From the NCBI RefSeq assembly GCF_900129505.1, contig NZ_LT670818.1, positions 4,745,001-4,809,000 of the forward strand: 64,000 nucleotides of DNA. Direction: 5' to 3'. Shown one piece after another: positions 1 to 64,000 of this stretch. A program made the position numbers and the translations under genes. Under the pieces are notes generated by a model. It made no database searches, was not told where the DNA came from, and was given only the letters and a program-made list of their open reading frames with translations. Origin of the DNA: Bradyrhizobium erythrophlei (GTDB lineage Bacteria > Pseudomonadota > Alphaproteobacteria > Rhizobiales > Xanthobacteraceae). Position 1 is the stretch's first letter. Each line of letters opens with the position of its first letter.

Positions 1-1
1 G

Positions 2-1825
2 ACCGGCGTGGCGCGCTTCCTGTTCGTGCCGATGGCGGAAGCCGTGATGTTCGCGATGATCTGGTCGTTCATCCTGTCGCGCACGCTGGTGCCGACCATG
101 GCGAACTACCTGTTGCAGCCGCACATCCATCATGAAGGCGACCCGCCGCCGACGCGCAACCCGTTCGTGCGATTCCAACGCGGTTTCGAGGCGCGGTTCG
201 AGCGCCTCCGCGGCAGCTATCGCGATCTGCTGTCGATGGCGCTCAGCCATCGCCCGATCTTCGTGACCGGCTTCCTCTGCTTCGTCGCGGTCTCGTTCCT
301 GCTGGTACCCTTCCTCGGCCGCAACTTCTTCCCGTCCGTGGACGCCGGCAATATCCTGATGCACGTCCGCACCCAGGTCGGCACCCGTGTCGAGGAAACC
401 GCCAACCAGCTGGCCGACGTGCAGAAGGCCATCCGCAAGATCATTCCGCCGGAGGAGATCGATACGGTTGCCGATAACATCGGCATGCCGATCAGCGGCA
501 TCAACATGACCTACAACAACACCGGCGTGATCGGTCCGCAGGACGGCGACATCCAGATCAAGCTGAAGGAAGATCATCGGCCGACGGCCGAGCATGTCCA
601 GGCGCTGCGCGAGCAATTGCCACGGCTGTTTCCCGGCATGACCTTCGCGTTCCTGCCGGCCGACATCGTCAGCCAGATCCTGAACTTCGGCGCGCCGGCG
701 CCGATCGATCTGCAGGTCCGCGGCGCCAATGTGAACGCCAACTTCGCCTACGCCAATAAATTACTGAGCCGGATCCGCAAGATTCCCGGCATTGCGGATG
801 CACGCATCCAGCAATCGCCGAGCAATCCGACGTTCAACATCGATGTCGACCGCACCCGCGCGCAATATGTCGGACTGACCGAGCGCGACGTCACCAACAG
901 CCTGGTCGTCAATCTCGCCGGCAGCTCGCAGGTCGCGCCGACCTATTATCTCAATCCGGATAACGGCGTGTCCTATTCGATCGTGATGCAGACGCCGCAG
1001 TACCAGATCGACTCGCTCAGCGCGCTGCAGGCGCTGCCGATCACGGCAACCGGCAATCCGCAGTCACCGATTCTCGGCGGCATCGCCAACGTTTCTCGCA
1101 CGACTTCCAGCGCCGTGGTGTCGCAATACGACATCCAGACACTCGTGCAGATTTACGCCACGCCGCAGGGACGCGATCTCGGGGCGGTCGCCGCCGACGT
1201 CAGGACCGCGATCGACGATACTGCCAAGGATGTGCCGAAGGGCTCATCCGTGGTTCTGCTCGGCCAGGTGCAGACCATGAACAGCGCGTTTTCCGGGCTC
1301 TTGTTTGGACTATTGGCCGCCGCGGTGCTGATCTATTTGCTGATCGTGGTGAATTTCCAGTCATGGTCCGATCCGTTCGTGATCATCACCGCGCTGCCGG
1401 CGGCGCTCGCCGGCATCGTCTGGATGTTGTTCACGACCCAGACCACGCTGTCGGTACCGGCGCTGACCGGCGCGATCATGTGCATGGGCGTCGCTACCGC
1501 CAACAGTGTGCTGGTCATCAGCTTCGCCCGTGAACGCTATGCCGAACTCGGCGATCCCATGGCGGCGGCGCTCGAAGCCGGCTTCGTCCGCTTCCGGCCG
1601 GTTCTCATGACGGCGCTCGCGATGATCATCGGCATGTTGCCGATGGCACTCGGGCTGGGCGAAGGCGGCGAGCAGAACGCACCGCTTGGCCGTGCGGTCA
1701 TCGGCGGTCTGATTTTTGCAACGACTGCCACGCTGATGTTTGTTCCCGTGGTGTTTAGTATGGTACACAAAAAGCAAGGCGCCAAAGCCGCCGCCTCATC
1801 GGAGATTCCGCATGCCGCCCACTGA
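2..1825 (+). CDS. RND efflux transporter permease, C-terminal part (5' end outside window)
   Basis: Inner-membrane pump subunit of the resistance-nodulation-division (HAE1/AcrB-like) family, which exports drugs or hydrophobic compounds using the proton gradient. The reading frame is already open at base 2, so the start lies upstream of the window and about 607 residues of a protein normally just over 1000 residues long are seen. Visible are one transmembrane segment at the extreme N-terminus, another near residues 80-105, a long periplasmic loop to about residue 415, and five transmembrane segments in the last 190 residues, with the typical 'FRPVLMTALAMIIGMLPMA' stretch. The ATG of the adaptor gene overlaps its 3' end by 14 bases, so the two are translationally coupled. 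Substrate unknown. Confidence 0.93.
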   Translation, partial: TGVARFLFVPMAEAVMFAMIWSFILSRTLVPTMANYLLQPHIHHEGDPPPTRNPFVRFQRGFEARFERLRGSYRDLLSMALSHRPIFVTGFLCFVAVSFLLVPFLGRNFFPSVDAGNILMHVRTQVGTRVEETANQLADVQKAIRKIIPPEEIDTVADNIGMPISGINMTYNNTGVIGPQDGDIQIKLKEDHRPTAEHVQALREQLPRLFPGMTFAFLPADIVSQILNFGAPAPIDLQVRGANVNANFAYANKLLSRIRKIPGIADARIQQSPSNPTFNIDVDRTRAQYVGLTERDVTNSLVVNLAGSSQVAPTYYLNPDNGVSYSIVMQTPQYQIDSLSALQALPITATGNPQSPILGGIANVSRTTSSAVVSQYDIQTLVQIYATPQGRDLGAVAADVRTAIDDTAKDVPKGSSVVLLGQVQTMNSAFSGLLFGLLAAAVLIYLLIVVNFQSWSDPFVIITALPAALAGIVWMLFTTQTTLSVPALTGAIMCMGVATANSVLVISFARERYAELGDPMAAALEAGFVRFRPVLMTALAMIIGMLPMALGLGEGGEQNAPLGRAVIGGLIFATTATLMFVPVVFSMVHKKQGAKAAASSEIPHAAH

Positions 1826-3014
1826 ACAGCGCCCCCCGGTTTCGCGCCGGAGATTGGGCATTTTCGGGGTTGTGGCCGGCATCGCCCTCGTCCTCGTCGT
1901 CATCACCGGCATTCGCGCGCGGGAAGATTCCAGCACGAAGTTGAAGGAATGGACCGACAACCAGGCTGTCCCCACGGTTGCCGTTGCGCTGCCGGACGCC
2001 AAGGTCGTCAACCCGACCATCGACCTGCCTGGCCGGCTGGAGGCCTATTACCGCGCGCCAATCTTTGCGCGCGTCAGCGGCTACCTGAAGAGCTGGAGCG
2101 CCGACATCGGCGCAAGGGTCAAGGCGGGCCAGGTGATCGCCGAGATCGAGGCCCCGGACCTCGACCAGCAGCTGTTGCAGGCGCGCGCCGATCTGGCGAG
2201 CCAGGAAGCCAGCGCGAAACTGTCCGAGGCGACGCTGACCCGCCGCAAGACGCTGATCGCCTCGAATTTCGTCTCGATGCAGGAAATCGACGAGCGCTCC
2301 GCTGACCTCTCCAACAAGAAGGCCGCGGTCAATTCCGGCCAGGCCAATGTCGAGCGGCTCGAAGCTCTCGCGGGCTACAAGAAGATCACGGTGCCGTTCG
2401 ACGGCGTCGTCACGGCCCGCGATACCGACGTCGGCGCCCTGATCAATGCGGGTGGCGGAAGCGGCCCCGCGATGTTCGTGGTCTCCGACATCAGCAAGCT
2501 GCGCGTCTATGTCAACGTACCCCAGAACTACGTGCCTTCGATCAAGATCGGCGCCAAGGCAGTGATCACGATGCCGGAATACCCGAGCCGCACCTTCGCC
2601 GCGACGGTAGAAGCTTCATCGCAGTCCGTGGACATCAGTTCGGGCACGACGCGGATGCAGCTGGCACTCGACAACTCCAAGGGTGAGTTGATGCCGGGCG
2701 GCTACGCCAATGTGCGCTTGACCCTGCAGAGCGACACCGTGCCGCTGCACATCCCGGCCAGCGCCCTGATCTTCAACCAGAACGGCCTGCGGGTCGCGAC
2801 CGTCGGCGCGGACGACAAGATCCTGTTCAAGCCGGTGACGATCGCACGCGACCTCGGCCGCGAAATCGAAATCGCGTCGGGCCTTGCGGCCGACGACCGT
2901 ATCATCGTCGCGCCGCCCGACGGCATCGCCGACGGCGATAAGGTCCGTGTTGCCGGTGCCGGCGCCAAGAGCAAGCCCGAGAAGGTTTCGGAGAAACAGG
3001 ACGTCAAGGGGTAG
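1812..3014 (+). CDS. RND efflux periplasmic adaptor (membrane fusion protein)
   Basis: A 400-residue HlyD/AcrA-family adaptor that links the inner-membrane RND pump to an outer-membrane channel. The N-terminus has one hydrophobic anchor (about residues 17-36) and no lipobox was noticed. A lipoyl-like half-domain containing 'SGYLKSWSADIGARVKAGQ' (about residues 90-110) is followed by a coiled-coil hairpin, the second lipoyl half ('VPFDGVVTARD') and beta-barrel domains. The ATG at 1812 is preferred to an upstream in-frame ATG at 1740 because a GGAG lies about 7 bases upstream and the protein then begins just before the membrane anchor. It overlaps the permease gene. No outer-membrane factor gene follows. 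Confidence 0.93.
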   Translation: MPPTEQRPPVSRRRLGIFGVVAGIALVLVVITGIRAREDSSTKLKEWTDNQAVPTVAVALPDAKVVNPTIDLPGRLEAYYRAPIFARVSGYLKSWSADIGARVKAGQVIAEIEAPDLDQQLLQARADLASQEASAKLSEATLTRRKTLIASNFVSMQEIDERSADLSNKKAAVNSGQANVERLEALAGYKKITVPFDGVVTARDTDVGALINAGGGSGPAMFVVSDISKLRVYVNVPQNYVPSIKIGAKAVITMPEYPSRTFAATVEASSQSVDISSGTTRMQLALDNSKGELMPGGYANVRLTLQSDTVPLHIPASALIFNQNGLRVATVGADDKILFKPVTIARDLGREIEIASGLAADDRIIVAPPDGIADGDKVRVAGAGAKSKPEKVSEKQDVKG

Positions 3015-3062
3015 GGGGCAGGGGCACTTGGTATCGGTCCCGCTCCGCTTGCGACGATCGTC

Positions 3063-3176
3063 GCCCGGATGGAGCGAAGCGAAATCCGGGTGCATCCGTG
3101 CGCTTTGAATTGTGGCCCACTCGTCCTTCTGCCCTTGCGGCAATATTCCCGGATTGCGCTTCGCTCCACCCGGGCT
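3063..3176. repeat. Palindromic intergenic repeat ('cccggatggagcgaagcg' type)
   Basis: Left arm at 3063-3090 (gcccggatggagcgaagcga...) is matched in inverted orientation by the right arm at 3148-3176 (...tcgctccacccgggc), with about 57 bases between. It lies between convergent genes and could form a long hairpin. The stop codon of the minus-strand thiolase-like gene falls inside the right arm. Confidence 0.75.
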
Positions 3177-4695
3177 ACGGGTATCGCCACTCCAGCATGC
3201 CATCGTTCGCCGTGACGATGTCGCCCGACGAGCCCACCGGGGTGCGGTCCAGGTTCACCAGATGGGCCAGCGTCGCGCCGTCGCTGGCCGGCACCCGCGC
3301 CAGCGCACGGGCATTGGCTTCCGTCCGCAGCATCACCACGCCGTGCTCGACCTCGTTGTTGCGGCCATAGATCACCGTATAACTCTCGACCGTGCCCTTG
3401 CCGCTGGCTTCGGTGACGAAGTCGGGCACTTGGCCGCGATGCCGGTCGGCTTCGGCCTGCACGCTGCTGTCCTGCGCCAGCGGCGCTGCAGAGGCCTGCC
3501 GCGACAGCACGAGGCCATGATGTTTGGTGACAAAACCGCCTTGGCCGTAGAGCAGGCCGAGCTTGGCGCCGCCGCGAAGCGTGCGGACCATCGCGCACGC
3601 CGCATGCGTCATGTAGGTGTTGAGCGGCGCGCCGAAGAACGTCAGCCCGCCGGTCACCGTCGGCTGCACGTCTGTGCCGAGCCCCAATGTCCGCCGTGCC
3701 ATCTTGGGTACGCAGGGAAAGCAGCTGTAGAGCTCGATGGCGTCGAACGCGCGGCCGTCGCCGCCGACGAGATCCATCACCGCTTTTAGTACCGCATTCT
3801 GGGGGTGGCTCTGGAAAAACTGATCGCGGATCAGATAGTCGCGCGGCTCTTCCGCCGATGCGCCGCCCCAGACGTGAATTAGCCGATCCTCGGCGATATC
3901 AGCCGCGCGCGCTTTCGCGAGGCTGGTCATCAGGAGCGCGGCGCCCATATTGACGGTCGGATTGGCCACCTGGAGTTTTGTATAAGGCCACGCGATCAGG
4001 CGGTTGTCCGCCGTTGGCGTTGTGATCTCTTCAGGCGTGAAACGGTGCTTCAGCCAGGCATTGGGATTTTGCGCGGCGACTTCCGAATAGCGCGACCATA
4101 ATTCGCCGGATTCCACCATCGCCTCGCGCGGGGTCTGGCCCCAATGCGCCGAGCTGGCGGCTTCGTAAAACGGATAGACCGTTACCGGCCTGAACACGCC
4201 GAGTTTGACCGCCGTCGGTTTCTGGAACGCCGCGCCGCGCTTCGGCTCCGGCACGTCGTGCGCGAACGGCGTCCACGGCAGTTCGACGCCGGCGCGTTCA
4301 GCCTTGGTGGCGGTCGATTGCGCCTCCGCGCCGCACACCGCGGCGACGCTGCACTCGCCGCGCGCGATGCGCTGGGCGGCTTCGTGCAGATAGCGGATCG
4401 GGCTCTCGCCGCCGACAGGGCCGTAATAGGCGTGCTCGGGTTTGATGCCGAGACGCTCGGAGAGCGCAATTTCCGGATCGCGGTAGCGCCAGCTCAGGAA
4501 ATTGACGATGTCGAGCGAGGCGATCTCGCCCAGCAGCTTGGCGCCGCTGTCCGCTTCGGCGCGCCGCAGCGCCTGTTCCAGCAAGATGAGGGGCTCGAGG
4601 CCTTCGGTGATGTCACTGGGCCGATCGACGATTTCTCCGATGCCGACGATGACGGGGATGCGGTCGTCGGCAACGGGGGAGGTTGGCTTTTTCAT
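3175..4695 (-). CDS. Thiolase-like protein (TLP1 / SCP-x type acetyl-CoA acetyltransferase family)
   Basis: A 506-residue thiolase-fold protein. The N-terminal 'IPVIVGIGEIVDRP', the stretch 'ECSVAAVCGAEAQST' and the late 'ELYSCFPCVPKMARRTLG' are typical of SCP2-thiolase-like proteins. The last roughly 90 residues ('ESYTVIYGRNNEVEHGVV') resemble the extra C-terminal domain of thiolase-like protein type 1, which explains a length above the usual 380-400. Canonical thiolase cysteine chemistry cannot be confirmed by eye, so the reaction (thiolytic cleavage, condensation or retro-aldol) is open. It stands alone on the minus strand, with intergenic repeats on both sides, and its stop is inside one of them. 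Confidence 0.85.
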   Translation of the reverse strand: MKKPTSPVADDRIPVIVGIGEIVDRPSDITEGLEPLILLEQALRRAEADSGAKLLGEIASLDIVNFLSWRYRDPEIALSERLGIKPEHAYYGPVGGESPIRYLHEAAQRIARGECSVAAVCGAEAQSTATKAERAGVELPWTPFAHDVPEPKRGAAFQKPTAVKLGVFRPVTVYPFYEAASSAHWGQTPREAMVESGELWSRYSEVAAQNPNAWLKHRFTPEEITTPTADNRLIAWPYTKLQVANPTVNMGAALLMTSLAKARAADIAEDRLIHVWGGASAEEPRDYLIRDQFFQSHPQNAVLKAVMDLVGGDGRAFDAIELYSCFPCVPKMARRTLGLGTDVQPTVTGGLTFFGAPLNTYMTHAACAMVRTLRGGAKLGLLYGQGGFVTKHHGLVLSRQASAAPLAQDSSVQAEADRHRGQVPDFVTEASGKGTVESYTVIYGRNNEVEHGVVMLRTEANARALARVPASDGATLAHLVNLDRTPVGSSGDIVTANDGMLEWRYP

Positions 4696-4741
4696 TCGTT
4701 TTTGTTTTCACTTTCCAAGCATGGCAAAAGACGGTTTTCCT

Positions 4742-4827
4742 CGTCATTGCGAGCGAAGCGAAGCAATCCATCTTGCGGCGGAGCGAGGCGTGGATTGCTT
4801 CGTCGCTTGCGCTCCTCGCAATGACGG
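4742..4827. repeat. Palindromic intergenic repeat ('cgtcattgcgagcgaagcg' type)
   Basis: Arms 4742-4770 (cgtcattgcgagcgaagcga...) and about 4791-4827 (tggattgcttcg...ctcgcaatgacgg) form a long inverted repeat between two minus-strand genes. The same left arm recurs at 48069, where it is interrupted by an IS110-type element, so this copy shows what the uninterrupted arm looks like. Confidence 0.85.
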
Positions 4828-4840
4828 CTGTGGTTTTGCG

Positions 4841-5974
4841 TCACTCCGCCATCAGCGCGTTCATGTGCTCGACCGCCTCGACGAAATCCTCCTTGAATTC
4901 CTGCACCACGGCGCCTGCGGATTTGACGCTGTCGATCAGGCCGACCCCTTGTCCGACAAAATAGCTGACGAGGTCGCGCGCTTGCGCGTTGCCGGCGGCC
5001 GCGGCGCGATCGATCGAGTTGAAGGCGTCGCGGCTGAGGATGCTCTGCAACGGCATCGGCAGCGCGCCGGGGCTATCGGGCCCGTGGTCCCAGGCGTCGG
5101 TCCAGACCGAACGCAGCTGCCGCGCGGGCTTGCCGGTGCGGCCCCTGGAGCGGACAGCGTCGCGCGAGGAGGCCGTGATCATCTTCTCGCGGAAGATTTC
5201 TGAGGTCTCGGATTCGACGGTGGCGAGCCACACCGAGCCGGTCCAGACGCCGGCCGCGCCCATCGCCATGCACGCAGCCATCTGGCGCCCGGTCATGATG
5301 CCGCCCGCCGCCAGCACCGGCACGTCGCGAATATTCTTGATCGCCTTGATCACTTCGGGCACCAGCACCATGGTGGAAACCTCGCCGCAATGGCCGCCGG
5401 CCTCGGTGCCCTGTACCACCAGGATATCGACCCCGGCCGCGACCTGGCGCAGCGCGTGCTCCTTGGCGCCGACCAGTGCTGCCACCGGCACGCCGTGCTT
5501 CTTGCCCATGTCGATCATCGCCTTCGGCGGCACGCCGAGCGCATTCGCAATCAGCCGGATCGGGTGGCGAAACGAGGCATCGAGCACTTCCAGCGCGCAT
5601 TGCGCATCGAATGGCTGCGGCTGATTCTTGGGGACGTCGGTCGTCGTCAGTTCGATACCGTATTTCTTCAGCAGGTTGCGGGTGAAGTCGCGATGTTCGT
5701 TGGAAATCCGCGCCTCCAGGCTCTTCCAGGTGACGTTCTTTTCGCCGGCGGTCGAAATGTTCTCGGGGATCAGCACATCGAGCCCGTAAGGCTTGCCGTC
5801 GACGTGGTCGTCGATCCATTTCAGTTCCTGCTCGATGGTTTCGGGCGTGTGTACCGTCGCGCCAAGCACGCCGAAGCCGCCGGCACGGCTGACGGCGGCA
5901 ACCACGTCGCGGCAATGGCTGAAGGCGAGCAGCGGAAATTCTATTCCCAGCATGTCGCAGATCGGCGATTTCAT
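4841..5974 (-). CDS. Nitronate monooxygenase family flavoenzyme
   Basis: A 377-residue FMN-dependent TIM-barrel protein of the nitronate monooxygenase (2-nitropropane dioxygenase) family, which oxidises alkyl nitronates; some relatives act on other substrates. Family features are 'FPLLAFSHCRDVVAAVSRAG' at the N-terminus, 'VVQGTEAGGHCGEV' and 'VPVLAAGGIMTGRQMAACMA', which build the FMN phosphate site. A GTG at 5986 is possible but overlaps the best ribosome site (GGGGAG), so the ATG at 5974, 11 bases from it, is chosen. It is preceded by an SCP2-like thiolase gene on the same strand downstream and an unrelated monooxygenase divergently. Confidence 0.88.
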   Translation of the reverse strand: MKSPICDMLGIEFPLLAFSHCRDVVAAVSRAGGFGVLGATVHTPETIEQELKWIDDHVDGKPYGLDVLIPENISTAGEKNVTWKSLEARISNEHRDFTRNLLKKYGIELTTTDVPKNQPQPFDAQCALEVLDASFRHPIRLIANALGVPPKAMIDMGKKHGVPVAALVGAKEHALRQVAAGVDILVVQGTEAGGHCGEVSTMVLVPEVIKAIKNIRDVPVLAAGGIMTGRQMAACMAMGAAGVWTGSVWLATVESETSEIFREKMITASSRDAVRSRGRTGKPARQLRSVWTDAWDHGPDSPGALPMPLQSILSRDAFNSIDRAAAAGNAQARDLVSYFVGQGVGLIDSVKSAGAVVQEFKEDFVEAVEHMNALMAE

Positions 5975-6260
5975 GGCTGTGGTCACTCCCCGCTGGCCGC
6001 CTTTTCGGCGCGGCTTGTTGTTGGTTTAAATGACAAAGTTCTCCGGCGACGCTAGCCGATCGCGGGCATCGAAGCCAATCCGGTTTGCCCGGCCAAATCT
6101 TGCGTGCAGACGCCACGAAATGGGCCGCGCCCAGTGCCGCTTATGGTGCATTCCGTGCGGCAAAATATGCGGTGGCGACCTGCGGTTTTTGTCTCTTGCG
6201 CTTTCGCCCTGCCGGTAGAATGCTGGCCGGCAAGAGCAGAAAAATACTTGGGGAGTTCGA

Positions 6261-7931
6261 ATGTCAGCGGTGCATCCCGTTTCCGGCAACTGCCACGCGG
6301 CAAGCGCCGGGGCTTACGATGTCGTCGTGGTCGGCGCAGGCTTTGCCGGCATGTACATGCTGCACCGGCTGCGCGGGCAGGGGGGATCGGTCAGGGTCTA
6401 CGAGCAGGGCGGCGACGTCGGCGGCACCTGGTACTGGAACCGCTATCCCGGCGCGCGCTGCGACGTCGAGAGCATGCAATATTCCTATTCGTTCTCGGAG
6501 GAACTGCAGCAGGAATGGAACTGGAGCGAGCGCTACGCGCCGCAGCCCGAGATCCTGAAATACGCCAACCACGTCGCCGACCGGTTTGATCTGCGCTCCG
6601 ATATTCAGCTCAATACCCGCGTCGATCGCGCAGTCTTCGATGAGGCGACCCGCCTGTGGTCGGTGACGACCTCCGACGGCAAGAACGTAACGGCAAAATA
6701 CGTCGTGCTCGCTACCGGCTGCCTGTCGAATGCGCGGATGCCCGACATCAAAGGCTTGCCGGATTTCAAGGGCAAGGTCTATCACACCGGCCGCTGGCCG
6801 CACGAGCCGGTGGATTTCACGGGCCTGCGCGTCGGCGTGATCGGCACCGGCTCGTCGGGGATCCAGTCGGTGCCGATCATCGCCGAGCAGGCCAGCCAGC
6901 TTACGGTGTTTCAGCGCACCCCGAATTTTTCCATTCCGGCCCGCAATGCTCTGTTGACGGCGGAGGAGCGCGAGGCGTATCGCGCAAAATATCCGGAAAT
7001 CCGCCGCTTCGCGCGCGAGGAGGCGCGGAACGGAATCTATACCGAGATGCCCGACCGCGGAGCGCTGGACGACGGCGACAACGTACGGCGTTCGAAATAC
7101 CAGGCACGCTGGGAGCGCGGCGGCCTCACCTTCATGTCGGTCTACAACAATCTGGGAGTGGACAAGGCGGCCAACGATACCGCCGCCGATTTCGTCCGCG
7201 ACAAGATCGCGGAAATCGTCAGGGATCCCGAGACCGCAAAACGGCTGCAGCCCAATAACCATCCGATCGGCTCGAAGCGCATCTGCATCGACACCGACTA
7301 TTTTGCCACCTTCAATCGCCCGAATGTCGCCCTGGTCGACATCAGGACCAATCCGATCGAGGAAATCACAGCGAATGCCGTGCGCACCAAGGCGGGGGAT
7401 TACGAGGTCGACGCACTGGTGCTAGCAACCGGCTTCGATGCCATGACGGGTTCGGTGGCAAAGATCGATATCCGCGGCCGCGACGGGCAGACGCTGAACC
7501 AGAAATGGGCCGAGGGACCCAAAACCTATCTCGGCCTGATGAGCGCGGGCTTTCCCAATCTGTTCATCATCACCGGCCCCGGCAGCCCGTCGGTGCTCTC
7601 CAACATGATCGTCTCGATCGAGCAGCATGTCGACTGGATCACCGGCTGCATCGTCTACATGCGCGCGCACGGCCTCGATACCATGGAGGCAAAGCCGAAC
7701 GCCGAAGACAAGTGGGTGGCGCACGTCAACGAGGTCGCGCAGACCACGCTCTATCCGCAGGCCAACTCCTGGTACATGGGCGCCAACATTCCGGGCAAGC
7801 CGCAGATCTTCATGCCCTATATCGGCGGCGTCGGGGTCTATCGCCAGATCTGCAACGACGTCGCGTCCAAGGGCTATGAGGGGTTTGCGATGACGGCGGC
7901 GGAGCCGGCTCAGCAATGCGCGGCGTCGTGA
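6261..7931 (+). CDS. Flavin-containing monooxygenase, Baeyer-Villiger type
   Basis: A 556-residue FAD- and NADPH-binding enzyme that would insert oxygen next to a carbonyl (ketone to ester or lactone). The FAD Rossmann motif GAGFAG is at residues 25-30 and the NADPH motif GTGSSG at 195-200. Between them lies the exact Baeyer-Villiger fingerprint FxGxxxHTxxWP at residues 169-180 (FKGKVYHTGRWP). Length matches cyclohexanone- or steroid-type Baeyer-Villiger monooxygenases. The ATG at 6261 follows a GGGGAG-like site. Substrate cannot be deduced; the surrounding acyl-CoA genes suggest an alicyclic, steroid or terpenoid ketone. Confidence 0.92.
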   Translation: MSAVHPVSGNCHAASAGAYDVVVVGAGFAGMYMLHRLRGQGGSVRVYEQGGDVGGTWYWNRYPGARCDVESMQYSYSFSEELQQEWNWSERYAPQPEILKYANHVADRFDLRSDIQLNTRVDRAVFDEATRLWSVTTSDGKNVTAKYVVLATGCLSNARMPDIKGLPDFKGKVYHTGRWPHEPVDFTGLRVGVIGTGSSGIQSVPIIAEQASQLTVFQRTPNFSIPARNALLTAEEREAYRAKYPEIRRFAREEARNGIYTEMPDRGALDDGDNVRRSKYQARWERGGLTFMSVYNNLGVDKAANDTAADFVRDKIAEIVRDPETAKRLQPNNHPIGSKRICIDTDYFATFNRPNVALVDIRTNPIEEITANAVRTKAGDYEVDALVLATGFDAMTGSVAKIDIRGRDGQTLNQKWAEGPKTYLGLMSAGFPNLFIITGPGSPSVLSNMIVSIEQHVDWITGCIVYMRAHGLDTMEAKPNAEDKWVAHVNEVAQTTLYPQANSWYMGANIPGKPQIFMPYIGGVGVYRQICNDVASKGYEGFAMTAAEPAQQCAAS

Positions 7932-7968
7932 TCCGGAGATTTTGAGCGTCAGCGGCACTGCCAAATCT

Positions 7969-8057
7969 CGTCACGTCCGGGGCTTGTCCGGGGCATCCAC
8001 GTATTTACATGCAAGTGCATCAAGACGCGGATGACCGGGACAAGCCCGGCCATGACG
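7969..8057. repeat. Palindromic intergenic repeat ('cgtcacgtccggggcttgtcc' type)
   Basis: Arms about 7969-8003 (cgtcacgtccggggcttgtc...) and 8028-8057 (...gggacaagcccggccatgacgg) are inverted copies. In-frame ATGs of the following gene fall in the right arm, which argues that they are not the real start. A relative lies at 37893-37972. Confidence 0.75.
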
Positions 8058-8081
8058 GCAACAAAGCCAGGAGCCAAAGAC

Positions 8082-8966
8082 GTGACCGACTCATCCCCTT
8101 ACGTGCCGCCGAAAGTCTGGACCTGGAACAAGCAAAACGGCGGCCAGTTTGCCAGCATCAACCGCCCGATCGCGGGGCCCACGCATGACAAGGAGCTTCC
8201 GGTCGGCCGCCATCCGCTGCAGTTATATTCGCTGGCGACGCCGAACGGCACCAAGGTCACGGTGATGCTGGAAGAGCTGCTGGCCGCGGGCTTTAGCGGC
8301 GCCGAGTACGACGCCTGGTTGATCAAGATCGACGGCAATCAGTTCGGCAGCGGCTTTGTCGCGGTCAATCCGAACTCCAAGATCCCGGCGCTGATGGACC
8401 GCAGCGGGCCGACGCCGATCAGGGTGTTCGAGTCCGGCGCCATCCTGCTGCATCTTGCCGAAAAGTTCGGGGCCTTCCTGCCATCAGGTGGTCAGGAGCG
8501 CGCCGAATGCCTGTCGTGGCTGTTCTGGCAGATGGGCAGCGCGCCCTATCTCGGCGGCGGGTTCGGGCATTTCTACGCCTACGCGCCGACCAAGATCGAA
8601 TACGCCATCGACCGCTTCGCGATGGAGGTGAAGCGTCAGCTTGACGTGCTCGACCGTCGGCTTGCCGATAACGAGTATCTCTCGGGCGGCGGCTATTCGA
8701 TCGCAGACATCGCGGTGTGGCCCTGGTACGGCGGTTTGGCCAAGGGACTGCTCTATGGCGGGGGCGAGTTCCTGAATGTGCAGGAATACAAGAACGTGCA
8801 GCGCTGGACCGACGCCATCGCCAGGCGGCCGGCGGTACAGCGCGGGCGCATGGTCAACCGCACCTGGGGCGAACCCGCCAGCCAGCTGCACGAGCGCCAT
8901 GACGCCAGCGATTTCGACACCGGGACGCAGGACAAGATCGGAGAGCCGGCCGGAGCCGCGAGCTGA
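8082..8966 (+). CDS. yghU: Glutathione S-transferase, YghU-type disulfide-bond oxidoreductase
   Basis: A 294-residue cytosolic glutathione transferase homologue closely matching Escherichia coli YghU across its length: 'PPKVWTWNKQNGGQFASINR', 'PVGRHPLQLYSLATPNGTKV', 'VNPNSKIPAL', 'RVFESGAILLHLAEKFG', and a C-terminus with 'VNRTWG' and 'LHERHDASDF'. YghU reduces disulfides using glutathione and has little classical transferase activity; this is inferred here from similarity. The GTG at 8082 is chosen because AGGAG lies 8 bases upstream and the protein then begins like YghU. Upstream ATGs (8031, 8052) lie in an intergenic repeat. Confidence 0.92.
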   Translation: MTDSSPYVPPKVWTWNKQNGGQFASINRPIAGPTHDKELPVGRHPLQLYSLATPNGTKVTVMLEELLAAGFSGAEYDAWLIKIDGNQFGSGFVAVNPNSKIPALMDRSGPTPIRVFESGAILLHLAEKFGAFLPSGGQERAECLSWLFWQMGSAPYLGGGFGHFYAYAPTKIEYAIDRFAMEVKRQLDVLDRRLADNEYLSGGGYSIADIAVWPWYGGLAKGLLYGGGEFLNVQEYKNVQRWTDAIARRPAVQRGRMVNRTWGEPASQLHERHDASDFDTGTQDKIGEPAGAAS

Positions 8967-9004
8967 TCCGGCCCGACCAAGTACTGCAGGGCGGATTGGC
9001 AAAC

Positions 9005-9631
9005 TCAGCCGAAGCTATGCCCCGGATGCCCCTTGGCCGCCGGGAACACCATGCTGTCGTCGGTCCGGCAGTAGCGGTCGGCGAACATGCGGCCCACCGG
9101 ATGGTAGCGCTCCATGTTCACGCGCATGGTTTTATCATCCCATAGTTCGTCGCGAATGTGGAAATGGATGCCTTCGCCCATGATGAGCTGGCGGTCGCCG
9201 TTCACATCGATGGTTTTCCAGGTCTTGCATTCCATCGCCCAGGGCGCGTTGGCCAATCGCGGCACGGCGATTTTGGTCGAGGGGGCCAGCCTTAGCCCGA
9301 GATAGCCGGGCTCGCCGATCTCGGGCGGGAAGTCGCCGCTGGAATCGTGCATCGCGCGCGCCAGCGGCTCATCGGCGAGGTTGACCACGAACTCCCCTGT
9401 TCGCTGGATGTTGACGACAGTGTCCTTGGGCAGGCCGTCCGGTCCCAGATTGGCGGCGAACATGCAGAGCGGCGGACTCTCGCAGAACACGTTGAAGAAG
9501 CTGAACGGCGCGGCATTGACCACGCCCGTGGGTCCGATTGTCGTCACCCAGGCGATCGGCCGCGGCAGGACGAACCCTGTCAGCACCTTGTAGCGCTCGC
9601 GGGGGTTTAGGTCGGCGGCGGCATATTCCAT
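9005..9631 (-). CDS. Flavin reductase family protein (DIM6/NTAB type)
   Basis: A 208-residue FMN-binding split-barrel protein. Typical stretches are 'GFVLPRPIAWVTTIG', 'NAAPFSFFNVFCESPPL' and 'NIQRTGEFVVNLADEPLA', which bind FMN and the flavin phosphate. Members either supply reduced flavin to a partner monooxygenase or reduce other substrates. The ATG at 9631 has AGGGA six bases upstream, while the alternative ATG at 9637 directly abuts that site. No two-component monooxygenase lies beside it, so the partner is unknown. Minus strand, next to an acyl-CoA dehydrogenase of the same orientation. Confidence 0.88.
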   Translation of the reverse strand: MEYAAADLNPRERYKVLTGFVLPRPIAWVTTIGPTGVVNAAPFSFFNVFCESPPLCMFAANLGPDGLPKDTVVNIQRTGEFVVNLADEPLARAMHDSSGDFPPEIGEPGYLGLRLAPSTKIAVPRLANAPWAMECKTWKTIDVNGDRQLIMGEGIHFHIRDELWDDKTMRVNMERYHPVGRMFADRYCRTDDSMVFPAAKGHPGHSFG

Positions 9632-9706
9632 TTGCATTCCCTGTCGGGCCAGGATTTTTCATTCAGCCGATCCTCTCCCCGCGAGCGGGAAGAGGGCGAA
9701 GACTGG

Positions 9707-10981
9707 CTACGGCATGCTCAGTTCGTGGCGGCCCACGACCATCCAGTGCACTTCATCGGGGCCGTCGGCGAAGCGCAGATGGCGCACGTCGGTGTACATC
9801 TCGGCTAGCGGGGTCCATTGCGAAATACCGGTCGCGCCGTGCATCTGGATCGCCTGGTCGATGATCTTGCAGGCGCGCTCGGGTACCATGGCCTTGACCA
9901 TGCTGACCCAGATCCGCGCTTCCTTGTTGCCGAGCACGTCCATCGCCTTGGCGGCCTTCAGCACCATCAGCCGCATCGCCTCGATCTCGCAGCGCGCCTG
10001 GGCAATGATCTGCAGATTGCCGCCGAGTTGCGCGATCTTCTTGCCGAAGGCCTCGCGGGTCAGGCCGCGCGACACCATCAGATCGAGCGCCTTTTCCGCC
10101 TTGCCGATCGTGCGCATGCAGTGATGGATGCGGCCGGGGCCGAGGCGGACCTGCGATATCTCGAAGCCGCGACCCTCGCCGAGCAGCATGTTGTCCCTGG
10201 GCACCCTGACATTGTTGAAGCGCAGATGCATGTGTCCGCGCGGTGCATGGTCGTGTCCAAACACGTGCATTGGACCGATGATCTCGACACCGGGCGTGTC
10301 CTTGGGGACCAGAATCTGGGACTGCTGCTTGCTGGGGGCTGCGTCCGGATTGGTCTTCACCATCACGATCATGATCTTGCAGCGGGGATCGCCGAGGCCG
10401 GAAATGTAGTATTTCTCGCCGTTGATCACCCATTCGTCGCCGACGAGTTTTGCGCTTGTCGAAATATTCTTGGCGTCCGATGAGGCGACATTGGGCTCGG
10501 TCATGGCGTAGGCGGAGCGGATTTCGCCGTTCAGGAGCGGCTTCAGCCATTTCTCCTTCTGCGCGGGCGTGCCGACGCGCTCCAGCACTTCCATGTTGCC
10601 GGTATCGGGCGCCGAGCAGTTCATGGTTTCCGAGGCCAGCGGGCACTTGCCGAGTTCGGCGGCGATATAGGCGTAGTCCAGATTCTTCAGGCCTTCGCCG
10701 GTCTCGGCCTTCGGCAGGAAGAAATTCCACAAGCCCACTTCCTTGGCCCTGGCCTTGGCTTTTTCCAGCACCTCGATCTGGCCCGGGGTAAAGCTCCAGC
10801 GATCGGTCTTTTTCTCGCCGAGCCGGTAGAACTCCGCCGCCATCGGGTCGACCGTCTCCCGGATGAACTGCCGCACGTGGTCATAAAGCGGCCGGACCTG
10901 CTCCGACATCCGCAAATCGTTGAGTTCGTCCTCCGGGCTGAGAGTGTAGGACGTCGTGCGGGGCACGTAGGCGTGTTTCAT
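9707..10981 (-). CDS. Acyl-CoA dehydrogenase, ACAD10/11-like
   Basis: A 424-residue FAD acyl-CoA dehydrogenase. The substrate/FAD loop reads 'AYAMTEPNVASSDAKNI' and the C-terminus 'RFADGPDEVHWMVV', the DGPDEVH form typical of the ACAD10/11 branch rather than the EGTSEI form of straight-chain beta-oxidation enzymes. In that branch the enzyme is linked to 4-hydroxyacyl-CoA metabolism with an APH-type kinase; such a kinase gene is at 18479-19465. The ATG at 10981 is selected because GGGAG lies six bases upstream; an in-frame upstream extension to 11080 lacks such a site. The assignment to the ACAD10/11 branch rests on motif reading only. Confidence 0.9.
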   Translation of the reverse strand: MKHAYVPRTTSYTLSPEDELNDLRMSEQVRPLYDHVRQFIRETVDPMAAEFYRLGEKKTDRWSFTPGQIEVLEKAKARAKEVGLWNFFLPKAETGEGLKNLDYAYIAAELGKCPLASETMNCSAPDTGNMEVLERVGTPAQKEKWLKPLLNGEIRSAYAMTEPNVASSDAKNISTSAKLVGDEWVINGEKYYISGLGDPRCKIMIVMVKTNPDAAPSKQQSQILVPKDTPGVEIIGPMHVFGHDHAPRGHMHLRFNNVRVPRDNMLLGEGRGFEISQVRLGPGRIHHCMRTIGKAEKALDLMVSRGLTREAFGKKIAQLGGNLQIIAQARCEIEAMRLMVLKAAKAMDVLGNKEARIWVSMVKAMVPERACKIIDQAIQMHGATGISQWTPLAEMYTDVRHLRFADGPDEVHWMVVGRHELSMP

Positions 10982-11275
10982 GTGGTTCTCCCATTCGGCA
11001 CAGATCGTTTGTTTCCCGTTCGTTCGGGTCGCGCTGTGCTCGTTGCGGGGAATGTAGACGGCGGTGCGGGCTTTGCACAAGCAGGCGAGGGGCCGCGCCC
11101 TTCAAGGACTGCCGGAATAAGCGTTTTCATTTTATTAACACTGCGCTGTCGGCCTGACGGGCCCATTTGGCTGAAAAGGACTTGAAGCGATACCGGCGCG
11201 CCCACACATGTGCCCTGTTCCCAAAAATCGTCCGATTCCGGCTGCAAGGTTTGGCTGGAGACAGAACAGGACCCC

Positions 11276-11485
11276 GTGGAAAAGGAAGCAAAAACCGACG
11301 CCGAGCTCGAGGACATGATTCTTCAGAGGCTGTTGATCGGCGGTGTGTTCGTGTCGGTACGCAGAGATGAGATTCTCGGCTGGCGACCGATGGTCGTGAC
11401 TGCGCCCAAGCACACCAGGAACGCGCAGGAACTCGCCGACAAGATAGCCGCGGAGCTGCGAAAGAAGTTCACGCTGAAGGATTGA
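11276..11485 (+). CDS. Small conserved hypothetical protein
   Basis: A 69-residue basic/acidic soluble protein (if started at the GTG at 11276, with AGGA four bases upstream). It has an acidic N-terminal helix ('TDAELEDMILQRLLIGG'), a central 'VFVSVRRDEILGWRP' strand and a charged C-terminal helix ending in 'LRKKFTLKD'. Small proteins of similar pattern occur in bradyrhizobia according to memory, but no function is known. A longer ATG start at 11210 would add residues of unlikely composition. Stands between the divergent acyl-CoA dehydrogenase and the convergent spoVR gene. Confidence 0.6.
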   Translation: MEKEAKTDAELEDMILQRLLIGGVFVSVRRDEILGWRPMVVTAPKHTRNAQELADKIAAELRKKFTLKD

Positions 11486-11536
11486 CGGGGCCGAGCCGGC
11501 TGTTGTCGCCGAGCGGGCTTTGCTGGTCGCAGCTAT

Positions 11537-13084
11537 TTACGCGGCGGCGGCAGCGAGTTCGCGCGGGTTCGCCACGTATTCCTTCAGGACCGTGCCCGAG
11601 GTGTCGATTTCAGCGAGCGATACGTCGTAGCTCCAGAGATCGGCCAGATGCTGAAGAACGCGCTTCGCATCCGTCTCGTTCAGCTGCGCTCCCTTCACCA
11701 CGGAATGACGCAACATCAGGCGGCGATCGCCCGCCAGGTCTACGTCGACCACCTCTATGTTGGGGTCGATGTAACCGACGTCGTACTGCCGCGCCAATTC
11801 GCTGCGAACCCGGCGATAGCCGCGTTCGTTATGAATGGCGCTGACGAGGACGCCGGCGCTTTCCTTGGGATCGTCATGCAGATGGAATAATCGCAGGCGC
11901 CGCATCAGCCGCGGGCTGAGGAACTGGCTGATGAAGCTCTCATCGCGATAATTCGCCCAGATGTCGCGCAGCACCGCCATCACGTCGCCAGTCCCGGCAA
12001 TGTCCGGAAACCACTCGCGGTCCTCCGCGTCGGGATTGGTGACGATGCCTTCGATGTCCTGCATCATCGCGAAGCCGAGCGCGTAGGGGTTGAAGCCGGA
12101 AAAGCGCTGGTCGTCGAACTCGGGCTGAAACACCACATTGGTGTGCGACTGCAGGAACTCGAGGAAATTGCCGTCGGAAATCTGCCCCTTTTCGTGCAGC
12201 CGCGTCATGATGCGGTAATGCACATAGGTGGCGGTGCCCTCGTTCATGACCTTGGTCTGGCTCTGCGGATAGAAATACTGCGCGATGTGCCGCACGATCC
12301 GGAGCACCTCGCGCTGCCAGGGGCGCAGGCGAGGCGCGGTCTTTTCCAGGAAGTACAACAGATTTTCCTGAGGCATCCCAAGCAGCTTGCGACGCCGCTC
12401 GGCGTTCAGCAATTCGGGGCTCTTGATCGGCCCGGTCGGCACGGTTCGCCACAAATCGTTGAATGCGCTCTCCTCGTGCTGACGGCGCTCGCCGGCGCGC
12501 TTTTCCTCGGCGCGAAGATCCAGCGTTTTCTTGCCGGGATAGCGGTCGATGCCGTGCGACATCAGAGCGTGCGCCGCATCCAGCGTCTGCTCGACCGCCA
12601 GCCGGCCGTGACGCTCCTCGCATTGCGCAATGTAGGTTTTGGCAAAATCGAGATAATCGAGAATTCCGTCGGCATCCGTCCATTGCTTGAAAAGATAGTT
12701 GTTCTTAAAGAAATGATTGTGGCCGAACGCCGCGTGGGCGATCACCAGCGCCTGCATGGTCGCGGTGTTCTCCTCCATCAAATAGGAAATGCACGGCGAG
12801 CTGTTGATCACGATCTCGTAGGCGAGGCCCATCAGGCCCTTGCGGTAGAACGCCTCCTGGTGGGCGAAATGCTTGCCGAACGACCAGTGCTTGTAGAACA
12901 GCGGCATGCCGACCGAGGAATACGCATCCAGCATCTGTTCGGCAGTGATGACCTCGATCTGGTTCGGGTAGGTGTCGAGCCCGAGTTCGGATCGTGCGAT
13001 CTCCTCGCAGGCATCGTGGATGCGCTGCAGTGTCTGGAAGTCCCAGTCCGCTCCCTCGAACAGGCGCTCGCTTGTTGCGGTCAT
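11537..13084 (-). CDS. spoVR: SpoVR family protein
   Basis: A 515-residue member of the SpoVR/YcgB family, a broadly conserved protein of unknown biochemistry named for a Bacillus spore-cortex gene and linked in proteobacteria to stationary phase and stress. Family-typical stretches include 'YWSFGKHFAHQE'-like 'KHWSFGKHFAHQEAFYRKG', 'MEENTATMQALVIAHAAFGHN' and 'VMNEGTATYVHYRI' with a histidine-rich core. It is the last gene of the prkA - yeaH-like - spoVR operon: its ATG overlaps the upstream stop codon by four bases (ATGA), so the two are translationally coupled. Confidence 0.95.
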   Translation of the reverse strand: MTATSERLFEGADWDFQTLQRIHDACEEIARSELGLDTYPNQIEVITAEQMLDAYSSVGMPLFYKHWSFGKHFAHQEAFYRKGLMGLAYEIVINSSPCISYLMEENTATMQALVIAHAAFGHNHFFKNNYLFKQWTDADGILDYLDFAKTYIAQCEERHGRLAVEQTLDAAHALMSHGIDRYPGKKTLDLRAEEKRAGERRQHEESAFNDLWRTVPTGPIKSPELLNAERRRKLLGMPQENLLYFLEKTAPRLRPWQREVLRIVRHIAQYFYPQSQTKVMNEGTATYVHYRIMTRLHEKGQISDGNFLEFLQSHTNVVFQPEFDDQRFSGFNPYALGFAMMQDIEGIVTNPDAEDREWFPDIAGTGDVMAVLRDIWANYRDESFISQFLSPRLMRRLRLFHLHDDPKESAGVLVSAIHNERGYRRVRSELARQYDVGYIDPNIEVVDVDLAGDRRLMLRHSVVKGAQLNETDAKRVLQHLADLWSYDVSLAEIDTSGTVLKEYVANPRELAAAAA

Positions 13085-14358
13085 AACGCGACTTTCTCAT
13101 GTTTGCGGCGGCGCTGAAAGAGATCGTGAAACACCGGAAAGATCTCGCTTCGCTCGCTGACCTTGCGGATCGACAGCGGCGCTCCGTCGGCGCGCAGACG
13201 CTGGTACAGCGTCCAAAGCGAGGAATCGGGCATGTCGAACGTGCTGCCGCCGGTCTCGCCGACCTCAAGGTAGGCGAAAAACTGACTCACCGGCAATATC
13301 TTCTCGGTAAGCAGCTGGCTCACCGCAGCGCTGTCCGAATTGGAGTTGTCTCCGTCGGAAGCCTGGGCGGCATAGATGTTCCAGTCCGCGGGGCGAAACC
13401 GTGACCGCACGATGTCGTGCATGGCCTCCAGCGCGCTCGACACCAGGGTACCGCCCGACGCCGGCCCGTGAAAGAAGGTATCCTCGTCGACTTCCTCGGC
13501 CCGGTCGGTATGACGAATGAAGACGATCTCCACATGCCGATAGCGCCGCGTCAGAAACACGTAGAGCAGCATGTAGAAGCGCTTGGCCAGGTCCTTCATG
13601 TGTTCGGACATCGAGCCGGACACGTCCATCAGGCAGAACATCACGGCCTGGGCTACCGGCTTCGGCACGGTTTCAAAGCGGCGGAATCGGATGTCGATCG
13701 GATCGATGAACGGAATCCGCCGAAGTTTTGCCTTTAATGCCTCGATCTCGGCCAACAGCACGCTGCGGCGTGCGTCGTCGCAATCGGCGAGTTCAGCCTC
13801 AAGCTCGGCTATCGTCTCAGCCCGCGGTCGTTTTAACGCGACCCGCCGAGCCAGCGCGAGGCGAACCGTGCGGCTGACCGAGAGGTTCGCCGGTGAGCCG
13901 GAAGTCGTATAGCCGGCCCGGCGAAGCCCCTCGCTCTCCGCCTGGGCGAGCTTGCGCTTGGCGAGATCCGGTAATTCGAGATCGTCGAGGAACAGATCTA
14001 CGAATTCATCGCGGCTGAGGACGAACCGGAAGGCGTCTTCGCCGTCGCCTTCACCCGCCCCGGATCCCTTTTGCCGGCTTTCGCCGGACCGCGGAAGGAT
14101 GTCGCCTTCCACGAATTTCTTGTTTCCGGGCAGCACCATGTCGCGGGTGCCGCCTTCGCGACGAAAGCGAGGTTCATGCATCCCGTCGAGCGGGATGCTG
14201 ACCTCGCCGCCTTCCAGGACGTCCTTGATGTCGCGGTCCTGCGAGGACTTCTTGACCGCGCCCTGAACCAGCGCCTTGGCACGGCGCAGGAACCTTTGGC
14301 GGTTCTCCAGGCTCTTGCTGCCCGGATTCAGGCGCCTGTCGATGATATGCATGGCCAC
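13081..14358 (-). CDS. YeaH/YhbH family protein (DUF444), VWA-like
   Basis: A 425-residue DUF444 protein. The N-terminus 'IIDRRLNPGSKSLENRQRF' matches E. coli YeaH, and a MIDAS-type metal site DVSGSM lies at residues 245-250 of a von Willebrand A-like domain. A basic, glycine-rich linker runs near residues 92-108. It works with the PrkA/YeaG kinase in stress and nutrient-starvation responses (known for E. coli YeaGH); the molecular role is unclear. The start is either GTG 14358 or ATG 14352. The gene lies 13 bases after prkA and overlaps spoVR by four bases. Confidence 0.95.
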   Translation of the reverse strand: MAMHIIDRRLNPGSKSLENRQRFLRRAKALVQGAVKKSSQDRDIKDVLEGGEVSIPLDGMHEPRFRREGGTRDMVLPGNKKFVEGDILPRSGESRQKGSGAGEGDGEDAFRFVLSRDEFVDLFLDDLELPDLAKRKLAQAESEGLRRAGYTTSGSPANLSVSRTVRLALARRVALKRPRAETIAELEAELADCDDARRSVLLAEIEALKAKLRRIPFIDPIDIRFRRFETVPKPVAQAVMFCLMDVSGSMSEHMKDLAKRFYMLLYVFLTRRYRHVEIVFIRHTDRAEEVDEDTFFHGPASGGTLVSSALEAMHDIVRSRFRPADWNIYAAQASDGDNSNSDSAAVSQLLTEKILPVSQFFAYLEVGETGGSTFDMPDSSLWTLYQRLRADGAPLSIRKVSERSEIFPVFHDLFQRRRKHEKVAL

Positions 14359-14371
14359 TGTTGCATCCGTC

Positions 14372-16315
14372 CTAGCCGGCTTGCTTCACGCGCATGTACC
14401 ATTCGACGAGCCGTCGTACCTGACGTTCGGTATAGCCGCGGTCGACCATCCGTTCGACAAACTCGCCGTGCTTCTTTTCGGTATCGCCGTCCTTCTTGGT
14501 GCCGAACGAGATCACGGGAAGAAGGTCTTCGACCTGGGAGAATATCCGTTTCTCGATGACTTCGCGGATTTTTTCATAGCTGGTCCATGACGGATTCTTT
14601 CCGCTGTGCTGGGCACGCGACCGCAGCGAGAACTTGACGACCTCGTTGCGGAAGTCCTTCGGGTTGGCGATACCCGCAGGTTTCTCGATCTTGGTCAGTT
14701 CCTGGTTCAGAAGCTCGCGATTGAGCAGCTGGCCGGTATCTGGGTCCTTGAAATCCTGGTCTTCAATCCAGGCATCGGCGTAATCCACATAGCGGTCGAA
14801 CAGGTTCTGTCCGTAATCCGAGTAGGATTCGAGATAGGCCTTTTGGATCTCGTGACCGATGAATTCCGCATAGCGTGGCACGAGCTCGGCCTTGATGAAT
14901 TCGAGGTAGCGCTTTTCGACTTCATCGGGCAGTTGCTCGCGGCGGATCGCGTGCTCGAGCGTATACATCAGATGCACTGGGTCGGCGCCGAGTTCCGTGG
15001 TGTCGTGATTGTAGGTAGCGGCGAGAATTTTGAACGCGAAGCGCGTCGAGACGCCATCCATGCCTTCGTCGACGCCGGCGGCGTCCTTGTATTCCTGAAC
15101 GCTGCGGGCTTTCGGGTCGGATTCCTTGAGGCTTTCGCCGTCATAGACCCGCATTTTTGCAAACACGGTCGAGTTCTCGTGCTTGCGCAGGCGTGACATC
15201 ACCGAAAAGCGCGCCAATGTCTCCAGGGTCGCCGGCGCACATGGCGCGGAGGCGAGTTCGGATCCCTGAATGAGCTTCTCGTAGATCTTCTGCTCCTCGG
15301 TCACCCGCAGGCAGTAGGGCACCTTGATGACGCAAATGCGATCGATGAAGGCTTCGTTGTTCTTGTTGGCCTTGAAGCTTTGCCATTCGGATTCGTTCGA
15401 ATGCGCGAGAACGACACCGGTAAAGGGAATCGCGCCGATATTTTCGGTGCCGATATAGTTGCTCTCCTGCGTCGCCGTCAGCAGCGGATGCAGCATCTTG
15501 ATCGGCGCCTTGAACATCTCGACGAATTCGAGAATGCCCTGGTTGGCGCGGTTGAGGCCGCCGGAATAGCTGTAGGCGTCCGGGTCGTTCTGGGCAAAGG
15601 TCTCCAGCTTGCGGATGTCGACCTTGCCGACGAGTGACGAGATGTCCTGGTTGTTCTCGTCACCGGGCTCTGTCTTGGCAATCGCAATCTGCCGCAGGCG
15701 CGAGGGCTGGATGCGGGCGACGCGGAATTGCGAAATATCTCCGCCGAAGGCTTCGAGCCGCTTGTAGCACCACGGGCTCATCAGGCCGCTCAGCCGGCGG
15801 CGCGGAATGCCATACTTTTCCTCGATCATCGGCCCCAGCGTGTCCGGATCGAACAGGCTGAGAGGGCTCTCGAACACCGGACTGAGTTCGTCGCCCGCCT
15901 TCAACACATAGATCGGGTGGACCTCCATCAATGACTTCAGCCGTTCGGCAAGCGATGATTTTCCGCCGCCTACCGGTCCGAGCAGATAAAGAATCTGCTT
16001 GCGCTCTTCCAGACCCTGCGCCGCATGCCGAAAGAACCCGACGATGCGCTCGATGGTTTCTTCCATGCCGTAGAATCCGGCGAAGGCCGGATAGGCCCGC
16101 ATCGTCCTGTTCAAAAAAATACGGCCAAGGCGTGGGTCCCTGGCCGTGTCGATCATTTGAGGTTCGCCGATCGCAGCCAGGAGCCGCTCAGCGGCGTTGG
16201 CATATCGCATTGGATCGCCCCGACACGATTCCAGATATTCGGCCATCGACATTTCGGTTTCGCTGCGCGCCTCAAAGGAGCGGGCGAAAGCGTTGAACAG
16301 AGAATCGTTGTACAT
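14372..16315 (-). CDS. prkA: PrkA family serine protein kinase (YeaG-like AAA+ protein)
   Basis: A 647-residue cytosolic kinase with an N-terminal AAA+ domain and a C-terminal PrkA kinase-like region. The P-loop GPVGGGKS is at about residues 113-120. Length and content match E. coli YeaG and Bacillus PrkA, which act in stress adaptation; Bacillus PrkA has also been reported to be a protease. The ATG at 16315 has AGGAGAAGG just upstream; the alternative start at 16330 would place that site inside the coding sequence. First gene of a three-gene operon with the YeaH-like and SpoVR proteins. The promoter should lie in the roughly 425-base space upstream. Confidence 0.96.
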   Translation of the reverse strand: MYNDSLFNAFARSFEARSETEMSMAEYLESCRGDPMRYANAAERLLAAIGEPQMIDTARDPRLGRIFLNRTMRAYPAFAGFYGMEETIERIVGFFRHAAQGLEERKQILYLLGPVGGGKSSLAERLKSLMEVHPIYVLKAGDELSPVFESPLSLFDPDTLGPMIEEKYGIPRRRLSGLMSPWCYKRLEAFGGDISQFRVARIQPSRLRQIAIAKTEPGDENNQDISSLVGKVDIRKLETFAQNDPDAYSYSGGLNRANQGILEFVEMFKAPIKMLHPLLTATQESNYIGTENIGAIPFTGVVLAHSNESEWQSFKANKNNEAFIDRICVIKVPYCLRVTEEQKIYEKLIQGSELASAPCAPATLETLARFSVMSRLRKHENSTVFAKMRVYDGESLKESDPKARSVQEYKDAAGVDEGMDGVSTRFAFKILAATYNHDTTELGADPVHLMYTLEHAIRREQLPDEVEKRYLEFIKAELVPRYAEFIGHEIQKAYLESYSDYGQNLFDRYVDYADAWIEDQDFKDPDTGQLLNRELLNQELTKIEKPAGIANPKDFRNEVVKFSLRSRAQHSGKNPSWTSYEKIREVIEKRIFSQVEDLLPVISFGTKKDGDTEKKHGEFVERMVDRGYTERQVRRLVEWYMRVKQAG

Positions 16316-16740
16316 GATCCTTCTCCTCATGCGGTTAGCTGAACTACTGGAACGCGAGGCAAAGGTTCCCTATAACCGCCGCCCGTCCCTTCACGAATCA
16401 GCACCTAGGCTTGTGGTCGATTGAACACGCGACCGACTTCGCTGCGCAATGCATGGCGCGGGCAGCGACTGGGTTATAAGCAGGCAAATTGCCGAATAAT
16501 TGGGCGAACCGGTTCCCTTCGCCGAATTTTGAAATGATTTTTGCGGGTGTTACCGCGCTGCAACATCGATTTAAGCTCTAAAAACAGGCTACGGGCAACT
16601 ACATAAGCCCGATACCCGCTGAATTCCAGACGCGTTCCCTCAGAAAGCGGCGGGATGGTGCGGGCACTCAAACGCACGATCGTGCGTCGAGGGAATCCCA
16701 AGCTTCGCATGAATGCTTCGCATCGCCCGGAAGGATGCGA
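16316..16740. other. Intergenic region upstream of prkA
   Basis: No gene is supported in these 425 bases, which are AT-richer than the neighbours and must hold the prkA operon promoter (reading leftwards). A perfect 16-base palindrome, acgcacgatcgtgcgt, lies at 16672-16687, about 54 bases beyond the stop of the SDR gene. It has no T-run, so it could be an operator or part of a weak terminator. No confident -35/-10 or -24/-12 pair was recognised. Confidence 0.5.
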
Positions 16741-17520
16741 TCAAAACGCCGTATAGCCGCCATCGATCACAAGGCAGTCGGCGGTGTGATAGGACGACGC
16801 CTTGCTCATGAGATAAACCGCGATGCCGCCGAAATCCTCCGGCTCGCCGAACCGCCGCACCGGTATCCGCGGCATCACATTGGCCACGAATTTCTCGTTC
16901 GCCATGATGCCGGCGGTCATCTCGCTCTTGATCCAGCCGGGCAGGATGGCGTTGGCGGTGACGCCCTGGCGCGCCAGTTCGACTGCGAGGGCGCGGCACA
17001 GCGCGTTGATCGCGGCCTTGGTCGCGGCGTAATGCTCGTTGCGCGCGGTGCCGAACAGCGAGGCGAGGCTCGAGGTCGCGACCAGCCGGCCGAAACGATC
17101 GCCGGCCTCGGCGCGCTCGGTCATGTGGCGCGCGGCGGCCTGGAACACGTGGAAAACGCCGTCGAGATTGGTTGCGAACATTTTGCGCCATTCATCTTCG
17201 GTGCGGTCGATGAAGGCGCGCCGTCCGCCGCCGCCGATGCCGGCGTTGGCAAAGCAGCCGTCGACCCGGCCGAAAGCATCCAGCGTCGCCTTCATCGCAG
17301 CCTTGACGGAAGCCGCATCGCTGACGTCGCAGATACGGGTATCAACTTTGCCCGGAGCGCCGGCCATGGTCGCCGCTGCGCTCTTGTTCTTCTCGGCATT
17401 GCGGCCCCAGATCGAAACGCCGCAGCCGGCCGCGACCAGCGCCTGCGCGATGCCAAGGCCGATGCCGCCATTGCCGCCGGTGATGACCGCGACGCGGCCG
17501 GTGAGGTCGAACATGCTCAT
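16741..17520 (-). CDS. Short-chain dehydrogenase/reductase
   Basis: A 259-residue NAD(P)-dependent oxidoreductase of the classical SDR family. The cofactor motif TGGNGGIG is near residues 14-21, NAGIG near 92-96, the catalytic serine in 'ATSSLASLFG', and YxxxK in 'HYAATKAAINAL'. Such enzymes interconvert hydroxyl and keto groups; near acyl-CoA genes it may oxidise a hydroxyacyl-CoA. It is divergent from the enoyl-CoA hydratase and kinase genes at 17691-19465, with about 170 bases between, and may belong to the same pathway (LvaD in the levulinate pathway is also an SDR). Substrate unknown. Confidence 0.92.
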   Translation of the reverse strand: MSMFDLTGRVAVITGGNGGIGLGIAQALVAAGCGVSIWGRNAEKNKSAAATMAGAPGKVDTRICDVSDAASVKAAMKATLDAFGRVDGCFANAGIGGGGRRAFIDRTEDEWRKMFATNLDGVFHVFQAAARHMTERAEAGDRFGRLVATSSLASLFGTARNEHYAATKAAINALCRALAVELARQGVTANAILPGWIKSEMTAGIMANEKFVANVMPRIPVRRFGEPEDFGGIAVYLMSKASSYHTADCLVIDGGYTAF

Positions 17521-17690
17521 GAGCGTTTCCAGTCTGGTCCGGCGCGCGTCAGGCCGTGCGTCCGTTGAGGGCCGATGTTCTCTTTACAACCATGGACAAG
17601 CCCGTTGAGAAAATCAAATATGGGTTCAAGACCAAAACCCTTTGTGCCGCGAGACGAAATAACGCGGCCCCACAACCCAAGAGGAAACAG

Positions 17691-18482
17691 ATGCAGTTCA
17701 AGCACGTCACGCTGGAGTTCGACGGTCCGGTGGCGATCCTCAAGCTCGACCACCAGGAGGTGATGAACGCCGTGTCGATCGACATGCTGGGCAGTCTCGG
17801 CGAGGCGCTCGACGAAATCGACGACAAGAAGGCCGAGGTCCGTTGTCTGGTCCTCACCGGCGCCGGGCGCGCATTCTGCACCGGCGCCAATCTGCAGGGC
17901 CGCAACAATCAGAAGCCGGGCAGGAGCAATGCCGGCGCGGCGCTGGAGACCGCGTTCCACCCGTTCCTGCGGCGGCTGCGCAACCTGCATTGCCCGATCG
18001 TCACCTCGGTGAACGGACCGGCCGCCGGCGCCGGCATGAGCTTCGCGCTGATGGGCGACATGATCCTGTGCGCGCGCTCGTCGCATTTCCTGCAGGCGTT
18101 TCGGCGCATCGGCCTGGTGCCGGATTGCGGATCGACCTGGCTGCTGCCGCGGCTGATCGGCAAGGCGCGCTCGGTCGAACTGTCCCTGATGGGAGAGCGG
18201 CTGCCGGCCGAGAAGGCGCTGGAATGGGGCTTGGTCAACCGGGTCTATGACGATGCAACCTTAATGGAGGAAACCATGAAGCTCGCGCATGAGCTGGCGA
18301 ACGGTCCGACGATCGCGCTGTCGCTGATCCGCAAGCTGTATTGGGATAGCCCGGAAAACTCCTTCGAAGATCAGCTCAACCTCGAATACGAATCGCAGCG
18401 GATTGCGGGGCGCGCGGAGGATTTCAAGGAGGGCGTCACGGCCTTCCTCGAGAAGCGTCCGGCGAAGTTCAAAGGCAAATGA
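17691..18482 (+). CDS. Enoyl-CoA hydratase/isomerase family protein
   Basis: A 263-residue crotonase-fold protein. The oxyanion-hole stretches are 'GAGRAFCTGANLQG' and 'NGPAAGAGMSFALMGD', and the C-terminus 'FKEGVTAFLEKRPAKFKGK' is typical of hydratases. It probably hydrates or isomerises an enoyl-CoA. The ATG at 17691 has AGAGGA six bases upstream; an in-frame extension to 17556 looks non-coding. The stop codon overlaps the start of the APH-kinase gene by four bases (ATGA), indicating co-translation and a shared pathway. Confidence 0.93.
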   Translation: MQFKHVTLEFDGPVAILKLDHQEVMNAVSIDMLGSLGEALDEIDDKKAEVRCLVLTGAGRAFCTGANLQGRNNQKPGRSNAGAALETAFHPFLRRLRNLHCPIVTSVNGPAAGAGMSFALMGDMILCARSSHFLQAFRRIGLVPDCGSTWLLPRLIGKARSVELSLMGERLPAEKALEWGLVNRVYDDATLMEETMKLAHELANGPTIALSLIRKLYWDSPENSFEDQLNLEYESQRIAGRAEDFKEGVTAFLEKRPAKFKGK

Positions 18483-19465
18483 TCGAGGCGCAACTCGGAC
18501 GCTGCGTCGCCGCCTGGTGTCCGGGCGCGACCGGCGTCACCGGCGCGGCAAAACTCTCCGGCGGCGCCAGCCAGGAGACCTGGACGTTCGCGATCGTGCG
18601 CCCGAGCGGCAATATCGGCGCGATCCTGCGCCGCGCGCCGCCGGGTTACGGCGCTTCGCCGTCGCGGGCGGCCGGGCTCGATGCCGAGGCGGTGCTGATG
18701 CAGCTCGCGTATGAAGCCGGCCTGCCGTCGCCGCGGGTGCTGCATGTGCTGAAGCCGGAGGACGAACTCGGCACAGGCTTCATCATGCAGCGGATCGAGG
18801 GCGAGACCATCGCGCGCAAGATTTTGCGGGACGAGCAATTTGCCGGGGCGCGTCCGATGCTGGCGCGTCAGATCGGCCGGATCGCGGCCGGCATTCACGC
18901 TCTCGATGCGGCGAAATTGCCCAGACTTAGGCAGATGACGTCGACAAAGGAGATTGCGGACCTCGAACGCGAATACCGCGGTTTTGACTGGCCGCGACCG
19001 GTGTTCGAACTGGCGCTGCGCTGGCTGCGCGATCACGATCCGGGGCCATCGGACGAGGTGACGCTGGTCCATGGCGATTTCCGCCACGGCAACCTCATCA
19101 TCGGCCCCGACGGCGTGCGCGCGGTGCTGGACTGGGAACTGGCGCATCTCGGCGATCCCATGGAAGATCTGGGCTGGGTCTGCGTCAATTCCTGGCGCTT
19201 CGGCGAGATCGATAAACCCGTCGGCGGTTTCGGATCGCGCGAGGAACTGTTTGCCGGCTATGCGGCGGCGGGCCGCCGCGCCGATCCCGAACGGGTGAAA
19301 TTCTGGGAAGTGATGGGCACGCTGCGCTGGGGCGTGATGTGCTGCGGCATGATGCAGCGCTTTCGCATCGGCCCCGACCATTCGATGGAGCGCGCCATGA
19401 TCGGCCGGCGCTCGTCGGAAACCGAGATCGATTTGCTGCGATTGCTCGCGCCACGGGAGAAGTGA
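18479..19465 (+). CDS. APH-fold phosphotransferase (LvaA-like hydroxyacyl-CoA kinase candidate)
   Basis: A 328-residue aminoglycoside-phosphotransferase-fold protein. The catalytic loop HGDFRHGN is at about residues 197-204, followed by the DWE metal motif ('AVLDWELAHLGDP'). The N-lobe has 'GGASQETWTFAI'. Proteins of this branch occur fused to or beside ACAD10/11-type dehydrogenases; Pseudomonas putida LvaA phosphorylates 4-hydroxyacyl-CoA in levulinate catabolism. The same role is inferred here from the neighbours: a coupled enoyl-CoA hydratase upstream and a DUF6285 (LvaB-like) gene one base downstream. It is unlikely to be an antibiotic resistance enzyme. Confidence 0.88.
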   Translation: MIEAQLGRCVAAWCPGATGVTGAAKLSGGASQETWTFAIVRPSGNIGAILRRAPPGYGASPSRAAGLDAEAVLMQLAYEAGLPSPRVLHVLKPEDELGTGFIMQRIEGETIARKILRDEQFAGARPMLARQIGRIAAGIHALDAAKLPRLRQMTSTKEIADLEREYRGFDWPRPVFELALRWLRDHDPGPSDEVTLVHGDFRHGNLIIGPDGVRAVLDWELAHLGDPMEDLGWVCVNSWRFGEIDKPVGGFGSREELFAGYAAAGRRADPERVKFWEVMGTLRWGVMCCGMMQRFRIGPDHSMERAMIGRRSSETEIDLLRLLAPREK

Positions 19466-19466
19466 G

Positions 19467-19844
19467 ATGCAGGACGAACCGACACCTGTCGAACTGACGA
19501 AAGCCGTCGCGGACTTCCTGCGCCAGGACATCACGCCCATCATCGAAGGGCATAGCGCGTTCAAGCTGCGGGTAGCGATCAACATGCTCGACCTCGTCAC
19601 AAGGCAATTGACGCTGGAGCAGGGCAGCGATGCCGCCGAAGCAGCGCGGCTGTCGCAGCTATTGGGCCTGCAGGGTTCGCTGATCGACCTCAATCGCGCT
19701 CTGGCCGGCAGGATCGCCGGCGGCGAGCTCGATCTGCAGACGCCGGGGCTGGCGGAGCATCTGTGGCAGACCACGATGGACAAGCTCGCGGTCGATCAGC
19801 CGAATTACGCGGCGTACAAGCGGGAGTTGGGGACGAAATCGTAG
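19467..19844 (+). CDS. DUF6285 domain protein (LvaB-like)
   Basis: A 125-residue, mostly alpha-helical soluble protein ('LTKAVADFLRQDITPIIEG', 'FKLRVAINMLDLVTRQL', two further helices). It follows the APH-fold kinase gene by one base, an arrangement found in many bacteria, and resembles the small LvaB partner needed for full activity of the LvaA kinase in the levulinate pathway. The family name is given from memory of this gene pairing; no catalytic motif is visible. Probably an accessory subunit of the kinase. Confidence 0.75.
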   Translation: MQDEPTPVELTKAVADFLRQDITPIIEGHSAFKLRVAINMLDLVTRQLTLEQGSDAAEAARLSQLLGLQGSLIDLNRALAGRIAGGELDLQTPGLAEHLWQTTMDKLAVDQPNYAAYKRELGTKS

Positions 19845-19875
19845 GTCGGGTCGAGCGCCGCGATACCCCATCAAC

Positions 19876-19977
19876 GTCATTCCGGGATGGTGCGTTAGCA
19901 CCAGGCCCGGAATCTCGATATTCTCCGATGTGCAACTGCACATCGTAGTTCGATGCTTCGCATCGCCCCGGAATGAC
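19876..19977. repeat. Palindromic intergenic repeat ('gtcattccggg' type)
   Basis: The segment begins gtcattccgggatgg and ends catcgccccggaatgac, an inverted repeat of about 100 bases between convergent genes, with a nested hairpin (gatgtgcaactgcacatc). A relative lies at 35567-35646. Confidence 0.8.
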
Positions 19978-19984
19978 AATGACG

Positions 19985-20764
19985 TCATTTCCCCACCCAT
20001 TTCGGCGGGCGCTTTTCCGAAAACGCCTTCGGGCCCTCGATATAATCCTGCGACGCCGCCATTGCCTTCACGGCGGGGTATTCGCGCTGCTCGGCGATCG
20101 CCTGCTCCAGCGAGACCGCGAGGCCTTTCTGAATGGTCTGCTTGGAGGCGCGGATCGACATCGGCGAATTCTTGCAGATGGTTTCGGCCCAGCGTTCCGC
20201 CGCCGCCAGCGCCTCGCCCTGCGGCACCACTTCATTGACGAACCCCAGCTCAAGACCCTCCCTGGCCGAGACGTGGCGCGCGGTGAGGATCATGCCCATC
20301 GCGCGCTTCAGCCCGATCTGCCGCGGCAGCCGGTGCAGGCCGCCAGCGAGTGCGGCCAGGCCGACGCGCGGCTCGGGCAACGCGAAGGTCGCGTTTTCCG
20401 AAGCGATGATGAGGTCGCAGGCCAGCGCGATCTCAAAACCGCCGCCCATGGCGACGCCGTTGACCGCCGCGATAATCGGCTTGTCGCAGTCGAAGCGCGA
20501 GGTCAGTCCGGCAAACCCGCCTTTGTCCCAGCCGCGCTTGCCGCCGGCAGCCTGCCATTTCAGGTCGTTGCCGGCGCAAAACGCCTTGTCGCCGGCGCCG
20601 GTGACGATCGCGACCCATTGCTCCGGATCGGAAGAGAAATCGTCGAACACTTTGTCCAACTCGAAATGGGCGTCCGTATGCAGCGCGTTGTACACTTCCG
20701 GGCGCGACAGCGTCACGATCGTGACCGGGCCCTTGCGCGTCACTAGCGAGAATTTCAGGTCCAT
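19985..20764 (-). CDS. Enoyl-CoA hydratase-related protein (crotonase family)
   Basis: A 259-residue crotonase. Key stretches are 'GAGDKAFCAGNDLKWQ' and 'NGVAMGGGFEIALACDLI', forming the oxyanion hole, and a glutamate-containing 'ALPEPRVGLAALAGG' helix; the C-terminus ends 'FSEKRPPKWVGK'. This pattern is common in hydratases acting on carnityl- or medium-chain enoyl-CoA, but the substrate is not determinable. The ATG at 20764 has GGGAG four bases upstream. An open frame continues upstream to 22432 on this strand but is only the antisense of the acyl-CoA dehydrogenase. Divergent from that dehydrogenase across 222 bases. Confidence 0.93.
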   Translation of the reverse strand: MDLKFSLVTRKGPVTIVTLSRPEVYNALHTDAHFELDKVFDDFSSDPEQWVAIVTGAGDKAFCAGNDLKWQAAGGKRGWDKGGFAGLTSRFDCDKPIIAAVNGVAMGGGFEIALACDLIIASENATFALPEPRVGLAALAGGLHRLPRQIGLKRAMGMILTARHVSAREGLELGFVNEVVPQGEALAAAERWAETICKNSPMSIRASKQTIQKGLAVSLEQAIAEQREYPAVKAMAASQDYIEGPKAFSEKRPPKWVGK

Positions 20765-20986
20765 GTTGCTCCCTTTTTGATTTTCTGCGGCGAAGAATAT
20801 TAGCCGCAATATTAGCGTGTGCCCGCCCTCGGATACCATCCAATTTCGCAAGCGGGGTGCGCATGCCAGGCCTTGTCCGGTTGCTTGACTTGGACGTCGT
20901 CTTCTCAGCTTAATCGATCCAGGCTGAAGCGCCTTGTAGCGCCTTAACGCAAATCGACAAGAACGATATCTCCGGGAGAGACCGCC

Positions 20987-22261
20987 TTGGATTTCAATCT
21001 GCCGGCCGATCTGGTCGCCTATCTCGACGAACTCGACCTTTTCATCGCGCGCGAGATCAAGCCGATCGAGCAGGCCGACGACAACATCCGCTTCTTCGAT
21101 CACCGCCGCGAATGGGCGCGCACCGATTTCGACAATGGCGGACTGCCGCGGCATGAATGGGAAGTGCTGCTGCGGCGGGTGAAGAATCTCGCCGACAGCG
21201 CCGGGCATCTGCGCTTCGCAATCCCCAAGCGCTATGGCGGCAAGGACGGCTCCAATCTCTGGATGGCGGTCATCCGCGAGCATTTTGCCTCCAAGGGGCT
21301 CGGCCTGCACAACGACCTGCAGAACGAACATTCCATCGTCGGCAATCTGCCGCTGGTGACCATGCTCGACCGCTACGGCCGCGAAGACCAGAAGGCGATG
21401 ATCGAGGGCTCGATCACGGGAAAATACCGCATCACCTTCGGTCTCACCGAACCCGATCACGGCTCGGACGCGACCCACATGGAAACCCGCGCCGTCGAGG
21501 CCACGCGAGACGGTGTCAAGGGATGGGTGATCAACGGCGAGAAGATGTGGACCACCGGCATGCATGTCGCGACCCAATGCGCGCTGTTCGCGCGCAGCAG
21601 CGGCAATGACGGCGACGCCCGCGGCATCACCTGCTTCCTGGTGCCGGCCAAGACAAAAGGCGTCAAGGTCGAGGAATACATGTGGACCTTCAATATGCCG
21701 ACGGACCATCCCCGGGTGAGCTTCACCGACGTGTTCGTCCCGGAGGATGCGCTGTTCGGCGAGGTCGGCCGCGGACTGTCGCTGGCGCAATGTTTTGTCC
21801 ATGAGAACCGCATCCGACAGGCCGCGAGTTCGCTGGGCGCCGCCGTCTACTGCATCAATGAGAGCGTGAAATATGCGCGCGAGCGCAAACCGTTCGGCAA
21901 GGCGCTGGCCGAGAACCAGGCGATCCAGTGGCCGCTGGTGGAGCTGGCGACGCAGGCCGAGATGCTGCGGCTCTTGATCCGCAAGACCGCCTGGGAGATG
22001 GACCAGCTGACGCAGGCGCAGGTTGAGCACACGCTGTCCGACCGGGTTTCGATGTGCAATTTCTGGGCGAACCGGCTGTGCTGCGAGGCTGCCGACCGCG
22101 CCATGCAGGTGCATGGCGGCATGGGCTATTCGCGCCACAAGCCGTTCGAGCACATCTATCGCCACCACCGCCGCTACCGCATCACCGAAGGCAGCGAGGA
22201 AATCCAGAAGCGGAAGGTCGCGGGGTTCCTGTTCGGCTATATGGGGGCGGGGAAGCATTGA
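20987..22261 (+). CDS. Acyl-CoA dehydrogenase
   Basis: A 424-residue FAD enzyme that introduces an alpha-beta double bond into an acyl-CoA. The FAD/substrate loop 'FGLTEPDHGSDATHME' and 'NGEKMWTTGMHVATQ' are typical, and the C-terminus 'YRITEGSEEIQKRKVAG' carries the EGSEEIQ version of the catalytic-glutamate region. The start is a TTG at 20987 with GGGAG eight bases upstream, and the next residues (DFNLPADLVAYLDEL) fit the family. Divergently arranged with the enoyl-CoA hydratase at 19985-20764, so the two may share regulation. Confidence 0.93.
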   Translation: MDFNLPADLVAYLDELDLFIAREIKPIEQADDNIRFFDHRREWARTDFDNGGLPRHEWEVLLRRVKNLADSAGHLRFAIPKRYGGKDGSNLWMAVIREHFASKGLGLHNDLQNEHSIVGNLPLVTMLDRYGREDQKAMIEGSITGKYRITFGLTEPDHGSDATHMETRAVEATRDGVKGWVINGEKMWTTGMHVATQCALFARSSGNDGDARGITCFLVPAKTKGVKVEEYMWTFNMPTDHPRVSFTDVFVPEDALFGEVGRGLSLAQCFVHENRIRQAASSLGAAVYCINESVKYARERKPFGKALAENQAIQWPLVELATQAEMLRLLIRKTAWEMDQLTQAQVEHTLSDRVSMCNFWANRLCCEAADRAMQVHGGMGYSRHKPFEHIYRHHRRYRITEGSEEIQKRKVAGFLFGYMGAGKH

Positions 22262-23195
22262 GGGCGTCTCGCTTTTCAAACAGCAGATACACGTCCGCGT
22301 TCTCGTGGCGGGAGACGCCCGAGGTTTGCGTTTCGTTGTCCCTCGACATAACGAGGGAGCAGGGAATGCCGGATGCGCGCTGCACCCGCGGTCCCGTGTG
22401 CAAAGGGCAAAAAGAAAATCGCACACGAGCATACAGGGCAGCGGAGGCGATCCGACATTCCCTGCGCAATGGCTTTACGACTTATATCGCGCTCTTCCCG
22501 GAGTATCGGGCTCTCTTGCCTCCGTCGCCTCCCGGAAACTGGCACTCTGCCCGGTTGGGCTTTCGCGCCTCCGAAAGACTTGACGCCAACCACTGAGGCA
22601 TCGGAACCACACGACTTTGCCGTACGCCTCGGCACCGCTCGTCGGCGCGTCCTGTGATCGCTCACGGAGTTTACCCGCCCTGCGATCCCATCGCGCGCAC
22701 GATGCCGCCGCGTCCACCGCATCCCATCCCGACGTTCGGTGACGATGGCCAACGCCCCTTCCTCGGGGACAGGATGGGAGGACTCCTAAAGGTGATTTGC
22801 CCGACGACGGAAGGAAAATTCTGCCCGTCGGGTTATTTTGTCGCAGCCCCCGGCGTGCGCGAGCCTCAGCACGTAGGGCGGATCGCGATCCGCCGTCCTG
22901 GCTATCCGGAAGGCGGACTACGCCTTCGGCTTTCATCGGACCACGCTTTGATCAGCAATGGCGGATCGCGATCCGGCCTACGGACCTAATATTCTCCGCC
23001 GCGACGATCCTCTCCGGCAACCTCACTGCATCGCAAAGAGCCATCCACAGAGATTTCAGGTTTCGAAGGGCCCCTTAACTTTTCATTTTCTTTCCAAACA
23101 CATCCTAAAATCTCGTCCGTCCATTAGCAATCACCGGGACAATAATCGGACGTTTGCAGACGTGATGCGAGGCAAGAGCACAGGAGCACACCGAC
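22262..23195. other. Gene-free region with dispersed non-coding repeat sequence
   Basis: No credible coding sequence. From about 22340 (ttgtccctcgacataacgag) to about 22850 the sequence has the look of a long non-coding repeat that I recall from several places in bradyrhizobial genomes; this is from memory. It is followed by two copies of a ggcggatcgcgatccg palindrome at 22877-22894 and 22960-22976, the second imperfect. The remainder to 23195 shows nothing recognisable apart from the likely promoter of the next small gene. Confidence 0.5.
22800..22840 (+). terminator. Possible hairpin terminator inside the repeat region
   Basis: Arms cccgacg (22800-22806) and cgtcggg (22826-22832) are followed by ttatttt. 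The 19-base loop is long, so termination is uncertain. Confidence 0.3.
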
Positions 23196-23390
23196 ATGCA
23201 GGAAGGTTCGATCGAGCGCGCAGTCACTGTGTTGAGCAGGGTGTGCACTGTGAGCGTCCATCAGAGTTCGAGGAGCGTTTGGATCTGCATCGGCAATTAC
23301 CACGGTAAGCGGATCGAAACGAAGGACCGAAGCATGAGAGGTGCGATCGGTAGTTGGATTAAGACGGCCAGCTACTGGGGAAACCTCTAG
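23196..23390 (+). CDS. Small hypothetical protein, 64 residues
   Basis: Starts at an ATG with AGGAG eight bases upstream, the best ribosome site in this zone. The product has a beta-rich N-terminal half ('SIERAVTVLSRVCTVSVHQ', 'SRSVWICIGNYHGKRIE') and a C-terminal helix ending 'WIKTASYWGNL'. Similar small proteins ending in a tryptophan- and glycine-containing tail exist in bradyrhizobia according to memory. No signal peptide or known domain is visible. It stands alone between repeat sequences. Confidence 0.6.
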   Translation: MQEGSIERAVTVLSRVCTVSVHQSSRSVWICIGNYHGKRIETKDRSMRGAIGSWIKTASYWGNL

Positions 23391-23990
23391 CCCACGGGCC
23401 ACAGGCAGGGAGCTCGTAGCTCGCGTAGGGCGGGTTCTCTTTAACCCGCCGCTCCACGCGAGATGGCGGGTTAAAGAGAACCGCCCTACGGGCTACGGGC
23501 CCTCCCTGCGCCTCGGTTGCCAACGCGAAATGCCTGTTCAACCACAGCCGCCACTCCGCGAAAGCAGAGTATCCAGCAATCGCCGGCGTGCGCGAGCCTC
23601 CGGGTCTGGTTCGAGGACGAGATCGTCGCGTGGCAAGACGCGGTTGACGAGTGCAATCCAAACCGCGGTAGGGGAAAGGGCCGAGCCGTGCCTCAAGCTG
23701 AATACGGCTGGCGAGCAATGTCCGCTTCAGCGAGGATAACGGAAGCCGAATTTCGGTGCCTTCAGGGCCGTTTTTGACCCAACTCGGTTCGCTGAGCCTG
23801 GGTCGCGAACTTGATGTTGCTGCACAATTTCAAAGTCTGGGAGTTGAAAACTAAGCGCGGCACGCTCGCCCTCCTCGACCAGCAATAGCCAACCCGCCGC
23901 CCAAGGGCTTGATCGGAAAAAAGTAGGTTTAGCCTCGTCGAGAGGTTAGGATTTAGAGTGGCCCGCTCACCTTTCTCAGGAGGTTCGAAC
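23391..23990. other. Non-coding stretch around the long inverted repeat
   Basis: About 600 bases without a supported gene. Besides the inverted repeat it holds a 20-base segment at 23761-23780 (ttcagggccgtttttgaccc) that recurs with two differences at 24397-24416. The last 30 bases supply the ribosome site of the next small gene. The open frames seen have no ribosome sites and improbable compositions. Confidence 0.5.
23405..23509. repeat. Long inverted repeat (MITE-like hairpin)
   Basis: Left arm 23405-23450 (ggcagggagctcgtagctcg... through ...ctctttaacccgcc) and right arm 23465-23509 (ggcgggttaaagagaacc... through ...cctccctgc) are imperfect inverted copies about 45 bases long with a 14-base loop. 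No transposase is present. Confidence 0.85.
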
Positions 23991-24221
23991 ATGGCACGGC
24001 ACCTTTTCTTCGCGATCACCCTCATAGGCATCGGAGTGCTCCTCAACTCACCGGCAGAAGCGGTGACAGACGCGGCGCAATGTGAGGATCAAACCGCAAA
24101 TTGCGTGGGCAGATGTGCCAACCCCAATGGTGGGACGGGTCAGAACAAATGCATGTTGTACTGCGGCCGGCAGGTGACCAGATGTTTGATACGCGCGTAT
24201 CACGCAACTCGGCAGTGGTAG
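23991..24221 (+). CDS. Small secreted six-cysteine protein
   Basis: A 76-residue protein with a clear Sec signal peptide ('FFAITLIGIGVLLN', probable cleavage after 'SPAEA', about residue 24). The mature part of about 52 residues has six cysteines spaced symmetrically C-X6-C-X3-C-X11-C-X3-C-X6-C. A twin CX3C arrangement fits a disulfide-locked helical hairpin, as in alpha-hairpinins, but this is only a spacing argument. The ATG at 23991 has AGGAGG seven bases upstream, an excellent site; an earlier in-frame ATG (23958) is not needed. Its last codons and stop lie within a tRNA-Val 3'-end remnant (24216-24246). Likely periplasmic; function unknown. Confidence 0.75.
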   Translation: MARHLFFAITLIGIGVLLNSPAEAVTDAAQCEDQTANCVGRCANPNGGTGQNKCMLYCGRQVTRCLIRAYHATRQW

Positions 24222-24246
24222 GCGATGACGGGATCGAACCGCCGAC
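24216..24246 (-). pseudogene. tRNA-Val 3'-end remnant (T-arm and acceptor end)
   Basis: Read on the minus strand the segment is a T-stem/T-loop (ggcggttcgatcccgtc) followed by the acceptor strand atcgcctacca ending in CCA. This matches the 3' end of alphaproteobacterial tRNA-Val(TAC) apart from one base, whereas no anticodon arm, D-arm or 5' acceptor strand follows. It is therefore a fragment, the usual trace left by an integrative element that used the tRNA 3' end as attachment site. Confidence 0.75.
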
Positions 24247-24488
24247 ATCCACCGAGCTAGCGGAACGGCATTGGTCAGGCGCTCCGCTCGACATCGGTAC
24301 GTCGCTGCACCGTAGGCAGACGATGGCATCGCAATCGGCAGCGTAGCTGACCGATGTCTGCTTTCGGGGGTAAAACAGAAGTCCCATTTCAAGGGCGTCA
24401 GGACCGTTTTTGACCCCAAAGGAGACCAAATAGCTCCACGCCGATGGTGTTCGATTGCTGGCGAGAGCCATGTCGAGAACATCAAACG

Positions 24489-24716
24489 TCAATAGTTCGA
24501 TTTCGGTCCGCCATAATAACGGTGCGCATTGGGCTCGACCGTCTCTGTCGCGACGGCCCGATCGTAAGCATTGTAGGCGGAGACCGCTTGCCGGTCTGAG
24601 GGGGCGATCGCTTTGGGCCAATACCGCGCGTTCGGTGCGGCCGTGCCCGCAAAAGCCTGTCCTGAGATCGCAACCAGCATCATTATCGATGCGGCTAAGG
24701 CGAGATTTTTCGTCAT
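24489..24716 (-). CDS. Small secreted hypothetical protein
   Basis: A 75-residue protein with a Sec signal peptide ('NLALAASIMMLVAISGQAFA', cleavage probably after AFA, about residue 23) and a short mature part rich in Ala, Tyr and Asn ending 'HRYYGGPKSNY'. AAGGAAA lies about 9 bases upstream of the ATG at 24716. Small exported proteins with this ending are recalled from bradyrhizobia; no function is known. Its leader and first codons are duplicated in the opposite orientation in front of the IHF-like fragment at 25360. Confidence 0.75.
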   Translation of the reverse strand: MTKNLALAASIMMLVAISGQAFAGTAAPNARYWPKAIAPSDRQAVSAYNAYDRAVATETVEPNAHRYYGGPKSNY

Positions 24717-24765
24717 AGTTCTGTTTCCTTGCTGTGTGAGAATCCCCGATCGTTGGGTAATGCGC
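24700..24765 (-). promoter_or_regulatory. Leader shared with the gene at 25360 (copy 1)
   Basis: Read on the minus strand, about 50 bases upstream of the ATG plus the first six codons (including cgatcggggattctcacac and caaggaaacagaac) match 25311-25378 on the plus strand at most positions. The two copies are inverted relative to each other. Confidence 0.75.
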
Positions 24766-25310
24766 AGATTTTCGTGGCTGCGCGTTACGACTTGATTTCT
24801 GCCGGCGAGAATTGGGTTACAGCCGTAGCGAGCAGCGGAAGCTTTGATCGCGTTGGTCATGCGTTTGCGGTGATTGCGGCCCTCACTATGGGGGCATGCC
24901 GGAAACGAATCATCGGAGCCTCTGCGGGCCGTTAGCGACCGCGCCAACCGGGCCGCCCGCACGCACGGCAACGAGGTGATCGAACAAGAACGGCGACTTC
25001 CACCTTTGGCACGTTTCGGACCTAGCCCGATGTCCAAGTTGCGTCCGTAATGCGCAGCAAAGCGGACCTCGGTGAGGGAAACGTAGCGGCCTGTACAATC
25101 AATCGCGGGCGGCCTACTGCATGGGCGCCCCTCCGAGCGCTGGCGTCTCCGGACCTTCGCCGACCTCCATCGCCGCGTCGTGAACGTGCGCGAGCATTTG
25201 GGCTAAATCGCGCATGTCGAACAACGCCCCGCACACAACCATGCGGCTCGATTCCTATATCGCGTTTATGAATGGACGGCTGAATCATGCTCGCATTCCT
25301 ATGCCGTGAT
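24717..25310. other. Non-coding spacer between the two leader copies
   Basis: About 600 bases with no supported gene; only short open frames without ribosome sites occur, including a 33-codon minus-strand frame at 25114-25215 that was not accepted. Probably degenerated sequence. Confidence 0.4.
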
Positions 25311-25378
25311 GCGCATCTCCCTGCGATCGGGGATTCTGACACGACAAGGAAACAGAGCCATGACAAGAAATCTCGCGA
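25311..25378 (+). promoter_or_regulatory. Leader shared with the gene at 24489-24716 (copy 2)
   Basis: Matches copy 1 at gcgatcggggattctgacac, acaaggaaacagagcc and atgacaagaaatctcgc. Identity ends just inside the coding sequence, after six codons, where IHF-like sequence begins. Confidence 0.75.
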
Positions 25379-25512
25379 AAGGTCAGCGTATCGGCCGCAC
25401 CCCGAAGACCGGCGCCGAGCTGGCAATTTCTCCGCGTCGCGTGATCGTGTTCAAGCCGTCGGCCATTCTGAAGCAGCGGATCAATGGCCACAGCCCCAGT
25501 GGCGTTGCGTGA
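25360..25512 (+). pseudogene. Chimeric small ORF: foreign start fused to an IHF-alpha C-terminal fragment
   Basis: The 50-codon frame starts with six residues (MTRNLA) almost identical to the start of the secreted protein at 24716 and continues as the C-terminal part of integration host factor alpha: '[12 protein letters not shown]', '[20 protein letters not shown]'. Intact IHF-alpha is about 100 residues; here the N-terminal dimerisation half and most of the DNA-binding arm are missing. It should not form a normal IHF subunit. It keeps a good ribosome site (AAGGAAA), so it may be translated. Interpreted as a recombination product that placed an ihfA 3' fragment behind another gene's leader. 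Confidence 0.75.
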
Positions 25513-25548
25513 GCAGCTGCGATGGCCGCAAGACGATTGAGCAGCCAA

Positions 25549-25755
25549 ATGAACAAATGGAACACGCTTAAAGTTGCGATGTACGGAGCTTGCCTGGGAC
25601 TGCTCTACGCAGCCTCTCTGGAGATTGGGCTTTGGACACATCCCGATGTCTACGGGCAAGCCGGTGGCGGACTAATTGGTGGCACTATCGCTGGAGCCAT
25701 CCTAGGCTTACTTATTTCGGGTTTTCGGAATCTCTTTGTTCGGTTTTTTAGCTGA
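25549..25755 (+). CDS. Small hypothetical membrane protein
   Basis: A 68-residue protein with two predicted membrane segments: 'VAMYGACLGLLYAASLEIGL' and a glycine-rich 'GLIGGTIAGAILGLLISG', then a basic tail ('FRNLFVRFF'). The hairpin topology and Gly-zipper-like second helix resemble small integral membrane proteins of unknown role. The ATG at 25549 is preferred because the protein then begins just before the first helix; an upstream in-frame ATG is at 25522. No strong ribosome site is visible for either. Confidence 0.55.
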   Translation: MNKWNTLKVAMYGACLGLLYAASLEIGLWTHPDVYGQAGGGLIGGTIAGAILGLLISGFRNLFVRFFS

Positions 25756-25909
25756 CGCCATCAGCGGGCTTCTATCGTCGTTCGCATGGTGTCCCGAGGC
25801 CACTCGCACCGGCTCATTCGCCTTCGCCTTCAGCCCCTGGTGCACCTGCCCGTCGCGATGAAGCCAGCCCGCCTCCCATTATCTCGCCCGAGTGCAGCAC
25901 GGAGCGCCA

Positions 25910-26791
25910 ATGCATTCCACGCCAAACCCGAGACAAACCGATCCGCGCGATTTCCCTCTGATCGCGCCCGAGGATAAAGAGCTTTCCAATCTGGCGCACG
26001 ACGCCATGCGCTATTCTTCGGCGCAGACCCGCATGGGGTCCGACTTCTCCGCTGGCCCCCCGATTCCCCCGGTCGATCTGACGTTTCGCCCTGCTGCCGT
26101 CAACAACGTCGAAGTCCCGGGCGACCGGCCGTCGATTGGCAGGCGGGCGGTACGCGCCTTCATTCGCTTCCTATGGGTAGCATGCATCGGTGGCGCGGGC
26201 GTCGCTTGGCAGTTCTACGGTGATGCGGCCAAACAGATTATCGCGAAGTGGGCGCCGCAGTTCGTCCTGATTTTATCGCCGCCGCGGGAAAACCCAAGGC
26301 TCCCCGAGCAACCGACCCCACCTGCCGTCCAGGCGTCCGCGACGAGGGCAGCACCATCGCAACCGGCACCTCTGGCTCAGACCGCCACGGAAGGCGTCGC
26401 GCCGACCGCCGCCGCCCTGTCTCCCGAATCAGCGCAGTTGCTCCAGTCGATGGCGCGCGACCTCGCAACCGCAGGGCAAGAGATCGAGCAGCTCAAGACC
26501 AGTATTGAGCAGCTCAAGACCAGCCAGGAACAAATGTTCCGCGACGTTGCCGAGGCTTCCGAGCAGAACCGGCGGCCCAACATATCAGCGTCTCCGCCCC
26601 GGTCGGCCGCCGCTCCCCCGCACAAGCCGATGCCATTTAGGCCCTCGCAAGCCGCAGCAGCCCCTACGTTGCCGCAGGCCGCTGCACCTTCCGTGCTGCG
26701 GCAACCTGAACCGCAACCGCAAGCCACGGCCCAGCCGCAGGTCGAACCAGAGCTGTCATCGGTGCCGCGGCCGCCGATGCCCGTGCACTAG
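25910..26791 (+). CDS. Hypothetical single-pass membrane protein with coiled coil and Pro/Ala-rich tail
   Basis: A 293-residue protein of no recognised family. A soluble N-terminal part ('DFPLIAPEDKELSNLAHDAM') precedes one membrane segment ('FLWVACIGGAGVAWQFYG', about residues 88-105). Then come a Pro/Ala-rich linker, a short coiled coil containing two tandem copies of 'IEQLKTS' (20-base DNA repeat at 26483-26502 and 26504-26523), and a Pro/Ala/Gln-rich C-terminus. GGAG lies five bases before the ATG at 25910; a GTG at 25892 is the alternative. Such proteins recur in bradyrhizobia from memory. Probably envelope-associated. Confidence 0.75.
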   Translation: MHSTPNPRQTDPRDFPLIAPEDKELSNLAHDAMRYSSAQTRMGSDFSAGPPIPPVDLTFRPAAVNNVEVPGDRPSIGRRAVRAFIRFLWVACIGGAGVAWQFYGDAAKQIIAKWAPQFVLILSPPRENPRLPEQPTPPAVQASATRAAPSQPAPLAQTATEGVAPTAAALSPESAQLLQSMARDLATAGQEIEQLKTSIEQLKTSQEQMFRDVAEASEQNRRPNISASPPRSAAAPPHKPMPFRPSQAAAAPTLPQAAAPSVLRQPEPQPQATAQPQVEPELSSVPRPPMPVH

Positions 26792-27364
26792 CTAGCACCA
26801 GTTCTTTCGCCGCAATTCGCGATCCGGCACGACTCCTAAGTCGAGACGATGCGCCGGGACGGAACGCTGCACGAATTCAATGCAGCTTACAAATCCCGAC
26901 GCGCGGCGGCGCGGGGCGAGGGGTTCATGGGATTCAATGTTGCGATGGCGCGCCGCGCGCTGATCCCGCAGTATGCTTTGGGACACTATGGCAGACTGTT
27001 TGGGGGGCTATGCGATCCCGGCAAGGGGTTGCCCTCATCTCGAATATCCGCCACCAACTGACCGAAGATAGAACGGCTTGCTGTTTCGGCCTGTCAAAAT
27101 TGTCCACTTCCGAGTTTGGCACTTCTCGCACATGGTTCAATGTCCGACTTGAGTCCGCTATGCGCTGCACAGTGGACATCGACACAAAGCAGCCCTCCGT
27201 AGCCAGTGATGCGCGTCCGGTCACACCCGCGCCTCAGCTGCCCTAGCCTAAAGCGTCATTATGAACCAGGGTCTATTGGGGCCTGCCTCATTCGGGCGAG
27301 CCTTTTTCTTTTGCGTGCAAATCCCGCAAGCATCTCATTCGTATTGCCGGGACGACGTGGAATG
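26792..27364. other. Gene-poor spacer
   Basis: About 570 bases without a confident gene. A 70-codon plus-strand frame (26849-27061, 'RRDGTLHEFNAAYKSRRAAA' near its start) has a protein-like first half but no ribosome site and an unnatural end, so it may be a decayed gene. A possible terminator is at 27280-27312. Confidence 0.4.
27280..27312 (+). terminator. Possible rho-independent terminator
   Basis: ggcctgcc and gggcgagcc can pair (one mismatch, one G-U) around a short loop, followed by tttttctttt. It faces plus-strand transcription coming from the 25.5-26.8 kb genes. Confidence 0.45.
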
Positions 27365-28942
27365 CTAATTCACCTGCCGCTCCTTGCCCTCCCAATAGGG
27401 ATCGCGCAGATGCCTGCGTAAAATCTTCCCCGATGGGTTGCGCGGCAGCGCCTCGATGAAGTCCACCGATTTCGGCGTCTTGAAACCGGCGATTCGTTCG
27501 CGGGTGAAGTTGATGATGTCGGTGGCGGTCGCGCTCTTGCCCTGCTTCATCACCACGATCGCCTTGACGGCTTCGCCCCATTTCTCGTCGGGAATGCCGA
27601 TCACCGCCACCTCGGCGACATCGGGATGATCGCAGATCGCGCTCTCGACCTCGGCGGGGTAGATGTTCTCGCCGCCAGAGATGATCATGTCCTTGATACG
27701 GTCGTGGATATAGAGATAGCCGTCCTTGTCGAGGTAGCCGGCATCTCCCGTGCGCAGCCAGCCGTCGGCGCCGAGCGTCCGGGCGGTGGCTTCAGGAAGG
27801 TTCCAGTAGCCGACCATGTTGGAGCCGGAGCGGGTGGCGATCTCGCCGACTTCGCTCGGCGGCAACCGGTTGCCATTGACATCGAGGATCGCAAGTTCGA
27901 TGCCCGGCAATGCCTTGCCGGCCGAGCGCATCCGGTCCAGTCCCTCGACATGGTCCTCGGGCGGCAGCGCCACGATGGTGCCGGTCGTTTCGGTCATGCC
28001 GTACATCTGCACGAAGCCGCATTTGAACACCTCGATGCATTCCTTCAGGAGTGCCGCCGGAATCGGCGAGGCGCCATAGAGCATGTATTTCAGCCGCGAG
28101 AAATCAACCTGGCGCGCGCGGGGTTGCCGCACCACGAACTGCATCGCGGCCGGCACCATGAACAATTTTGTAATTCCGGACTGCTCGAAGAAGTCCAATA
28201 TCCTGGTGGGATCGAACTCCCTGGCGATCACGCCTTTGGCGCCGTGATAGAGGCCCATCACCCCCCAGCCGGAGCCGCCGATATGGAAGATCGGCATCGC
28301 CACCAGCGAGACGTCGTCCTGGGTCCATTTGTTCCAGTCGGGCCTTTCGTCCTTGCCGGCTTCTACAAGGTTGAGGAAATTGGCGTGCGACAGCATCGCG
28401 CCTTTGGGCTTGCCTGTCGTGCCGGATGTATAAAGCTGGATGGCGATGTCCTTGCGCTCGATATCGACCTTCGGATCGTCGCCGCTCTGCGCGTCCCGCC
28501 ACGCGGTGTAGTTCAAAAAGCCCGGCGCGCTGCCTTCGGTCGCGATGAAGGTGCGCACATCAGGCAGTTGCGGCCTGATCCTGTCGATCAGGCCGGTAAA
28601 TTCAGGCCCGACGAACAGCACGGGCGCCTTGCAATCCTCGACGATGAAGGCGATCTCGGGCCCGGCCAGCCGCCAGTTCACCGGCGCCATCACCATATTG
28701 GCCTTGATCGCGCCCATCAGCAGCTCGAAATAGATGTCGCTGTTCTTGCCGAGATAGGCGATGCGCTCGCGCGGTTTCACGCCTTGCGCCTGCAACGCGT
28801 TGGCGACCCGGTTGGTCAGGACGTCGAACTGGGCAAAGCTGGTCTGGCGGCCCTCGAATTCGTAGACGACCGCATCGCCGCGGGTCTTCGCCCGCGCGCG
28901 CACCATATCGGCAAGGTTTGCCGGCACTTCGATGTCGGACAT
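27365..28942 (-). CDS. Acyl-CoA synthetase (AMP-forming fatty-acid CoA ligase)
   Basis: A 525-residue ANL-superfamily ligase that activates a carboxylic acid to its CoA thioester with ATP. The phosphate-binding motif 'YTSGTTGKPKGA' is at about residues 167-178. Further marks are 'YGMTETTG', 'GWLRTGDAGYLDKDGY', the hinge 'DRIKDMIISGGENIYPAE' and the catalytic lysine in 'LPRNPSGKILRR'. All core motifs are intact. The ATG at 28942 has GGGAG four bases upstream; a longer in-frame start at 29059 is unlikely. Followed upstream by a dienoyl-CoA-reductase-like SDR gene of the same strand, suggesting unsaturated or branched fatty acid use. Confidence 0.94.
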   Translation of the reverse strand: MSDIEVPANLADMVRARAKTRGDAVVYEFEGRQTSFAQFDVLTNRVANALQAQGVKPRERIAYLGKNSDIYFELLMGAIKANMVMAPVNWRLAGPEIAFIVEDCKAPVLFVGPEFTGLIDRIRPQLPDVRTFIATEGSAPGFLNYTAWRDAQSGDDPKVDIERKDIAIQLYTSGTTGKPKGAMLSHANFLNLVEAGKDERPDWNKWTQDDVSLVAMPIFHIGGSGWGVMGLYHGAKGVIAREFDPTRILDFFEQSGITKLFMVPAAMQFVVRQPRARQVDFSRLKYMLYGASPIPAALLKECIEVFKCGFVQMYGMTETTGTIVALPPEDHVEGLDRMRSAGKALPGIELAILDVNGNRLPPSEVGEIATRSGSNMVGYWNLPEATARTLGADGWLRTGDAGYLDKDGYLYIHDRIKDMIISGGENIYPAEVESAICDHPDVAEVAVIGIPDEKWGEAVKAIVVMKQGKSATATDIINFTRERIAGFKTPKSVDFIEALPRNPSGKILRRHLRDPYWEGKERQVN

Positions 28943-29143
28943 GTCGCTCCCGGACGTTTTGTCTTTGGTTGCGGCAATACTGGCGTCGTTGCGGGCCAAA
29001 GACAATACGGGAGGCTGGCATTCCCCGGATGCTGCGCGCGCGTTGGCGCTGCGCAGCATCCGGGGTCTATCGTTGTGCTACGAGGTGGGTCCCGGCTCCG
29101 AGTTCATCGCTTCGCGCTGCACCGCGTCCGGGAGACGATACCT

Positions 29144-30016
29144 TTACCCCCTTGCGGCCCGGTCCTTCTCGTTCTGCGCCTTGATCGAGTCGCGTGCCGC
29201 GGTCCAGTCGGCGTCTTTCCAGTCGCGCAGCTGATAGAAATTGCCGCCCATGGCCAGACCTTGGGCGCCGTCCATGGCGATGGTCTCGCCGTTGATCCAG
29301 TCGCAGCCGCCTGAAATCAGGAACACCGCGAGGTTTTGCAGTTCTTCCATCTTGCCGACCCGGCCCATCGGGTTCAGCGCCTTGGTGCGCGCGCCGGCCT
29401 CGTCGCCAGGTTTTATTCTTTTGCTCATGCCCTCGGTCGGGATTTCGCCGGGCGCGATGGTGTTGAGCCGGATGCCGTAATGGCCCCATTCCGTCGCCAG
29501 CGACATAGTCATGGCGTGGATCGCGGACTTGCTCATCGCCGAGGGCACCACATAGGGGCTGCCGTTGCGGACCCAGGTCACGGTGATCGACACCACATTG
29601 CCGGGCTGCTTCAAGGCGATCCAGCGCCTGCCGACTGCGTGCGTCACATAGAACGTGCCGTGCATGACGATATTGGCGACCGCGTCGAAGCCGCGCGGCG
29701 TCAGATCCTCGGTGCGCGAGATGAAATTGCCGGCGGCGTTGTTGATGAGGTCGGTCAGCGGGGCGTCACGGAAAATCGTCTCGATCATCTCGTCGACCGC
29801 CAGCGCATTCCGAATGTCGACGCCGTGGCTGGTGACCCGGCCGCCATAGAGGTCCATCAGTTCGGTCGCGGTTTCGTCGCAGACGCCTTTGCGTCGGCCG
29901 CAGATATGAACCTCGGCGCCGAGTTCGAGGAAGCGCGCCGCCATCGATTTGCCGAGCCCGGTGCCGCCGCCGGTGACCAGGATGCTCCGGCCTACAAGAA
30001 GCTTTTCATTGAACAT
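29144..30016 (-). CDS. SDR family oxidoreductase, 2,4-dienoyl-CoA reductase-like
   Basis: A 290-residue NADP-type SDR. The cofactor motif TGGGTGLG is near residues 15-22 and NNAAGNF near 91-97. In place of the usual YxxxK there is 'VVPSAMSKSAIHAM', and the next stretch 'EWGHYGIRLNTIAPG' followed by 'TEGMSKR' matches the mitochondrial 2,4-dienoyl-CoA reductase branch, which uses a differently placed tyrosine and a lysine. This points to reduction of dienoyl-CoA during unsaturated fatty acid oxidation. The gene is divergent from the crotonase at 30125 and lies upstream of an acyl-CoA synthetase on its own strand. Confidence 0.9.
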   Translation of the reverse strand: MFNEKLLVGRSILVTGGGTGLGKSMAARFLELGAEVHICGRRKGVCDETATELMDLYGGRVTSHGVDIRNALAVDEMIETIFRDAPLTDLINNAAGNFISRTEDLTPRGFDAVANIVMHGTFYVTHAVGRRWIALKQPGNVVSITVTWVRNGSPYVVPSAMSKSAIHAMTMSLATEWGHYGIRLNTIAPGEIPTEGMSKRIKPGDEAGARTKALNPMGRVGKMEELQNLAVFLISGGCDWINGETIAMDGAQGLAMGGNFYQLRDWKDADWTAARDSIKAQNEKDRAARG

Positions 30017-30124
30017 GGGGTTTCCGCCTGAAGGGATTGTCTGTTAATTGGTTGATTGACTAAATCCGGACAAGGCCGTTCTGTAAAGCAGAACCATAAT
30101 AAAGAAGCGCAGGGAGAACCGTCC

Positions 30125-30940
30125 ATGGATGATCGCGTCTCGGTCACGATTTCGGAGGGCGTCGCCGATGTCCGCCTGGTGCGGGTGGACAAGATGAATG
30201 CGCTCGATGCCGCGATGTTCGAGGCGCTGGTCGCCACTTCCGAGCGGCTTTCCCGCGAAAAAGGCCTCCGGGCGGTAGTATTGTCCGGGGAGGGACGGGC
30301 GTTTTGCGCCGGTCTCGACATGGGGCGGTTCGCCGAAATGAAGGAAAAGGGCGGCAACGGCATCGCCGGCGGCGAAAAGCGCGACCTTTCGGCCCGCACC
30401 TATGGGCTGGCCAATTTCCCGCAACAGGCGGTATGGGGCTGGCGACAGCTTCCGGTACCAGTGATCGCGGCGATCCAGGGCGTGGCGTTCGGCGGCGGCT
30501 TTCAGCTCGCGCTCGGCGCCGACATGCGATTTCTCAGTCCCGACGCGCGGATGTCGATCATGGAGATCAAGTGGGGCCTGGTGCCGGATATGGCGGGGAC
30601 GCCAATCCTGGCGAGCCTCGTGCGGGACGATATCCTGCGCGAGCTGACCTATACCGGGCGGATCTTTTCGGCGCAGGAGGCGATGGGTTTTGGCCTCGCC
30701 ACGCGCATCTGCGACGATCCGCGGGCTGCAGCCTTCGAGGTCGCCCGCGAGATCGCGGGAAAAAGCCCGGATGCGATCCGCGCCGCCAAGCGCATGCTGA
30801 ACCATCTCTCCCTTGATCCCGGCCCGGCGCTGCTTGCGGAGTCCGTCGAGCAACAGAAGCTGTTGGGTAGTCCGAACCAGACCGAGGCGGTGCGCGCCAA
30901 CATGGAAAAGCGCACGCCGCGCTTTGCGGATATTGGATAA
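30125..30940 (+). CDS. Crotonase / enoyl-CoA hydratase family protein
   Basis: A 271-residue crotonase-fold enzyme. Oxyanion-hole regions are 'GEGRAFCAGLDMGRFAEM' and 'QGVAFGGGFQLALGADM', with 'EIKWGLVPDMAGT' in the position of the catalytic glutamate/aspartate. The Asp-containing 'GLVPDM' pattern occurs in dienoyl-CoA isomerase-like members, but the precise reaction remains open. The ATG at 30125 has AGGGAG about nine bases upstream. It is divergent from the dienoyl-CoA reductase-like gene across about 108 bases and may act with it. Confidence 0.92.
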   Translation: MDDRVSVTISEGVADVRLVRVDKMNALDAAMFEALVATSERLSREKGLRAVVLSGEGRAFCAGLDMGRFAEMKEKGGNGIAGGEKRDLSARTYGLANFPQQAVWGWRQLPVPVIAAIQGVAFGGGFQLALGADMRFLSPDARMSIMEIKWGLVPDMAGTPILASLVRDDILRELTYTGRIFSAQEAMGFGLATRICDDPRAAAFEVAREIAGKSPDAIRAAKRMLNHLSLDPGPALLAESVEQQKLLGSPNQTEAVRANMEKRTPRFADIG

Positions 30941-30947
30941 CGACAAA

Positions 30948-31074
30948 CCCTCATCCCTGCGTAACGGCTTCGCCGTTATCGCTGGAGGAGCGGCGTCTTC
31001 GCCGCGTCTCGAAGGATGAGGCCTGTGGCCCCTCATGGTTCGAGACGCGCGAAGACGCGCTCCTCACCATGAGG
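30948..31074. repeat. Palindromic intergenic repeat ('ccctcatggttcgagacgcg' type)
   Basis: Contains a perfect small hairpin taacggcttcgccgtta (30964-30980) and a longer hairpin cctcatggttcgagacgcg / cgcgctcctcaccatgagg (31031-31049, 31056-31074). A relative at 58850-58939 carries an IS1182-type insertion. Confidence 0.8.
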
Positions 31075-31107
31075 ACGTCTTAGCCGACGAGAGATCGGAA
31101 AGAGACA

Positions 31108-32652
31108 ATGACAGCGCAGCAGCTCTTCCCCGGCATCATCAGCGGCGGGCGGCGGCGCGGCCATGCCGAGGTGGCGGGTCGCGCCGCGCGCTTGGCTGGC
31201 GGCTACGAGGGGCTGGGCGTCAAGTCGGGCGACAGCGTCTGCATCCTCATGCGCAACGACATCGCCTTTATCGAGGCGGCCTATGGCGCGATGCAGCTCG
31301 GCGCCTATGCGGTGCCGGTGAACTGGCACTTCAAGCCGGAGGAGATCCATTACATCCTCTCGGATTCCGGCACCCGCGTCCTGGTCGCCCATGCCGACAT
31401 GCTGCATCAGTTGCGGGACTCGATTCCCGAAGGCGTCACCGTGCTCAGCGTGCCGACGCCACCGGAAATCCTGAGCCATTACAAGATCGATTCCGATACT
31501 CTCGCCGCGCCCGATTTCGCCATCGACCTGGAATCCTGGCTGGAACAGCAACAGCCCTATGGCGGACCGGCGCGGCCGCAGCCGGCGAACATGATCTACA
31601 CCTCCGGCACGACGGGGCATCCGAAGGGCGTGCGCCGCCACGCGCCGACGCCCGAGCAAAGCGCCTCCGCGGAGCGGATGCGCGCTTTGATTTACGGCCT
31701 GAGGCTGGGCGCGCGGGCGCTGTTGCCGGGGCCGCTCTATCACTCCGCGCCGAATTCCTTCGGCCTGCGCGCCGGCCGTCTCGGCGGCGCGCTGGTCCTG
31801 ATGCCGCGGTTCGAGCCCGAAGAGTTCTTGCGGCTGGTCGAGGCCGAGCGGATCGACACCATTTTCATGGTGCCGACCATGTTCATCCGCCTGATGAAAT
31901 TGCCCGAGGCGGTGCGCGGGAAATACGACATGTCTTCGCTGCATCACGTGATCCATGCCGCCGCGCCCTGTCCCGCCGCCGTCAAGCGCGCGATGATCGA
32001 ATGGTGGGGGCCGGTGATCCATGAATTCTACGGCTCCACCGAATCCGGCGCCGTCACCTTCGCCAATTCGGAGGACGCCCTGAAAAAGCCCGGCACCGTC
32101 GGCAAAATCGCGCCGGGCGCCGAGCTTCGCTTCGTCGGCGAGGACGGAAAGATGTTGCCGCAGGGCGAGATCGGCGAGATCTATTCGAAGATCGCGGGCA
32201 ATCCGGATTTCACCTATCACAACAAGCCGGAGAAGCGCGCCGAGATCGACCGCGACGGCTTTATCACCTCCGGCGATATCGGTTACCTCGATGAGGACGG
32301 CTATGTCTTCATCTGCGACCGCAAGCGCGACATGGTGATTTCAGGCGGCGTCAACATCTATCCTGCCGAAATCGAGGCGGCGCTGCACGCGGTTCCCGGC
32401 GTGCACGATTGCGCCGTATTCGGCATTCCCGACGAGGAATTCGGCGAGGCGCTGATGGCGGTGGTGGAACCGCAAGCAGGGGTGACGCTCGATATCGCGG
32501 ACATCCGCACGCGGCTCAAGACTTCGCTCGCCGACTACAAGGTGCCAAAACACATCGAAATCCTCAAAAACCTCCCGCGCGAGGATTCCGGCAAGATCTT
32601 CAAGCGCAGGCTGCGCGACCCCTATTGGGAGCGGGCCGGGCGGCGGATCTAG
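31108..32652 (+). CDS. Acyl-CoA ligase (ATP-dependent, AMP-forming)
   Basis: A 514-residue ANL-superfamily ligase. The phosphate loop '[12 protein letters not shown]' is at about residues 164-175. Further motifs are 'YGSTESG', '[16 protein letters not shown]', the hinge '[18 protein letters not shown]' and the C-terminal lysine in '[14 protein letters not shown]'. The N-terminus is shorter than in many relatives: the frame lacks about 20-30 residues of the usual start, but the core is complete. GGAAAG precedes the ATG. Second ligase of this kind in the region (the other is at 27365-28942), probably for a different acid. Confidence 0.93.
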
Positions 32653-32768
32653 GAGTCTTTCGCGCCGGCTTTCGCCGGGGCGATGAAGATCGCCTCCATC
32701 TTTATCTTGCGCTGCGGCAAAAAAGTTGCAGACTCCGGATTGCCGGGCAGCTTCTGGAGGATCTCGCC

Positions 32769-35564
32769 GTGTCACCCCAGATCATGCCTTCCGAACCCGA
32801 GTTGCGGTCCAATCGCGCTGAGGAAGCTCAGGCGCTTGAGGAGGATACCCGGCTGCGGAATGACATCCGGCTGCTCGGGCGCATCCTTGGCGATACCGTG
32901 CGCGACCAGGAGGGCGCCGGTGTGTTCGACCTCGTCGAGCGCATCCGGCAGACCTCGATCCGGTTCCACCGCGACGACGACAAGCCGGCGCGGCGCGAGC
33001 TTGAGATCATCCTCGACAGCATGTCGACCAGCCAGACCGTGCGCATCGTGCGCGCCTTCAGCTATTTTTCGCACCTCGCCAATATCGCCGAAGACCAGAA
33101 CAACATCCGTCAGATGCGGGCGCGCTCCGCCGCCGGGGGGGCACCGCACCCGGGCACGCTGGCGCTGACGCTGTCGCATGCGCGCGCCACCGGCATCAGC
33201 CCGGCCGATCTGCGCAAATTCTTCGCCTCAGCCCTGGTCGGCCCGGTGCTGACAGCGCATCCCACCGAAGTCCGCCGCAAGAGCACCATCGACCGCGAGA
33301 TGGAGATCGCAGCGCTACTGGATCGGCGCGAACGCGTCCAGTTGACGCCGGAGGAAATAGCGGCCAGCGACGAGGAGCTGCGCCGGGAAGTGCTGACGCT
33401 GTGGCAGACCAATTTGCTGCGCCGGACCAAGCTCACCGTGCTCGACGAGGTCGCCAATGGCCTGTCGTTCTATGATTACACCTTCCTGCACGAGGTGCCG
33501 CGGCTGCATTGCGCGCTGGAGGACCGGCTGAACGAGGCCGACGGCGCGAAGGCGGAGCTGGCGTCGTTCCTGCGCATGGGAAGCTGGATCGGCGGCGATC
33601 GCGACGGCAACCCGTTCGTGACGGCGGAGGTGATGCGCGGAACGCTGCGCCTGCAGTCGAGCCGGTTGATGCACTATTATCTCGAGGAACTGCACGTGCT
33701 CGGTTCCGAACTGTCGCTTGCCGCCCATCTCGCCGACATCTCCAAGGATTTGCGCGCGCTTGCCGAGCGCTCGCCCGATACCTCGCCGCATCGAAGCGGC
33801 GAACCGTATCGGTTGGCGGTGTCCGGCATCTACGCCAGGCTCACCGCTACCGCCGCGCGGCTGGATGTCGCGATCACCCGGGCGCCGGTCGGTGAAGCCG
33901 CGCCCTACGCCGACGTCGGGGAGTTCAAGGCCGATCTCGATACGCTCCACCGCTCGCTGATATCGAACAAATCGGGCGTGATCGCGCGGGGCCGGCTGCG
34001 GCAGTTGCGCCGCGCCGTGGATTGTTTCGGCTTTCACCTCGCAAGCCTCGACATCCGGCAGAATTCGGCCGTGCACGAGCGCACCGTCGCCGAGCTGATC
34101 GACGCGGCGATGCCCGGCATGTCCTATCTGGCTCTGAACGAAGAGGCGCGGATCGCGCTTCTGATGGGCGAGCTGCGCAATACCCGCCCGCTGACGTCGT
34201 CCTTCGTGAAATACAGCGAGGAGACGCTGGACGAACTCGCGGTGTTGCATGCGGCGGCCGAAGCGCACGCCAAGTTCGGTGCCGACACGATTCCCCAATG
34301 CATCATCTCGATGTGCAAGGGGGTCTCCGACATGCTGGAGGTCGCGCTGCTGCTGAAGGAAGTCGGGCTGGTCGACCCGTCCGGCCGCAGCGCGATCAAC
34401 ATCGTGCCGCTGTTCGAGACGATCGAGGATCTGCAGGCCTCCAGCGCCATCATGGACCGAATGCTGTCGCTGCATGATTATCGCAAGCTGGTGGACAGCC
34501 GCGGCGCCGTGCAGGAAGTGATGCTCGGCTACTCCGACAGCAACAAGGATGGCGGTTTCGTCACCTCGGGCTGGGAGCTCTACAAGGCCGAGATCGGCCT
34601 GGTCGAGGTGTTCGAGCGCCACCATGTGCGGTTACGGCTGTTTCACGGCCGCGGCGGTTCGGTCGGCCGCGGCGGCGGGCCGAGCTATGACGCCATCATC
34701 GCCCAGCCCGGCGGAGCGGTAAACGGCCAGATCCGGATCACCGAGCAGGGCGAGATCATCTCCAGCAAATACTCCAACGCCGAGGTCGGCCGCAATAATC
34801 TGGAGATCCTAGCCGCCGCCACGCTGGAAGCGAGCCTGCTGCAGCCGCGGCACAGCGCGCCGCAGCGGGAATATCTCGAAGCTATGGACCAATTGTCGGC
34901 ATTGGCTTTCAGGGCTTATCGCGGCCTGGTCTATGAGACCGAAGGCTTTGCCGAGTATTTCTGGAATTCCACCGTCATCACCGAGATCGCCACGCTGAAC
35001 ATCGGCAGCCGGCCGGCGTCGCGCAAGAAAACCCGCGAGATCGAGGACCTCCGCGCCATTCCCTGGGTGTTCAGCTGGGCGCAATGCCGGCTGATGCTGC
35101 CGGGATGGTATGGCTTCGGCAGCGCGGTCGAGGCCTGGATCAAGCAGTATCCCGACAAGGGCATGCCGTTCCTGCGCGAACTCTACCGCGAGTGGCCGTT
35201 CTTCCGCACGCTGTTGTCGAACATGGACATGGTGCTGGCGAAAAGCTCGATCGCGATCGCCTCGCGTTACGCCGAACTGGTGCCGGATGAGGCGTTGCGC
35301 GAAAAAATCTTCGGGCGCATCCGCCAGGAGTGGCAGACCTCGATCGAGATGCTGCTGGACATCATGGGGCAGGAGCGCCTGCTGCAGGGCAATCCTTTGC
35401 TGGAGCGTTCGATCCGCAACCGTTTTCCCTATCTCGATCCCCTGAACCACGTCCAGGTCGAGCTCTTGAAGGAGCATCGCGCGCAAAATCCCGACGAGCA
35501 GGTGCTGCGCGGTATCCAGCTCACCATCAACGGCATTTCGGCGGGGCTAAGGAATAGCGGGTAA
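32769..35564 (+). CDS. ppc: Phosphoenolpyruvate carboxylase
   Basis: A 931-residue cytosolic enzyme that carboxylates phosphoenolpyruvate with bicarbonate to oxaloacetate and refills the TCA cycle. Signature regions: '[17 protein letters not shown]' with the catalytic histidine (about residue 165), '[15 protein letters not shown]', '[20 protein letters not shown]', and the glycine-rich '[18 protein letters not shown]'. The GTG at 32769 is chosen because GGAGG lies eight bases upstream and the N-terminus then agrees with bradyrhizobial PEPC; ATG 32784 is the alternative. The only clear central-metabolism gene in the window, flanked by intergenic repeats. Confidence 0.97.
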
Positions 35565-35566
35565 TT

Positions 35567-35646
35567 GTCATTCCGGGGCGCGCGTCAGCGCGAACCCGGA
35601 ATCTCGCAATTCCGGGTCCACGCGAAGACGCGTGCCCCGGAATGAC
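35567..35646. repeat. Palindromic intergenic repeat ('gtcattccgggg' type)
   Basis: Begins gtcattccggggcgcgcgtc and ends gcgtgccccggaatgac, near-perfect inverted arms with an internal cccggaatctcgcaattccggg hairpin, between convergent genes. Confidence 0.85.
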
Positions 35647-35669
35647 GATAGTAGCCAGCAGGAAGCCGG

Positions 35670-36839
35670 TTACGGCTTCAGGGCGCCTTGCGCACTCGTG
35701 TACACGGCATAGAGCGATGTCGAGCCGCAGATGTAGAGTCTATTTCGTTGCTGACCGCCGAAGCACAGGTTGGCGACAGTTTCCGGTATGTGGATCTTGC
35801 CGAGTAGATCGCCGTCACGCGTGTAGCAGCGCACGCCGTCCTCGTTCGGATCGCCCCAACCCACGGAGCACCAAACATTCCCGTCGGTGTCACAGCGCAT
35901 GCCGTCGGTAATGCTGGGCTTGGGCATTTCCGCGAAGACTTTGCTGTTTGAAACTTTTCCGGACCCGACATCCAGGTCGAACGCGCGGATATGCGACGGG
36001 TTGTCCGGGCCATCCGTGAATCCGGTGTCGATGACATAGAGCTTCTTCTCGTCAGGCGACAGCGCAATGCCGTTGGGCTCGACGAAGTCATCGACGACAA
36101 CCTTGACGTCACCGGATTTCGGATCCACCCGGTAGACATTATGCTTTTCCTGCTCAGGCTCGGCTTTGACGCCCTCATAATAGCCGCCGATGCCGTAGAC
36201 GGGATCGGTGAACCAGATCGAACCATCGGAAGCGACAACCGCGTCGTTCGGCGAGTTCAGTTTCTTGCCATTGTACTTGTCGGCGATGATGGTGATCGAG
36301 CCGTCCAGTTCGGTCCGGGTGACCCGTCGGCCGCTATGTTCGCACGTGATCAGGCGTCCTTCCCGATCAATGGTGTTGCCGTTCGAGTTCATCGACGGCT
36401 GGCGGAATACGCTGAGGTGACCGTCATCCTCCGAGAAGCGCATGATGCGGTTGTTGGGAATGTCGCTGAACAGCACGTAGCGGCCAGCCGGGAAGTAGAC
36501 CGGGCCCTCGGCCCAGCGCGTCCCGGTCGCGACGCGCTCAACCGCCATAGTGCCGGCAAAGGCCGGGAAACCGGCAGGTCCGAACGAAACCTTGGGGTGG
36601 GCAGACTCCAAGTGAGAATCCGGATAGCGGCTTCCCGTTAGCGGTCCCAAGGGCAGTGGATCGGTCGACTGGGTTGGCGAGCCCAATTGGCCGAACGGCG
36701 CGACGGTCGCCGCAGAGGCCGCTTTCACGGTCACCGCCGTGACGGCTAACGTCGCCGCGCCCTTGATCAGGTTGCGGCGGTCGAAACCGCTGGATCCGCC
36801 TTTGTCTGGATGTTCGGGAAAGGTCAGTGGGGTTGTCAT
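35670..36839 (-). CDS. SMP-30/gluconolactonase family protein with Tat signal
   Basis: A 389-residue six-bladed beta-propeller of the SMP-30/gluconolactonase (LRE) family, lactone hydrolases. The N-terminus has a twin-arginine signal ('FDRRNLIKGAATLAV', ending near 'AASAA'), so export is folded, through Tat, to the periplasm. Metal-binding propeller stretches include 'GTRWAEGPVYFPAGRYVLFS', 'NSPNDAVVASDGSIWFTDP' and 'VEPNGIALSPDEKKLYVID'. The ATG at 36839 has GGAGG four to eight bases upstream; the frame extends to 36908 without support. Substrate unknown; some relatives hydrolyse sugar lactones. Confidence 0.93.
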   Translation of the reverse strand: MTTPLTFPEHPDKGGSSGFDRRNLIKGAATLAVTAVTVKAASAATVAPFGQLGSPTQSTDPLPLGPLTGSRYPDSHLESAHPKVSFGPAGFPAFAGTMAVERVATGTRWAEGPVYFPAGRYVLFSDIPNNRIMRFSEDDGHLSVFRQPSMNSNGNTIDREGRLITCEHSGRRVTRTELDGSITIIADKYNGKKLNSPNDAVVASDGSIWFTDPVYGIGGYYEGVKAEPEQEKHNVYRVDPKSGDVKVVVDDFVEPNGIALSPDEKKLYVIDTGFTDGPDNPSHIRAFDLDVGSGKVSNSKVFAEMPKPSITDGMRCDTDGNVWCSVGWGDPNEDGVRCYTRDGDLLGKIHIPETVANLCFGGQQRNRLYICGSTSLYAVYTSAQGALKP

Positions 36840-36933
36840 GATTTCCTCCCATGTTTTTTGTTGGGAGGAAATCATGTGCCCGCAATCCGGCATAAAGCGG
36901 GCGGACAACCAGAGATAGACCGGCTTTCGATCC

Positions 36934-37848
36934 TTAGATTGCGTCCCAGTTGAAAATATCAGCCGAACGGTCGAGCTTGTAGAACGACGATTTCAGCGCC
37001 GGCATGCCGTGCTCGGCGATGGTCTGCGGGGTCCAGCCTTCACCGCGATGGATCGAGCGCAACGGGCGCGACTGGCTCATCAGGAAGATCTCGTTCATGC
37101 GCACCGCGAAGATCTGCCCGGTGACGTCCTTGGCGGCGTCGCTGAGCAGGAAGGCGCAGATCGGCGCGATCTTTTCCGGCCCCATCTGCTGGATTTTTGC
37201 GACACGCGCTTTCTCGGCCTCGGTTTCGGTCGGAATGGTGCCGATCAGCCGGCTCCAGGCGAACGGCGACACGCAATTCGAGCGCACGTTGAAACGGTTC
37301 ATGTCGAGCGCGATCGATTTCGACAGGCCGACGATGCCGAGTTTCGCGGCGGCGTAGTTGGCCTGGCCGAAATTGCCGACCAGGCCCGAGGTCGAGGTGA
37401 AGTGGACGAACGAGCCGCTCTCCTGTTCGCGGAACAGCCGCGCTGCGGCATGCGAGACATAGAACGACCCCATCAAATGCACCTTGATGACGGATTCGAA
37501 GGCGTCGATGCTCATGCGATGGAAGATCGCGTCGCGCAGGATGCCGGCATTGTTGACGACGCCGTCGAGCTTGCCAAAGCTGTCGACCGCCGTCTTGACG
37601 ATCTTGCTGGCGGGAATCGCTTCGGCGACGGTCTCGAAATTCGCCACCGCGGTGCCGCCGCGCTGCTTGATTTCCTCGACCACTTCCTCGGCGGGCGAGG
37701 CGCTCGATCCCGAGCCGTCGGCGGCGCCGCCGGGATCGTTGACCACGACCTTTGCCCCCTCGGCCGCGCAGAGCAGGGCGATTTCCTTGCCGATGCCGCG
37801 CCCGGCGCCGGTAACGATGATGGATTTGCCTTCGAGTGATTTTGTCAT
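36934..37848 (-). CDS. SDR family dehydrogenase, 17beta-HSD4/MFE-2-like
   Basis: A 304-residue NAD(P)-dependent SDR. The cofactor motif TGAGRGIG is near residues 13-20, an inserted 'NDPGGAADGSGSSASPAEE' follows the second strand (typical of the peroxisomal multifunctional enzyme-2 dehydrogenase branch), NNAG is present, and YxxxK is in 'NYAAAKLGIVGL'. These enzymes usually oxidise 3-hydroxyacyl-CoA, including steroid side-chain or branched intermediates. AGGAAAG precedes the ATG at 37848. It sits next to the thiolase and DUF35 genes on the same strand, which supports a beta-oxidation-like role. Confidence 0.92.
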   Translation of the reverse strand: MTKSLEGKSIIVTGAGRGIGKEIALLCAAEGAKVVVNDPGGAADGSGSSASPAEEVVEEIKQRGGTAVANFETVAEAIPASKIVKTAVDSFGKLDGVVNNAGILRDAIFHRMSIDAFESVIKVHLMGSFYVSHAAARLFREQESGSFVHFTSTSGLVGNFGQANYAAAKLGIVGLSKSIALDMNRFNVRSNCVSPFAWSRLIGTIPTETEAEKARVAKIQQMGPEKIAPICAFLLSDAAKDVTGQIFAVRMNEIFLMSQSRPLRSIHRGEGWTPQTIAEHGMPALKSSFYKLDRSADIFNWDAI

Positions 37849-37892
37849 GTTGCTTTCCTGTCCTGTTTTCCGAGGCCAAAGCAGGCAGCACT

Positions 37893-37972
37893 CGTCATGC
37901 GCGGGCCTGACCCGCGCATCCATCCGTCTTCGCAAAAAAGATGGATTGCCGGGTCAAGCCCGGAAATGACGA
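37893..37972. repeat. Palindromic intergenic repeat ('cgtcatgcgcgggcctgacc' type)
   Basis: Inverted arms cgtcatgcgcgggcctgacc... and ...gccgggtcaagcccggaaatg with a gatgg/ccatc inner stem, between two minus-strand genes. Related to the element at 7969. Confidence 0.75.
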
Positions 37973-38002
37973 AGTGTAGGCTGTGCCCGAAACCGCCCAT
38001 TT

Positions 38003-39142
38003 CTAGTTTTGGTTGGTAAAAATGATCGTGCCCGACGCGGCGAACATGCCGCCGACGCCGTGGCAGACCGAGATTTTTGCGCCCCGAACCTGCGCCGGCG
38101 CGATGCCGCGCATCTGCCGCACGCTCTCCTGCAGCGCGTACATGCCGTACATGCCCGAATGCATGTAGGAGAGGCCGCCGCCATTGGTGTTGAGCGGCAG
38201 CTTGCCGCCGGGGCGGGTGTTGCCATCGGCGATGAATTTGCCGGTCTCTTCGTGCGGCATGAAGCCAAGATCGCCGAGGCCGTACAGCGGCAGATGCGCA
38301 AAGGCGTCATAGATCATCAAATGATCGACGTCCTTGTGCGCAATGCCGGCCTCCTTGAACGCCAGTGGGCCCGCGACCTTGAACGCGCGCGAACTGTCAA
38401 AAGTCCGCATCTGGCTGACCATCGGCGTCTCCACGCTCTCGCCGCTGCCGAGGATATAGACCGGTTTCCTTGGAAAGTCCCTGGCGCGGTCGGCGGAGGT
38501 CAGGATCAGCGCGCCGCCGCCGTCGGTGACGAGGCAGCACTGCAGGATGCGGAATGGGTAGGCGATCATCTTCGAGTTCAGGACGTCCTCGACCGTGATC
38601 GGCGCCTTCATCGTGGCGCGCGGATTCTTCGCCGCCCATTCGCGCTGCACCACGGCGACCATGGCGATCTGCTCATGGGTAATGCCGTGGGTCTTCATGT
38701 AGCGCAGCACGGGGATCGGAAACATGCTCGGCGGTCCGTAGACGCCGAACGGCGACTCGAACTGGCCGTTGAGGCTGTCGGCCGGCGTGAAGCGCGGCTG
38801 TTTGCCGATCATCGACTTGCCGCTCTCGGCGTGGGTGATCAGCACGGTCTTGCACAGACCAGCCTCGATCGCGGCCGCGGCGTGGCGGACATGCAGCATG
38901 AACGAGCAGCCGCCGACCGAGGTGCCGTCGACCCAGGTCGGCGTGATGCCGAGGTAATGGGCGATCTGCTGCGGCGCTTCCACCGCGGTGGCGATGCCGT
39001 CGATGTCGGAGAGTTTCAAGCCGGCATCGGCGATGGCATTGAGCGCCGCATCCGCGTGCAGCTGGATCTGCGACATGTTGGGAATGACGCCGAGTTCGGT
39101 GGTTTCGGCAGCGCCGACGACGGCGACCTGATTTCTTCGCAT
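38003..39142 (-). CDS. Thiolase-like (SCP2-type) lipid-transfer/acetyl-CoA acetyltransferase family protein
   Basis: A 379-residue thiolase-fold protein. It has 'VAVVGAAETTELG' at the N-terminus, a cysteine in 'VGGCSFMLHVRHAAAAIEAG' near residue 78-80, 'HEQIAMVAVVQREWAAKNP', 'LNTNGGGLSYMHSG' and a C-terminal 'CHGVGGMFAASGT'. Partners of DUF35 proteins in this family can act as retro-aldolases (Ltp2 with the ChsH2 DUF35 domain in steroid side-chain degradation) rather than thiolases. The ATG at 39142 has AAGGG about ten bases upstream and follows the DUF35 gene by five bases, so they form an operon and probably a complex. Confidence 0.9.
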   Translation of the reverse strand: MRRNQVAVVGAAETTELGVIPNMSQIQLHADAALNAIADAGLKLSDIDGIATAVEAPQQIAHYLGITPTWVDGTSVGGCSFMLHVRHAAAAIEAGLCKTVLITHAESGKSMIGKQPRFTPADSLNGQFESPFGVYGPPSMFPIPVLRYMKTHGITHEQIAMVAVVQREWAAKNPRATMKAPITVEDVLNSKMIAYPFRILQCCLVTDGGGALILTSADRARDFPRKPVYILGSGESVETPMVSQMRTFDSSRAFKVAGPLAFKEAGIAHKDVDHLMIYDAFAHLPLYGLGDLGFMPHEETGKFIADGNTRPGGKLPLNTNGGGLSYMHSGMYGMYALQESVRQMRGIAPAQVRGAKISVCHGVGGMFAASGTIIFTNQN

Positions 39143-39147
39143 GGTGC

Positions 39148-39561
39148 TCAGCCCTTCGCCGGACGGAACAGGGGAAGGGTGATCTTGTCGTCGAGCTTCT
39201 CGAAGGCGACTTCCAGCTTCATGTCGAGTTCGAGCGCTTCCGGCGTCTGCGGACAATCGATGATGTTGCTCATCAAGCGCGGACCTTCGTCGAGCTCCAC
39301 CACGGCAATGGCGTAGGGCGGCGTAAAGCCGGGCGCGGCGGGCCGGTGGTTGATGACGTAGCTGTAGAGTGTGCCCTTGCCGGACGCCTTGAACACGCTG
39401 ACCTTGCGGCCGCCGCAGCCCGGACAGAATGGGCGCGGCGGGAAATAGACGTTGGCGCAGGCATCGCAGCGCTGCAGGCGAAGCTCGCCCGCCTGGGTGC
39501 CGTCCCAGAAATGCTGGGTCTCCGGCGTAGGTTTTGGTTTCGCACGCGCTGGTTCAGCCAT
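39148..39561 (-). CDS. Zn-ribbon/OB-fold (DUF35) acyl-CoA-associated protein
   Basis: A 137-residue protein with an N-terminal helix ('TQHFWDGTQAGELRLQRC'), a four-cysteine zinc ribbon C-X2-C-X10-C-X2-C (about residues 32-48) and a C-terminal OB-fold that usually binds CoA ('GKGTLYSYVINHRPAAPGF'). DUF35 proteins pair with SCP2-type thiolases and stabilise or complete their active site. The ATG at 39561 lies behind GGAAACGACGAG. The thiolase gene starts five bases after its stop. Role inferred from this pairing. Confidence 0.93.
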   Translation of the reverse strand: MAEPARAKPKPTPETQHFWDGTQAGELRLQRCDACANVYFPPRPFCPGCGGRKVSVFKASGKGTLYSYVINHRPAAPGFTPPYAIAVVELDEGPRLMSNIIDCPQTPEALELDMKLEVAFEKLDDKITLPLFRPAKG

Positions 39562-39775
39562 CTCGTCGTTTCCTCTCCTGGGCGTGCGGATCCGGCTCCG
39601 GCCCGCTGGTTTCGATCTTGATGCGACATTGGACGGCCCGGCCTCAACGGTCCAGCGGACCCCTTGCATGCCGCGTATTCCGGCGCACGCACTATTGCCC
39701 GGGCCGGGAAGCTTGTATCGCTATCGCTGCTCGCGGTAGATTGCCGGCGAGAACGAAGAAAATCGGGAGGAATCG

Positions 39776-41023
39776 ATGTTGAAAATCACGGGCGCGGTGC
39801 TGGCCGCAGGTCTGGCGTGTGCCACCCAGGCCCTTGCCGCCGACGCACCGGCCGAAATCAGGATCGGCACGCTCTATGCCTCCTCCGGACGCTTCGCCTC
39901 GATTTCGATGCCAGTGCACAGCGCGCTGAAACTCTGGGCAGAGCAGAAGAATGCCGAGGGCGGGGTCTATGTGAAGGCGTTCGACAGGAAGATCCCGGTC
40001 AAGCTCGTCGCCTACGACGATCAGAGCAACACTGCCACAGCTTCCACGCTCTACAATCAGCTGATCACGCAGGACAAGGTCGATCTCCTGGTCGCGGATT
40101 CCGGTTCGGTTTTGACGGCGCCGGCGGTCGCAATCGCGCGCGACCACAAGATGTTCCTGTACGACCAGACCGGCACCGGGGCGAGCTTCTTCTCCAAGGA
40201 CAATCCCTACATCGCGCTGATGGCGGACCCGGTTTCGACCGTCTGGCCGAAACCGGTCGCCGACTTCGTGTCGCATGACGGCCCGGGCCTCGGCATCAAG
40301 AAGATCGCGATCCTCTATTCGACCAACGAGTTCACGGGCACGCAGGCCAACGCCTTCCGCAAATTTGTCAAGGACTCCGGCGCGCCGATCGAGATCGTCT
40401 ACGATCAGGGCGTTCCGACCGAAACCACCAACTATACCGTCATCATCAACAACATCGCCAATACGCAGCCGGATGCGGTGATCCACTTCGGCTACGCGCC
40501 GAACGACATTGCGTTCCTGCGCAACGTCGCCGACGTCGGCGTCAACTTCAAGATGCTGTTCTCGATCTATGCGGGGCTCGAGACGGAACTGCTCGAGAAG
40601 AACGTCGGCGAGAAGGGCCTGGAATATGTCTACACCTATGTGCCGCCATCCGAACTCGAATATCCCGTCGAATTCGGCATGAGCATGAAGGATTACAAGG
40701 CCGCCTGGGACAAGAAATATTCCGACGGCAAGGTCGAGTTCGGCTTCAACGCGGTCGCCGGATACACCACCGGGCTCGTGATCGAGAAGACGCTTTCGGT
40801 CGCGACCAGCCTCGATCAGATGGAGCTGCGCCGGGCGACGTTCAGCCTGTCCGGAAACCTCAAGACGCTCGACGGCACCTTCGCGCTCGACGAGATGGGC
40901 GGCCAGATCGGCGAATTGACACCGCTCGGGCAGCTCAGGCTCGACGATAACGGCCACATCAAGTTCGTCTCGATCTATCCGCACGAGACCGCTACCGGCA
41001 AGCCGGTCTATCCGCGTCCATGA
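39776..41023 (+). CDS. ABC transporter substrate-binding protein, LIV family
   Basis: A 415-residue periplasmic binding protein of the branched-chain amino acid (Leu/Ile/Val) family. The Sec signal peptide is 'TGAVLAAGLACATQALAAD', with probable cleavage after ALA at about residue 22. The mature start 'EIRIGTLYASSGRFASI' and 'AYDDQSNTATASTLYNQLI' are family features. GGGAGG lies five bases upstream of the ATG. First gene of a tight nine-gene plus-strand operon to 48060. Because AtuA, amidase and DUF2848 genes follow, the ligand is probably an amide or organic acid rather than an amino acid; this is inference. Confidence 0.94.
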   Translation: MLKITGAVLAAGLACATQALAADAPAEIRIGTLYASSGRFASISMPVHSALKLWAEQKNAEGGVYVKAFDRKIPVKLVAYDDQSNTATASTLYNQLITQDKVDLLVADSGSVLTAPAVAIARDHKMFLYDQTGTGASFFSKDNPYIALMADPVSTVWPKPVADFVSHDGPGLGIKKIAILYSTNEFTGTQANAFRKFVKDSGAPIEIVYDQGVPTETTNYTVIINNIANTQPDAVIHFGYAPNDIAFLRNVADVGVNFKMLFSIYAGLETELLEKNVGEKGLEYVYTYVPPSELEYPVEFGMSMKDYKAAWDKKYSDGKVEFGFNAVAGYTTGLVIEKTLSVATSLDQMELRRATFSLSGNLKTLDGTFALDEMGGQIGELTPLGQLRLDDNGHIKFVSIYPHETATGKPVYPRP

Positions 41024-41066
41024 AACCATCGCAGAACGGCAACCGGCTGGCGGGAGCCAAGCGCCG

Positions 41067-41993
41067 ATGCTGATTTACGCGCTCGTCGCCGGCGTGCTGT
41101 TCGGTCTGTATTTCAGCCTGGTCGGCATCGGCCTCAATCTCGTGTTCGGCGTCATGCGCATCGTCAACCTTGCGCATGGCGACATCCTGATGCTCGGCGC
41201 CTTCGTCGCTTTCGGCGTCGTGACGCTCGCCGGCATCGATCCCTTGTTCGCGGTGCCGCTAGCCTTCGTGCTGTTCGTGCTCGCGGGCCTGTTGCTCTAT
41301 TGGGTGCTGGTGCCGCGGCTGCAGGGCTCGGTCAATCCGGAAATGCTGTCGATCATCCTATTCTTCGGCCTCTCGCAGGTGATCGAAGCCGTCATGACGA
41401 TCTTCTTCGGCACCAGCGAGCGCTCGATCCAGAGCCGCATGCTGGGCACGGTGTTTTCGACCATCAGGATCAAATTGTTCGGCGGCAAGCCGGGCGCGAG
41501 TGGGCCGATCCAGATCTTCGGGCAGAGCTTTCCCGCCGCCTGGGTGATCGCGGCCATCACCAGCCTGATCGCGATCGCGCTGGTTTATGTCTATCTCTAC
41601 CGCACCCGCCTCGGCACGCTCACCCGCGCGGTGATGTCGCGGCGCGACGAGGCGCTGGCGACCGGAATCGATGTCGATCGCGTCTCGGCCGCAGCCTTCG
41701 GCGTCGGACTGGGGCTCGCGGCGGTGGCCGGCGTGTTCGCACCCTTCATGTTCGGGTCGGTGACGCCGGCGTTCGGGGCGGATGCGACCGTCACCTCCTT
41801 CGCGATCGTGGTGCTGGGCTCGCTCGGCAACCCCTTAGGGACCGCGCTCGGCGGCGTGGTCTATGGCGTCTGCTATATGCTGGTGCAGACCTATCTCAGT
41901 TCCTGGGCCGATCTGTTGCCTTACGTGCTCCTGATCTTCATCCTGCTGCTGCGTCCAAGCGGCCTGCTCGGAAGGCGGGTGCGCGTTGCCTAG
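41067..41993 (+). CDS. ABC transporter permease, LivH-like
   Basis: A 308-residue inner-membrane permease with about eight hydrophobic segments. The N-terminus 'VAGVLFGLYFSLVGIGLNLV' and 'MRIVNLAHGDILMLGAFVAF' are hallmarks of LivH. The cytoplasmic coupling loop 'LTRAVMSRRDEALATGIDVD' and the C-terminal 'GSLGNPLGTALGGVVYGVC' are intact. With the LivM-like permease (overlapping by eight bases) it forms the translocation channel of the importer. Confidence 0.94.
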   Translation: MLIYALVAGVLFGLYFSLVGIGLNLVFGVMRIVNLAHGDILMLGAFVAFGVVTLAGIDPLFAVPLAFVLFVLAGLLLYWVLVPRLQGSVNPEMLSIILFFGLSQVIEAVMTIFFGTSERSIQSRMLGTVFSTIRIKLFGGKPGASGPIQIFGQSFPAAWVIAAITSLIAIALVYVYLYRTRLGTLTRAVMSRRDEALATGIDVDRVSAAAFGVGLGLAAVAGVFAPFMFGSVTPAFGADATVTSFAIVVLGSLGNPLGTALGGVVYGVCYMLVQTYLSSWADLLPYVLLIFILLLRPSGLLGRRVRVA

Positions 41994-42906
41994 CTCCTTC
42001 AAGCACGCCCTGTTCATCGTGCTGCCCCTGATCGCCGTATTCGCGGTGCTGCCGGGCGTCTATCAAAATCACCTGCTGCTGTTCAATTTCGTCATCTTCC
42101 TGATCCTCGCCCAGGGCGTGAACATCATCTACGGTTTTACCGGCTATCTGCCGTTCGGCTATGTCGGTTTCTTCGGCGCCGGCGCCTATGGTTTTGCGAT
42201 CCTGGTGATGCACTTTCAGGCCTCAGCGCCGATCGCCGTGCTTGCCGGCGGAGCGATCGGCGTCGCGCTTGGGCTGTTGCTGACGCCGCTGTTGCGGCTG
42301 TCGGGGGCCTATTTTGCGATTGCCAATCTGGCGGCATCGCTGGCGGTGTTGCACTTCGTCGCCAATCCGGCGCTGGAGAACATCACGCGCGGGCCGTACG
42401 GCGTCTCGCTCACCGGCACCTTCAATCCGACGCTGGCCTATTCGGCCGCGCTCGTGGTACTGACATTGACGCTCGGCGCCGTCGTGTATTTGAAAAACTC
42501 CCGCTTCGGCCTCGCGCTGCAGGCGGTGCGGGAAGATGCGGTCTCAGCCTCGATGGCGGGTGTCGACGTGGTGCGGATGCGCGTGATCGCATGGCTTGCG
42601 TCCGCGCTGGTGGCGGGTCTCGCCGGCGGCGTCTACGCTTGGTACGTGTCGGTGTTCTACCCCGACAATGTCTTTTCCGGCGACTTCAGCATTTTTGCCA
42701 TCGTGTTCGCGCTGTTCGGCGGCGTCGCCACGATCACGGGTCCGATCGTCGGCGTCATCATCCTCTACGGCATCTACAATCTGATCGGGTTTACCACGCC
42801 GCAATATTTCCAGTTGATTTACGGTCTCTTGATCATGGGGCTGGTGCTGTTCCTGCCGGCCGGCCTGGTTTCGCTGGCGACACGGAGGGGCTGGCATGTC
42901 CCCTGA
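41986..42906 (+). CDS. ABC transporter permease, LivM-like
   Basis: A 306-residue inner-membrane permease. Family marks: 'FTGYLPFGYVGFFGAGAYGF', the cytoplasmic 'LALQAVREDAVSASMAGVDV' coupling loop and 'FALFGGVATITGPIVGVIIL'. Translation appears to begin at the TTG at 41986, with GGAAGG about ten bases upstream; it overlaps the LivH-like gene by eight bases and the ATPase gene by 11, so the complex is translationally coupled. Confidence 0.93.
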   Translation: MPSSFKHALFIVLPLIAVFAVLPGVYQNHLLLFNFVIFLILAQGVNIIYGFTGYLPFGYVGFFGAGAYGFAILVMHFQASAPIAVLAGGAIGVALGLLLTPLLRLSGAYFAIANLAASLAVLHFVANPALENITRGPYGVSLTGTFNPTLAYSAALVVLTLTLGAVVYLKNSRFGLALQAVREDAVSASMAGVDVVRMRVIAWLASALVAGLAGGVYAWYVSVFYPDNVFSGDFSIFAIVFALFGGVATITGPIVGVIILYGIYNLIGFTTPQYFQLIYGLLIMGLVLFLPAGLVSLATRRGWHVP

Positions 42907-43627
42907 CAACGCTCCCATCCTCAACGTGACAAAACTCGCAAAACGTTTCGGCGGTTTCTATGCGCTGGACGGCTTGAGCTTCCATGTCGCGTCCGGCGAA
43001 ATCCTGGGACTGGTTGGTCCGAACGGTTCCGGCAAGACCACCGCGATCAATGTGATCTCCGGTCTCTATGCGCCCGACGGTGGCGAGGTGGTGCTGGATG
43101 ACGTCTCGATCGGTGGGGTCGCCTCGCACAAACTGGTCCACCGCGGCATCAACCGGACCTTCCAGGTGCCGAAGCCCTTCCTGTCGCTGACGGTGCGCGA
43201 GAATATCGAGGTCGCTTTGGCCTATGGCCGCGCCGCGGTCGCGCCGCCGGCGATGGCCGACTTGCTCAATGAGTACCGGCTGACGGAAGTCGCCGACCGG
43301 CCGGCGGCGGATCTGAACAACGCGCAGCAGAAAATGCTCGATCTGGTGCGTGCGCTCGCGACGCGTCCGCGGCTGTTGCTGCTCGATGAACTCGCCGCCG
43401 GACTCAATCCGGCGGAACTCGACTGGATCGCCGAGCGCATCAAGGCGCTGGCGCAAACGGGAATCGCGATCATCGTGGTCGAACATCTGATGGGTTTTAT
43501 CGAGCACATCACCGACCGCGTCATCGTCATGAATGCCGGCAAGGAGATATTCGAGGGCAAGCTCGCGGTCGCGGTGCAGGTGCCGCAGGTGATCGAAGTG
43601 TTTTTGGGAGGCGAGCATGCCGCCTGA
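42896..43627 (+). CDS. ABC transporter ATP-binding protein, LivG-like, with altered signature motif
   Basis: A 243-residue ATPase. Walker A GPNGSGKT is near residues 40-47, Walker B 'LLLLDELAAGLNP' near 160-172, and the switch histidine is in 'IIVVEHLMGFI'. The ABC signature, normally LSxGQ, reads LNNAQ ('DLNNAQQKMLDLVRALA'), losing the serine and glycine that contact ATP in the partner subunit. The LivF-like partner keeps LSGGQ, so one composite ATP site may be degenerate. It overlaps both neighbours by 11 bases. Confidence 0.93.
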   Translation: MSPDNAPILNVTKLAKRFGGFYALDGLSFHVASGEILGLVGPNGSGKTTAINVISGLYAPDGGEVVLDDVSIGGVASHKLVHRGINRTFQVPKPFLSLTVRENIEVALAYGRAAVAPPAMADLLNEYRLTEVADRPAADLNNAQQKMLDLVRALATRPRLLLLDELAAGLNPAELDWIAERIKALAQTGIAIIVVEHLMGFIEHITDRVIVMNAGKEIFEGKLAVAVQVPQVIEVFLGGEHAA

Positions 43628-44336
43628 AGTCGCGCCGCTGTTGAAGGCCGCCGGCGTCGATGCCGGCTATGGCACCATGCAGGTGCTGTGGGGCGTCGAT
43701 CTCGACGTCCGACCGGGCGAGACCGTGCTGCTGCTCGGGGCCAACGGCGCCGGTAAAACCACGTTCCTCAAGACGCTGGTCGGCCTGATCGAGGCACGGC
43801 ACGGCAGTATCGATCTCGGCGGCCACGACGTGACGCGGATGCGGTCCAGCGACCGGATGCGGCTCGGCATGACCTATATGTCGGAACTCGCGGTCTTTCC
43901 CGATCTGTCGATCGAGGAAAACATTCGCGTCGGCGCGCAGGCGCTGGGCCATGCCAATCCCGGCGCGCGTGCCGAAGAACTCTACGGGGTGTTCCCGGCA
44001 TTGCGCGAAAAACGCCGTGCGCCGGCCTCGAGTCTCTCCGGCGGCCAGCGCAAGATGCTCGGCATTGCGAAAGCGCTGGCCGCCGAGCCGCGGCTTCTGG
44101 TGATGGACGAACCCTCGGCCGGGCTGTCGCCCTTGTTCGTCAAGGAAGTGATCCGGATATTGAGCGATTTGCGTGGCCGGGGGCTTGCGCTCCTGATCGC
44201 CGAGCAGAATATCGGCTTTCTCGAGGTTGCGACGCGGGTGTTCGTGCTGGAAGGCGGGCGCATCCGGTTTTCCGGCACGGTGGCGGAAATGACCGATAAT
44301 GAAGCGTTGCGGCGTGCCTATTTCGGGCTGAAGTGA
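43617..44336 (+). CDS. ABC transporter ATP-binding protein, LivF-like
   Basis: A 239-residue ATPase, second nucleotide-binding subunit of the LIV-type importer. Walker A GANGAGKT, signature LSGGQ ('SLSGGQRKMLGIAKALA') and Walker B 'LLVMDEPSAGLSPLFVKE' are all intact, in contrast to the LivG-like partner. The gene overlaps the LivG-like gene by 11 bases and its TGA stop shares a base with the next ATG. Confidence 0.94.
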   Translation: MPPEVAPLLKAAGVDAGYGTMQVLWGVDLDVRPGETVLLLGANGAGKTTFLKTLVGLIEARHGSIDLGGHDVTRMRSSDRMRLGMTYMSELAVFPDLSIEENIRVGAQALGHANPGARAEELYGVFPALREKRRAPASSLSGGQRKMLGIAKALAAEPRLLVMDEPSAGLSPLFVKEVIRILSDLRGRGLALLIAEQNIGFLEVATRVFVLEGGRIRFSGTVAEMTDNEALRRAYFGLK

Positions 44337-45676
44337 TGCGAACCATCAGAATAGGGTCAGGCGCGGGCTATTCGGGTGATCGCATCGAGCCCGCGGTTGA
44401 ACTTGCCGAAAAGGGCGACATCCAATACCTGGTGTTCGAGTGCCTCGGAGAACGCACTGTCGCGCTGGCGCAGCAGGCGCGCATGAAGAACCCCGATGGC
44501 GGGTACGACCCGCTGCTGGAAGAGCGGATGCGGGCGGTGCTGCCGGCCTGCGCGGCCAGAGGCATCAAGATCGTCACCAATATGGGCGCGGCCAATCCGG
44601 TCGCGGCGAGCCGCAAGACCGCCGAGATCGCAAGATCGCTCGGGCTGTCGTCGCTGAAGATCGCGGCCGTGATCGGCGACGACGTGCTCGACGCCTGCAA
44701 GGACGGCGATCTCCCGATCATGGAATTCGAGGGGACGATAAAACAGCTCGGCAACCGTCTGTTGTCGGCCAACGCCTATCTCGGCGCGGCGCCGATGGCG
44801 GAAGCGTTTCGCCAGGGCGCCGACATCGTCATTACCGGGCGGGCGTCCGATCCCGCGATGTTCCTGGCGCCGATGATCCATGCGTTCGGCTGGGCGATGG
44901 ACGACTGGAACCTGCTGGGGCAGGGCACCGTTGCGGGCCATCTGCTGGAATGCGCCGGCCAGATCACCGGCGGCTATTTTGCCGACCCCGGGTACAAGGA
45001 CATCCCCGATCTGGCGCGGCTCGGCTTTCCGATCGGCGAAGTCGGCGAAGACGGTAGTCTCATCATCACCAAGGTCGAAGGCTCCGGCGGCGCGGTGACG
45101 GCGCAAACCTGCAAGGAGCAACTGCTCTACGAGGTGCACGATCCCACTCGATATATCCAGCCTGACGTCGTTGCCGATTTCTCGGAGGTGAAGGTCGAGG
45201 AACTGGCAAAGGACCGCGTGCGCGTCAGCGGCGGGCGCGGCACCAAACGCACCGGTACCCTCAAAGTCTCGGTCGGCTATGTCGACAGTTTCATCGGCGA
45301 GGGACAGATTTCCTATGCCGGCCCCGGCGCCCTGGCGCGCGGGCGGCTGGCGCTGGAAATTGTCCGCGAACGGCTGAAGCTGACCGGCGTGGCCGCGAGC
45401 GAATTGCGGTTCGAACTGATCGGCGTCGACTCCCTGCACGGGCCTCAGCTTTCCGGGCAGGCCAACGAGCCTTACGAGGTACGGGTGCGAGTCGCCGGCC
45501 GCACCGAAACTTTGCGCGAGGCTGTCAGGATCGGCAACGAGGTCGAAACGCTCTACACCAATGGTCCGGCGGCCGGCGGCGGTGCCTTCAAATCGGCGCG
45601 CGACGTGGTCGCGGTTGCGTCGGTTCTGCTGCCGCGCGAGCTCGCAAAACCGTCGATCCAGTTCGTGGAGGCGTGA
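44336..45676 (+). CDS. AtuA family protein (DUF1446), large part
   Basis: A 446-residue protein of the acyclic terpene utilisation AtuA family. Features: 'IRIGSGAGYSGDRIEPAVEL' at the N-terminus, 'VTNMGAANPVAASRKTAEIA', 'QGADIVITGRASDPAMFLAP', and 'AGHLLECAGQITGGYFADPG'. AtuA of Pseudomonas is needed for citronellol/geraniol use but its reaction is unknown; homologues are found near amidases and ABC importers. The start is ATG 44336 or the overlapping GTG 44333; the stop of the LivF-like gene overlaps it. The C-terminal AtuA-like domain is encoded separately by the next gene. Confidence 0.9.
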   Translation: MRTIRIGSGAGYSGDRIEPAVELAEKGDIQYLVFECLGERTVALAQQARMKNPDGGYDPLLEERMRAVLPACAARGIKIVTNMGAANPVAASRKTAEIARSLGLSSLKIAAVIGDDVLDACKDGDLPIMEFEGTIKQLGNRLLSANAYLGAAPMAEAFRQGADIVITGRASDPAMFLAPMIHAFGWAMDDWNLLGQGTVAGHLLECAGQITGGYFADPGYKDIPDLARLGFPIGEVGEDGSLIITKVEGSGGAVTAQTCKEQLLYEVHDPTRYIQPDVVADFSEVKVEELAKDRVRVSGGRGTKRTGTLKVSVGYVDSFIGEGQISYAGPGALARGRLALEIVRERLKLTGVAASELRFELIGVDSLHGPQLSGQANEPYEVRVRVAGRTETLREAVRIGNEVETLYTNGPAAGGGAFKSARDVVAVASVLLPRELAKPSIQFVEA

Positions 45677-46000
45677 GTGACGAAACTGCGCGAGATCGCC
45701 CATTCCCGCACCGGCGACAAGGGCAATATCTCCAACATCTCGGTGATCGCCTATCACCAGAAGCATTACCCGCTACTGCTGGCGCAGGTCACCAGCGCGC
45801 GGGTCAAGGCCCATTTCGCCGGCGTTGTCGAAGGCGAGGTGGTTCGCTATGAACTGCCCAACATATCAGCGCTGAACTTTGTCATGAGCCAGGCGCTGGG
45901 CGGCGGCGTCACGCGATCGCTGGCGCTCGACGCGCATGGCAAATCGCTGAGCTCCGCGCTGCTCGATCTGGAGATCGAGGCGGTTTCGGACAATAGCTAA
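45677..46000 (+). CDS. AtuA-like C-terminal (ferredoxin-fold) domain protein
   Basis: A 107-residue protein corresponding to the C-terminal domain of longer AtuA proteins: 'LREIAHSRTGDKGNISNISV' at the N-terminus and 'YELPNISALNFVMSQALGGG'. It starts at a GTG directly after the stop of the AtuA gene, with GGAGG six bases upstream. In other bacteria both parts are one protein of about 590 residues; here they are two, presumably associating. No catalytic residues can be assigned. Confidence 0.88.
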   Translation: MTKLREIAHSRTGDKGNISNISVIAYHQKHYPLLLAQVTSARVKAHFAGVVEGEVVRYELPNISALNFVMSQALGGGVTRSLALDAHGKSLSSALLDLEIEAVSDNS

Positions 46001-46031
46001 TTCGATCAGACAGCCACAAGGCGACCCAGCA

Positions 46032-47381
46032 ATGCTCAACGTTCCCACATTGGCCGAACTGGCCGGCGATCTCGAAAACGGCCGCACCAGTGCGCGCAAG
46101 ATCGTCGATGCCTGTCTGGAGCGGATCGCCGACGCCTCCGGCGAGGGAGCGTGCACCTTCATTCATGTCGACGCGGAAGCCGCGATCGAGGCGGCGGAAG
46201 CGATGGACCGGCTGCGCGAGATCAAGGCGGCGCCGTCGCCTTTTGCCGGCATTCCCATCTCGATCAAGGATCTGTTCGACATCCGGGGGCAGGTGACCCG
46301 CGCCGGCTCGCGGGCGCTGGAGGATTCAGCCCCGGCGGAAGCCGATGCCGCGGTGGTAGCGCGGCTGCGCCGTGCCGGTTTCGTGGTGATCGGCCGCACC
46401 AACATGACCGAATTCGCCTATTCCGGCATCGGCATCAACCCGCATTACGGTACCCCCAAAAGCGTGTGGCGGCGCGATGTCGGTCACGTACCCGGCGGAT
46501 CGTCGTCGGGTGCGGCGGTTTCGGTCGCCGACCGGATGGCGCATGGCGCGCTCGGCACCGACACCGGCGGATCGTGCCGGATTCCGGCGGCCTTTAACGG
46601 CATCGTCGGCTTCAAGCCGACGCAGCGGCGCGTGCCGCTGGCCGGCGGGGTGCCGCTGTCGTCCACGCTGGACAGTTTCGGACCGCTGGCGCGCACGGTT
46701 GGATGCTGCGCGGTGCTGGATGCCGTACTGGCCGGCGAGCCGATCGTTCCGCTGCAGCCGCGCCCGATCAAGGGCATGCGGCTCGCGGTGCCGATCACGG
46801 TCGCGCTTGACGAACTCGAGGACGACGTGGCGCGGACCTTCGAGCGGACGCTGGAGACGCTGTCGCGCCAGGGCGCGCTGATCGAGCGGATCGCGGTGCC
46901 CGAGTTCCTCGACGTCGGCGTGATGAACACCGAGGGTGGTTTTGCCGCCGCGGAAAGCTATGCCTGGCATCGCTATCTGATCGCGAGCCACGGCGACGTC
47001 TACGATCCCCGTGTTCGTATCCGCATCCTTCGCGGCGAGGGCATCAGCGCCGCCGATTACATCGAGCTGCTCGAGGCGCGAAAGTCTCTAATCATGCGCG
47101 CCGCGGCCCGCCTTGCGCCGTATGACGCGCTGGTCATGCCGACCACGGCCAACGCGCCGCCCAGGATAGCCGATCTCGCCGACGACAAGGCCTTTACCAA
47201 GGCGAACCTGCTGGCGCTGCGCAATTGCACGCTGATCAACACGATCGACGGCTGCGCGATTTCGCTGCCTTGCCATCGCGAGGGTGAGGCGCCGGTGGGA
47301 TTGATGCTGGCATCGTCGGGCGGCGCAGACCGCCGCATCTTCGAGCTTGCCGCCGGTATGGAGGCCGCCATCCGTGTTTGA
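46032..47381 (+). CDS. Amidase (amidase signature family)
   Basis: A 449-residue hydrolase of the amidase-signature family, which cleaves carboxamides to acids and ammonia or amines. The Ser-cisSer-Lys triad is visible: lysine in 'GIPISIKDLFDIRG' (about residue 79), serine in 'PGGSSSGAAVSVAD' and nucleophile in 'LGTDTGGSCRIPAAFNG' (about residue 178). C-terminal 'APVGLMLASSGGADRRIFEL' is family-typical. The stop overlaps the DUF2848 start by eight bases. Its place behind a LIV importer and AtuA suggests that an imported amide, or an amide intermediate, is the substrate. Confidence 0.94.
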   Translation: MLNVPTLAELAGDLENGRTSARKIVDACLERIADASGEGACTFIHVDAEAAIEAAEAMDRLREIKAAPSPFAGIPISIKDLFDIRGQVTRAGSRALEDSAPAEADAAVVARLRRAGFVVIGRTNMTEFAYSGIGINPHYGTPKSVWRRDVGHVPGGSSSGAAVSVADRMAHGALGTDTGGSCRIPAAFNGIVGFKPTQRRVPLAGGVPLSSTLDSFGPLARTVGCCAVLDAVLAGEPIVPLQPRPIKGMRLAVPITVALDELEDDVARTFERTLETLSRQGALIERIAVPEFLDVGVMNTEGGFAAAESYAWHRYLIASHGDVYDPRVRIRILRGEGISAADYIELLEARKSLIMRAAARLAPYDALVMPTTANAPPRIADLADDKAFTKANLLALRNCTLINTIDGCAISLPCHREGEAPVGLMLASSGGADRRIFELAAGMEAAIRV

Positions 47382-48060
47382 CCTTGCCTTCACCGTCGAC
47401 GCCCAGGACACCACAACCCCGCTGACATTGCCGATCGATCAGGCCGTGATCGCGGGCTGGACCGGTCGCGATCCCGTCGCGCGCGACAAGCACATCGCCG
47501 AACTCGAAGCCATCGGCATTGCGCGGCCAGCCACCACCCCGATCTATTACCGCGTCGCCGCGCGGCGGCTGACCACGGCCGACAGCATCGAGGTCTGCGG
47601 CGGCGATTCCTCAGGCGAGGTCGAATTCGTGCTGATCGGCTGGCAGGGCCGCATTTTCGTGGGCACCGGCTCCGATCACACCGATCGCAAGGTGGAGACC
47701 TACAGCGTCACTGTCTCAAAACAGATGTGCGACAAGGTGATGGCGCCGGTGCTGTGGGAAATCGAGGACGTCGCCGATCACTGGGACCAATTGGTCCTGC
47801 GCTCCCATGCCTGGATCGGCGGCGCGCGTGTACTGTACCAGGAAGGCACGCTCGATGCGATGCTGCCGGTCAAGGACCTCATCGCGCGCGGCTTCGGCGG
47901 CAAGGGACTGCCGGACGGCTGCGTCATGTTCGGCGGCACCTTTGCCGCCAAGGGCGGCATCCGCCCCGCCAGCCGATTCGAATTCGAACTCGAGGATCCC
48001 GTGCTCAAGCGCAGCATCCGGCACGGCTATGATGTGATCGAGCTGCCGGTGCTGGGGTAA
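47374..48060 (+). CDS. DUF2848 family protein
   Basis: A 228-residue soluble protein with no known reaction. Typical stretches are 'LPIDQAVIAGWTGRDPVARD', 'YYRVAARRLTTADSIEVCGG', 'IFVGTGSDHTDRKVE' (a GSDHTDR motif with possible metal ligands) and 'PDGCVMFGGTFAAKGGIRP'. Its overall pattern recalls fumarylacetoacetase-fold enzymes, which I offer only as a possibility. The GTG at 47374 has GGAGG nine bases upstream and overlaps the amidase gene. Co-occurrence with amidases is common and suggests it handles the amidase product or substrate. Last gene of the operon. Confidence 0.85.
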   Translation: MFDLAFTVDAQDTTTPLTLPIDQAVIAGWTGRDPVARDKHIAELEAIGIARPATTPIYYRVAARRLTTADSIEVCGGDSSGEVEFVLIGWQGRIFVGTGSDHTDRKVETYSVTVSKQMCDKVMAPVLWEIEDVADHWDQLVLRSHAWIGGARVLYQEGTLDAMLPVKDLIARGFGGKGLPDGCVMFGGTFAAKGGIRPASRFEFELEDPVLKRSIRHGYDVIELPVLG

Positions 48061-48068
48061 CGCTTTCT

Positions 48069-48090
48069 CGTCATTGCGAGCGAAGCGAAG
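48069..48090. repeat. Palindromic intergenic repeat, left part, cut by the IS110-type element
   Basis: cgtcattgcgagcgaagcgaag (48069-48090) is identical to the left arm of the element at 4742. There it continues directly with caatcca; here the continuation (agcaatccac...) is found only at 49681, after the insertion. Confidence 0.85.
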
Positions 48091-48165
48091 ATTCCATGGG
48101 GGTGGATAGCGGCCAAGTCTGACGCCAGACTGAGGTTGTTCAACCACCCACCCTGGAGACCACCG

Positions 48166-49368
48166 ATGTTGCACGATCATCCTTCCGTTGGACCGACCGC
48201 TATCCGCACACAGTTTGGCGCAATTTTCGTTTCGTTGGAACTCAGTCGTTCGAAGTGGGTGCTGACGTCGCTGTCGCCCGGCAACGGGGAGAAGATGTCG
48301 CAATATAGCCTGGCGGCGGGCGACGTCGGCGGATTGTTGGCACGGTTTGCGGACCTTAAACGCAAGGCAAAAGAACGCACGGGATCGGATTATCCGATCA
48401 TGACCATTCATGAGGCCGGCCTTGACGGGTTTTGGGTGCACCGGGTTCTGCAGGATGAAGGGATCGAGAGCCACGTGGTCGATGCGGCTTCGATCGCGAC
48501 GTCGCGCCGGCGCCGACGGGCCAAGACGGACAAGATCGACGGCGAGGCACTGTTGCGAGCACTGTTGGCCTTCAAGCGCGGCGAGCCGCGGGTGTGCGCC
48601 ATGGTGGTTGCGCCTTCGCCTGAAGAAGAGGATCGTCGCAGGCTTTGCCGCGAGCGCCAGACGTTGCTCGACGAGAGGATCGTGCACACCAACCGGATCA
48701 AGGGGCTTCTGTTCGCGCAAGGAATATCCGACTACGCGCCGCTGCGGCGCGACCGGCGGAAGCGGCTTGAGGGCTTGCGCACTGGAGACGGACGGCCCCT
48801 GCCGGTGCATCTGAAGACCCAGATCAGCCGGGAACTTGACCGGCTCGAACTGCTGATCGACCAGATCCGCTCCGTCGAGGCCGAGCAGGAGGCCGTGCTG
48901 GCCGCGGAAAGCAAGGCGGCGCCCGAGGCGGGTTCCGGTCCCGAGAAGGCGGTGTCCGAGGCAGAGCCGCGCAACGCGGTGGCGATGTTGCTGACCGTGA
49001 AGGGGATCGGCGATCACTCCGCCGCTATTCTCTGGTCGGAAGGACTGTCTCGACAGTTCTCCAATCGCCGCCAGGTCGCAGCCTATGCAGGTCTGGCGGC
49101 GACGCCCTGGCGAAGCGGCGCGGTTATGCACGAGCAGGGCTTGTCGAAAGCCGGCAATCCGCGACTGCGTACCTTGATGGTCCAGCTCGCCTGGCTTTGG
49201 CTGCGCCATCAGCCAGAATCGGCGCTGGCCCGCTGGTTCAACGCGCGCGGCGAGCGAGGCCGCAAGGGCTCCATCGTTGCACTGGCGCGCAAGCTGCTCA
49301 TCGCTTTGTGGAAGTACGTCACACAGGGCGTCGTCATCGAGGGAGCTGCGATGAAGGCCGCCACCTAG
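48166..49368 (+). CDS. IS110-family transposase (DEDD)
   Basis: A 400-residue recombinase with an N-terminal RuvC-like DEDD domain and a C-terminal Tnp_20 domain. Acidic residues are E25 ('VSLELS', where most members have Asp), E83 ('IHEAGLDGFW'), D122 and D125 ('AKTDKIDGEALL'). The C-terminal part has 'LLTVKGIGDHSAAIL', 'RQVAAYAGLAATPWRSG' and the catalytic serine region 'GLSKAGNPRLRTLM'. A coiled coil lies between. The ATG at 48166 follows TGGAG at eight bases; an upstream ATG at 48136 is less likely. Probably intact and active. Confidence 0.92.
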   Translation: MLHDHPSVGPTAIRTQFGAIFVSLELSRSKWVLTSLSPGNGEKMSQYSLAAGDVGGLLARFADLKRKAKERTGSDYPIMTIHEAGLDGFWVHRVLQDEGIESHVVDAASIATSRRRRRAKTDKIDGEALLRALLAFKRGEPRVCAMVVAPSPEEEDRRRLCRERQTLLDERIVHTNRIKGLLFAQGISDYAPLRRDRRKRLEGLRTGDGRPLPVHLKTQISRELDRLELLIDQIRSVEAEQEAVLAAESKAAPEAGSGPEKAVSEAEPRNAVAMLLTVKGIGDHSAAILWSEGLSRQFSNRRQVAAYAGLAATPWRSGAVMHEQGLSKAGNPRLRTLMVQLAWLWLRHQPESALARWFNARGERGRKGSIVALARKLLIALWKYVTQGVVIEGAAMKAAT

Positions 49369-49680
49369 CAAAGGCTCGCACTTCCGGAACCTTCTGTCAC
49401 CAACGCAGGACAACCAACAAAACCAATCAGCCAAGGCCTGATCAGCCTCGGCCGATCCGGGTCGACGAACCGATGGATTGCATGGCTTCAAATGCCGCAA
49501 CGAAGAATGGTCCCGTCCTCTCGAGCCTACCCGTCGCAAGCGGAATCCTGGTGCGGTCGCCTCGAGCGACGACCGAATGTGAGTTTGATCTGGCAGGCAA
49601 ACCAGATCGTCAAAGCCGGCTCGGACCTCGGATCGCAAACATAAGGAAGAAGACTTATTGACACACACCATCCCCATGTG
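49369..49680 (+). ncRNA. Candidate guide (bridge/seek) RNA of the IS110-type element
   Basis: The 312-base 3' non-coding end has hairpin potential, e.g. gatctgg/ccagatc at 49587-49593/49602-49608. It contains tggattgc at 49475-49482, the exact complement of gcaatcca next to the right insertion junction (49682-49689), and 19 bases later cgaag (49502-49506), equal to the last bases of the left target half. In IS1111-group elements the targeting RNA is encoded between the transposase gene and the right end. Extent, strand and existence of the transcript are inferred. Confidence 0.4.
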
Positions 49681-49773
49681 AGCAATCCACTCTCTCTTTT
49701 TGCTGCCCCATGGATTGCTTCGCGGAGCCGGTCATCGGGCGCGCGTTCGCGCGACCCGTTGGCTCGCAATGAC
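49681..49773. repeat. Palindromic intergenic repeat, right part, after the IS110-type element
   Basis: Continues the interrupted element with agcaatccac, then catggattgcttcgcggagc, and ends ggctcgcaatgacg, the inverse of the left arm at 48069. The bases to 49838 hold the promoter and ribosome site region of the next gene. Confidence 0.8.
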
Positions 49774-49838
49774 GGGGAGAGCGTATCTTCCCGGAAATCG
49801 GGTGGCGTCCATCGCTCCAATTTGAGAAAATCAGCGCC

Positions 49839-50588
49839 ATGAAATCAGCCGCCAAGAACATCCTCGAATCCGCACCCCCATCCGACATCGCCGCGCGTGT
49901 CGACGCCATCGACTGGGGGCAGGCGACACGCGAGCTCGATGCGCAGGGCTGCGCCGTGCTGAAGGGATTGCTCTCCCCGGGTGAGTGCCGCGCGCTCGCG
50001 GCGCTCTATCCGGACGACAGCCACTTCCGCAGCCGGATCGTGATGGGCCGCCACGGCTTCGGGCGCGGCGAGTACAAATATTTTGCCTATCCGCTTCCGC
50101 CTGTCATCGCCGAGTTGCGGCCGTCGCTTTATGCGCGGCTGCGTGACGTGGCCAATCGCTGGAATGAGGCGATGGGCATCGACATCCGCTATCCGGAAAC
50201 TCACGACGCGTTCCTGAAGCGATGTCATGCCGCCGGCCAGGCACGGCCGACACCGTTGCTGCTGCAATATGAAGCCGGCGATTACAACTGCCTGCATCAG
50301 GATCTCTATGGCGAGCACGTGTTTCCGCTGCAGGTCGCGATCCTGTTGTCGGAACCGGGCCGCGATTTCACCGGCGGCGAATTCGTGCTGACCGAACAGC
50401 GGCCGCGCATGCAGTCGCGGCCCGAAGTGGTTCCGCTCGCGCAGGGCGATGCCGCGGCGTTTGCTGTGCATCACCGGCCGGTGCAGGGGACGCGCGGGAC
50501 CTATCGGGTTAATCTGCGCCACGGCGTCAGCCGGATCCGTTCTGGCCACCGCCACACCGTTGGCGTGATTTTTCACGATGCGAAGTGA
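49839..50588 (+). CDS. 2-oxoglutarate/Fe(II) oxygenase (prolyl-hydroxylase-like)
   Basis: A 249-residue non-haem iron oxygenase. The iron ligands are H153 and D155 in 'NCLHQDLYGE' and probably H228 ('NLRHGVSRI'); R238 ('SGHRHTVG') should bind 2-oxoglutarate. 'PLQVAILLSEPGRDFTGGEF' is the conserved core strand. The gene ends where alkB begins (no spacing). This pair is seen in other alphaproteobacteria, suggesting a DNA/protein alkylation or oxidative repair role, but the substrate of this subfamily is unknown to me. Confidence 0.88.
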   Translation: MKSAAKNILESAPPSDIAARVDAIDWGQATRELDAQGCAVLKGLLSPGECRALAALYPDDSHFRSRIVMGRHGFGRGEYKYFAYPLPPVIAELRPSLYARLRDVANRWNEAMGIDIRYPETHDAFLKRCHAAGQARPTPLLLQYEAGDYNCLHQDLYGEHVFPLQVAILLSEPGRDFTGGEFVLTEQRPRMQSRPEVVPLAQGDAAAFAVHHRPVQGTRGTYRVNLRHGVSRIRSGHRHTVGVIFHDAK

Positions 50589-51254
50589 GTGCGAGCACCC
50601 TTGACTGCCGATCTCTTTGAAGGCGTTGCCGCTGTCCTGCCGTCGCGAGAGGTGATGGCGGAGGGCGCCGTATTGCTGCGCGGTTTCGCAAGACCGTCCG
50701 AAAGCGAACTGATCGCGGCGTTGCGCGATATCGAAGGGTGGGCGCCGTTCCGCCACATGGTGACGCCGGGCGGTCATTCGATGTCGGTGGCGATGACCAA
50801 TTGCGGCGGCCTCGGCTGGGTTACCGATCGCGGCGGCTATCGCTACGACGCCAACGATCCCGAAACCGCAAAACCGTGGCCGGCAATGCCGGCGGCGTTC
50901 CGTCAGCTGGCAGTGCAGGCGGCGGCACAGGGGGGATTTCCCGGCTTCTCGCCGGATGCGTGCCTGATCAATCGCTACGAGCCGGGCGCGCGCATGTCGC
51001 TGCATCAGGACAAGGACGAGGATGATTTCACAGCGCCGATCGTCTCGATGTCGCTGGGTCTGCCCGCGATTTTCCTGTTTGGCGGATTGAAACGCGCTGA
51101 CAAGCCGCGGCGGTTTCGCCTGGAGCACGGCGATGTCGTGGTATGGGGCGGACCCACACGGCTCGTGTTCCACGGCGTTGCGCCGCTCGCCGACGGCAAA
51201 CACGCCCTGCTGGGGCGGCAGCGCATCAATCTGACATTCCGCAAGGCGCGCTAA
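50589..51254 (+). CDS. alkB: AlkB, DNA oxidative demethylase
   Basis: A 221-residue Fe(II)/2-oxoglutarate dioxygenase that repairs 1-methyladenine and 3-methylcytosine in DNA. It matches E. coli AlkB closely: 'FRHMVTPGGHSMSVAMTNCG', 'PDACLINRYEPGARMSLHQD' with iron ligands H139 and D141, 'HGDVVVWGGPTRLVFHGV' with H195, and arginines R212 and R218 for 2-oxoglutarate ('QRINLTFRKAR'). The GTG at 50589 directly follows the stop of the 2OG oxygenase gene; TTG 50601 is an alternative start. Co-transcribed with that gene. Confidence 0.96.
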   Translation: MRAPLTADLFEGVAAVLPSREVMAEGAVLLRGFARPSESELIAALRDIEGWAPFRHMVTPGGHSMSVAMTNCGGLGWVTDRGGYRYDANDPETAKPWPAMPAAFRQLAVQAAAQGGFPGFSPDACLINRYEPGARMSLHQDKDEDDFTAPIVSMSLGLPAIFLFGGLKRADKPRRFRLEHGDVVVWGGPTRLVFHGVAPLADGKHALLGRQRINLTFRKAR

Positions 51255-51266
51255 GGCGTTTACGTG

Positions 51267-51719
51267 TCAGAGCTCCTCGAGACGATCGAGAAACGGCTGC
51301 TGGCTCAAGAGAATCTTCTCCCGCGCCAGCGTCAGCGGGAACCACTCGGCCCGGTCGATTTCGGGAATCTGGATGATACGGCCGCTTCGCGGCGGCCACT
51401 CGATTGATATTTCGTTGCTGCGCATGGCGCCCGCATCCAGCGTGCCCTCCAGCGCATAGGCCAGAACGATCTTGCCGCCGCGCTGGCGTACCTGGCCGAG
51501 CGGCCGCAGCCGACCGGTCGCGGCGATCCCGAGTTCCTCGGCGAACTCGCGGCGGGCCGCTTCTTCCGGATCTTCGCCGTTGTCCAATTCACCCTTTGGG
51601 ATGGACCAGGCGCCAAGATCGCGGTATCGCCAAAAAGGTCCGCCTGGATGGACGAGGAGGACATCAAGGCCGGCCTCGCCGCGACGGTACATCAGGATGC
51701 CGGCGCTCACGGTTGCCAT
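51267..51719 (-). CDS. NUDIX hydrolase (diadenosine polyphosphate type)
   Basis: A 150-residue NUDIX hydrolase. The complete Nudix box GX5EX7REUXEEXGU spans residues 43-65 (from 'GELDNGE' to 'REFAEELGI'). The N-terminal 'SAGILMYRRGEAGLDVLLVH' and 'PFWRYRDLGAWSIPKGE' resemble small bacterial NTP or dinucleotide pyrophosphatases. The ATG at 51719 fits the family start; a TTG at 51767 would add 16 residues. Convergent with alkB and divergent from the PhaC-like gene. Confidence 0.9.
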   Translation of the reverse strand: MATVSAGILMYRRGEAGLDVLLVHPGGPFWRYRDLGAWSIPKGELDNGEDPEEAARREFAEELGIAATGRLRPLGQVRQRGGKIVLAYALEGTLDAGAMRSNEISIEWPPRSGRIIQIPEIDRAEWFPLTLAREKILLSQQPFLDRLEEL

Positions 51720-51801
51720 GCTGATGGTCCGGATCCGGGGGATGACGGGTGCATTGATCTGGTTCAATTCGGCGAGGATAAAGCGGGCATTGTTATAACA
51801 A

Positions 51802-52905
51802 ATGGTTCAGCGTCCCGGAGATCAATTCCCGTACGCGGCATTTTTCTGGCCGGCGCTTGCGGCTGCATCCGCGGTCGAAACGGCCTCATCGATCGTGGCG
51901 CATTTCCTGGGAGTTTCCGAGCACGCCAACGGCGACCGAACCGCAGAGGAGCCCGAGGGTGCTACTCCCAGCAAGATCGCGCTCGATCTGCATTCCGTCC
52001 GGCTGCGCGACTTCGCCACGGCCGACAGCGGCATTCCGACCCTGGTTTGCACGCCGCTGGCGCTACACGGCGCCGGTGTCGCCGATCTTGCCGCCGGTCA
52101 CAGCCTCGTTGCCGCCCTCCGCGACGCCGGAATCGAGCGGCTGTTCATGGCCGACTGGCGCTCGGCCGGCGCCGACATGCGATTTCTCGGCATCGATGAC
52201 TATCTTGCCGCTCTCAACGTCCTTGTCGATCATCTCGGCGGCGTCGTCGATCTGGTCGGACTCTGCCAGGGAGGCTGGTTCTCGCTGGTCTATGCCGGGT
52301 GCTTCCCGGCCAAGGTACGCAAGCTCGCGATGGCCGGCGCACCGGTTGATATCGCCGCGGCGCTATCCGGATTATCGGCTGTCGCGGCGGCAACGCCGCT
52401 GGCGATGTTCCAGAGCCTGGTCACTTCAGGCGATGGCCGCGTCATCGGCCGCGACCTCGCGAAGTTATGGGGAAGCGAGACCGTTGACGCCGACAAAATT
52501 CGGGAAACGCTGCAGTCATCGGAACCGAGCGGCTCACCGGAATTCACTCGGCTCGAAGCGATCTTCAGGAAGTGGAATTCCTGGACCATCGATGTGCCCG
52601 GGACCTACTATCTCGAAGTCATCGATAAACTTTACAAGCGCAACGAACTGGCCACCGGAAGTTTCCTTGCTCTGGGGCAGAGGATCGAGTTCTCGCGCCT
52701 GCGGCTTCCCATGTATCTGCTGGCCGGAAGCGCCGACGAAGTGGTGGCGCCCGAACAATTGCTGGCGCTGGAGCGGCTGGTTGGAACGCCGCCGGAGCAT
52801 TTTCGTCACGACGTCGCGCCCTGCAATCATCTTGGCCTGTTCATGGGCAAACAGACCCTCGAAGAGAATTGGCCGAGGATCGTGCACTGGCTGAAGGAGC
52901 CTTGA
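51802..52905 (+). CDS. PhaC-like alpha/beta-hydrolase with cysteine nucleophile
   Basis: A 367-residue alpha/beta-hydrolase-fold protein. The nucleophile elbow is G-L-C-Q-G (C155 in 'DLVGLCQGGWFSLVYAG'), the cysteine form found in poly-hydroxyalkanoate synthases, with D312 ('GSADEVVAP') and H343 ('PCNHLGLFMG') completing a Cys-Asp-His triad. It is much shorter than PhaC (about 590 residues) and lacks its long N-terminal domain. It may be a PHA depolymerase or synthase-like acyltransferase. It carries an Ala-rich hydrophobic stretch near residues 12-35. Alone on the plus strand. Confidence 0.85.
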   Translation: MVQRPGDQFPYAAFFWPALAAASAVETASSIVAHFLGVSEHANGDRTAEEPEGATPSKIALDLHSVRLRDFATADSGIPTLVCTPLALHGAGVADLAAGHSLVAALRDAGIERLFMADWRSAGADMRFLGIDDYLAALNVLVDHLGGVVDLVGLCQGGWFSLVYAGCFPAKVRKLAMAGAPVDIAAALSGLSAVAAATPLAMFQSLVTSGDGRVIGRDLAKLWGSETVDADKIRETLQSSEPSGSPEFTRLEAIFRKWNSWTIDVPGTYYLEVIDKLYKRNELATGSFLALGQRIEFSRLRLPMYLLAGSADEVVAPEQLLALERLVGTPPEHFRHDVAPCNHLGLFMGKQTLEENWPRIVHWLKEP

Positions 52906-52941
52906 GGCGCCGTGCGCCGGCCAGGTCACCCCGTCCCCGAT

Positions 52942-53766
52942 TCAGTGCGAGATCAGCGCCGGGACGGTGAGGGATTCGAACATGCCGCGGGTCGTTCCTC
53001 CCAGGATGAATTCCCGAAGTCTCGAATGACCGTAGCCGCCCATCACCATCAGATCGCTATTGTTGTCGGCCGCCAGAGACAGAATGGCATTGTGGATATT
53101 GGCTGTGTCGGCCGTGATTCGATAAGGCGTTGCGGCCAGGTCGCGCCGGGCGAGATGGGCCATCAATGCCGCCGAGGATGCCTCGCTCGCGCCTTCCTTC
53201 TCGTTGACGGTAACGATGTCGATCGTCTTCGCCTTGCGAAGAAACGGCATGGCATCATGAACCGCCCGCGTCGCCGGTATGCCGCCGTCCCAACAGATCA
53301 GCACGCGATCGGTTTTGATGGGAGCGTGGGTGATGTAGGGAATCATCAGCATGGGCCGTCCGGAGCCGAACAGCACCGCTTCCGACAGGAAATCGGTCCG
53401 GCTCGGATTCGAGCGGTCGGGCTGGGCCACGATATTCAAATCGTAAAGCCGCGACATCTGCGTCAGGGTGCGCGTCGCCTCATAGGAAACGTCGAACGTG
53501 CTCTTGGCGTCATGGGGAATGCCGAGCTTTCTGGTGACGATTTCGAACTGGTCCAACACCAGGGATGCCTGCTCGACACCGGTTTGGTACTCGGCGGCCA
53601 TGACGACGGCGGCGGCTTCGGAGGCGATCATCGGATTCAGGGCCTGATAGACGCAGGCGATGCCATCGAGGTGCGCTTCGAAGAGCGCTGCGACCGAAGC
53701 GGCGCAATCGATCAAAGCGCTGGCAGGCCGGTCAACGGGAAGAAGGACCGAGATATCGTTCAACAT
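52942..53766 (-). CDS. Universal stress protein (tandem UspA domains)
   Basis: A 274-residue protein with two Usp folds. The C-terminal domain has the ATP-binding signature G-X2-GHS-X9-GGTT ('MGGYGHSRLREFILGGTT'). The N-terminal domain ('DISVLLPVDRPASALIDC') lacks a clear one. Such tandem Usps aid survival in stress and starvation in alphaproteobacteria. The ATG at 53766 opens towards a long upstream space; convergent with the PhaC-like gene. Confidence 0.93.
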   Translation of the reverse strand: MLNDISVLLPVDRPASALIDCAASVAALFEAHLDGIACVYQALNPMIASEAAAVVMAAEYQTGVEQASLVLDQFEIVTRKLGIPHDAKSTFDVSYEATRTLTQMSRLYDLNIVAQPDRSNPSRTDFLSEAVLFGSGRPMLMIPYITHAPIKTDRVLICWDGGIPATRAVHDAMPFLRKAKTIDIVTVNEKEGASEASSAALMAHLARRDLAATPYRITADTANIHNAILSLAADNNSDLMVMGGYGHSRLREFILGGTTRGMFESLTVPALISH

Positions 53767-54116
53767 GCTCGACCGCTTTCTGGTTGGGAGGGCTTTGAAT
53801 TCGTCGAATTATACGCTGCCTTCCCGTGAGACTTTTGATCTATCTCATGCTGGCGCCGCGCCGGTGGGCTGCAGACATGGGCCAGAACCCAGGGCAAACC
53901 GGTGATGCCGCGAGTGGGCCGCGGCAGGCGAGGCGCCGACGGGTATTTCGTGCGTCCTCCAATTGGGGGTTGTGGACAGTCATGCCGACTCATTCGTAGA
54001 ATGCCTTTCGTTCCGTGCGTGCGCGAAGTTGAGAGGCAACCGGCAGAGACAAACTTGGACGTTTGATATCTTTGGATTGGTCCGGCCCGTGGTGGCCTCA
54101 GAACATTGGACGTCAC
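53767..54116. other. Divergent promoter region between Usp and DUF6894 genes
   Basis: About 350 bases with no supported gene. It should hold the promoters of the leftward universal stress protein gene and the rightward DUF6894 gene; no clear promoter motif or repeat was recognised. Confidence 0.4.
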
Positions 54117-54371
54117 GTGCCGCTGTTTTATTTCCGAATCTGCAATGGGGACTATTCGGGCACTTCCGGCGAGGGATTCGACCTTGCCGACAGGGACGCC
54201 GCCTGGACGGAAATGAGCAGGGTTTGCGGCGATCTGGTCGCCGGCATTGTCCGCAAGCTGAAACAGCAATCGGAATGGCGGATGGAGCTTCTGGACGCGT
54301 CCCGAAAGCCGGTGTTCAGAATCCGCGTCCTGGCCGAGACGCTGGACCATTCAGCGACATCGACTCCTTGA
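54117..54371 (+). CDS. DUF6894 family small protein
   Basis: An 84-residue protein of the short family starting 'PLFYFRICNGD' and ending with a 'MELLDASRKPVFRIRVLAE' strand pair, a pattern common in rhizobia. The GTG at 54117 aligns with the usual family start; upstream frame to 54063 is not family-like. A weak TGGA lies seven bases upstream. The function of the family is unknown. Confidence 0.75.
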   Translation: MPLFYFRICNGDYSGTSGEGFDLADRDAAWTEMSRVCGDLVAGIVRKLKQQSEWRMELLDASRKPVFRIRVLAETLDHSATSTP

Positions 54372-54478
54372 TTGCCCAATCGTGACAAGCGGCCGGCTTG
54401 GTTTTTTTCTGCTCCAACCTCGTGGGCGGATTCCCATCATGAATACATCGAAGCCGTCAGTTGACGCGCGCGTGGGGA

Positions 54479-56107
54479 CTAGGGTTTCGCCGGGTGAATG
54501 AACGTCCACGGCGTGATTTCGGAATCCTTTGGGATTTCCACGTCGATCAGATACGGGCCACCATGCGCCAGCGCCTTCTCCAGCGCGGGGCGAAAGGCTT
54601 GCGGCGACGTCACGCGCGCCGCGCCGACGCCGAAGGATTCCGCGAGCTTGACAAAATCCGGATTGACCAGGTCGGACGCCACCACGCGGCCCTCGAAGCG
54701 CTCGCGCTGGTCGCGCCGCACGTTTCCATACGAATTGTTGTTGAACACCAGCGTCACCACGCCGATGTTGAACTGTATGGCGGTGGCGAGCTCCTGCACG
54801 CCGAACATGAAGCCACCATCGCCTGTGATCGCGACCACCGGCCGGTCGGGATTGGCGACCTTGGCGCCGAGCGCGGTCGGGAAGCCCGAGCCCAGCGTGC
54901 CCTGGTAACCTGAGGTGATGAAGGTGCGTGGCTCATAGACCGGAAAGCCGTACCAGGACGCAAAGCCGACCTGCGACAGCTCATCGGTGACGATAGCGTT
55001 AGCCGGCAGCACCTCGCGCAGAATGTTGAGGTAGGCCATCTGCGGCTGCACCTTCTGGATCTCCTGCAGCGCCGCGGCCGAGGCCTCGCGGATCGCGGCG
55101 CGCCGGCCGCTGGTTTTCCTGTAGCCGGCCTTGCTGACCGCCGCGAGCAGCTCGCGCGTGCCGGCGCGGGCGTCGGCGACGACGGGGGCGTCGGGCGTAA
55201 ACCTGCGCATTTCCGATGGGTCGATATCGATCCGGACCGATTTCAGGCCGGCCGGCTGGAACGGCCAGCGAAACGATGTCGCCGGCAATTCCATCCGGCT
55301 GCCGATCCCGATCATCAAATCGGTGTTCGGCCACAGCCGATAGGCCGCCGCCATGGTCAGCCCCAGTTCATGGGCATTGGAGACGATGCCGCGGCCGCTG
55401 CGGAACGCCACTACGGGCGCGTCGATCAGTTCGGCCAGTTCGAGGATTTCGTCGCGCGCGTCGATCGCGCCGCTGCCGACGAAGATCATCGGCGTCTTGC
55501 TGCCCGCGATCAGGGCGGCGGCGGCCTTGATCCGGTCGGGATCGGGCAGCGGCGGCGGAAACGGATCGAACCTTTTCGCGGTGCCGACCTCGGCGCGCTG
55601 GGTGAACACGTCCCAGGGCATTTCCAGCGCCACCGGCCCGCGGCGTCCCGACAGCATCTCCTGGAATGCGCGCGCGACCAGCGCCGGCGCCGCATCCGGA
55701 TATTCGATGCGCTCGGCCCATTTGACGAAGGTGCGCAGCGTCGCGAGCTGGTCCGGCATCTCGTGCAGATGGCCGCGGCCCTTGCCGAGAAAGGCCGTCG
55801 GCACCTGACCGGTCAGGCACAGCACCGGCTCGTTGCAACCGAACGCGGTCAGGAGCGCCGCGCCCGCATTGAGTACGCCCGGACCGGGCACCACGCTGAA
55901 CACGCCGGGCTTGCCACTCGAACGCGCATAGCCGAAGGCCATGTAGCCGCAGGCCTGCTCGTGGCGTGCGCCGATCACTTTCAGCTGCGCCTGTTGGAAG
56001 GCGTCGAACAGGCCGTAGATCTGCGCGCCGGGCAGGCCGAACACGGTGTCGACGCCGTGCGCGACCAGGCCAGACACGATGGCTTCACCGCCGGAACTCA
56101 CTGTCAT
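54479..56107 (-). CDS. Thiamine-diphosphate enzyme, acetolactate synthase-like
   Basis: A 542-residue ThDP-dependent enzyme. The N-terminal PYR domain has 'VFGLPGAQIYGLFDAF' and the cofactor-activating glutamate E50 ('IGARHEQACGYMAFGYA'). A central Rossmann-like domain contains 'PMIFVGSGAIDARDEI'. The C-terminal PP domain has the GDG-X(~25)-NN motif ('ITGDGGFMFGVQELATA' ... 'VFNNNSYGNVRR') near residue 430. Substrate may be a 2-keto acid. Start ATG at 56107 overlaps the FAH gene stop by four bases, so it belongs to the hpa-associated operon. No regulatory subunit gene is present, so it is not simply the biosynthetic ilvB. Confidence 0.92.
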   Translation of the reverse strand: MTVSSGGEAIVSGLVAHGVDTVFGLPGAQIYGLFDAFQQAQLKVIGARHEQACGYMAFGYARSSGKPGVFSVVPGPGVLNAGAALLTAFGCNEPVLCLTGQVPTAFLGKGRGHLHEMPDQLATLRTFVKWAERIEYPDAAPALVARAFQEMLSGRRGPVALEMPWDVFTQRAEVGTAKRFDPFPPPLPDPDRIKAAAALIAGSKTPMIFVGSGAIDARDEILELAELIDAPVVAFRSGRGIVSNAHELGLTMAAAYRLWPNTDLMIGIGSRMELPATSFRWPFQPAGLKSVRIDIDPSEMRRFTPDAPVVADARAGTRELLAAVSKAGYRKTSGRRAAIREASAAALQEIQKVQPQMAYLNILREVLPANAIVTDELSQVGFASWYGFPVYEPRTFITSGYQGTLGSGFPTALGAKVANPDRPVVAITGDGGFMFGVQELATAIQFNIGVVTLVFNNNSYGNVRRDQRERFEGRVVASDLVNPDFVKLAESFGVGAARVTSPQAFRPALEKALAHGGPYLIDVEIPKDSEITPWTFIHPAKP

Positions 56108-57009
56108 GGCTGTTTCCCGTCGCTCGCAAGCAGGTTCATGATGGCTTCGTCGATCACGCCGTTGCGCAGCATGCCGACGTTCTGGGCCTCGACCTCGACG
56201 ACATCGCCGGGCTTCAGGTAGCGCGGCGGATCGAACCGCGCGCCGGCGCCGGTCGGGGTTCCCGTGACGATGACATCGCCGGGGACCAGTGTGGTGAAGG
56301 TCGAGATATAGTTGATCAGATAGCGGAAGCCGAAGATCAGCCGCGAGGTGCGGTCGTCCTGCCGCATCTCGCCATTGACCCAGGTGGTCAGCCTGACGTC
56401 GGCGATCTGCGCCTCGTCGGTGTAAGGAACGAGCCACGGGCCGAGGCTGCCGGTGGAATCGAAATTCTTGCCTTGCGTCACATTGAATTTCGCATGCCGG
56501 ACCCAGTCGCGGATGGTGCCCTCGTTGCACAGCGTGATCGCGGCGATGTGGTCCAGTGCGGCACTTTCGGCGATATGCCGGCCGGCCTTGCCGATCACCA
56601 GTACCAGTTCGCCCTCATAGTCGAGTTGCGCGGAGGCGCGCGGGCGGACCAGTGGCGTCAGATGGCCGACGAAAGAGCGCGGCGTGCGCATGAACATGCT
56701 GGGATATTTCGGCGCGTCCTGGCCGTCTTTGTATTCGGCATTACGGTCAGGATAATTGACGCCGATGCAGATGATTTTTTCCGGCGCGGGAATTGGCGGC
56801 AGCCAGGCGATCGTGTCCAGCCCGTAGTCCGGCTGATATTGTGCGGCATCCTCCGCCAGTCTTGTCAGCGCGCCGGCGGCGATCACTTCGCGCAGCGTCG
56901 GATAGTCCTTGCCGAAGCGCGCCGAGAGATCGACGATGCCGTCATCGACGACGGCGCCGTATTTGGTCGAACCAGCGATGGAGAAAGTGGCGAGGCGGGG
57001 AGATGTCAT
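56104..57009 (-). CDS. Fumarylacetoacetate hydrolase family protein (possible HpaG-like decarboxylase/isomerase)
   Basis: A 301-residue FAH-fold enzyme. Features: 'EKIICIGVNYPDRNAEYKDG', the metal ligand glutamates in 'LDYEGELVLVIGKAG', and 'TPTGAGARFDPPRYLKPGD'. In homoprotocatechuate degradation the FAH-fold HpaG decarboxylates and isomerises 5-oxo-pent-3-ene-1,2,5-tricarboxylate; this gene could fill that step, as none other in the window does. Alternatively it cleaves an acylpyruvate. It overlaps the ThDP enzyme gene by four bases. Confidence 0.9.
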   Translation of the reverse strand: MTSPRLATFSIAGSTKYGAVVDDGIVDLSARFGKDYPTLREVIAAGALTRLAEDAAQYQPDYGLDTIAWLPPIPAPEKIICIGVNYPDRNAEYKDGQDAPKYPSMFMRTPRSFVGHLTPLVRPRASAQLDYEGELVLVIGKAGRHIAESAALDHIAAITLCNEGTIRDWVRHAKFNVTQGKNFDSTGSLGPWLVPYTDEAQIADVRLTTWVNGEMRQDDRTSRLIFGFRYLINYISTFTTLVPGDVIVTGTPTGAGARFDPPRYLKPGDVVEVEAQNVGMLRNGVIDEAIMNLLASDGKQP

Positions 57010-57038
57010 GTGATGTCCAATAATACTGCGTGAGCCGC

Positions 57039-57797
57039 TTAGCCAGGGTTCATGCCCCTGGCCTTGATCACGGCTGTGGCGGCGGGAGTGGTCAGGAAAT
57101 GGATAAACGCCCTGGAGGCGTCTGCTTCCCTTGAGTCCGCGGCGACGGCGGCGGTGAAGACCAGCTCTTGCTGCAGTTCCGCGGGGAAGGCGCCGGCGAG
57201 TTCCACGCCGGGGGCGATCAGCACGTTGATGAGAAACACCCCAAGCTCAGCCGCGCCTGCGGCGACGCTGGGGGCAATCTGCGCCGGTGTGGGCTGCGGC
57301 TTTGTCCGGGTCTTCATCGCCTCAGTGATGCCGAGACGCTCGAACGTCTTCAGGACATAACCGCCTGCCGCGCTATCTGGCACGAAGGCGATCGACGCCG
57401 CGTCGAGCAGGGTCCTTTTCAGCGCCTCGGGCGTGCTGATGTCGGGCTTCGGTGCCCCGGCGCGAACGATGACGCCATAGCCGACGCGCGCGATATCGAC
57501 GGTTGGGCCGGGCGCGAAGCGGGCTTTTGCGCCGGCGTCGCTAAACACGTCGACTGGTACCACCACCAGATCGAACGGCGCCCCGGAGGTCGCCTGCTTG
57601 ATCAAATTGGGGGTGGCATCGAAATGGATGACAAGCTTGTGGCCGGAGACGCGCTCGAATTGAGCGCCGAGTTCGTTCATCCAGCCGGTCGTGGAGCCGC
57701 CGGCCAGGATCTTGAGTTCGGCGGCCCGAAGATCAGTTATGGCCGGCATCGCCAGCGCAAGGCCCAGCATCGAGGCGGGCAGCGACAGCTTCCTCAT
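57039..57797 (-). CDS. Periplasmic substrate-binding protein (ModA-like)
   Basis: A 252-residue exported solute-binding protein of the ModA/molybdate-type periplasmic fold. The signal peptide is 'LPASMLGLALAMPAITDLRA' with cleavage near residue 25. Mature motifs are 'LKILAGGSTTGWMNELGAQF', 'ATPNLIKQATSGAPFDLVVV' and 'GVFLINVLIAPGVELAGAFP'. No permease or ATPase gene accompanies it, so it may act as an orphan binding protein. AGAGGGG precedes the ATG at 57797. Ligand may be an oxyanion or organic acid; position inside the hpa cluster favours the latter. Confidence 0.87.
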   Translation of the reverse strand: MRKLSLPASMLGLALAMPAITDLRAAELKILAGGSTTGWMNELGAQFERVSGHKLVIHFDATPNLIKQATSGAPFDLVVVPVDVFSDAGAKARFAPGPTVDIARVGYGVIVRAGAPKPDISTPEALKRTLLDAASIAFVPDSAAGGYVLKTFERLGITEAMKTRTKPQPTPAQIAPSVAAGAAELGVFLINVLIAPGVELAGAFPAELQQELVFTAAVAADSREADASRAFIHFLTTPAATAVIKARGMNPG

Positions 57798-57835
57798 GAG
57801 ACCCCTCTGTGATCGCAGTGGATGGCATCTGCATC

Positions 57836-58819
57836 TCAGTCCGCGATCGTGACGTCGGCGACAAACAGCGGCTCGCGCACCGGCTGCCCGGTGAACGGCG
57901 ATCCCTGCTCGAACCACGAGCGCGGCGCGGGCGCGCCCCACAGGGTCTGCCGTTGCGGATCCTTCAACGACCAGCGCAATGGCTCGTGGTCACGGTCCAT
58001 GGTGAAGTAGTCGCTGGTGTAGAGCTCCAGCCGGTGGCCGTCGGGATCGCGGACATAGAGGAAGAAGGCATTCGAAATGCCGTGACGGCCGGGACCGCGC
58101 TCAAGATTTTTCAAATAGCCGCTGGACGCCATCACGTCGCAGAGATGCAAAATGTTCATCGCCGTCGGCACCCAATAGGCAAAATGGTGCAGGCGAGGGC
58201 CACGGCCGTTGGTGATCGCGAAATCGTGCACATTGCCCTTGCGGTGCATCCATGCTGCGGCGATGCGGCCATTCGGTCCGTCTTCCTCGCCATATTCGGT
58301 CAGGCGAAAGCCCAGCCGCGCGTAGAAGTCGACGGTGTCCTGGACTTCGGCCGCGAACACGTTGAAGTGGTCGAGCCGCTGCGGGTGGCAGCCCTTGTAG
58401 AGATCGTAGCGGCGCAACAGATGCGGGCGTTTCTCCATCGCGGCGTAGAGTTCGATCTGGAAGCCGAAGGGATCGGTGAACTGCAGCGTGCGGCCCTGGA
58501 ACGGCGCTTCCGCAAAGGCGCAAGCGATGCCGTTCTCGGAAAAGAACGCGGCCGCCTTGTCGAGATCGCTGTCGTCGCCGACCTTGAAGCCGAGCCGGTT
58601 GCAGGCGGCGACCGGCGCTTTGCGCAGCACCAGCGAGTGATGCTGATGCTCCTCGACGCCGCGCAGGTAAACCGCCCGGTCGTCGCGGTCCTCGACATGG
58701 AGGCCGACGGTGGTCTCGTAGAACGCGCGGCTGGCATCGAGGTCCACCACGTCGAGCACGGCATGGCTGCACCGGATGATATTGAAGGGCGGATCGAAGA
58801 TGTGTTGTGGAACGGGCAT
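57836..58819 (-). CDS. hpaD: Homoprotocatechuate 2,3-dioxygenase (extradiol, vicinal oxygen chelate type)
   Basis: A 327-residue VOC-fold dioxygenase that opens 3,4-dihydroxyphenylacetate to 5-carboxymethyl-2-hydroxymuconate semialdehyde. It resembles the Brevibacterium/Arthrobacter HPCD enzymes along the whole length: 'RCSHAVLDVVDLDASRAFYE', 'RRYDLYKG', 'RLDHFNVF', 'AAWMHRKGNVHDFAITNGRG', 'ERGPGRHGISNAFFLYVRDP'. Metal ligands are H151, H212 and E265. This family is unrelated to E. coli HpaD. An IS1182-type element (58940-60451) separates it from hpaE upstream. Confidence 0.92.
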   Translation of the reverse strand: MPVPQHIFDPPFNIIRCSHAVLDVVDLDASRAFYETTVGLHVEDRDDRAVYLRGVEEHQHHSLVLRKAPVAACNRLGFKVGDDSDLDKAAAFFSENGIACAFAEAPFQGRTLQFTDPFGFQIELYAAMEKRPHLLRRYDLYKGCHPQRLDHFNVFAAEVQDTVDFYARLGFRLTEYGEEDGPNGRIAAAWMHRKGNVHDFAITNGRGPRLHHFAYWVPTAMNILHLCDVMASSGYLKNLERGPGRHGISNAFFLYVRDPDGHRLELYTSDYFTMDRDHEPLRWSLKDPQRQTLWGAPAPRSWFEQGSPFTGQPVREPLFVADVTIAD

Positions 58820-58849
58820 GTTGTTTCTATTCCAGTCCTGAATTGTCGA

Positions 58850-58939
58850 CCCTCATGGTGAGGAGGCGCTTTAGCGCCGTCTCGAACCATGAGGCCCGTG
58901 GCCCATCCTTCGAGACGCGGGCTTGCGCCCGCTCCTCAG
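58850..58939. repeat. Palindromic intergenic repeat ('ccctcatggtgagg' type), interrupted at its end
   Basis: Contains cctcatggtgagg...ctcgaaccatgagg and ...gagacgcgggcttgcgcccg. It ends at ctcag (58935-58939), which is repeated at 60452-60456 on the other side of the insertion, where the repeat continues as gatgagggc. Confidence 0.75.
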
Positions 58940-60451
58940 AGGATGTGATTTTTTGCTGCTTGGCAAGCGAGTGTGGCGGATGTCGCATGCATGTGATTCC
59001 CTGCGATCGTCGAATCGGGTGAGGCGCTGATGGGCGGTGACGAACTTTTTGGGGAACTGCCAGAGCAGAGGGGGCCGCAGGTAGGCGGGGCGCCGTCGGG
59101 AGCGCCGCGGCTGCGTGAGCCCAAACGAGACCAGATCGAGCTGCGTGCAGTGGATATCGAGAGCCTGATTGGGGAAGATCACCCGGTACGAGTGATCTGG
59201 TCGTATGTCGAAGGCCTCGACCTGAGCGAGCTTGAGAATCGGATCAAGGCACGGGGCGACAGGCCCGGTCATCCGGCGACCTCGCCGCGGCTTCTGCTGG
59301 CGCTGTGGCTCTATGCCACCAGCGAGGGGGTTGGCAGTGCGCGTGCCCTGGAGGGGCTTTGCAACAGCCATGATGTTTATCGCTGGCTGTGTGGCGGCGT
59401 GTCGGTGAACTATCACACGCTGGCGGACTTCCGGGTCGGTTGCGCTGATCTGCTCGACCGGCTGCTGGCCGAGCATTTGGCGGCGCTGATCAAGACCGGC
59501 CTGGTGGACCTCGACGGGTTGGCACAGGACGGGGTGCGGATACGGGCGAGTGCGGGGGCGTCCTCGTTCCGGCGCGCGGCGACGCTTGACCGGCATCTTT
59601 CGGCTGCGCAGGCGGTCGTGGATCAGCTCAAGCGCGAGGTCGATACGCGCTCGGATGCCAGCAACCAGCGGATCAAAGCCGCCAGGGAGCGGGCCGCGCG
59701 CGAACGCCTCGAACGGGTCAAGGCGGCCCAGAAAGCGCTCGACGAGATCGAGCGGCAGCGTGACGAACGCGAACAAAAGCGCGGCAACGGCAAGAAGCCG
59801 AAGGAGCCGCGCGCCTCGACCACCGACACACAGGCGCGGGTGATGAAGATGGCCGATGGCGGCTTCCGCCCGGCCTATAATGTGCAGGTGGCAAGCGTCG
59901 CCGGTGAGCAGATCGTAGTCGCGGTCGACGTCAGTAATAGCGGTTCCGATCGGAGCCTGATGCGGCCGATGCTGGAGCGGCTACGCACGCGGCTGGGACG
60001 CTTCCCGGCATGGCATCTTGCCGATGGCGGCTTTTGCAGCGGCGAGGATATCGAGTGGGCGCATGGCAAAGGGATCGAGATCTATTGTCCACCGGTCCAG
60101 TCCAAGCATGGCACCGACCCCTATTTGCCGCGGCGCGGCGATGGCCCAGGCGTCTTGGCTTGGCGGGCACGGATGGGGAGTGAAGCGGGCAAGGCGCAGT
60201 ACAAGCCCCGCTCGATCTGCGAATGCATCCATGCGCGCTGGCGCAATTGGGATCTGCGGCAATTGACCGTACGTGGCTTCCAAAAGGTCCGAGCCGTGGT
60301 CCTCTGCTACGCCCTCACCAACAACATCTTGCAGGGCCATCGCCTCGCCGCCGCATAGGCAGGAGGTGGTCAACCGCAACCCCAGCATGCAGTCTGCCAA
60401 ACAACGCAATAACTCAAAGAAACTGGCACCTACCGAAAAACTTCACAAGCT
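58940..60451 (+). mobile_element. IS1182-family insertion sequence, about 1.51 kb
   Basis: Direct repeats ctcag at 58935-58939 and 60452-60456 are the target duplication. The left end (aggatgtgattttttg...) and the inverted right end (agcttgtgaagtttttcgg...) share most of the first 17 bases. It contains one transposase gene on the plus strand, opposite to the hpa operon. Removing the insertion restores a palindromic repeat reading ...gctcctcaggatgaggg. Confidence 0.85.
59030..60358 (+). CDS. IS1182-family transposase (DDE)
   Basis: A 442-residue DDE transposase. N-terminal 'IGEDHPVRVIWSYVEGLDLS' and 'YATSEGVGSARALEGLCNSH' are family-typical. Acidic catalytic candidates are the Asp in 'LDGLAQDGVRIRA' and in 'AWHLADGGFCSGEDIEWA', with a glutamate later. 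A highly charged coiled coil occupies about residues 180-260, and the C-terminus has 'SICECIHARWRNWDLRQLTV'. Intact frame with ATG at 59030, spanning most of the element. Confidence 0.92.
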   Translation: MGGDELFGELPEQRGPQVGGAPSGAPRLREPKRDQIELRAVDIESLIGEDHPVRVIWSYVEGLDLSELENRIKARGDRPGHPATSPRLLLALWLYATSEGVGSARALEGLCNSHDVYRWLCGGVSVNYHTLADFRVGCADLLDRLLAEHLAALIKTGLVDLDGLAQDGVRIRASAGASSFRRAATLDRHLSAAQAVVDQLKREVDTRSDASNQRIKAARERAARERLERVKAAQKALDEIERQRDEREQKRGNGKKPKEPRASTTDTQARVMKMADGGFRPAYNVQVASVAGEQIVVAVDVSNSGSDRSLMRPMLERLRTRLGRFPAWHLADGGFCSGEDIEWAHGKGIEIYCPPVQSKHGTDPYLPRRGDGPGVLAWRARMGSEAGKAQYKPRSICECIHARWRNWDLRQLTVRGFQKVRAVVLCYALTNNILQGHRLAAA

Positions 60452-60452
60452 C

Positions 60453-62000
60453 TCAGGATGAGGGCAAACCGAGTTTCTGAATCTTGTGGGTGCCCCGCGC
60501 CAGCGAGACGTGCTTGGTTTCCATGTAGAAGTCGAACGAATAATCGCCACCGTCGCGGCCGATCCCTGAGGCCTTCATGCCGCCGAACGGCGTCGGCAGA
60601 TGGCGAACGTTTTCGGAGTTCAGCCAGATCATGCCGGCCTCCAGCGCATCCGCCACCCGCAGCGCGCGGCCGGTATCGTTGGTCCAGACATAACCGGTGA
60701 GGCCGTATTTCACGTCATTGGCGATCTCGATGGCGTCGTTCTCGCCGCCAAACGGGATCACCGTCAGGAACGGCCCGAACACTTCCTCCTGCGCAACCCG
60801 CATCCCCGCATGCGCGCCGGTGACGAGGGTCGGCTGCACATAGTGTCCGCCGCCGGGGCCGTCATGCGGCCTGCCGCCGACCGCGATCACCGCGCCGTCC
60901 TGCCGCGCCACGTCGAAATAGGAGCAGACTTTTGCAAGGTGTCGCTCGTGGATCAGCGGCCCGATTTCGGTCAGGGGATCGAGGGGATGGCCGACCTTCA
61001 GGGCTTTGACCCGCGCGGTGAGCTTTTCGATGAACTTTTCCGAGATGCTTTGCTGGATCAGGAGCCGGCTCGACGAGGTGCAGCGCTCGCCGTTGAGCGA
61101 GTAGATCATGAACACCACCGCATCAAGTGCGCGGTCGAGATCGGCATCGTCGAACACGATCACCGGGTTCTTGCCGCCGAGTTCGAAATGCACGCGCTTG
61201 AGCGTCGGCGCGCCCTGCGCCATGATCGCCGAACCCGTAGCACTTTCGCCGACGAAACCGATCGCCTTGATGGCGGGATGCTCGGTCAGCGCCTTGCCGG
61301 CTTCCTCGCCGATGCCGTGCACGGTGTTGAGAACGCCGTCGGGCACGCCGGCCTGCTTTACGAGTTTTGCCAGCAGATCGGCGGTCACCGGTGACCATTC
61401 CGCGGGCTTGTGCACGACGGTGCAGCCGGCCGCGAGCGCTGGCGCAATCTTCCAGGTCGACAGCATGAACGGCGTATTCCACGGCGTGATCACGCCCACG
61501 GGGCCGATCGGCACCCGCGTCGACACGTTCCAGTGCTCCTCGCTCGGCATGTTGAGGCCGTCGCGGGCGTCGGCACATTTGTCGGCGAAGAAGCGGAAGT
61601 TTTCCGCGGCCCGGATCGCGGCCTTGGCCATGAAGCGATGGGCCTGGCCGGTATCGATGCATTCGAGCACGGCGATATCGTCGGCGCGCTCCTCGATGGC
61701 GTCCGCAACCCGGTGCAACAGCTTCTTGCGCATCGTCGCCGGCATGTCGCGCCAGGCCTTGAACGCAAGGCTTGCGGCGGTCGCGGCGCGATCGATATCC
61801 TCAGGCCCACCGCGCGCGACGCTCGCCAGAATTGCGCCATCGATCGGCGACTTCGTCTCGAACGTATCGCCCGAGATCGACGGCACGATCTCGCCGTCGA
61901 TCATGTGCCCGATGCCGTCGGCCCTCAGCGCTTTAAGCAGCGGCCCGGCGCGATCGAGGTTGGCCTTGAAGACATCCGATTTCGGCGTGATTTTATCCAT
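60453..62000 (-). CDS. hpaE: 5-carboxymethyl-2-hydroxymuconate semialdehyde dehydrogenase
   Basis: A 515-residue NAD-dependent aldehyde dehydrogenase. It oxidises the HpaD product to the dicarboxylate. Catalytic residues: N175 ('TPWNTPF'), K198 ('VHKPAEW'), E273 ('HFELGGKNP') and C307 ('NGERCTSSSR'). 'SPIDGAILASVARGGPEDID' and C-terminal 'ETKHVSLARG' fit HpaE. The stop codon overlaps the target duplication of the IS1182-type element, so the element landed directly behind this gene without changing the protein. Start ATG overlaps hpaF by eight bases. Confidence 0.94.
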   Translation of the reverse strand: MDKITPKSDVFKANLDRAGPLLKALRADGIGHMIDGEIVPSISGDTFETKSPIDGAILASVARGGPEDIDRAATAASLAFKAWRDMPATMRKKLLHRVADAIEERADDIAVLECIDTGQAHRFMAKAAIRAAENFRFFADKCADARDGLNMPSEEHWNVSTRVPIGPVGVITPWNTPFMLSTWKIAPALAAGCTVVHKPAEWSPVTADLLAKLVKQAGVPDGVLNTVHGIGEEAGKALTEHPAIKAIGFVGESATGSAIMAQGAPTLKRVHFELGGKNPVIVFDDADLDRALDAVVFMIYSLNGERCTSSSRLLIQQSISEKFIEKLTARVKALKVGHPLDPLTEIGPLIHERHLAKVCSYFDVARQDGAVIAVGGRPHDGPGGGHYVQPTLVTGAHAGMRVAQEEVFGPFLTVIPFGGENDAIEIANDVKYGLTGYVWTNDTGRALRVADALEAGMIWLNSENVRHLPTPFGGMKASGIGRDGGDYSFDFYMETKHVSLARGTHKIQKLGLPSS

Positions 62001-62391
62001 GCGCGGCCTCCGCCTTCAACGCCTCGTGAATGTTGTTGCGCTTCCAGCTGGTTTCCTTGTCGTTGATCTGCATGTCGAACGAGAGCGCGAATTTGCTGCC
62101 CGCGAAGACCGGCTCGAGATGACTGGAGAGCGCCTTGAAGATATGTTCGCCGGCCTTCTGGCGCGCTGCGAGATCGCGCCCTTCGCCGAGCCGCAGCAGC
62201 ATGGCGAGAAAGCTGAAATGCGGCGAGCCGTCGGCGATGGCGTAATGCTCGCAGCGGATGGCGCGGACGCGAATGCCCCCGAGCGGAAAGATTCCGGTTT
62301 CCACCGCCGCCTTGCGCACGAGTTCGACGATCTTGCCCATGTCGACGCGGCCATCGAGATTGGCGGAATATTCGATCGTGAAATGCGGCAT
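61993..62391 (-). CDS. hpaF: 5-carboxymethyl-2-hydroxymuconate delta-isomerase
   Basis: A 132-residue tautomerase-superfamily enzyme. Proline 2 ('MPHFTIEYSANLDG'), the likely catalytic base after Met removal, is present. 'GGIRVRAIRCEHYAIADG' and 'AGSKFALSFDMQINDKETSW' match HpaF/CHMI, usually about 126 residues. It isomerises 5-carboxymethyl-2-hydroxymuconate before decarboxylation. Its stop lies eight bases inside hpaE, and hpaH is 33 bases upstream, so the three are one operon. Confidence 0.94.
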   Translation of the reverse strand: MPHFTIEYSANLDGRVDMGKIVELVRKAAVETGIFPLGGIRVRAIRCEHYAIADGSPHFSFLAMLLRLGEGRDLAARQKAGEHIFKALSSHLEPVFAGSKFALSFDMQINDKETSWKRNNIHEALKAEAAHG

Positions 62392-62424
62392 GTCCGGCCT
62401 CCCAACCGATTGTTCAGAACGACA

Positions 62425-63231
62425 TCAAGCGAAGTAACAGCTGACGGACCCGTAGGGTCCATAGTCGGCTTGAATCGTGTCGCCTTTGCGGGTCTCGATC
62501 GGGCGGATGAACGATCCCGCCAGCACCACCTGGCCGGGCTCGAGCGCCAGCCCGAGCCGGGCGATCTTGTTGGCGAGCCAGGCCACGGAAGTGGCGGGAT
62601 GGTTGAGCACGCCGGCGGCAAGCCCGGTCTCTTCCAACTGGCCGTTACGATAGCACAACGCGCCGATCCAGCGCAGGTCGGCATCCAGCGGCCGCAGCGG
62701 GCGGCCGCCGAGCACGATGCCGGCGTTGGCGGCATTGTCGGCGATGGTGTCGAAGATCTTTCGCGTCGCCTTGGTTACGGGATCGACCCGCTCGATCCTG
62801 GTGTCCAGTATTTCCAGCGCGGGGACGACGAAATCGGTCGCATTGAGCACATCGAACAGGGTGCAGCCGGGGCCGGCCAGCCGCGTCTTCATGATGAAGG
62901 CCAGTTCCGCCTCGACCCGCGTGCCGATGAAGCGGTTCGAGGGCACGAGGCCGCCGTCGGCAAAGAACATGTCGTCGAGCAGCACGCCGGAATCCGGTTC
63001 GTCGATCAGAAGCGCGCTCTGCATCGCCTTCGAGGTCAGCCCGATCTTGTGGCCTTTGACGACGCGGCCTTCGGCTACCTTGATCTCGATCCACGCTTGC
63101 TGGATCGCATAGGCATCCTCGATGGTGATGGCAGGAAATTCCAGCGACAATTGCCGGATCTGCGTGCGGGTCTTCTCCGCCTGGTGAAGCCGCTCGGCGG
63201 CAACACGGATATCGTCCTTGGTCAGGGCCAT
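62425..63231 (-). CDS. hpaH: 2-oxo-hept-4-ene-1,7-dioate hydratase
   Basis: A 268-residue hydratase of the HpaH/MhpD family (FAH-like fold). Features: '[20 protein letters not shown]', '[20 protein letters not shown]', '[18 protein letters not shown]' with metal-binding glutamates, and '[20 protein letters not shown]'. It adds water to the 2-oxo-hept-4-ene-1,7-dioate formed late in the homoprotocatechuate pathway; the aldolase (HpaI) that should follow is not in the window. First gene of the minus-strand hpa operon, divergent from hpaR. Confidence 0.94.
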
Positions 63232-63277
63232 GTTGGTTTCGGCTTCGCAAGCAAAAAGCGGGGGTGCGGAAATATGA

Positions 63278-63289
63278 TTAACATGTTAA
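63278..63289. promoter_or_regulatory. Palindromic candidate operator between hpaH and hpaR
   Basis: A perfect 12-base palindrome ttaacatgttaa, 46 bases upstream of the hpaH start and 96 upstream of hpaR. MarR-family regulators bind such AT-rich palindromes; E. coli HpaR represses its divergent promoter in the absence of the aromatic acid. Assignment to HpaR is inferred from position. Confidence 0.5.
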
Positions 63290-63385
63290 ATTGTTCCGGG
63301 CAAACCGGACGGGATTTTGCTGCGATGCAAACGCGACCCATGTTGCCGGAAATGATCTGGGATTGCCGAGGGCGGATATTCGATC

Positions 63386-63901
63386 GTGACGCGGAAAAAA
63401 TCCCCCGACAAAACCGCCGTCCGGCACGTGCCGATGCGCGAATTCTCGCGTTCGCTGCCGATGTCGCTGTTGCGCGCCCGCGAGGCCGTGATGCGGCAAT
63501 TCCGCCCCTCGCTGCGCGATCACGGCCTGACCGAACAGCAATGGCGGATCCTGCGCGCGCTTGCTGCCGTCGACACCATCGAGGTGACTGAGCTTGCCCG
63601 GGTCGCGTTTCTGCTTGGTCCCAGCCTTTCCCGCATTCTGCGCGACCTGGAAGCGCGTCATCTGATCGAACGACGGGTGGTGAAGGCCGATCAGCGCCGC
63701 GGCCTGGTGTCGATCTCCGCGAAGGGAGTGCGGCTGATCGAGACCGTCGCGCCTTCGTCCGAGGCGATCTACGCCGCCATCACCCGCCGCTATGGCGCGC
63801 GCAGGCTCAGGGAATTGCAGGATATGCTGCATGAGCTGGAGGGCACGCTGTCGGCGCTCAATAAAGGAGGGGGAACCGGCGAGGACGGCGAATTCGAGTG
63901 A
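63386..63901 (+). CDS. hpaR: Homoprotocatechuate operon regulator, MarR family
   Basis: A 171-residue winged-helix transcription factor. The core 'LPMSLLRAREAVMRQFRPSL', 'HGLTEQQWRILRALAAVD', 'VAFLLGPSLSRILRDLEARH' (recognition helix) and 'DQRRGLVSISAKG' (wing) match E. coli HpaR, the repressor of homoprotocatechuate genes. The GTG at 63386 has a purine-rich site (gagggcgga) upstream; ATG 63434 would give a shorter protein closer to E. coli length. Divergent from hpaH across 154 bases that hold the candidate operator. Confidence 0.92.
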   Translation: MTRKKSPDKTAVRHVPMREFSRSLPMSLLRAREAVMRQFRPSLRDHGLTEQQWRILRALAAVDTIEVTELARVAFLLGPSLSRILRDLEARHLIERRVVKADQRRGLVSISAKGVRLIETVAPSSEAIYAAITRRYGARRLRELQDMLHELEGTLSALNKGGGTGEDGEFE

Positions 63902-64000
63902 ACGCAATTTTGCATGATCGTCCCAAAAAGACGCATAGCTCCGCTTGATGCATATTGTTTGAGCATCGAAAGCCGCGGCCAACACTGCCTGATAACGGGA

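What the first reader, a model, noticed from the sequence alone, without database searches (positions are those of the whole stretch)
48091..49773. IS110/IS1111-type element in a palindromic repeat, with a possible self-encoded target guide
Seen: the repeat arm cgtcattgcgagcgaagcg is intact at 4742 but split here at 48090/49681, with dinucleotide AG at the junctions. The 312-base 3' non-coding end contains tggattgc (49475-49482), complementary to gcaatcca at the right junction, and cgaag (49502-49506), equal to the left junction. Known: IS110/IS1111 recombinases use a bridge (seek) RNA with two guide segments, encoded in the IS1111 group between transposase and right end. Inference: this is a natural RNA-guided IS programmed for this genome-wide repeat. 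An 8-base match alone is suggestive, not proof.
Basis: partly seen in the sequence, partly recalled or inferred. Interest (0 to 1): 0.75.

Follow-up and report, generated by a model that had tools for sequence, protein, structure and literature searches.

The report
RNA-guided insertion element targeting genomic repeats
This is a jumping DNA element that appears to carry its own RNA guide for landing in one spot of a short palindromic repeat scattered through a soil bacterium's genome; the kind is already known, but its relatives show guide and landing site changing together.

Summary
The window carries a 1,590-bp IS110/IS1111-family element (48091-49680) between two copies of an AG core, inside one arm of a CGTC-type palindromic repeat. 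Two identical copies were found in the genome, both at the same offset in the repeat. The 312-base 3' non-coding end encodes a predicted bridge/seek RNA. Its target loop holds TGGATTGC (complement of the right flank) and CGAAG (equal to the left flank).

In relatives, guides change with targets: 29 of 35 match at 7-8 of 8 positions; with 18 distinct targets, no permutation of 200,000 did as well. One donor guide equals the right end in 37 of 37. A 44-pair RNA fold has compensatory changes. Six of 19 relative loci have an uninterrupted CGTC repeat at the same place.

New member of a known kind. Extras: guide switching between CGTC repeats, GTAG repeats and genes; glutamate for the first catalytic aspartate; guide order equal to IS621's on the other strand. 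No RNA or activity data here.

The parts
48069..48090 (+). left part of the interrupted CGTC-type palindromic repeat (ends in CGAAG)
   Evidence: uninterrupted repeat at the same place in 6 of 19 relative loci
48089..48090 (+). left copy of the AG core dinucleotide
   Evidence: shared junction of both copies and of relatives
48091..49680 (+). IS110/IS1111-family element, 1,590 bp between the cores
   Evidence: identical second copy elsewhere in the genome
48095..48105 (+). left subterminal inverted repeat CATGGGGGTGG
   Evidence: one mismatch to the right one
48166..49368 (+). recombinase gene, 400 aa (ATG start preferred to TTG at 48136 because the nearest homologues are 389-400 aa)
   Evidence: PF01548 and PF02371, NF033542, homologues, fold like IS621/ISCro4
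49369..49680 (+). 3' non-coding end that holds the predicted bridge/seek RNA
   Evidence: no further copy in the genome outside the two elements
49430..49634 (+). predicted structured core of the bridge/seek RNA (true RNA ends unknown); closing stem 49454-49462 with 49625-49634
   Evidence: 44 pairs, 93.5% of cells paired, 15 pairs with changes on both sides in 25 sequences
49474..49481 (+). target guide 1, TGGATTGC, complement of core G + CAATCCA
49501..49505 (+). target guide 2, CGAAG, equal to the left flank with the core
49542..49547 (+). donor guide 1, GGAATC, complement of core G + ATTCC of the left end
   Evidence: 22 of 32 elements pair at 5 of 5, 3 with one wobble, 7 not
49577..49583 (+). 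donor guide 2, ATGTGAG, equal to the right end with the core
   Evidence: 37 of 37 elements, four variants
49658..49663 (+). TTGACA, possible -35 box of a promoter formed when the ends join; the -10 match across the junction is weak
   Evidence: TTGAC at the same distance in 35 of 37 elements; promoter function is inference
49668..49678 (+). right subterminal inverted repeat CCATCCCCATG
49681..49682 (+). right copy of the AG core
49681..49774 (+). right part of the interrupted repeat, CAATCCA at the junction, ending CTCGCAATGACG
4742..4826 (+). intact repeat of the same kind in the window

Best explanation
An RNA-guided insertion sequence of the IS110/IS1111 family. Its recombinase, with an RNA from the 3' non-coding end, joins the circular element to the site CGAAG/CAATCCA in CGTC-type palindromic repeats. 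One loop of the RNA pairs with both halves of the target, the other with both ends of the element. Exchange happens at the shared AG, so nothing is duplicated beyond the 2-base core. Shown here: anatomy, target identity, guide-target and guide-end covariation, conserved structure, empty sites. Inferred from the published work on IS621, ISEc11 and relatives: that the RNA is made and bound by the recombinase, and that a circle whose joined ends form the promoter is the intermediate.
For: Both copies found in the genome in the same repeat at the same offset. 23 of 24 copies read in five genomes have CGAAG and CAATCCA at both junctions. Guides match own targets: 29 of 35 elements at 7-8 of 8, 28 of 30 at 4-5 of 5 for the second guide; 18 distinct targets, 0 of 200,000 permutations. 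Donor guide 2 equals the own right end in 37 of 37 in four variants; donor guide 1 fits 22 of 32 perfectly. Covarying structure. Uninterrupted CGTC repeat at the orthologous place in 6 of 19 relative loci. Recombinase domains and IS621/ISCro4-like fold.
Against: No transcript, binding or movement data. The window's RNA folded alone is no more stable than shuffles (z -0.05). No Rfam match. 6 of 35 elements match fewer than 7 of 8 target positions, one (L095) only 3 of 8 at the aligned place; 2 of 30 match the second guide at 3 of 5. Donor guide 1 does not fit in five elements of the GTAG clade. One copy (L099) lies off its group's target.
Confidence: 0.92

Rival explanations
1. The recombinase itself reads the repeat, by sequence or by hairpin shape, and the guide-like words in the 3' end are remnants of target sequence or chance.
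For: The target is palindromic and could form a hairpin; a guide match in a single element could be chance at the level of 0.005% to 0.33%.
Against: Guide words at the homologous place change with the target in relatives with 18 distinct targets (0 of 200,000 permutations as good), including targets in genes that are not the repeat. Within the repeat-targeting clade a close relative with a changed guide sits at the changed site (L010, L012).
Confidence: 0.04
2. A dead or dying copy: the anatomy is as described, but this element no longer moves.
For: Only two copies found in 9.18 Mb; the first residue of the catalytic tetrad is E, not D.
Against: The two copies are identical over 1,594 compared bases at unrelated loci. 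The gene is open, the guides match, and relatives with the same E occur as several copies with identical scores (residue).
Confidence: 0.1
3. A target-only seekRNA (as described for ISEc11): the RNA reads only the target, and the ends are recognised by the protein through the subterminal inverted repeats; the donor words are just repeats of the end sequence.
For: 11-bp subterminal inverted repeats are present; donor guide 1 fails in five GTAG-clade elements.
Against: Donor guide 2 follows the right end in 37 of 37 elements in four variants, and GGAAT/GGGAT follows ATTCC/ATCCC in 22 of 32; the words flank a conserved stem.
Confidence: 0.15

Closest known systems
ISRel9 (IS110-like element, Rhizobium; nearest named relative met)
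   Same: recombinase about 67% identical over 96% of the query
   Different: its ends, guide and target were not examined here
IS1111-group elements with seekRNA (ISEc11, ISKpn4, ISPa11; PMC11187229, parts 1-3, passages and discussion seen)
   Same: long non-coding region after the gene, subterminal inverted repeats, top-strand complement before bottom-strand match, no duplication, natural redirection; ISPa11 also lands in REPs
   Different: recombinase 400 aa, not 330-350; 8 bp, not 9-10 bp, between the inverted repeats in the joined circle; donor guides seen here as well
IS621 and ISCro4 (IS110 group, bridge RNA; PMC11208160 section 12 and passages, PMC11208158 passages seen)
   Same: two loops, one for target and one for donor, core dinucleotide in each pairing, recombinase fold; IS621 also lands in REPs
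   Different: RNA lies after the gene; on the gene strand the guide order is reversed and the core is AG; E in place of D11
REP-targeting IS elements of Tobes and Pareja 2006 (PMC1525189, passages seen)
   Same: IS110-family elements landing in palindromic repeats, including ISRm19 in Sinorhizobium
   Different: other repeats and hosts; no guide RNA was known then
CGTC- and GTAG-tagged palindromic repeats (PMC3733652, passages seen)
   Same: the target repeat begins with CGTC, is palindromic, and Bradyrhizobium is among the hosts; relatives land in GTAG-tagged repeats. The assignment is mine, by sequence
   Different: the authors report only a few fortuitous links of CGTC repeats with transposase genes; here the link is systematic, as landing sites

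Membership tests
IS110/IS1111 family (broad) | recombinase with PF01548 and PF02371 | tested here: met
   both above the curated cut-offs; NF033542; best structure matches ISCro4 and IS621
IS110/IS1111 family (broad) | DEDD tetrad and conserved SG | tested here: inconclusive
   reads E25-E83-D122-D125 with S317-G318: the first residue is E; in the 120 nearest proteins E 109, D 9, unreadable 2
IS110/IS1111 family (broad) | site- and orientation-specific insertion without duplication beyond a core | tested here: met
IS1111 group | subterminal inverted repeats of 11-13 bp, near perfect | tested here: met
   11 bp with one mismatch
IS1111 group | end extensions of 7 bp (or 6) and 3 bp beyond the inverted repeats | tested here: not met
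   4 bp + AG + 2 bp = 8 bp between the inverted repeats of the joined circle (coordinates), against 9-10
IS1111 group | long non-coding region downstream of the gene | tested here: met
   312 bases after, 75 before the gene
IS1111 group | guide for the top strand precedes guide for the bottom strand | tested here: met
   49474-49481 before 49501-49505, same order in relatives
IS1111 group | recombinase of 330-350 aa grouping with IS1111 recombinases | tested here: inconclusive
   length not met (400 aa; homologues 389-400 mostly); grouping not tested against a curated set
IS110 group (narrow) | long non-coding region upstream, no long inverted repeats | tested here: not met
   75 bases upstream, 11-bp inverted repeats; length of 400 aa would fit
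Bridge RNA systems | target-binding loop matching both target halves | tested here: met
   (sequence and covariation only)
Bridge RNA systems | donor-binding loop matching both element ends | tested here: met
   one guide fits 37 of 37, the other 22 of 32 perfectly (sequence only)
Bridge RNA systems | RNA expressed and bound by the recombinase | not testable with these tools
   no RNA-seq or binding data

The most novel reading that the evidence does not exclude
This clade is a distinct bridge-recombinase lineage in which the whole recombination apparatus has the opposite polarity to its gene. Read on the other strand it has IS621's geometry: core CT, long guide first, short guide second, the RNA-bearing end serving as right donor. 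The 'reversed' IS1111 guide order would then not be a different mechanism. The lineage works with glutamate at the first metal-binding position, has specialised on palindromic repeats of both the CGTC and the GTAG kind, and in many members carries a second conserved folded module of unknown role after the bridge RNA.
Probability: 0.3. Interest if true: 0.6.

Novelty: new member of a known kind. Interest (0 to 1): 0.45.

Why it matters
It gives a natural series of related RNA-guided recombinases with at least 18 different targets, including a repeat whose 13-base target occurs 127 times in this genome. Rules for guide length, mismatch tolerance, pairing with the element ends and natural guide switching can be read from it. 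Landing in repeats outside genes may spare the host (inference). The mirror reading would unite the two described guide orders in one mechanism, and the E-E-D-D site asks how fixed the catalytic tetrad is.

Tried and rejected
Folding the window's sequence alone gave no signal (z -0.05, 94 of 200 shuffles fold at least as well); structure was judged on the alignment instead. Rfam had no match in 47900-49900 and three sub-threshold matches in three relative loci, taken as chance. PADLOC had no match. A first guide test at one fixed alignment column (12 target representatives) gave 1 of 200,000 permutations for guide 1 and 0 for guide 2; own mean 5.1 of 8 against 2.4. It undercounted elements with a shifted register, so the best of nine registers was then taken, for own and foreign targets alike. 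One search collapsed similar targets (12 representatives, 0 of 300,000; own target strictly best in 10 of 12 for guide 1 and 6 of 12 for guide 2); one search collapsed only identical ones (18).

Rows: one element per group of copies was used (38 picked). Dropped from the guide counts: L025 (truncated), L034 (its non-coding end was mis-cut by my script), L040 (right flank ends with the contig). Left out because my pattern did not recognise both or either end: L019, L020, L021, L022, L023, L031, L033, L043, L049-L051, L054-L060, L082-L084. On later reading, L019 and L020 carry CATCGAG equal to their left flank, and the G012 group (L022, L023, L082-L084) carries GTATGAG against GTACGAG and GTCTTCTT against GTCTTCCT of L023: imperfect, matched by eye, not in the counts. 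Placement between IS110 and IS1111 by tree was not achieved; the two yardstick transposases only served as outgroup.

Full report
What is there. The window lies at 4,745,001-4,809,000 of a 9.18-Mb single-contig genome. Same-genus relative G197 shares its contig length with Bradyrhizobium sp. CCGUVB4N, and G011 shares two contig lengths with B. barranii plasmids, so the genus is Bradyrhizobium by inference. A 1,590-bp element (48091-49680) lies between two AG dinucleotides (48089-48090, 49681-49682). Outside them is a palindromic repeat beginning CGTCATTGCGAG and ending CTCGCAATGACG; an intact one lies at 4742-4826. The 13-base target GCGAAGCAATCCA occurs 127 times in the genome, the same word read backwards 0 times. 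Within the element are a 75-base leader, a 400-aa recombinase gene (48166-49368) and a 312-base non-coding end. The ends carry an 11-bp subterminal inverted repeat with one mismatch.

Copies and landing sites. Two copies were found in the genome, identical over the 1,594 compared bases, and no further copy of the non-coding end. The second copy lies in another variant of the repeat; the two flanks share only CGAAG on the left and GAGCAATCCA on the right. In four relatives the picture repeats. Of 24 copies read in five genomes (own 2, G039 6, G096 5, G033 5, G193 6; not all copies of G033 and G193), 24 have CGAAG on the left and 23 have CAATCCA on the right; the exception, L073, runs into what reads as transposase sequence. 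In G193 a module of the element occurs 23 times. Of the 20 of these loci that were fetched, 15 have AGCAATCCA at the right junction, 1 has a one-base insertion there, 2 run into transposase-like sequence and 2 show no right end; some repeat copies already counted. The place without the element was sought with the left flank in 60 genomes, of which 40 matched, own genome included. Of the 19 relative loci fetched, 6 have an uninterrupted CGTC repeat between the same two neighbours (L103, L105, L108, L114, L115, L116; five of them with the exact CGAAGCAATCCA), and 13 have other or degenerate sequence. So the element entered a repeat and left nothing but the 2-base core.

Target guides. TGGATTGC (49474-49481) is the complement of core G plus CAATCCA. 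CGAAG (49501-49505) equals the left flank with the core. In one element this could be doubted: shuffles give the 8-mer in 0.33%, both words at that spacing in 0.005%. The test is in relatives. For 35 elements with readable right flanks, the best of nine registers around the aligned segment matches the own right flank at 7 or 8 of 8 positions in 29. For 30 with left flanks, the second segment matches at 4 or 5 of 5 in 28, where two of the five are the core. Among 18 distinct targets the own-target mean is 7.1 of 8 against 4.0 for foreign targets treated alike, and for the five bases before the core 3.7 of 5 against 1.4; none of 200,000 permutations reached either. The targets are not all independent by descent, so this is not a strict probability.

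Natural redirection. In the recombinase tree the CGTC-repeat elements form a clade of ten rows (support 99/96). Inside it L010 and L012 have switched to CTCGTCGAAG/CAGACCA and carry TGGTCTGC with GTCGAAG or ATCGAAG. Another clade sits at GTAG/CCCGGATG-like sites and another at GTAG/GGTGGGC, both GTAG-type repeats by my reading. Other elements sit at further single sites.

Donor guides. ATGTGAG (49577-49583) equals the right end with the core. In 37 of 37 elements the homologous word equals the element's own right end, in four variants: ATGTGAG 26, ATACAAG 7, ATATGAG 3, ATATAAG 1. GGAATC (49542-49547) is the complement of the left end. Of 32 elements with a left end, GGAAT meets ATTCC in 12 and GGGAT meets ATCCC in 10; three ATCCT ends have GGGAT (one wobble); five ATCCT ends of the GTAG clade do not fit at the aligned place, one is 4 of 5 and one could not be aligned. 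So the RNA looks like a two-loop bridge RNA, not only a target seeker.

Structure. RNAalifold on 25 sequences puts both target guides in an internal loop and the donor guides beside a stem; 12 of its 34 pairs have changes on both sides. I then named a 44-pair structure by adding closing stems. 93.5% of cells pair, against 28.5-45.7% when partners are slid; 15 pairs have changes on both sides, against 6.6 in shuffles (0 of 500 as high). The structure was partly read from these same sequences, which favours the paired percentage; the compensatory counts are the stronger part. The window's sequence alone shows nothing.

Recombinase. Pfam, NCBIfam and a predicted model (mean pLDDT 77.9) place it in the family; the eleven best structure matches are ISCro4 or IS621 chains (TM by target 0.63-0.67). 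The tetrad reads E25-E83-D122-D125, with S317-G318. In the 120 nearest proteins listed, the first position is E in 109, D in 9 and unreadable in 2. In IS621 the matching residue D11 coordinates the metal and its mutation abolished recombination (PMC11208158, passages). Relatives with E in several copies suggest that E works here. The low-confidence stretch 109-123 of the model includes D122.

Mirror reading (inference). In IS621 the 5' guide (8-9 nt) pairs with the bottom strand on the left, the 3' guide (4-7 nt) with the top strand on the right, and the core is CT (PMC11208160 and PMC11208158, passages). Here the first guide is long (median 7 contiguous non-core bases) and the second short (median 3.5). 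On the other strand the core is CT and the first guide is the left one, and the end that carries the RNA is then the right donor, as in IS621. So the reversed order described for IS1111 (PMC11187229) may be one geometry with the gene facing the other way. I did not see this stated in the parts that I read; figures were not available.

Known and new. Bridge/seek RNAs, their place after the gene in IS1111-type elements, natural redirection and landing in REPs are published (PMC11187229 parts 1-3, passages and discussion; PMC11208160 section 12 and passages; PMC1525189 passages). The CGTC and GTAG repeat superfamilies are published too (PMC3733652, passages). Six paper searches listed no title or start of abstract that describes this clade; that is a limited search.

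Noticed in passing
window 48238-48240 (E25 of the 400-aa recombinase): The first residue of the catalytic DEDD tetrad is glutamate in this clade: E in 109, D in 9, unreadable in 2 of the 120 nearest proteins.
   Followed up: partly
L008:2978-3153 and 15 other relative elements; not found in the window's element: A second conserved folded module (TCAAGG...CCTTGAC with inner hairpins) lies between the bridge RNA and the right end in 16 elements found among the 38 picked; 11 of 21 predicted pairs have compensatory changes. It has no match in the window's genome. Role unknown.
   Followed up: partly
L006, right of the element: A second right-end sequence with CATGTGAG-CAATCCA follows 24 bases after the first, as if left by an earlier event.
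   Followed up: no
L073, L143, L144 (genome G193): The right end runs straight into transposase-like sequence instead of the repeat, as if copies were nested or partly deleted.
   Followed up: no
L099 (genome G094): A copy whose right flank (GATGGGTAGTC) is not the target of its group (GGTGGGC).
   Followed up: no
G000:C1:5208066-5208440 (L005): A distant IS110-type gene (29% identity over part) in the same genome.
   Followed up: no
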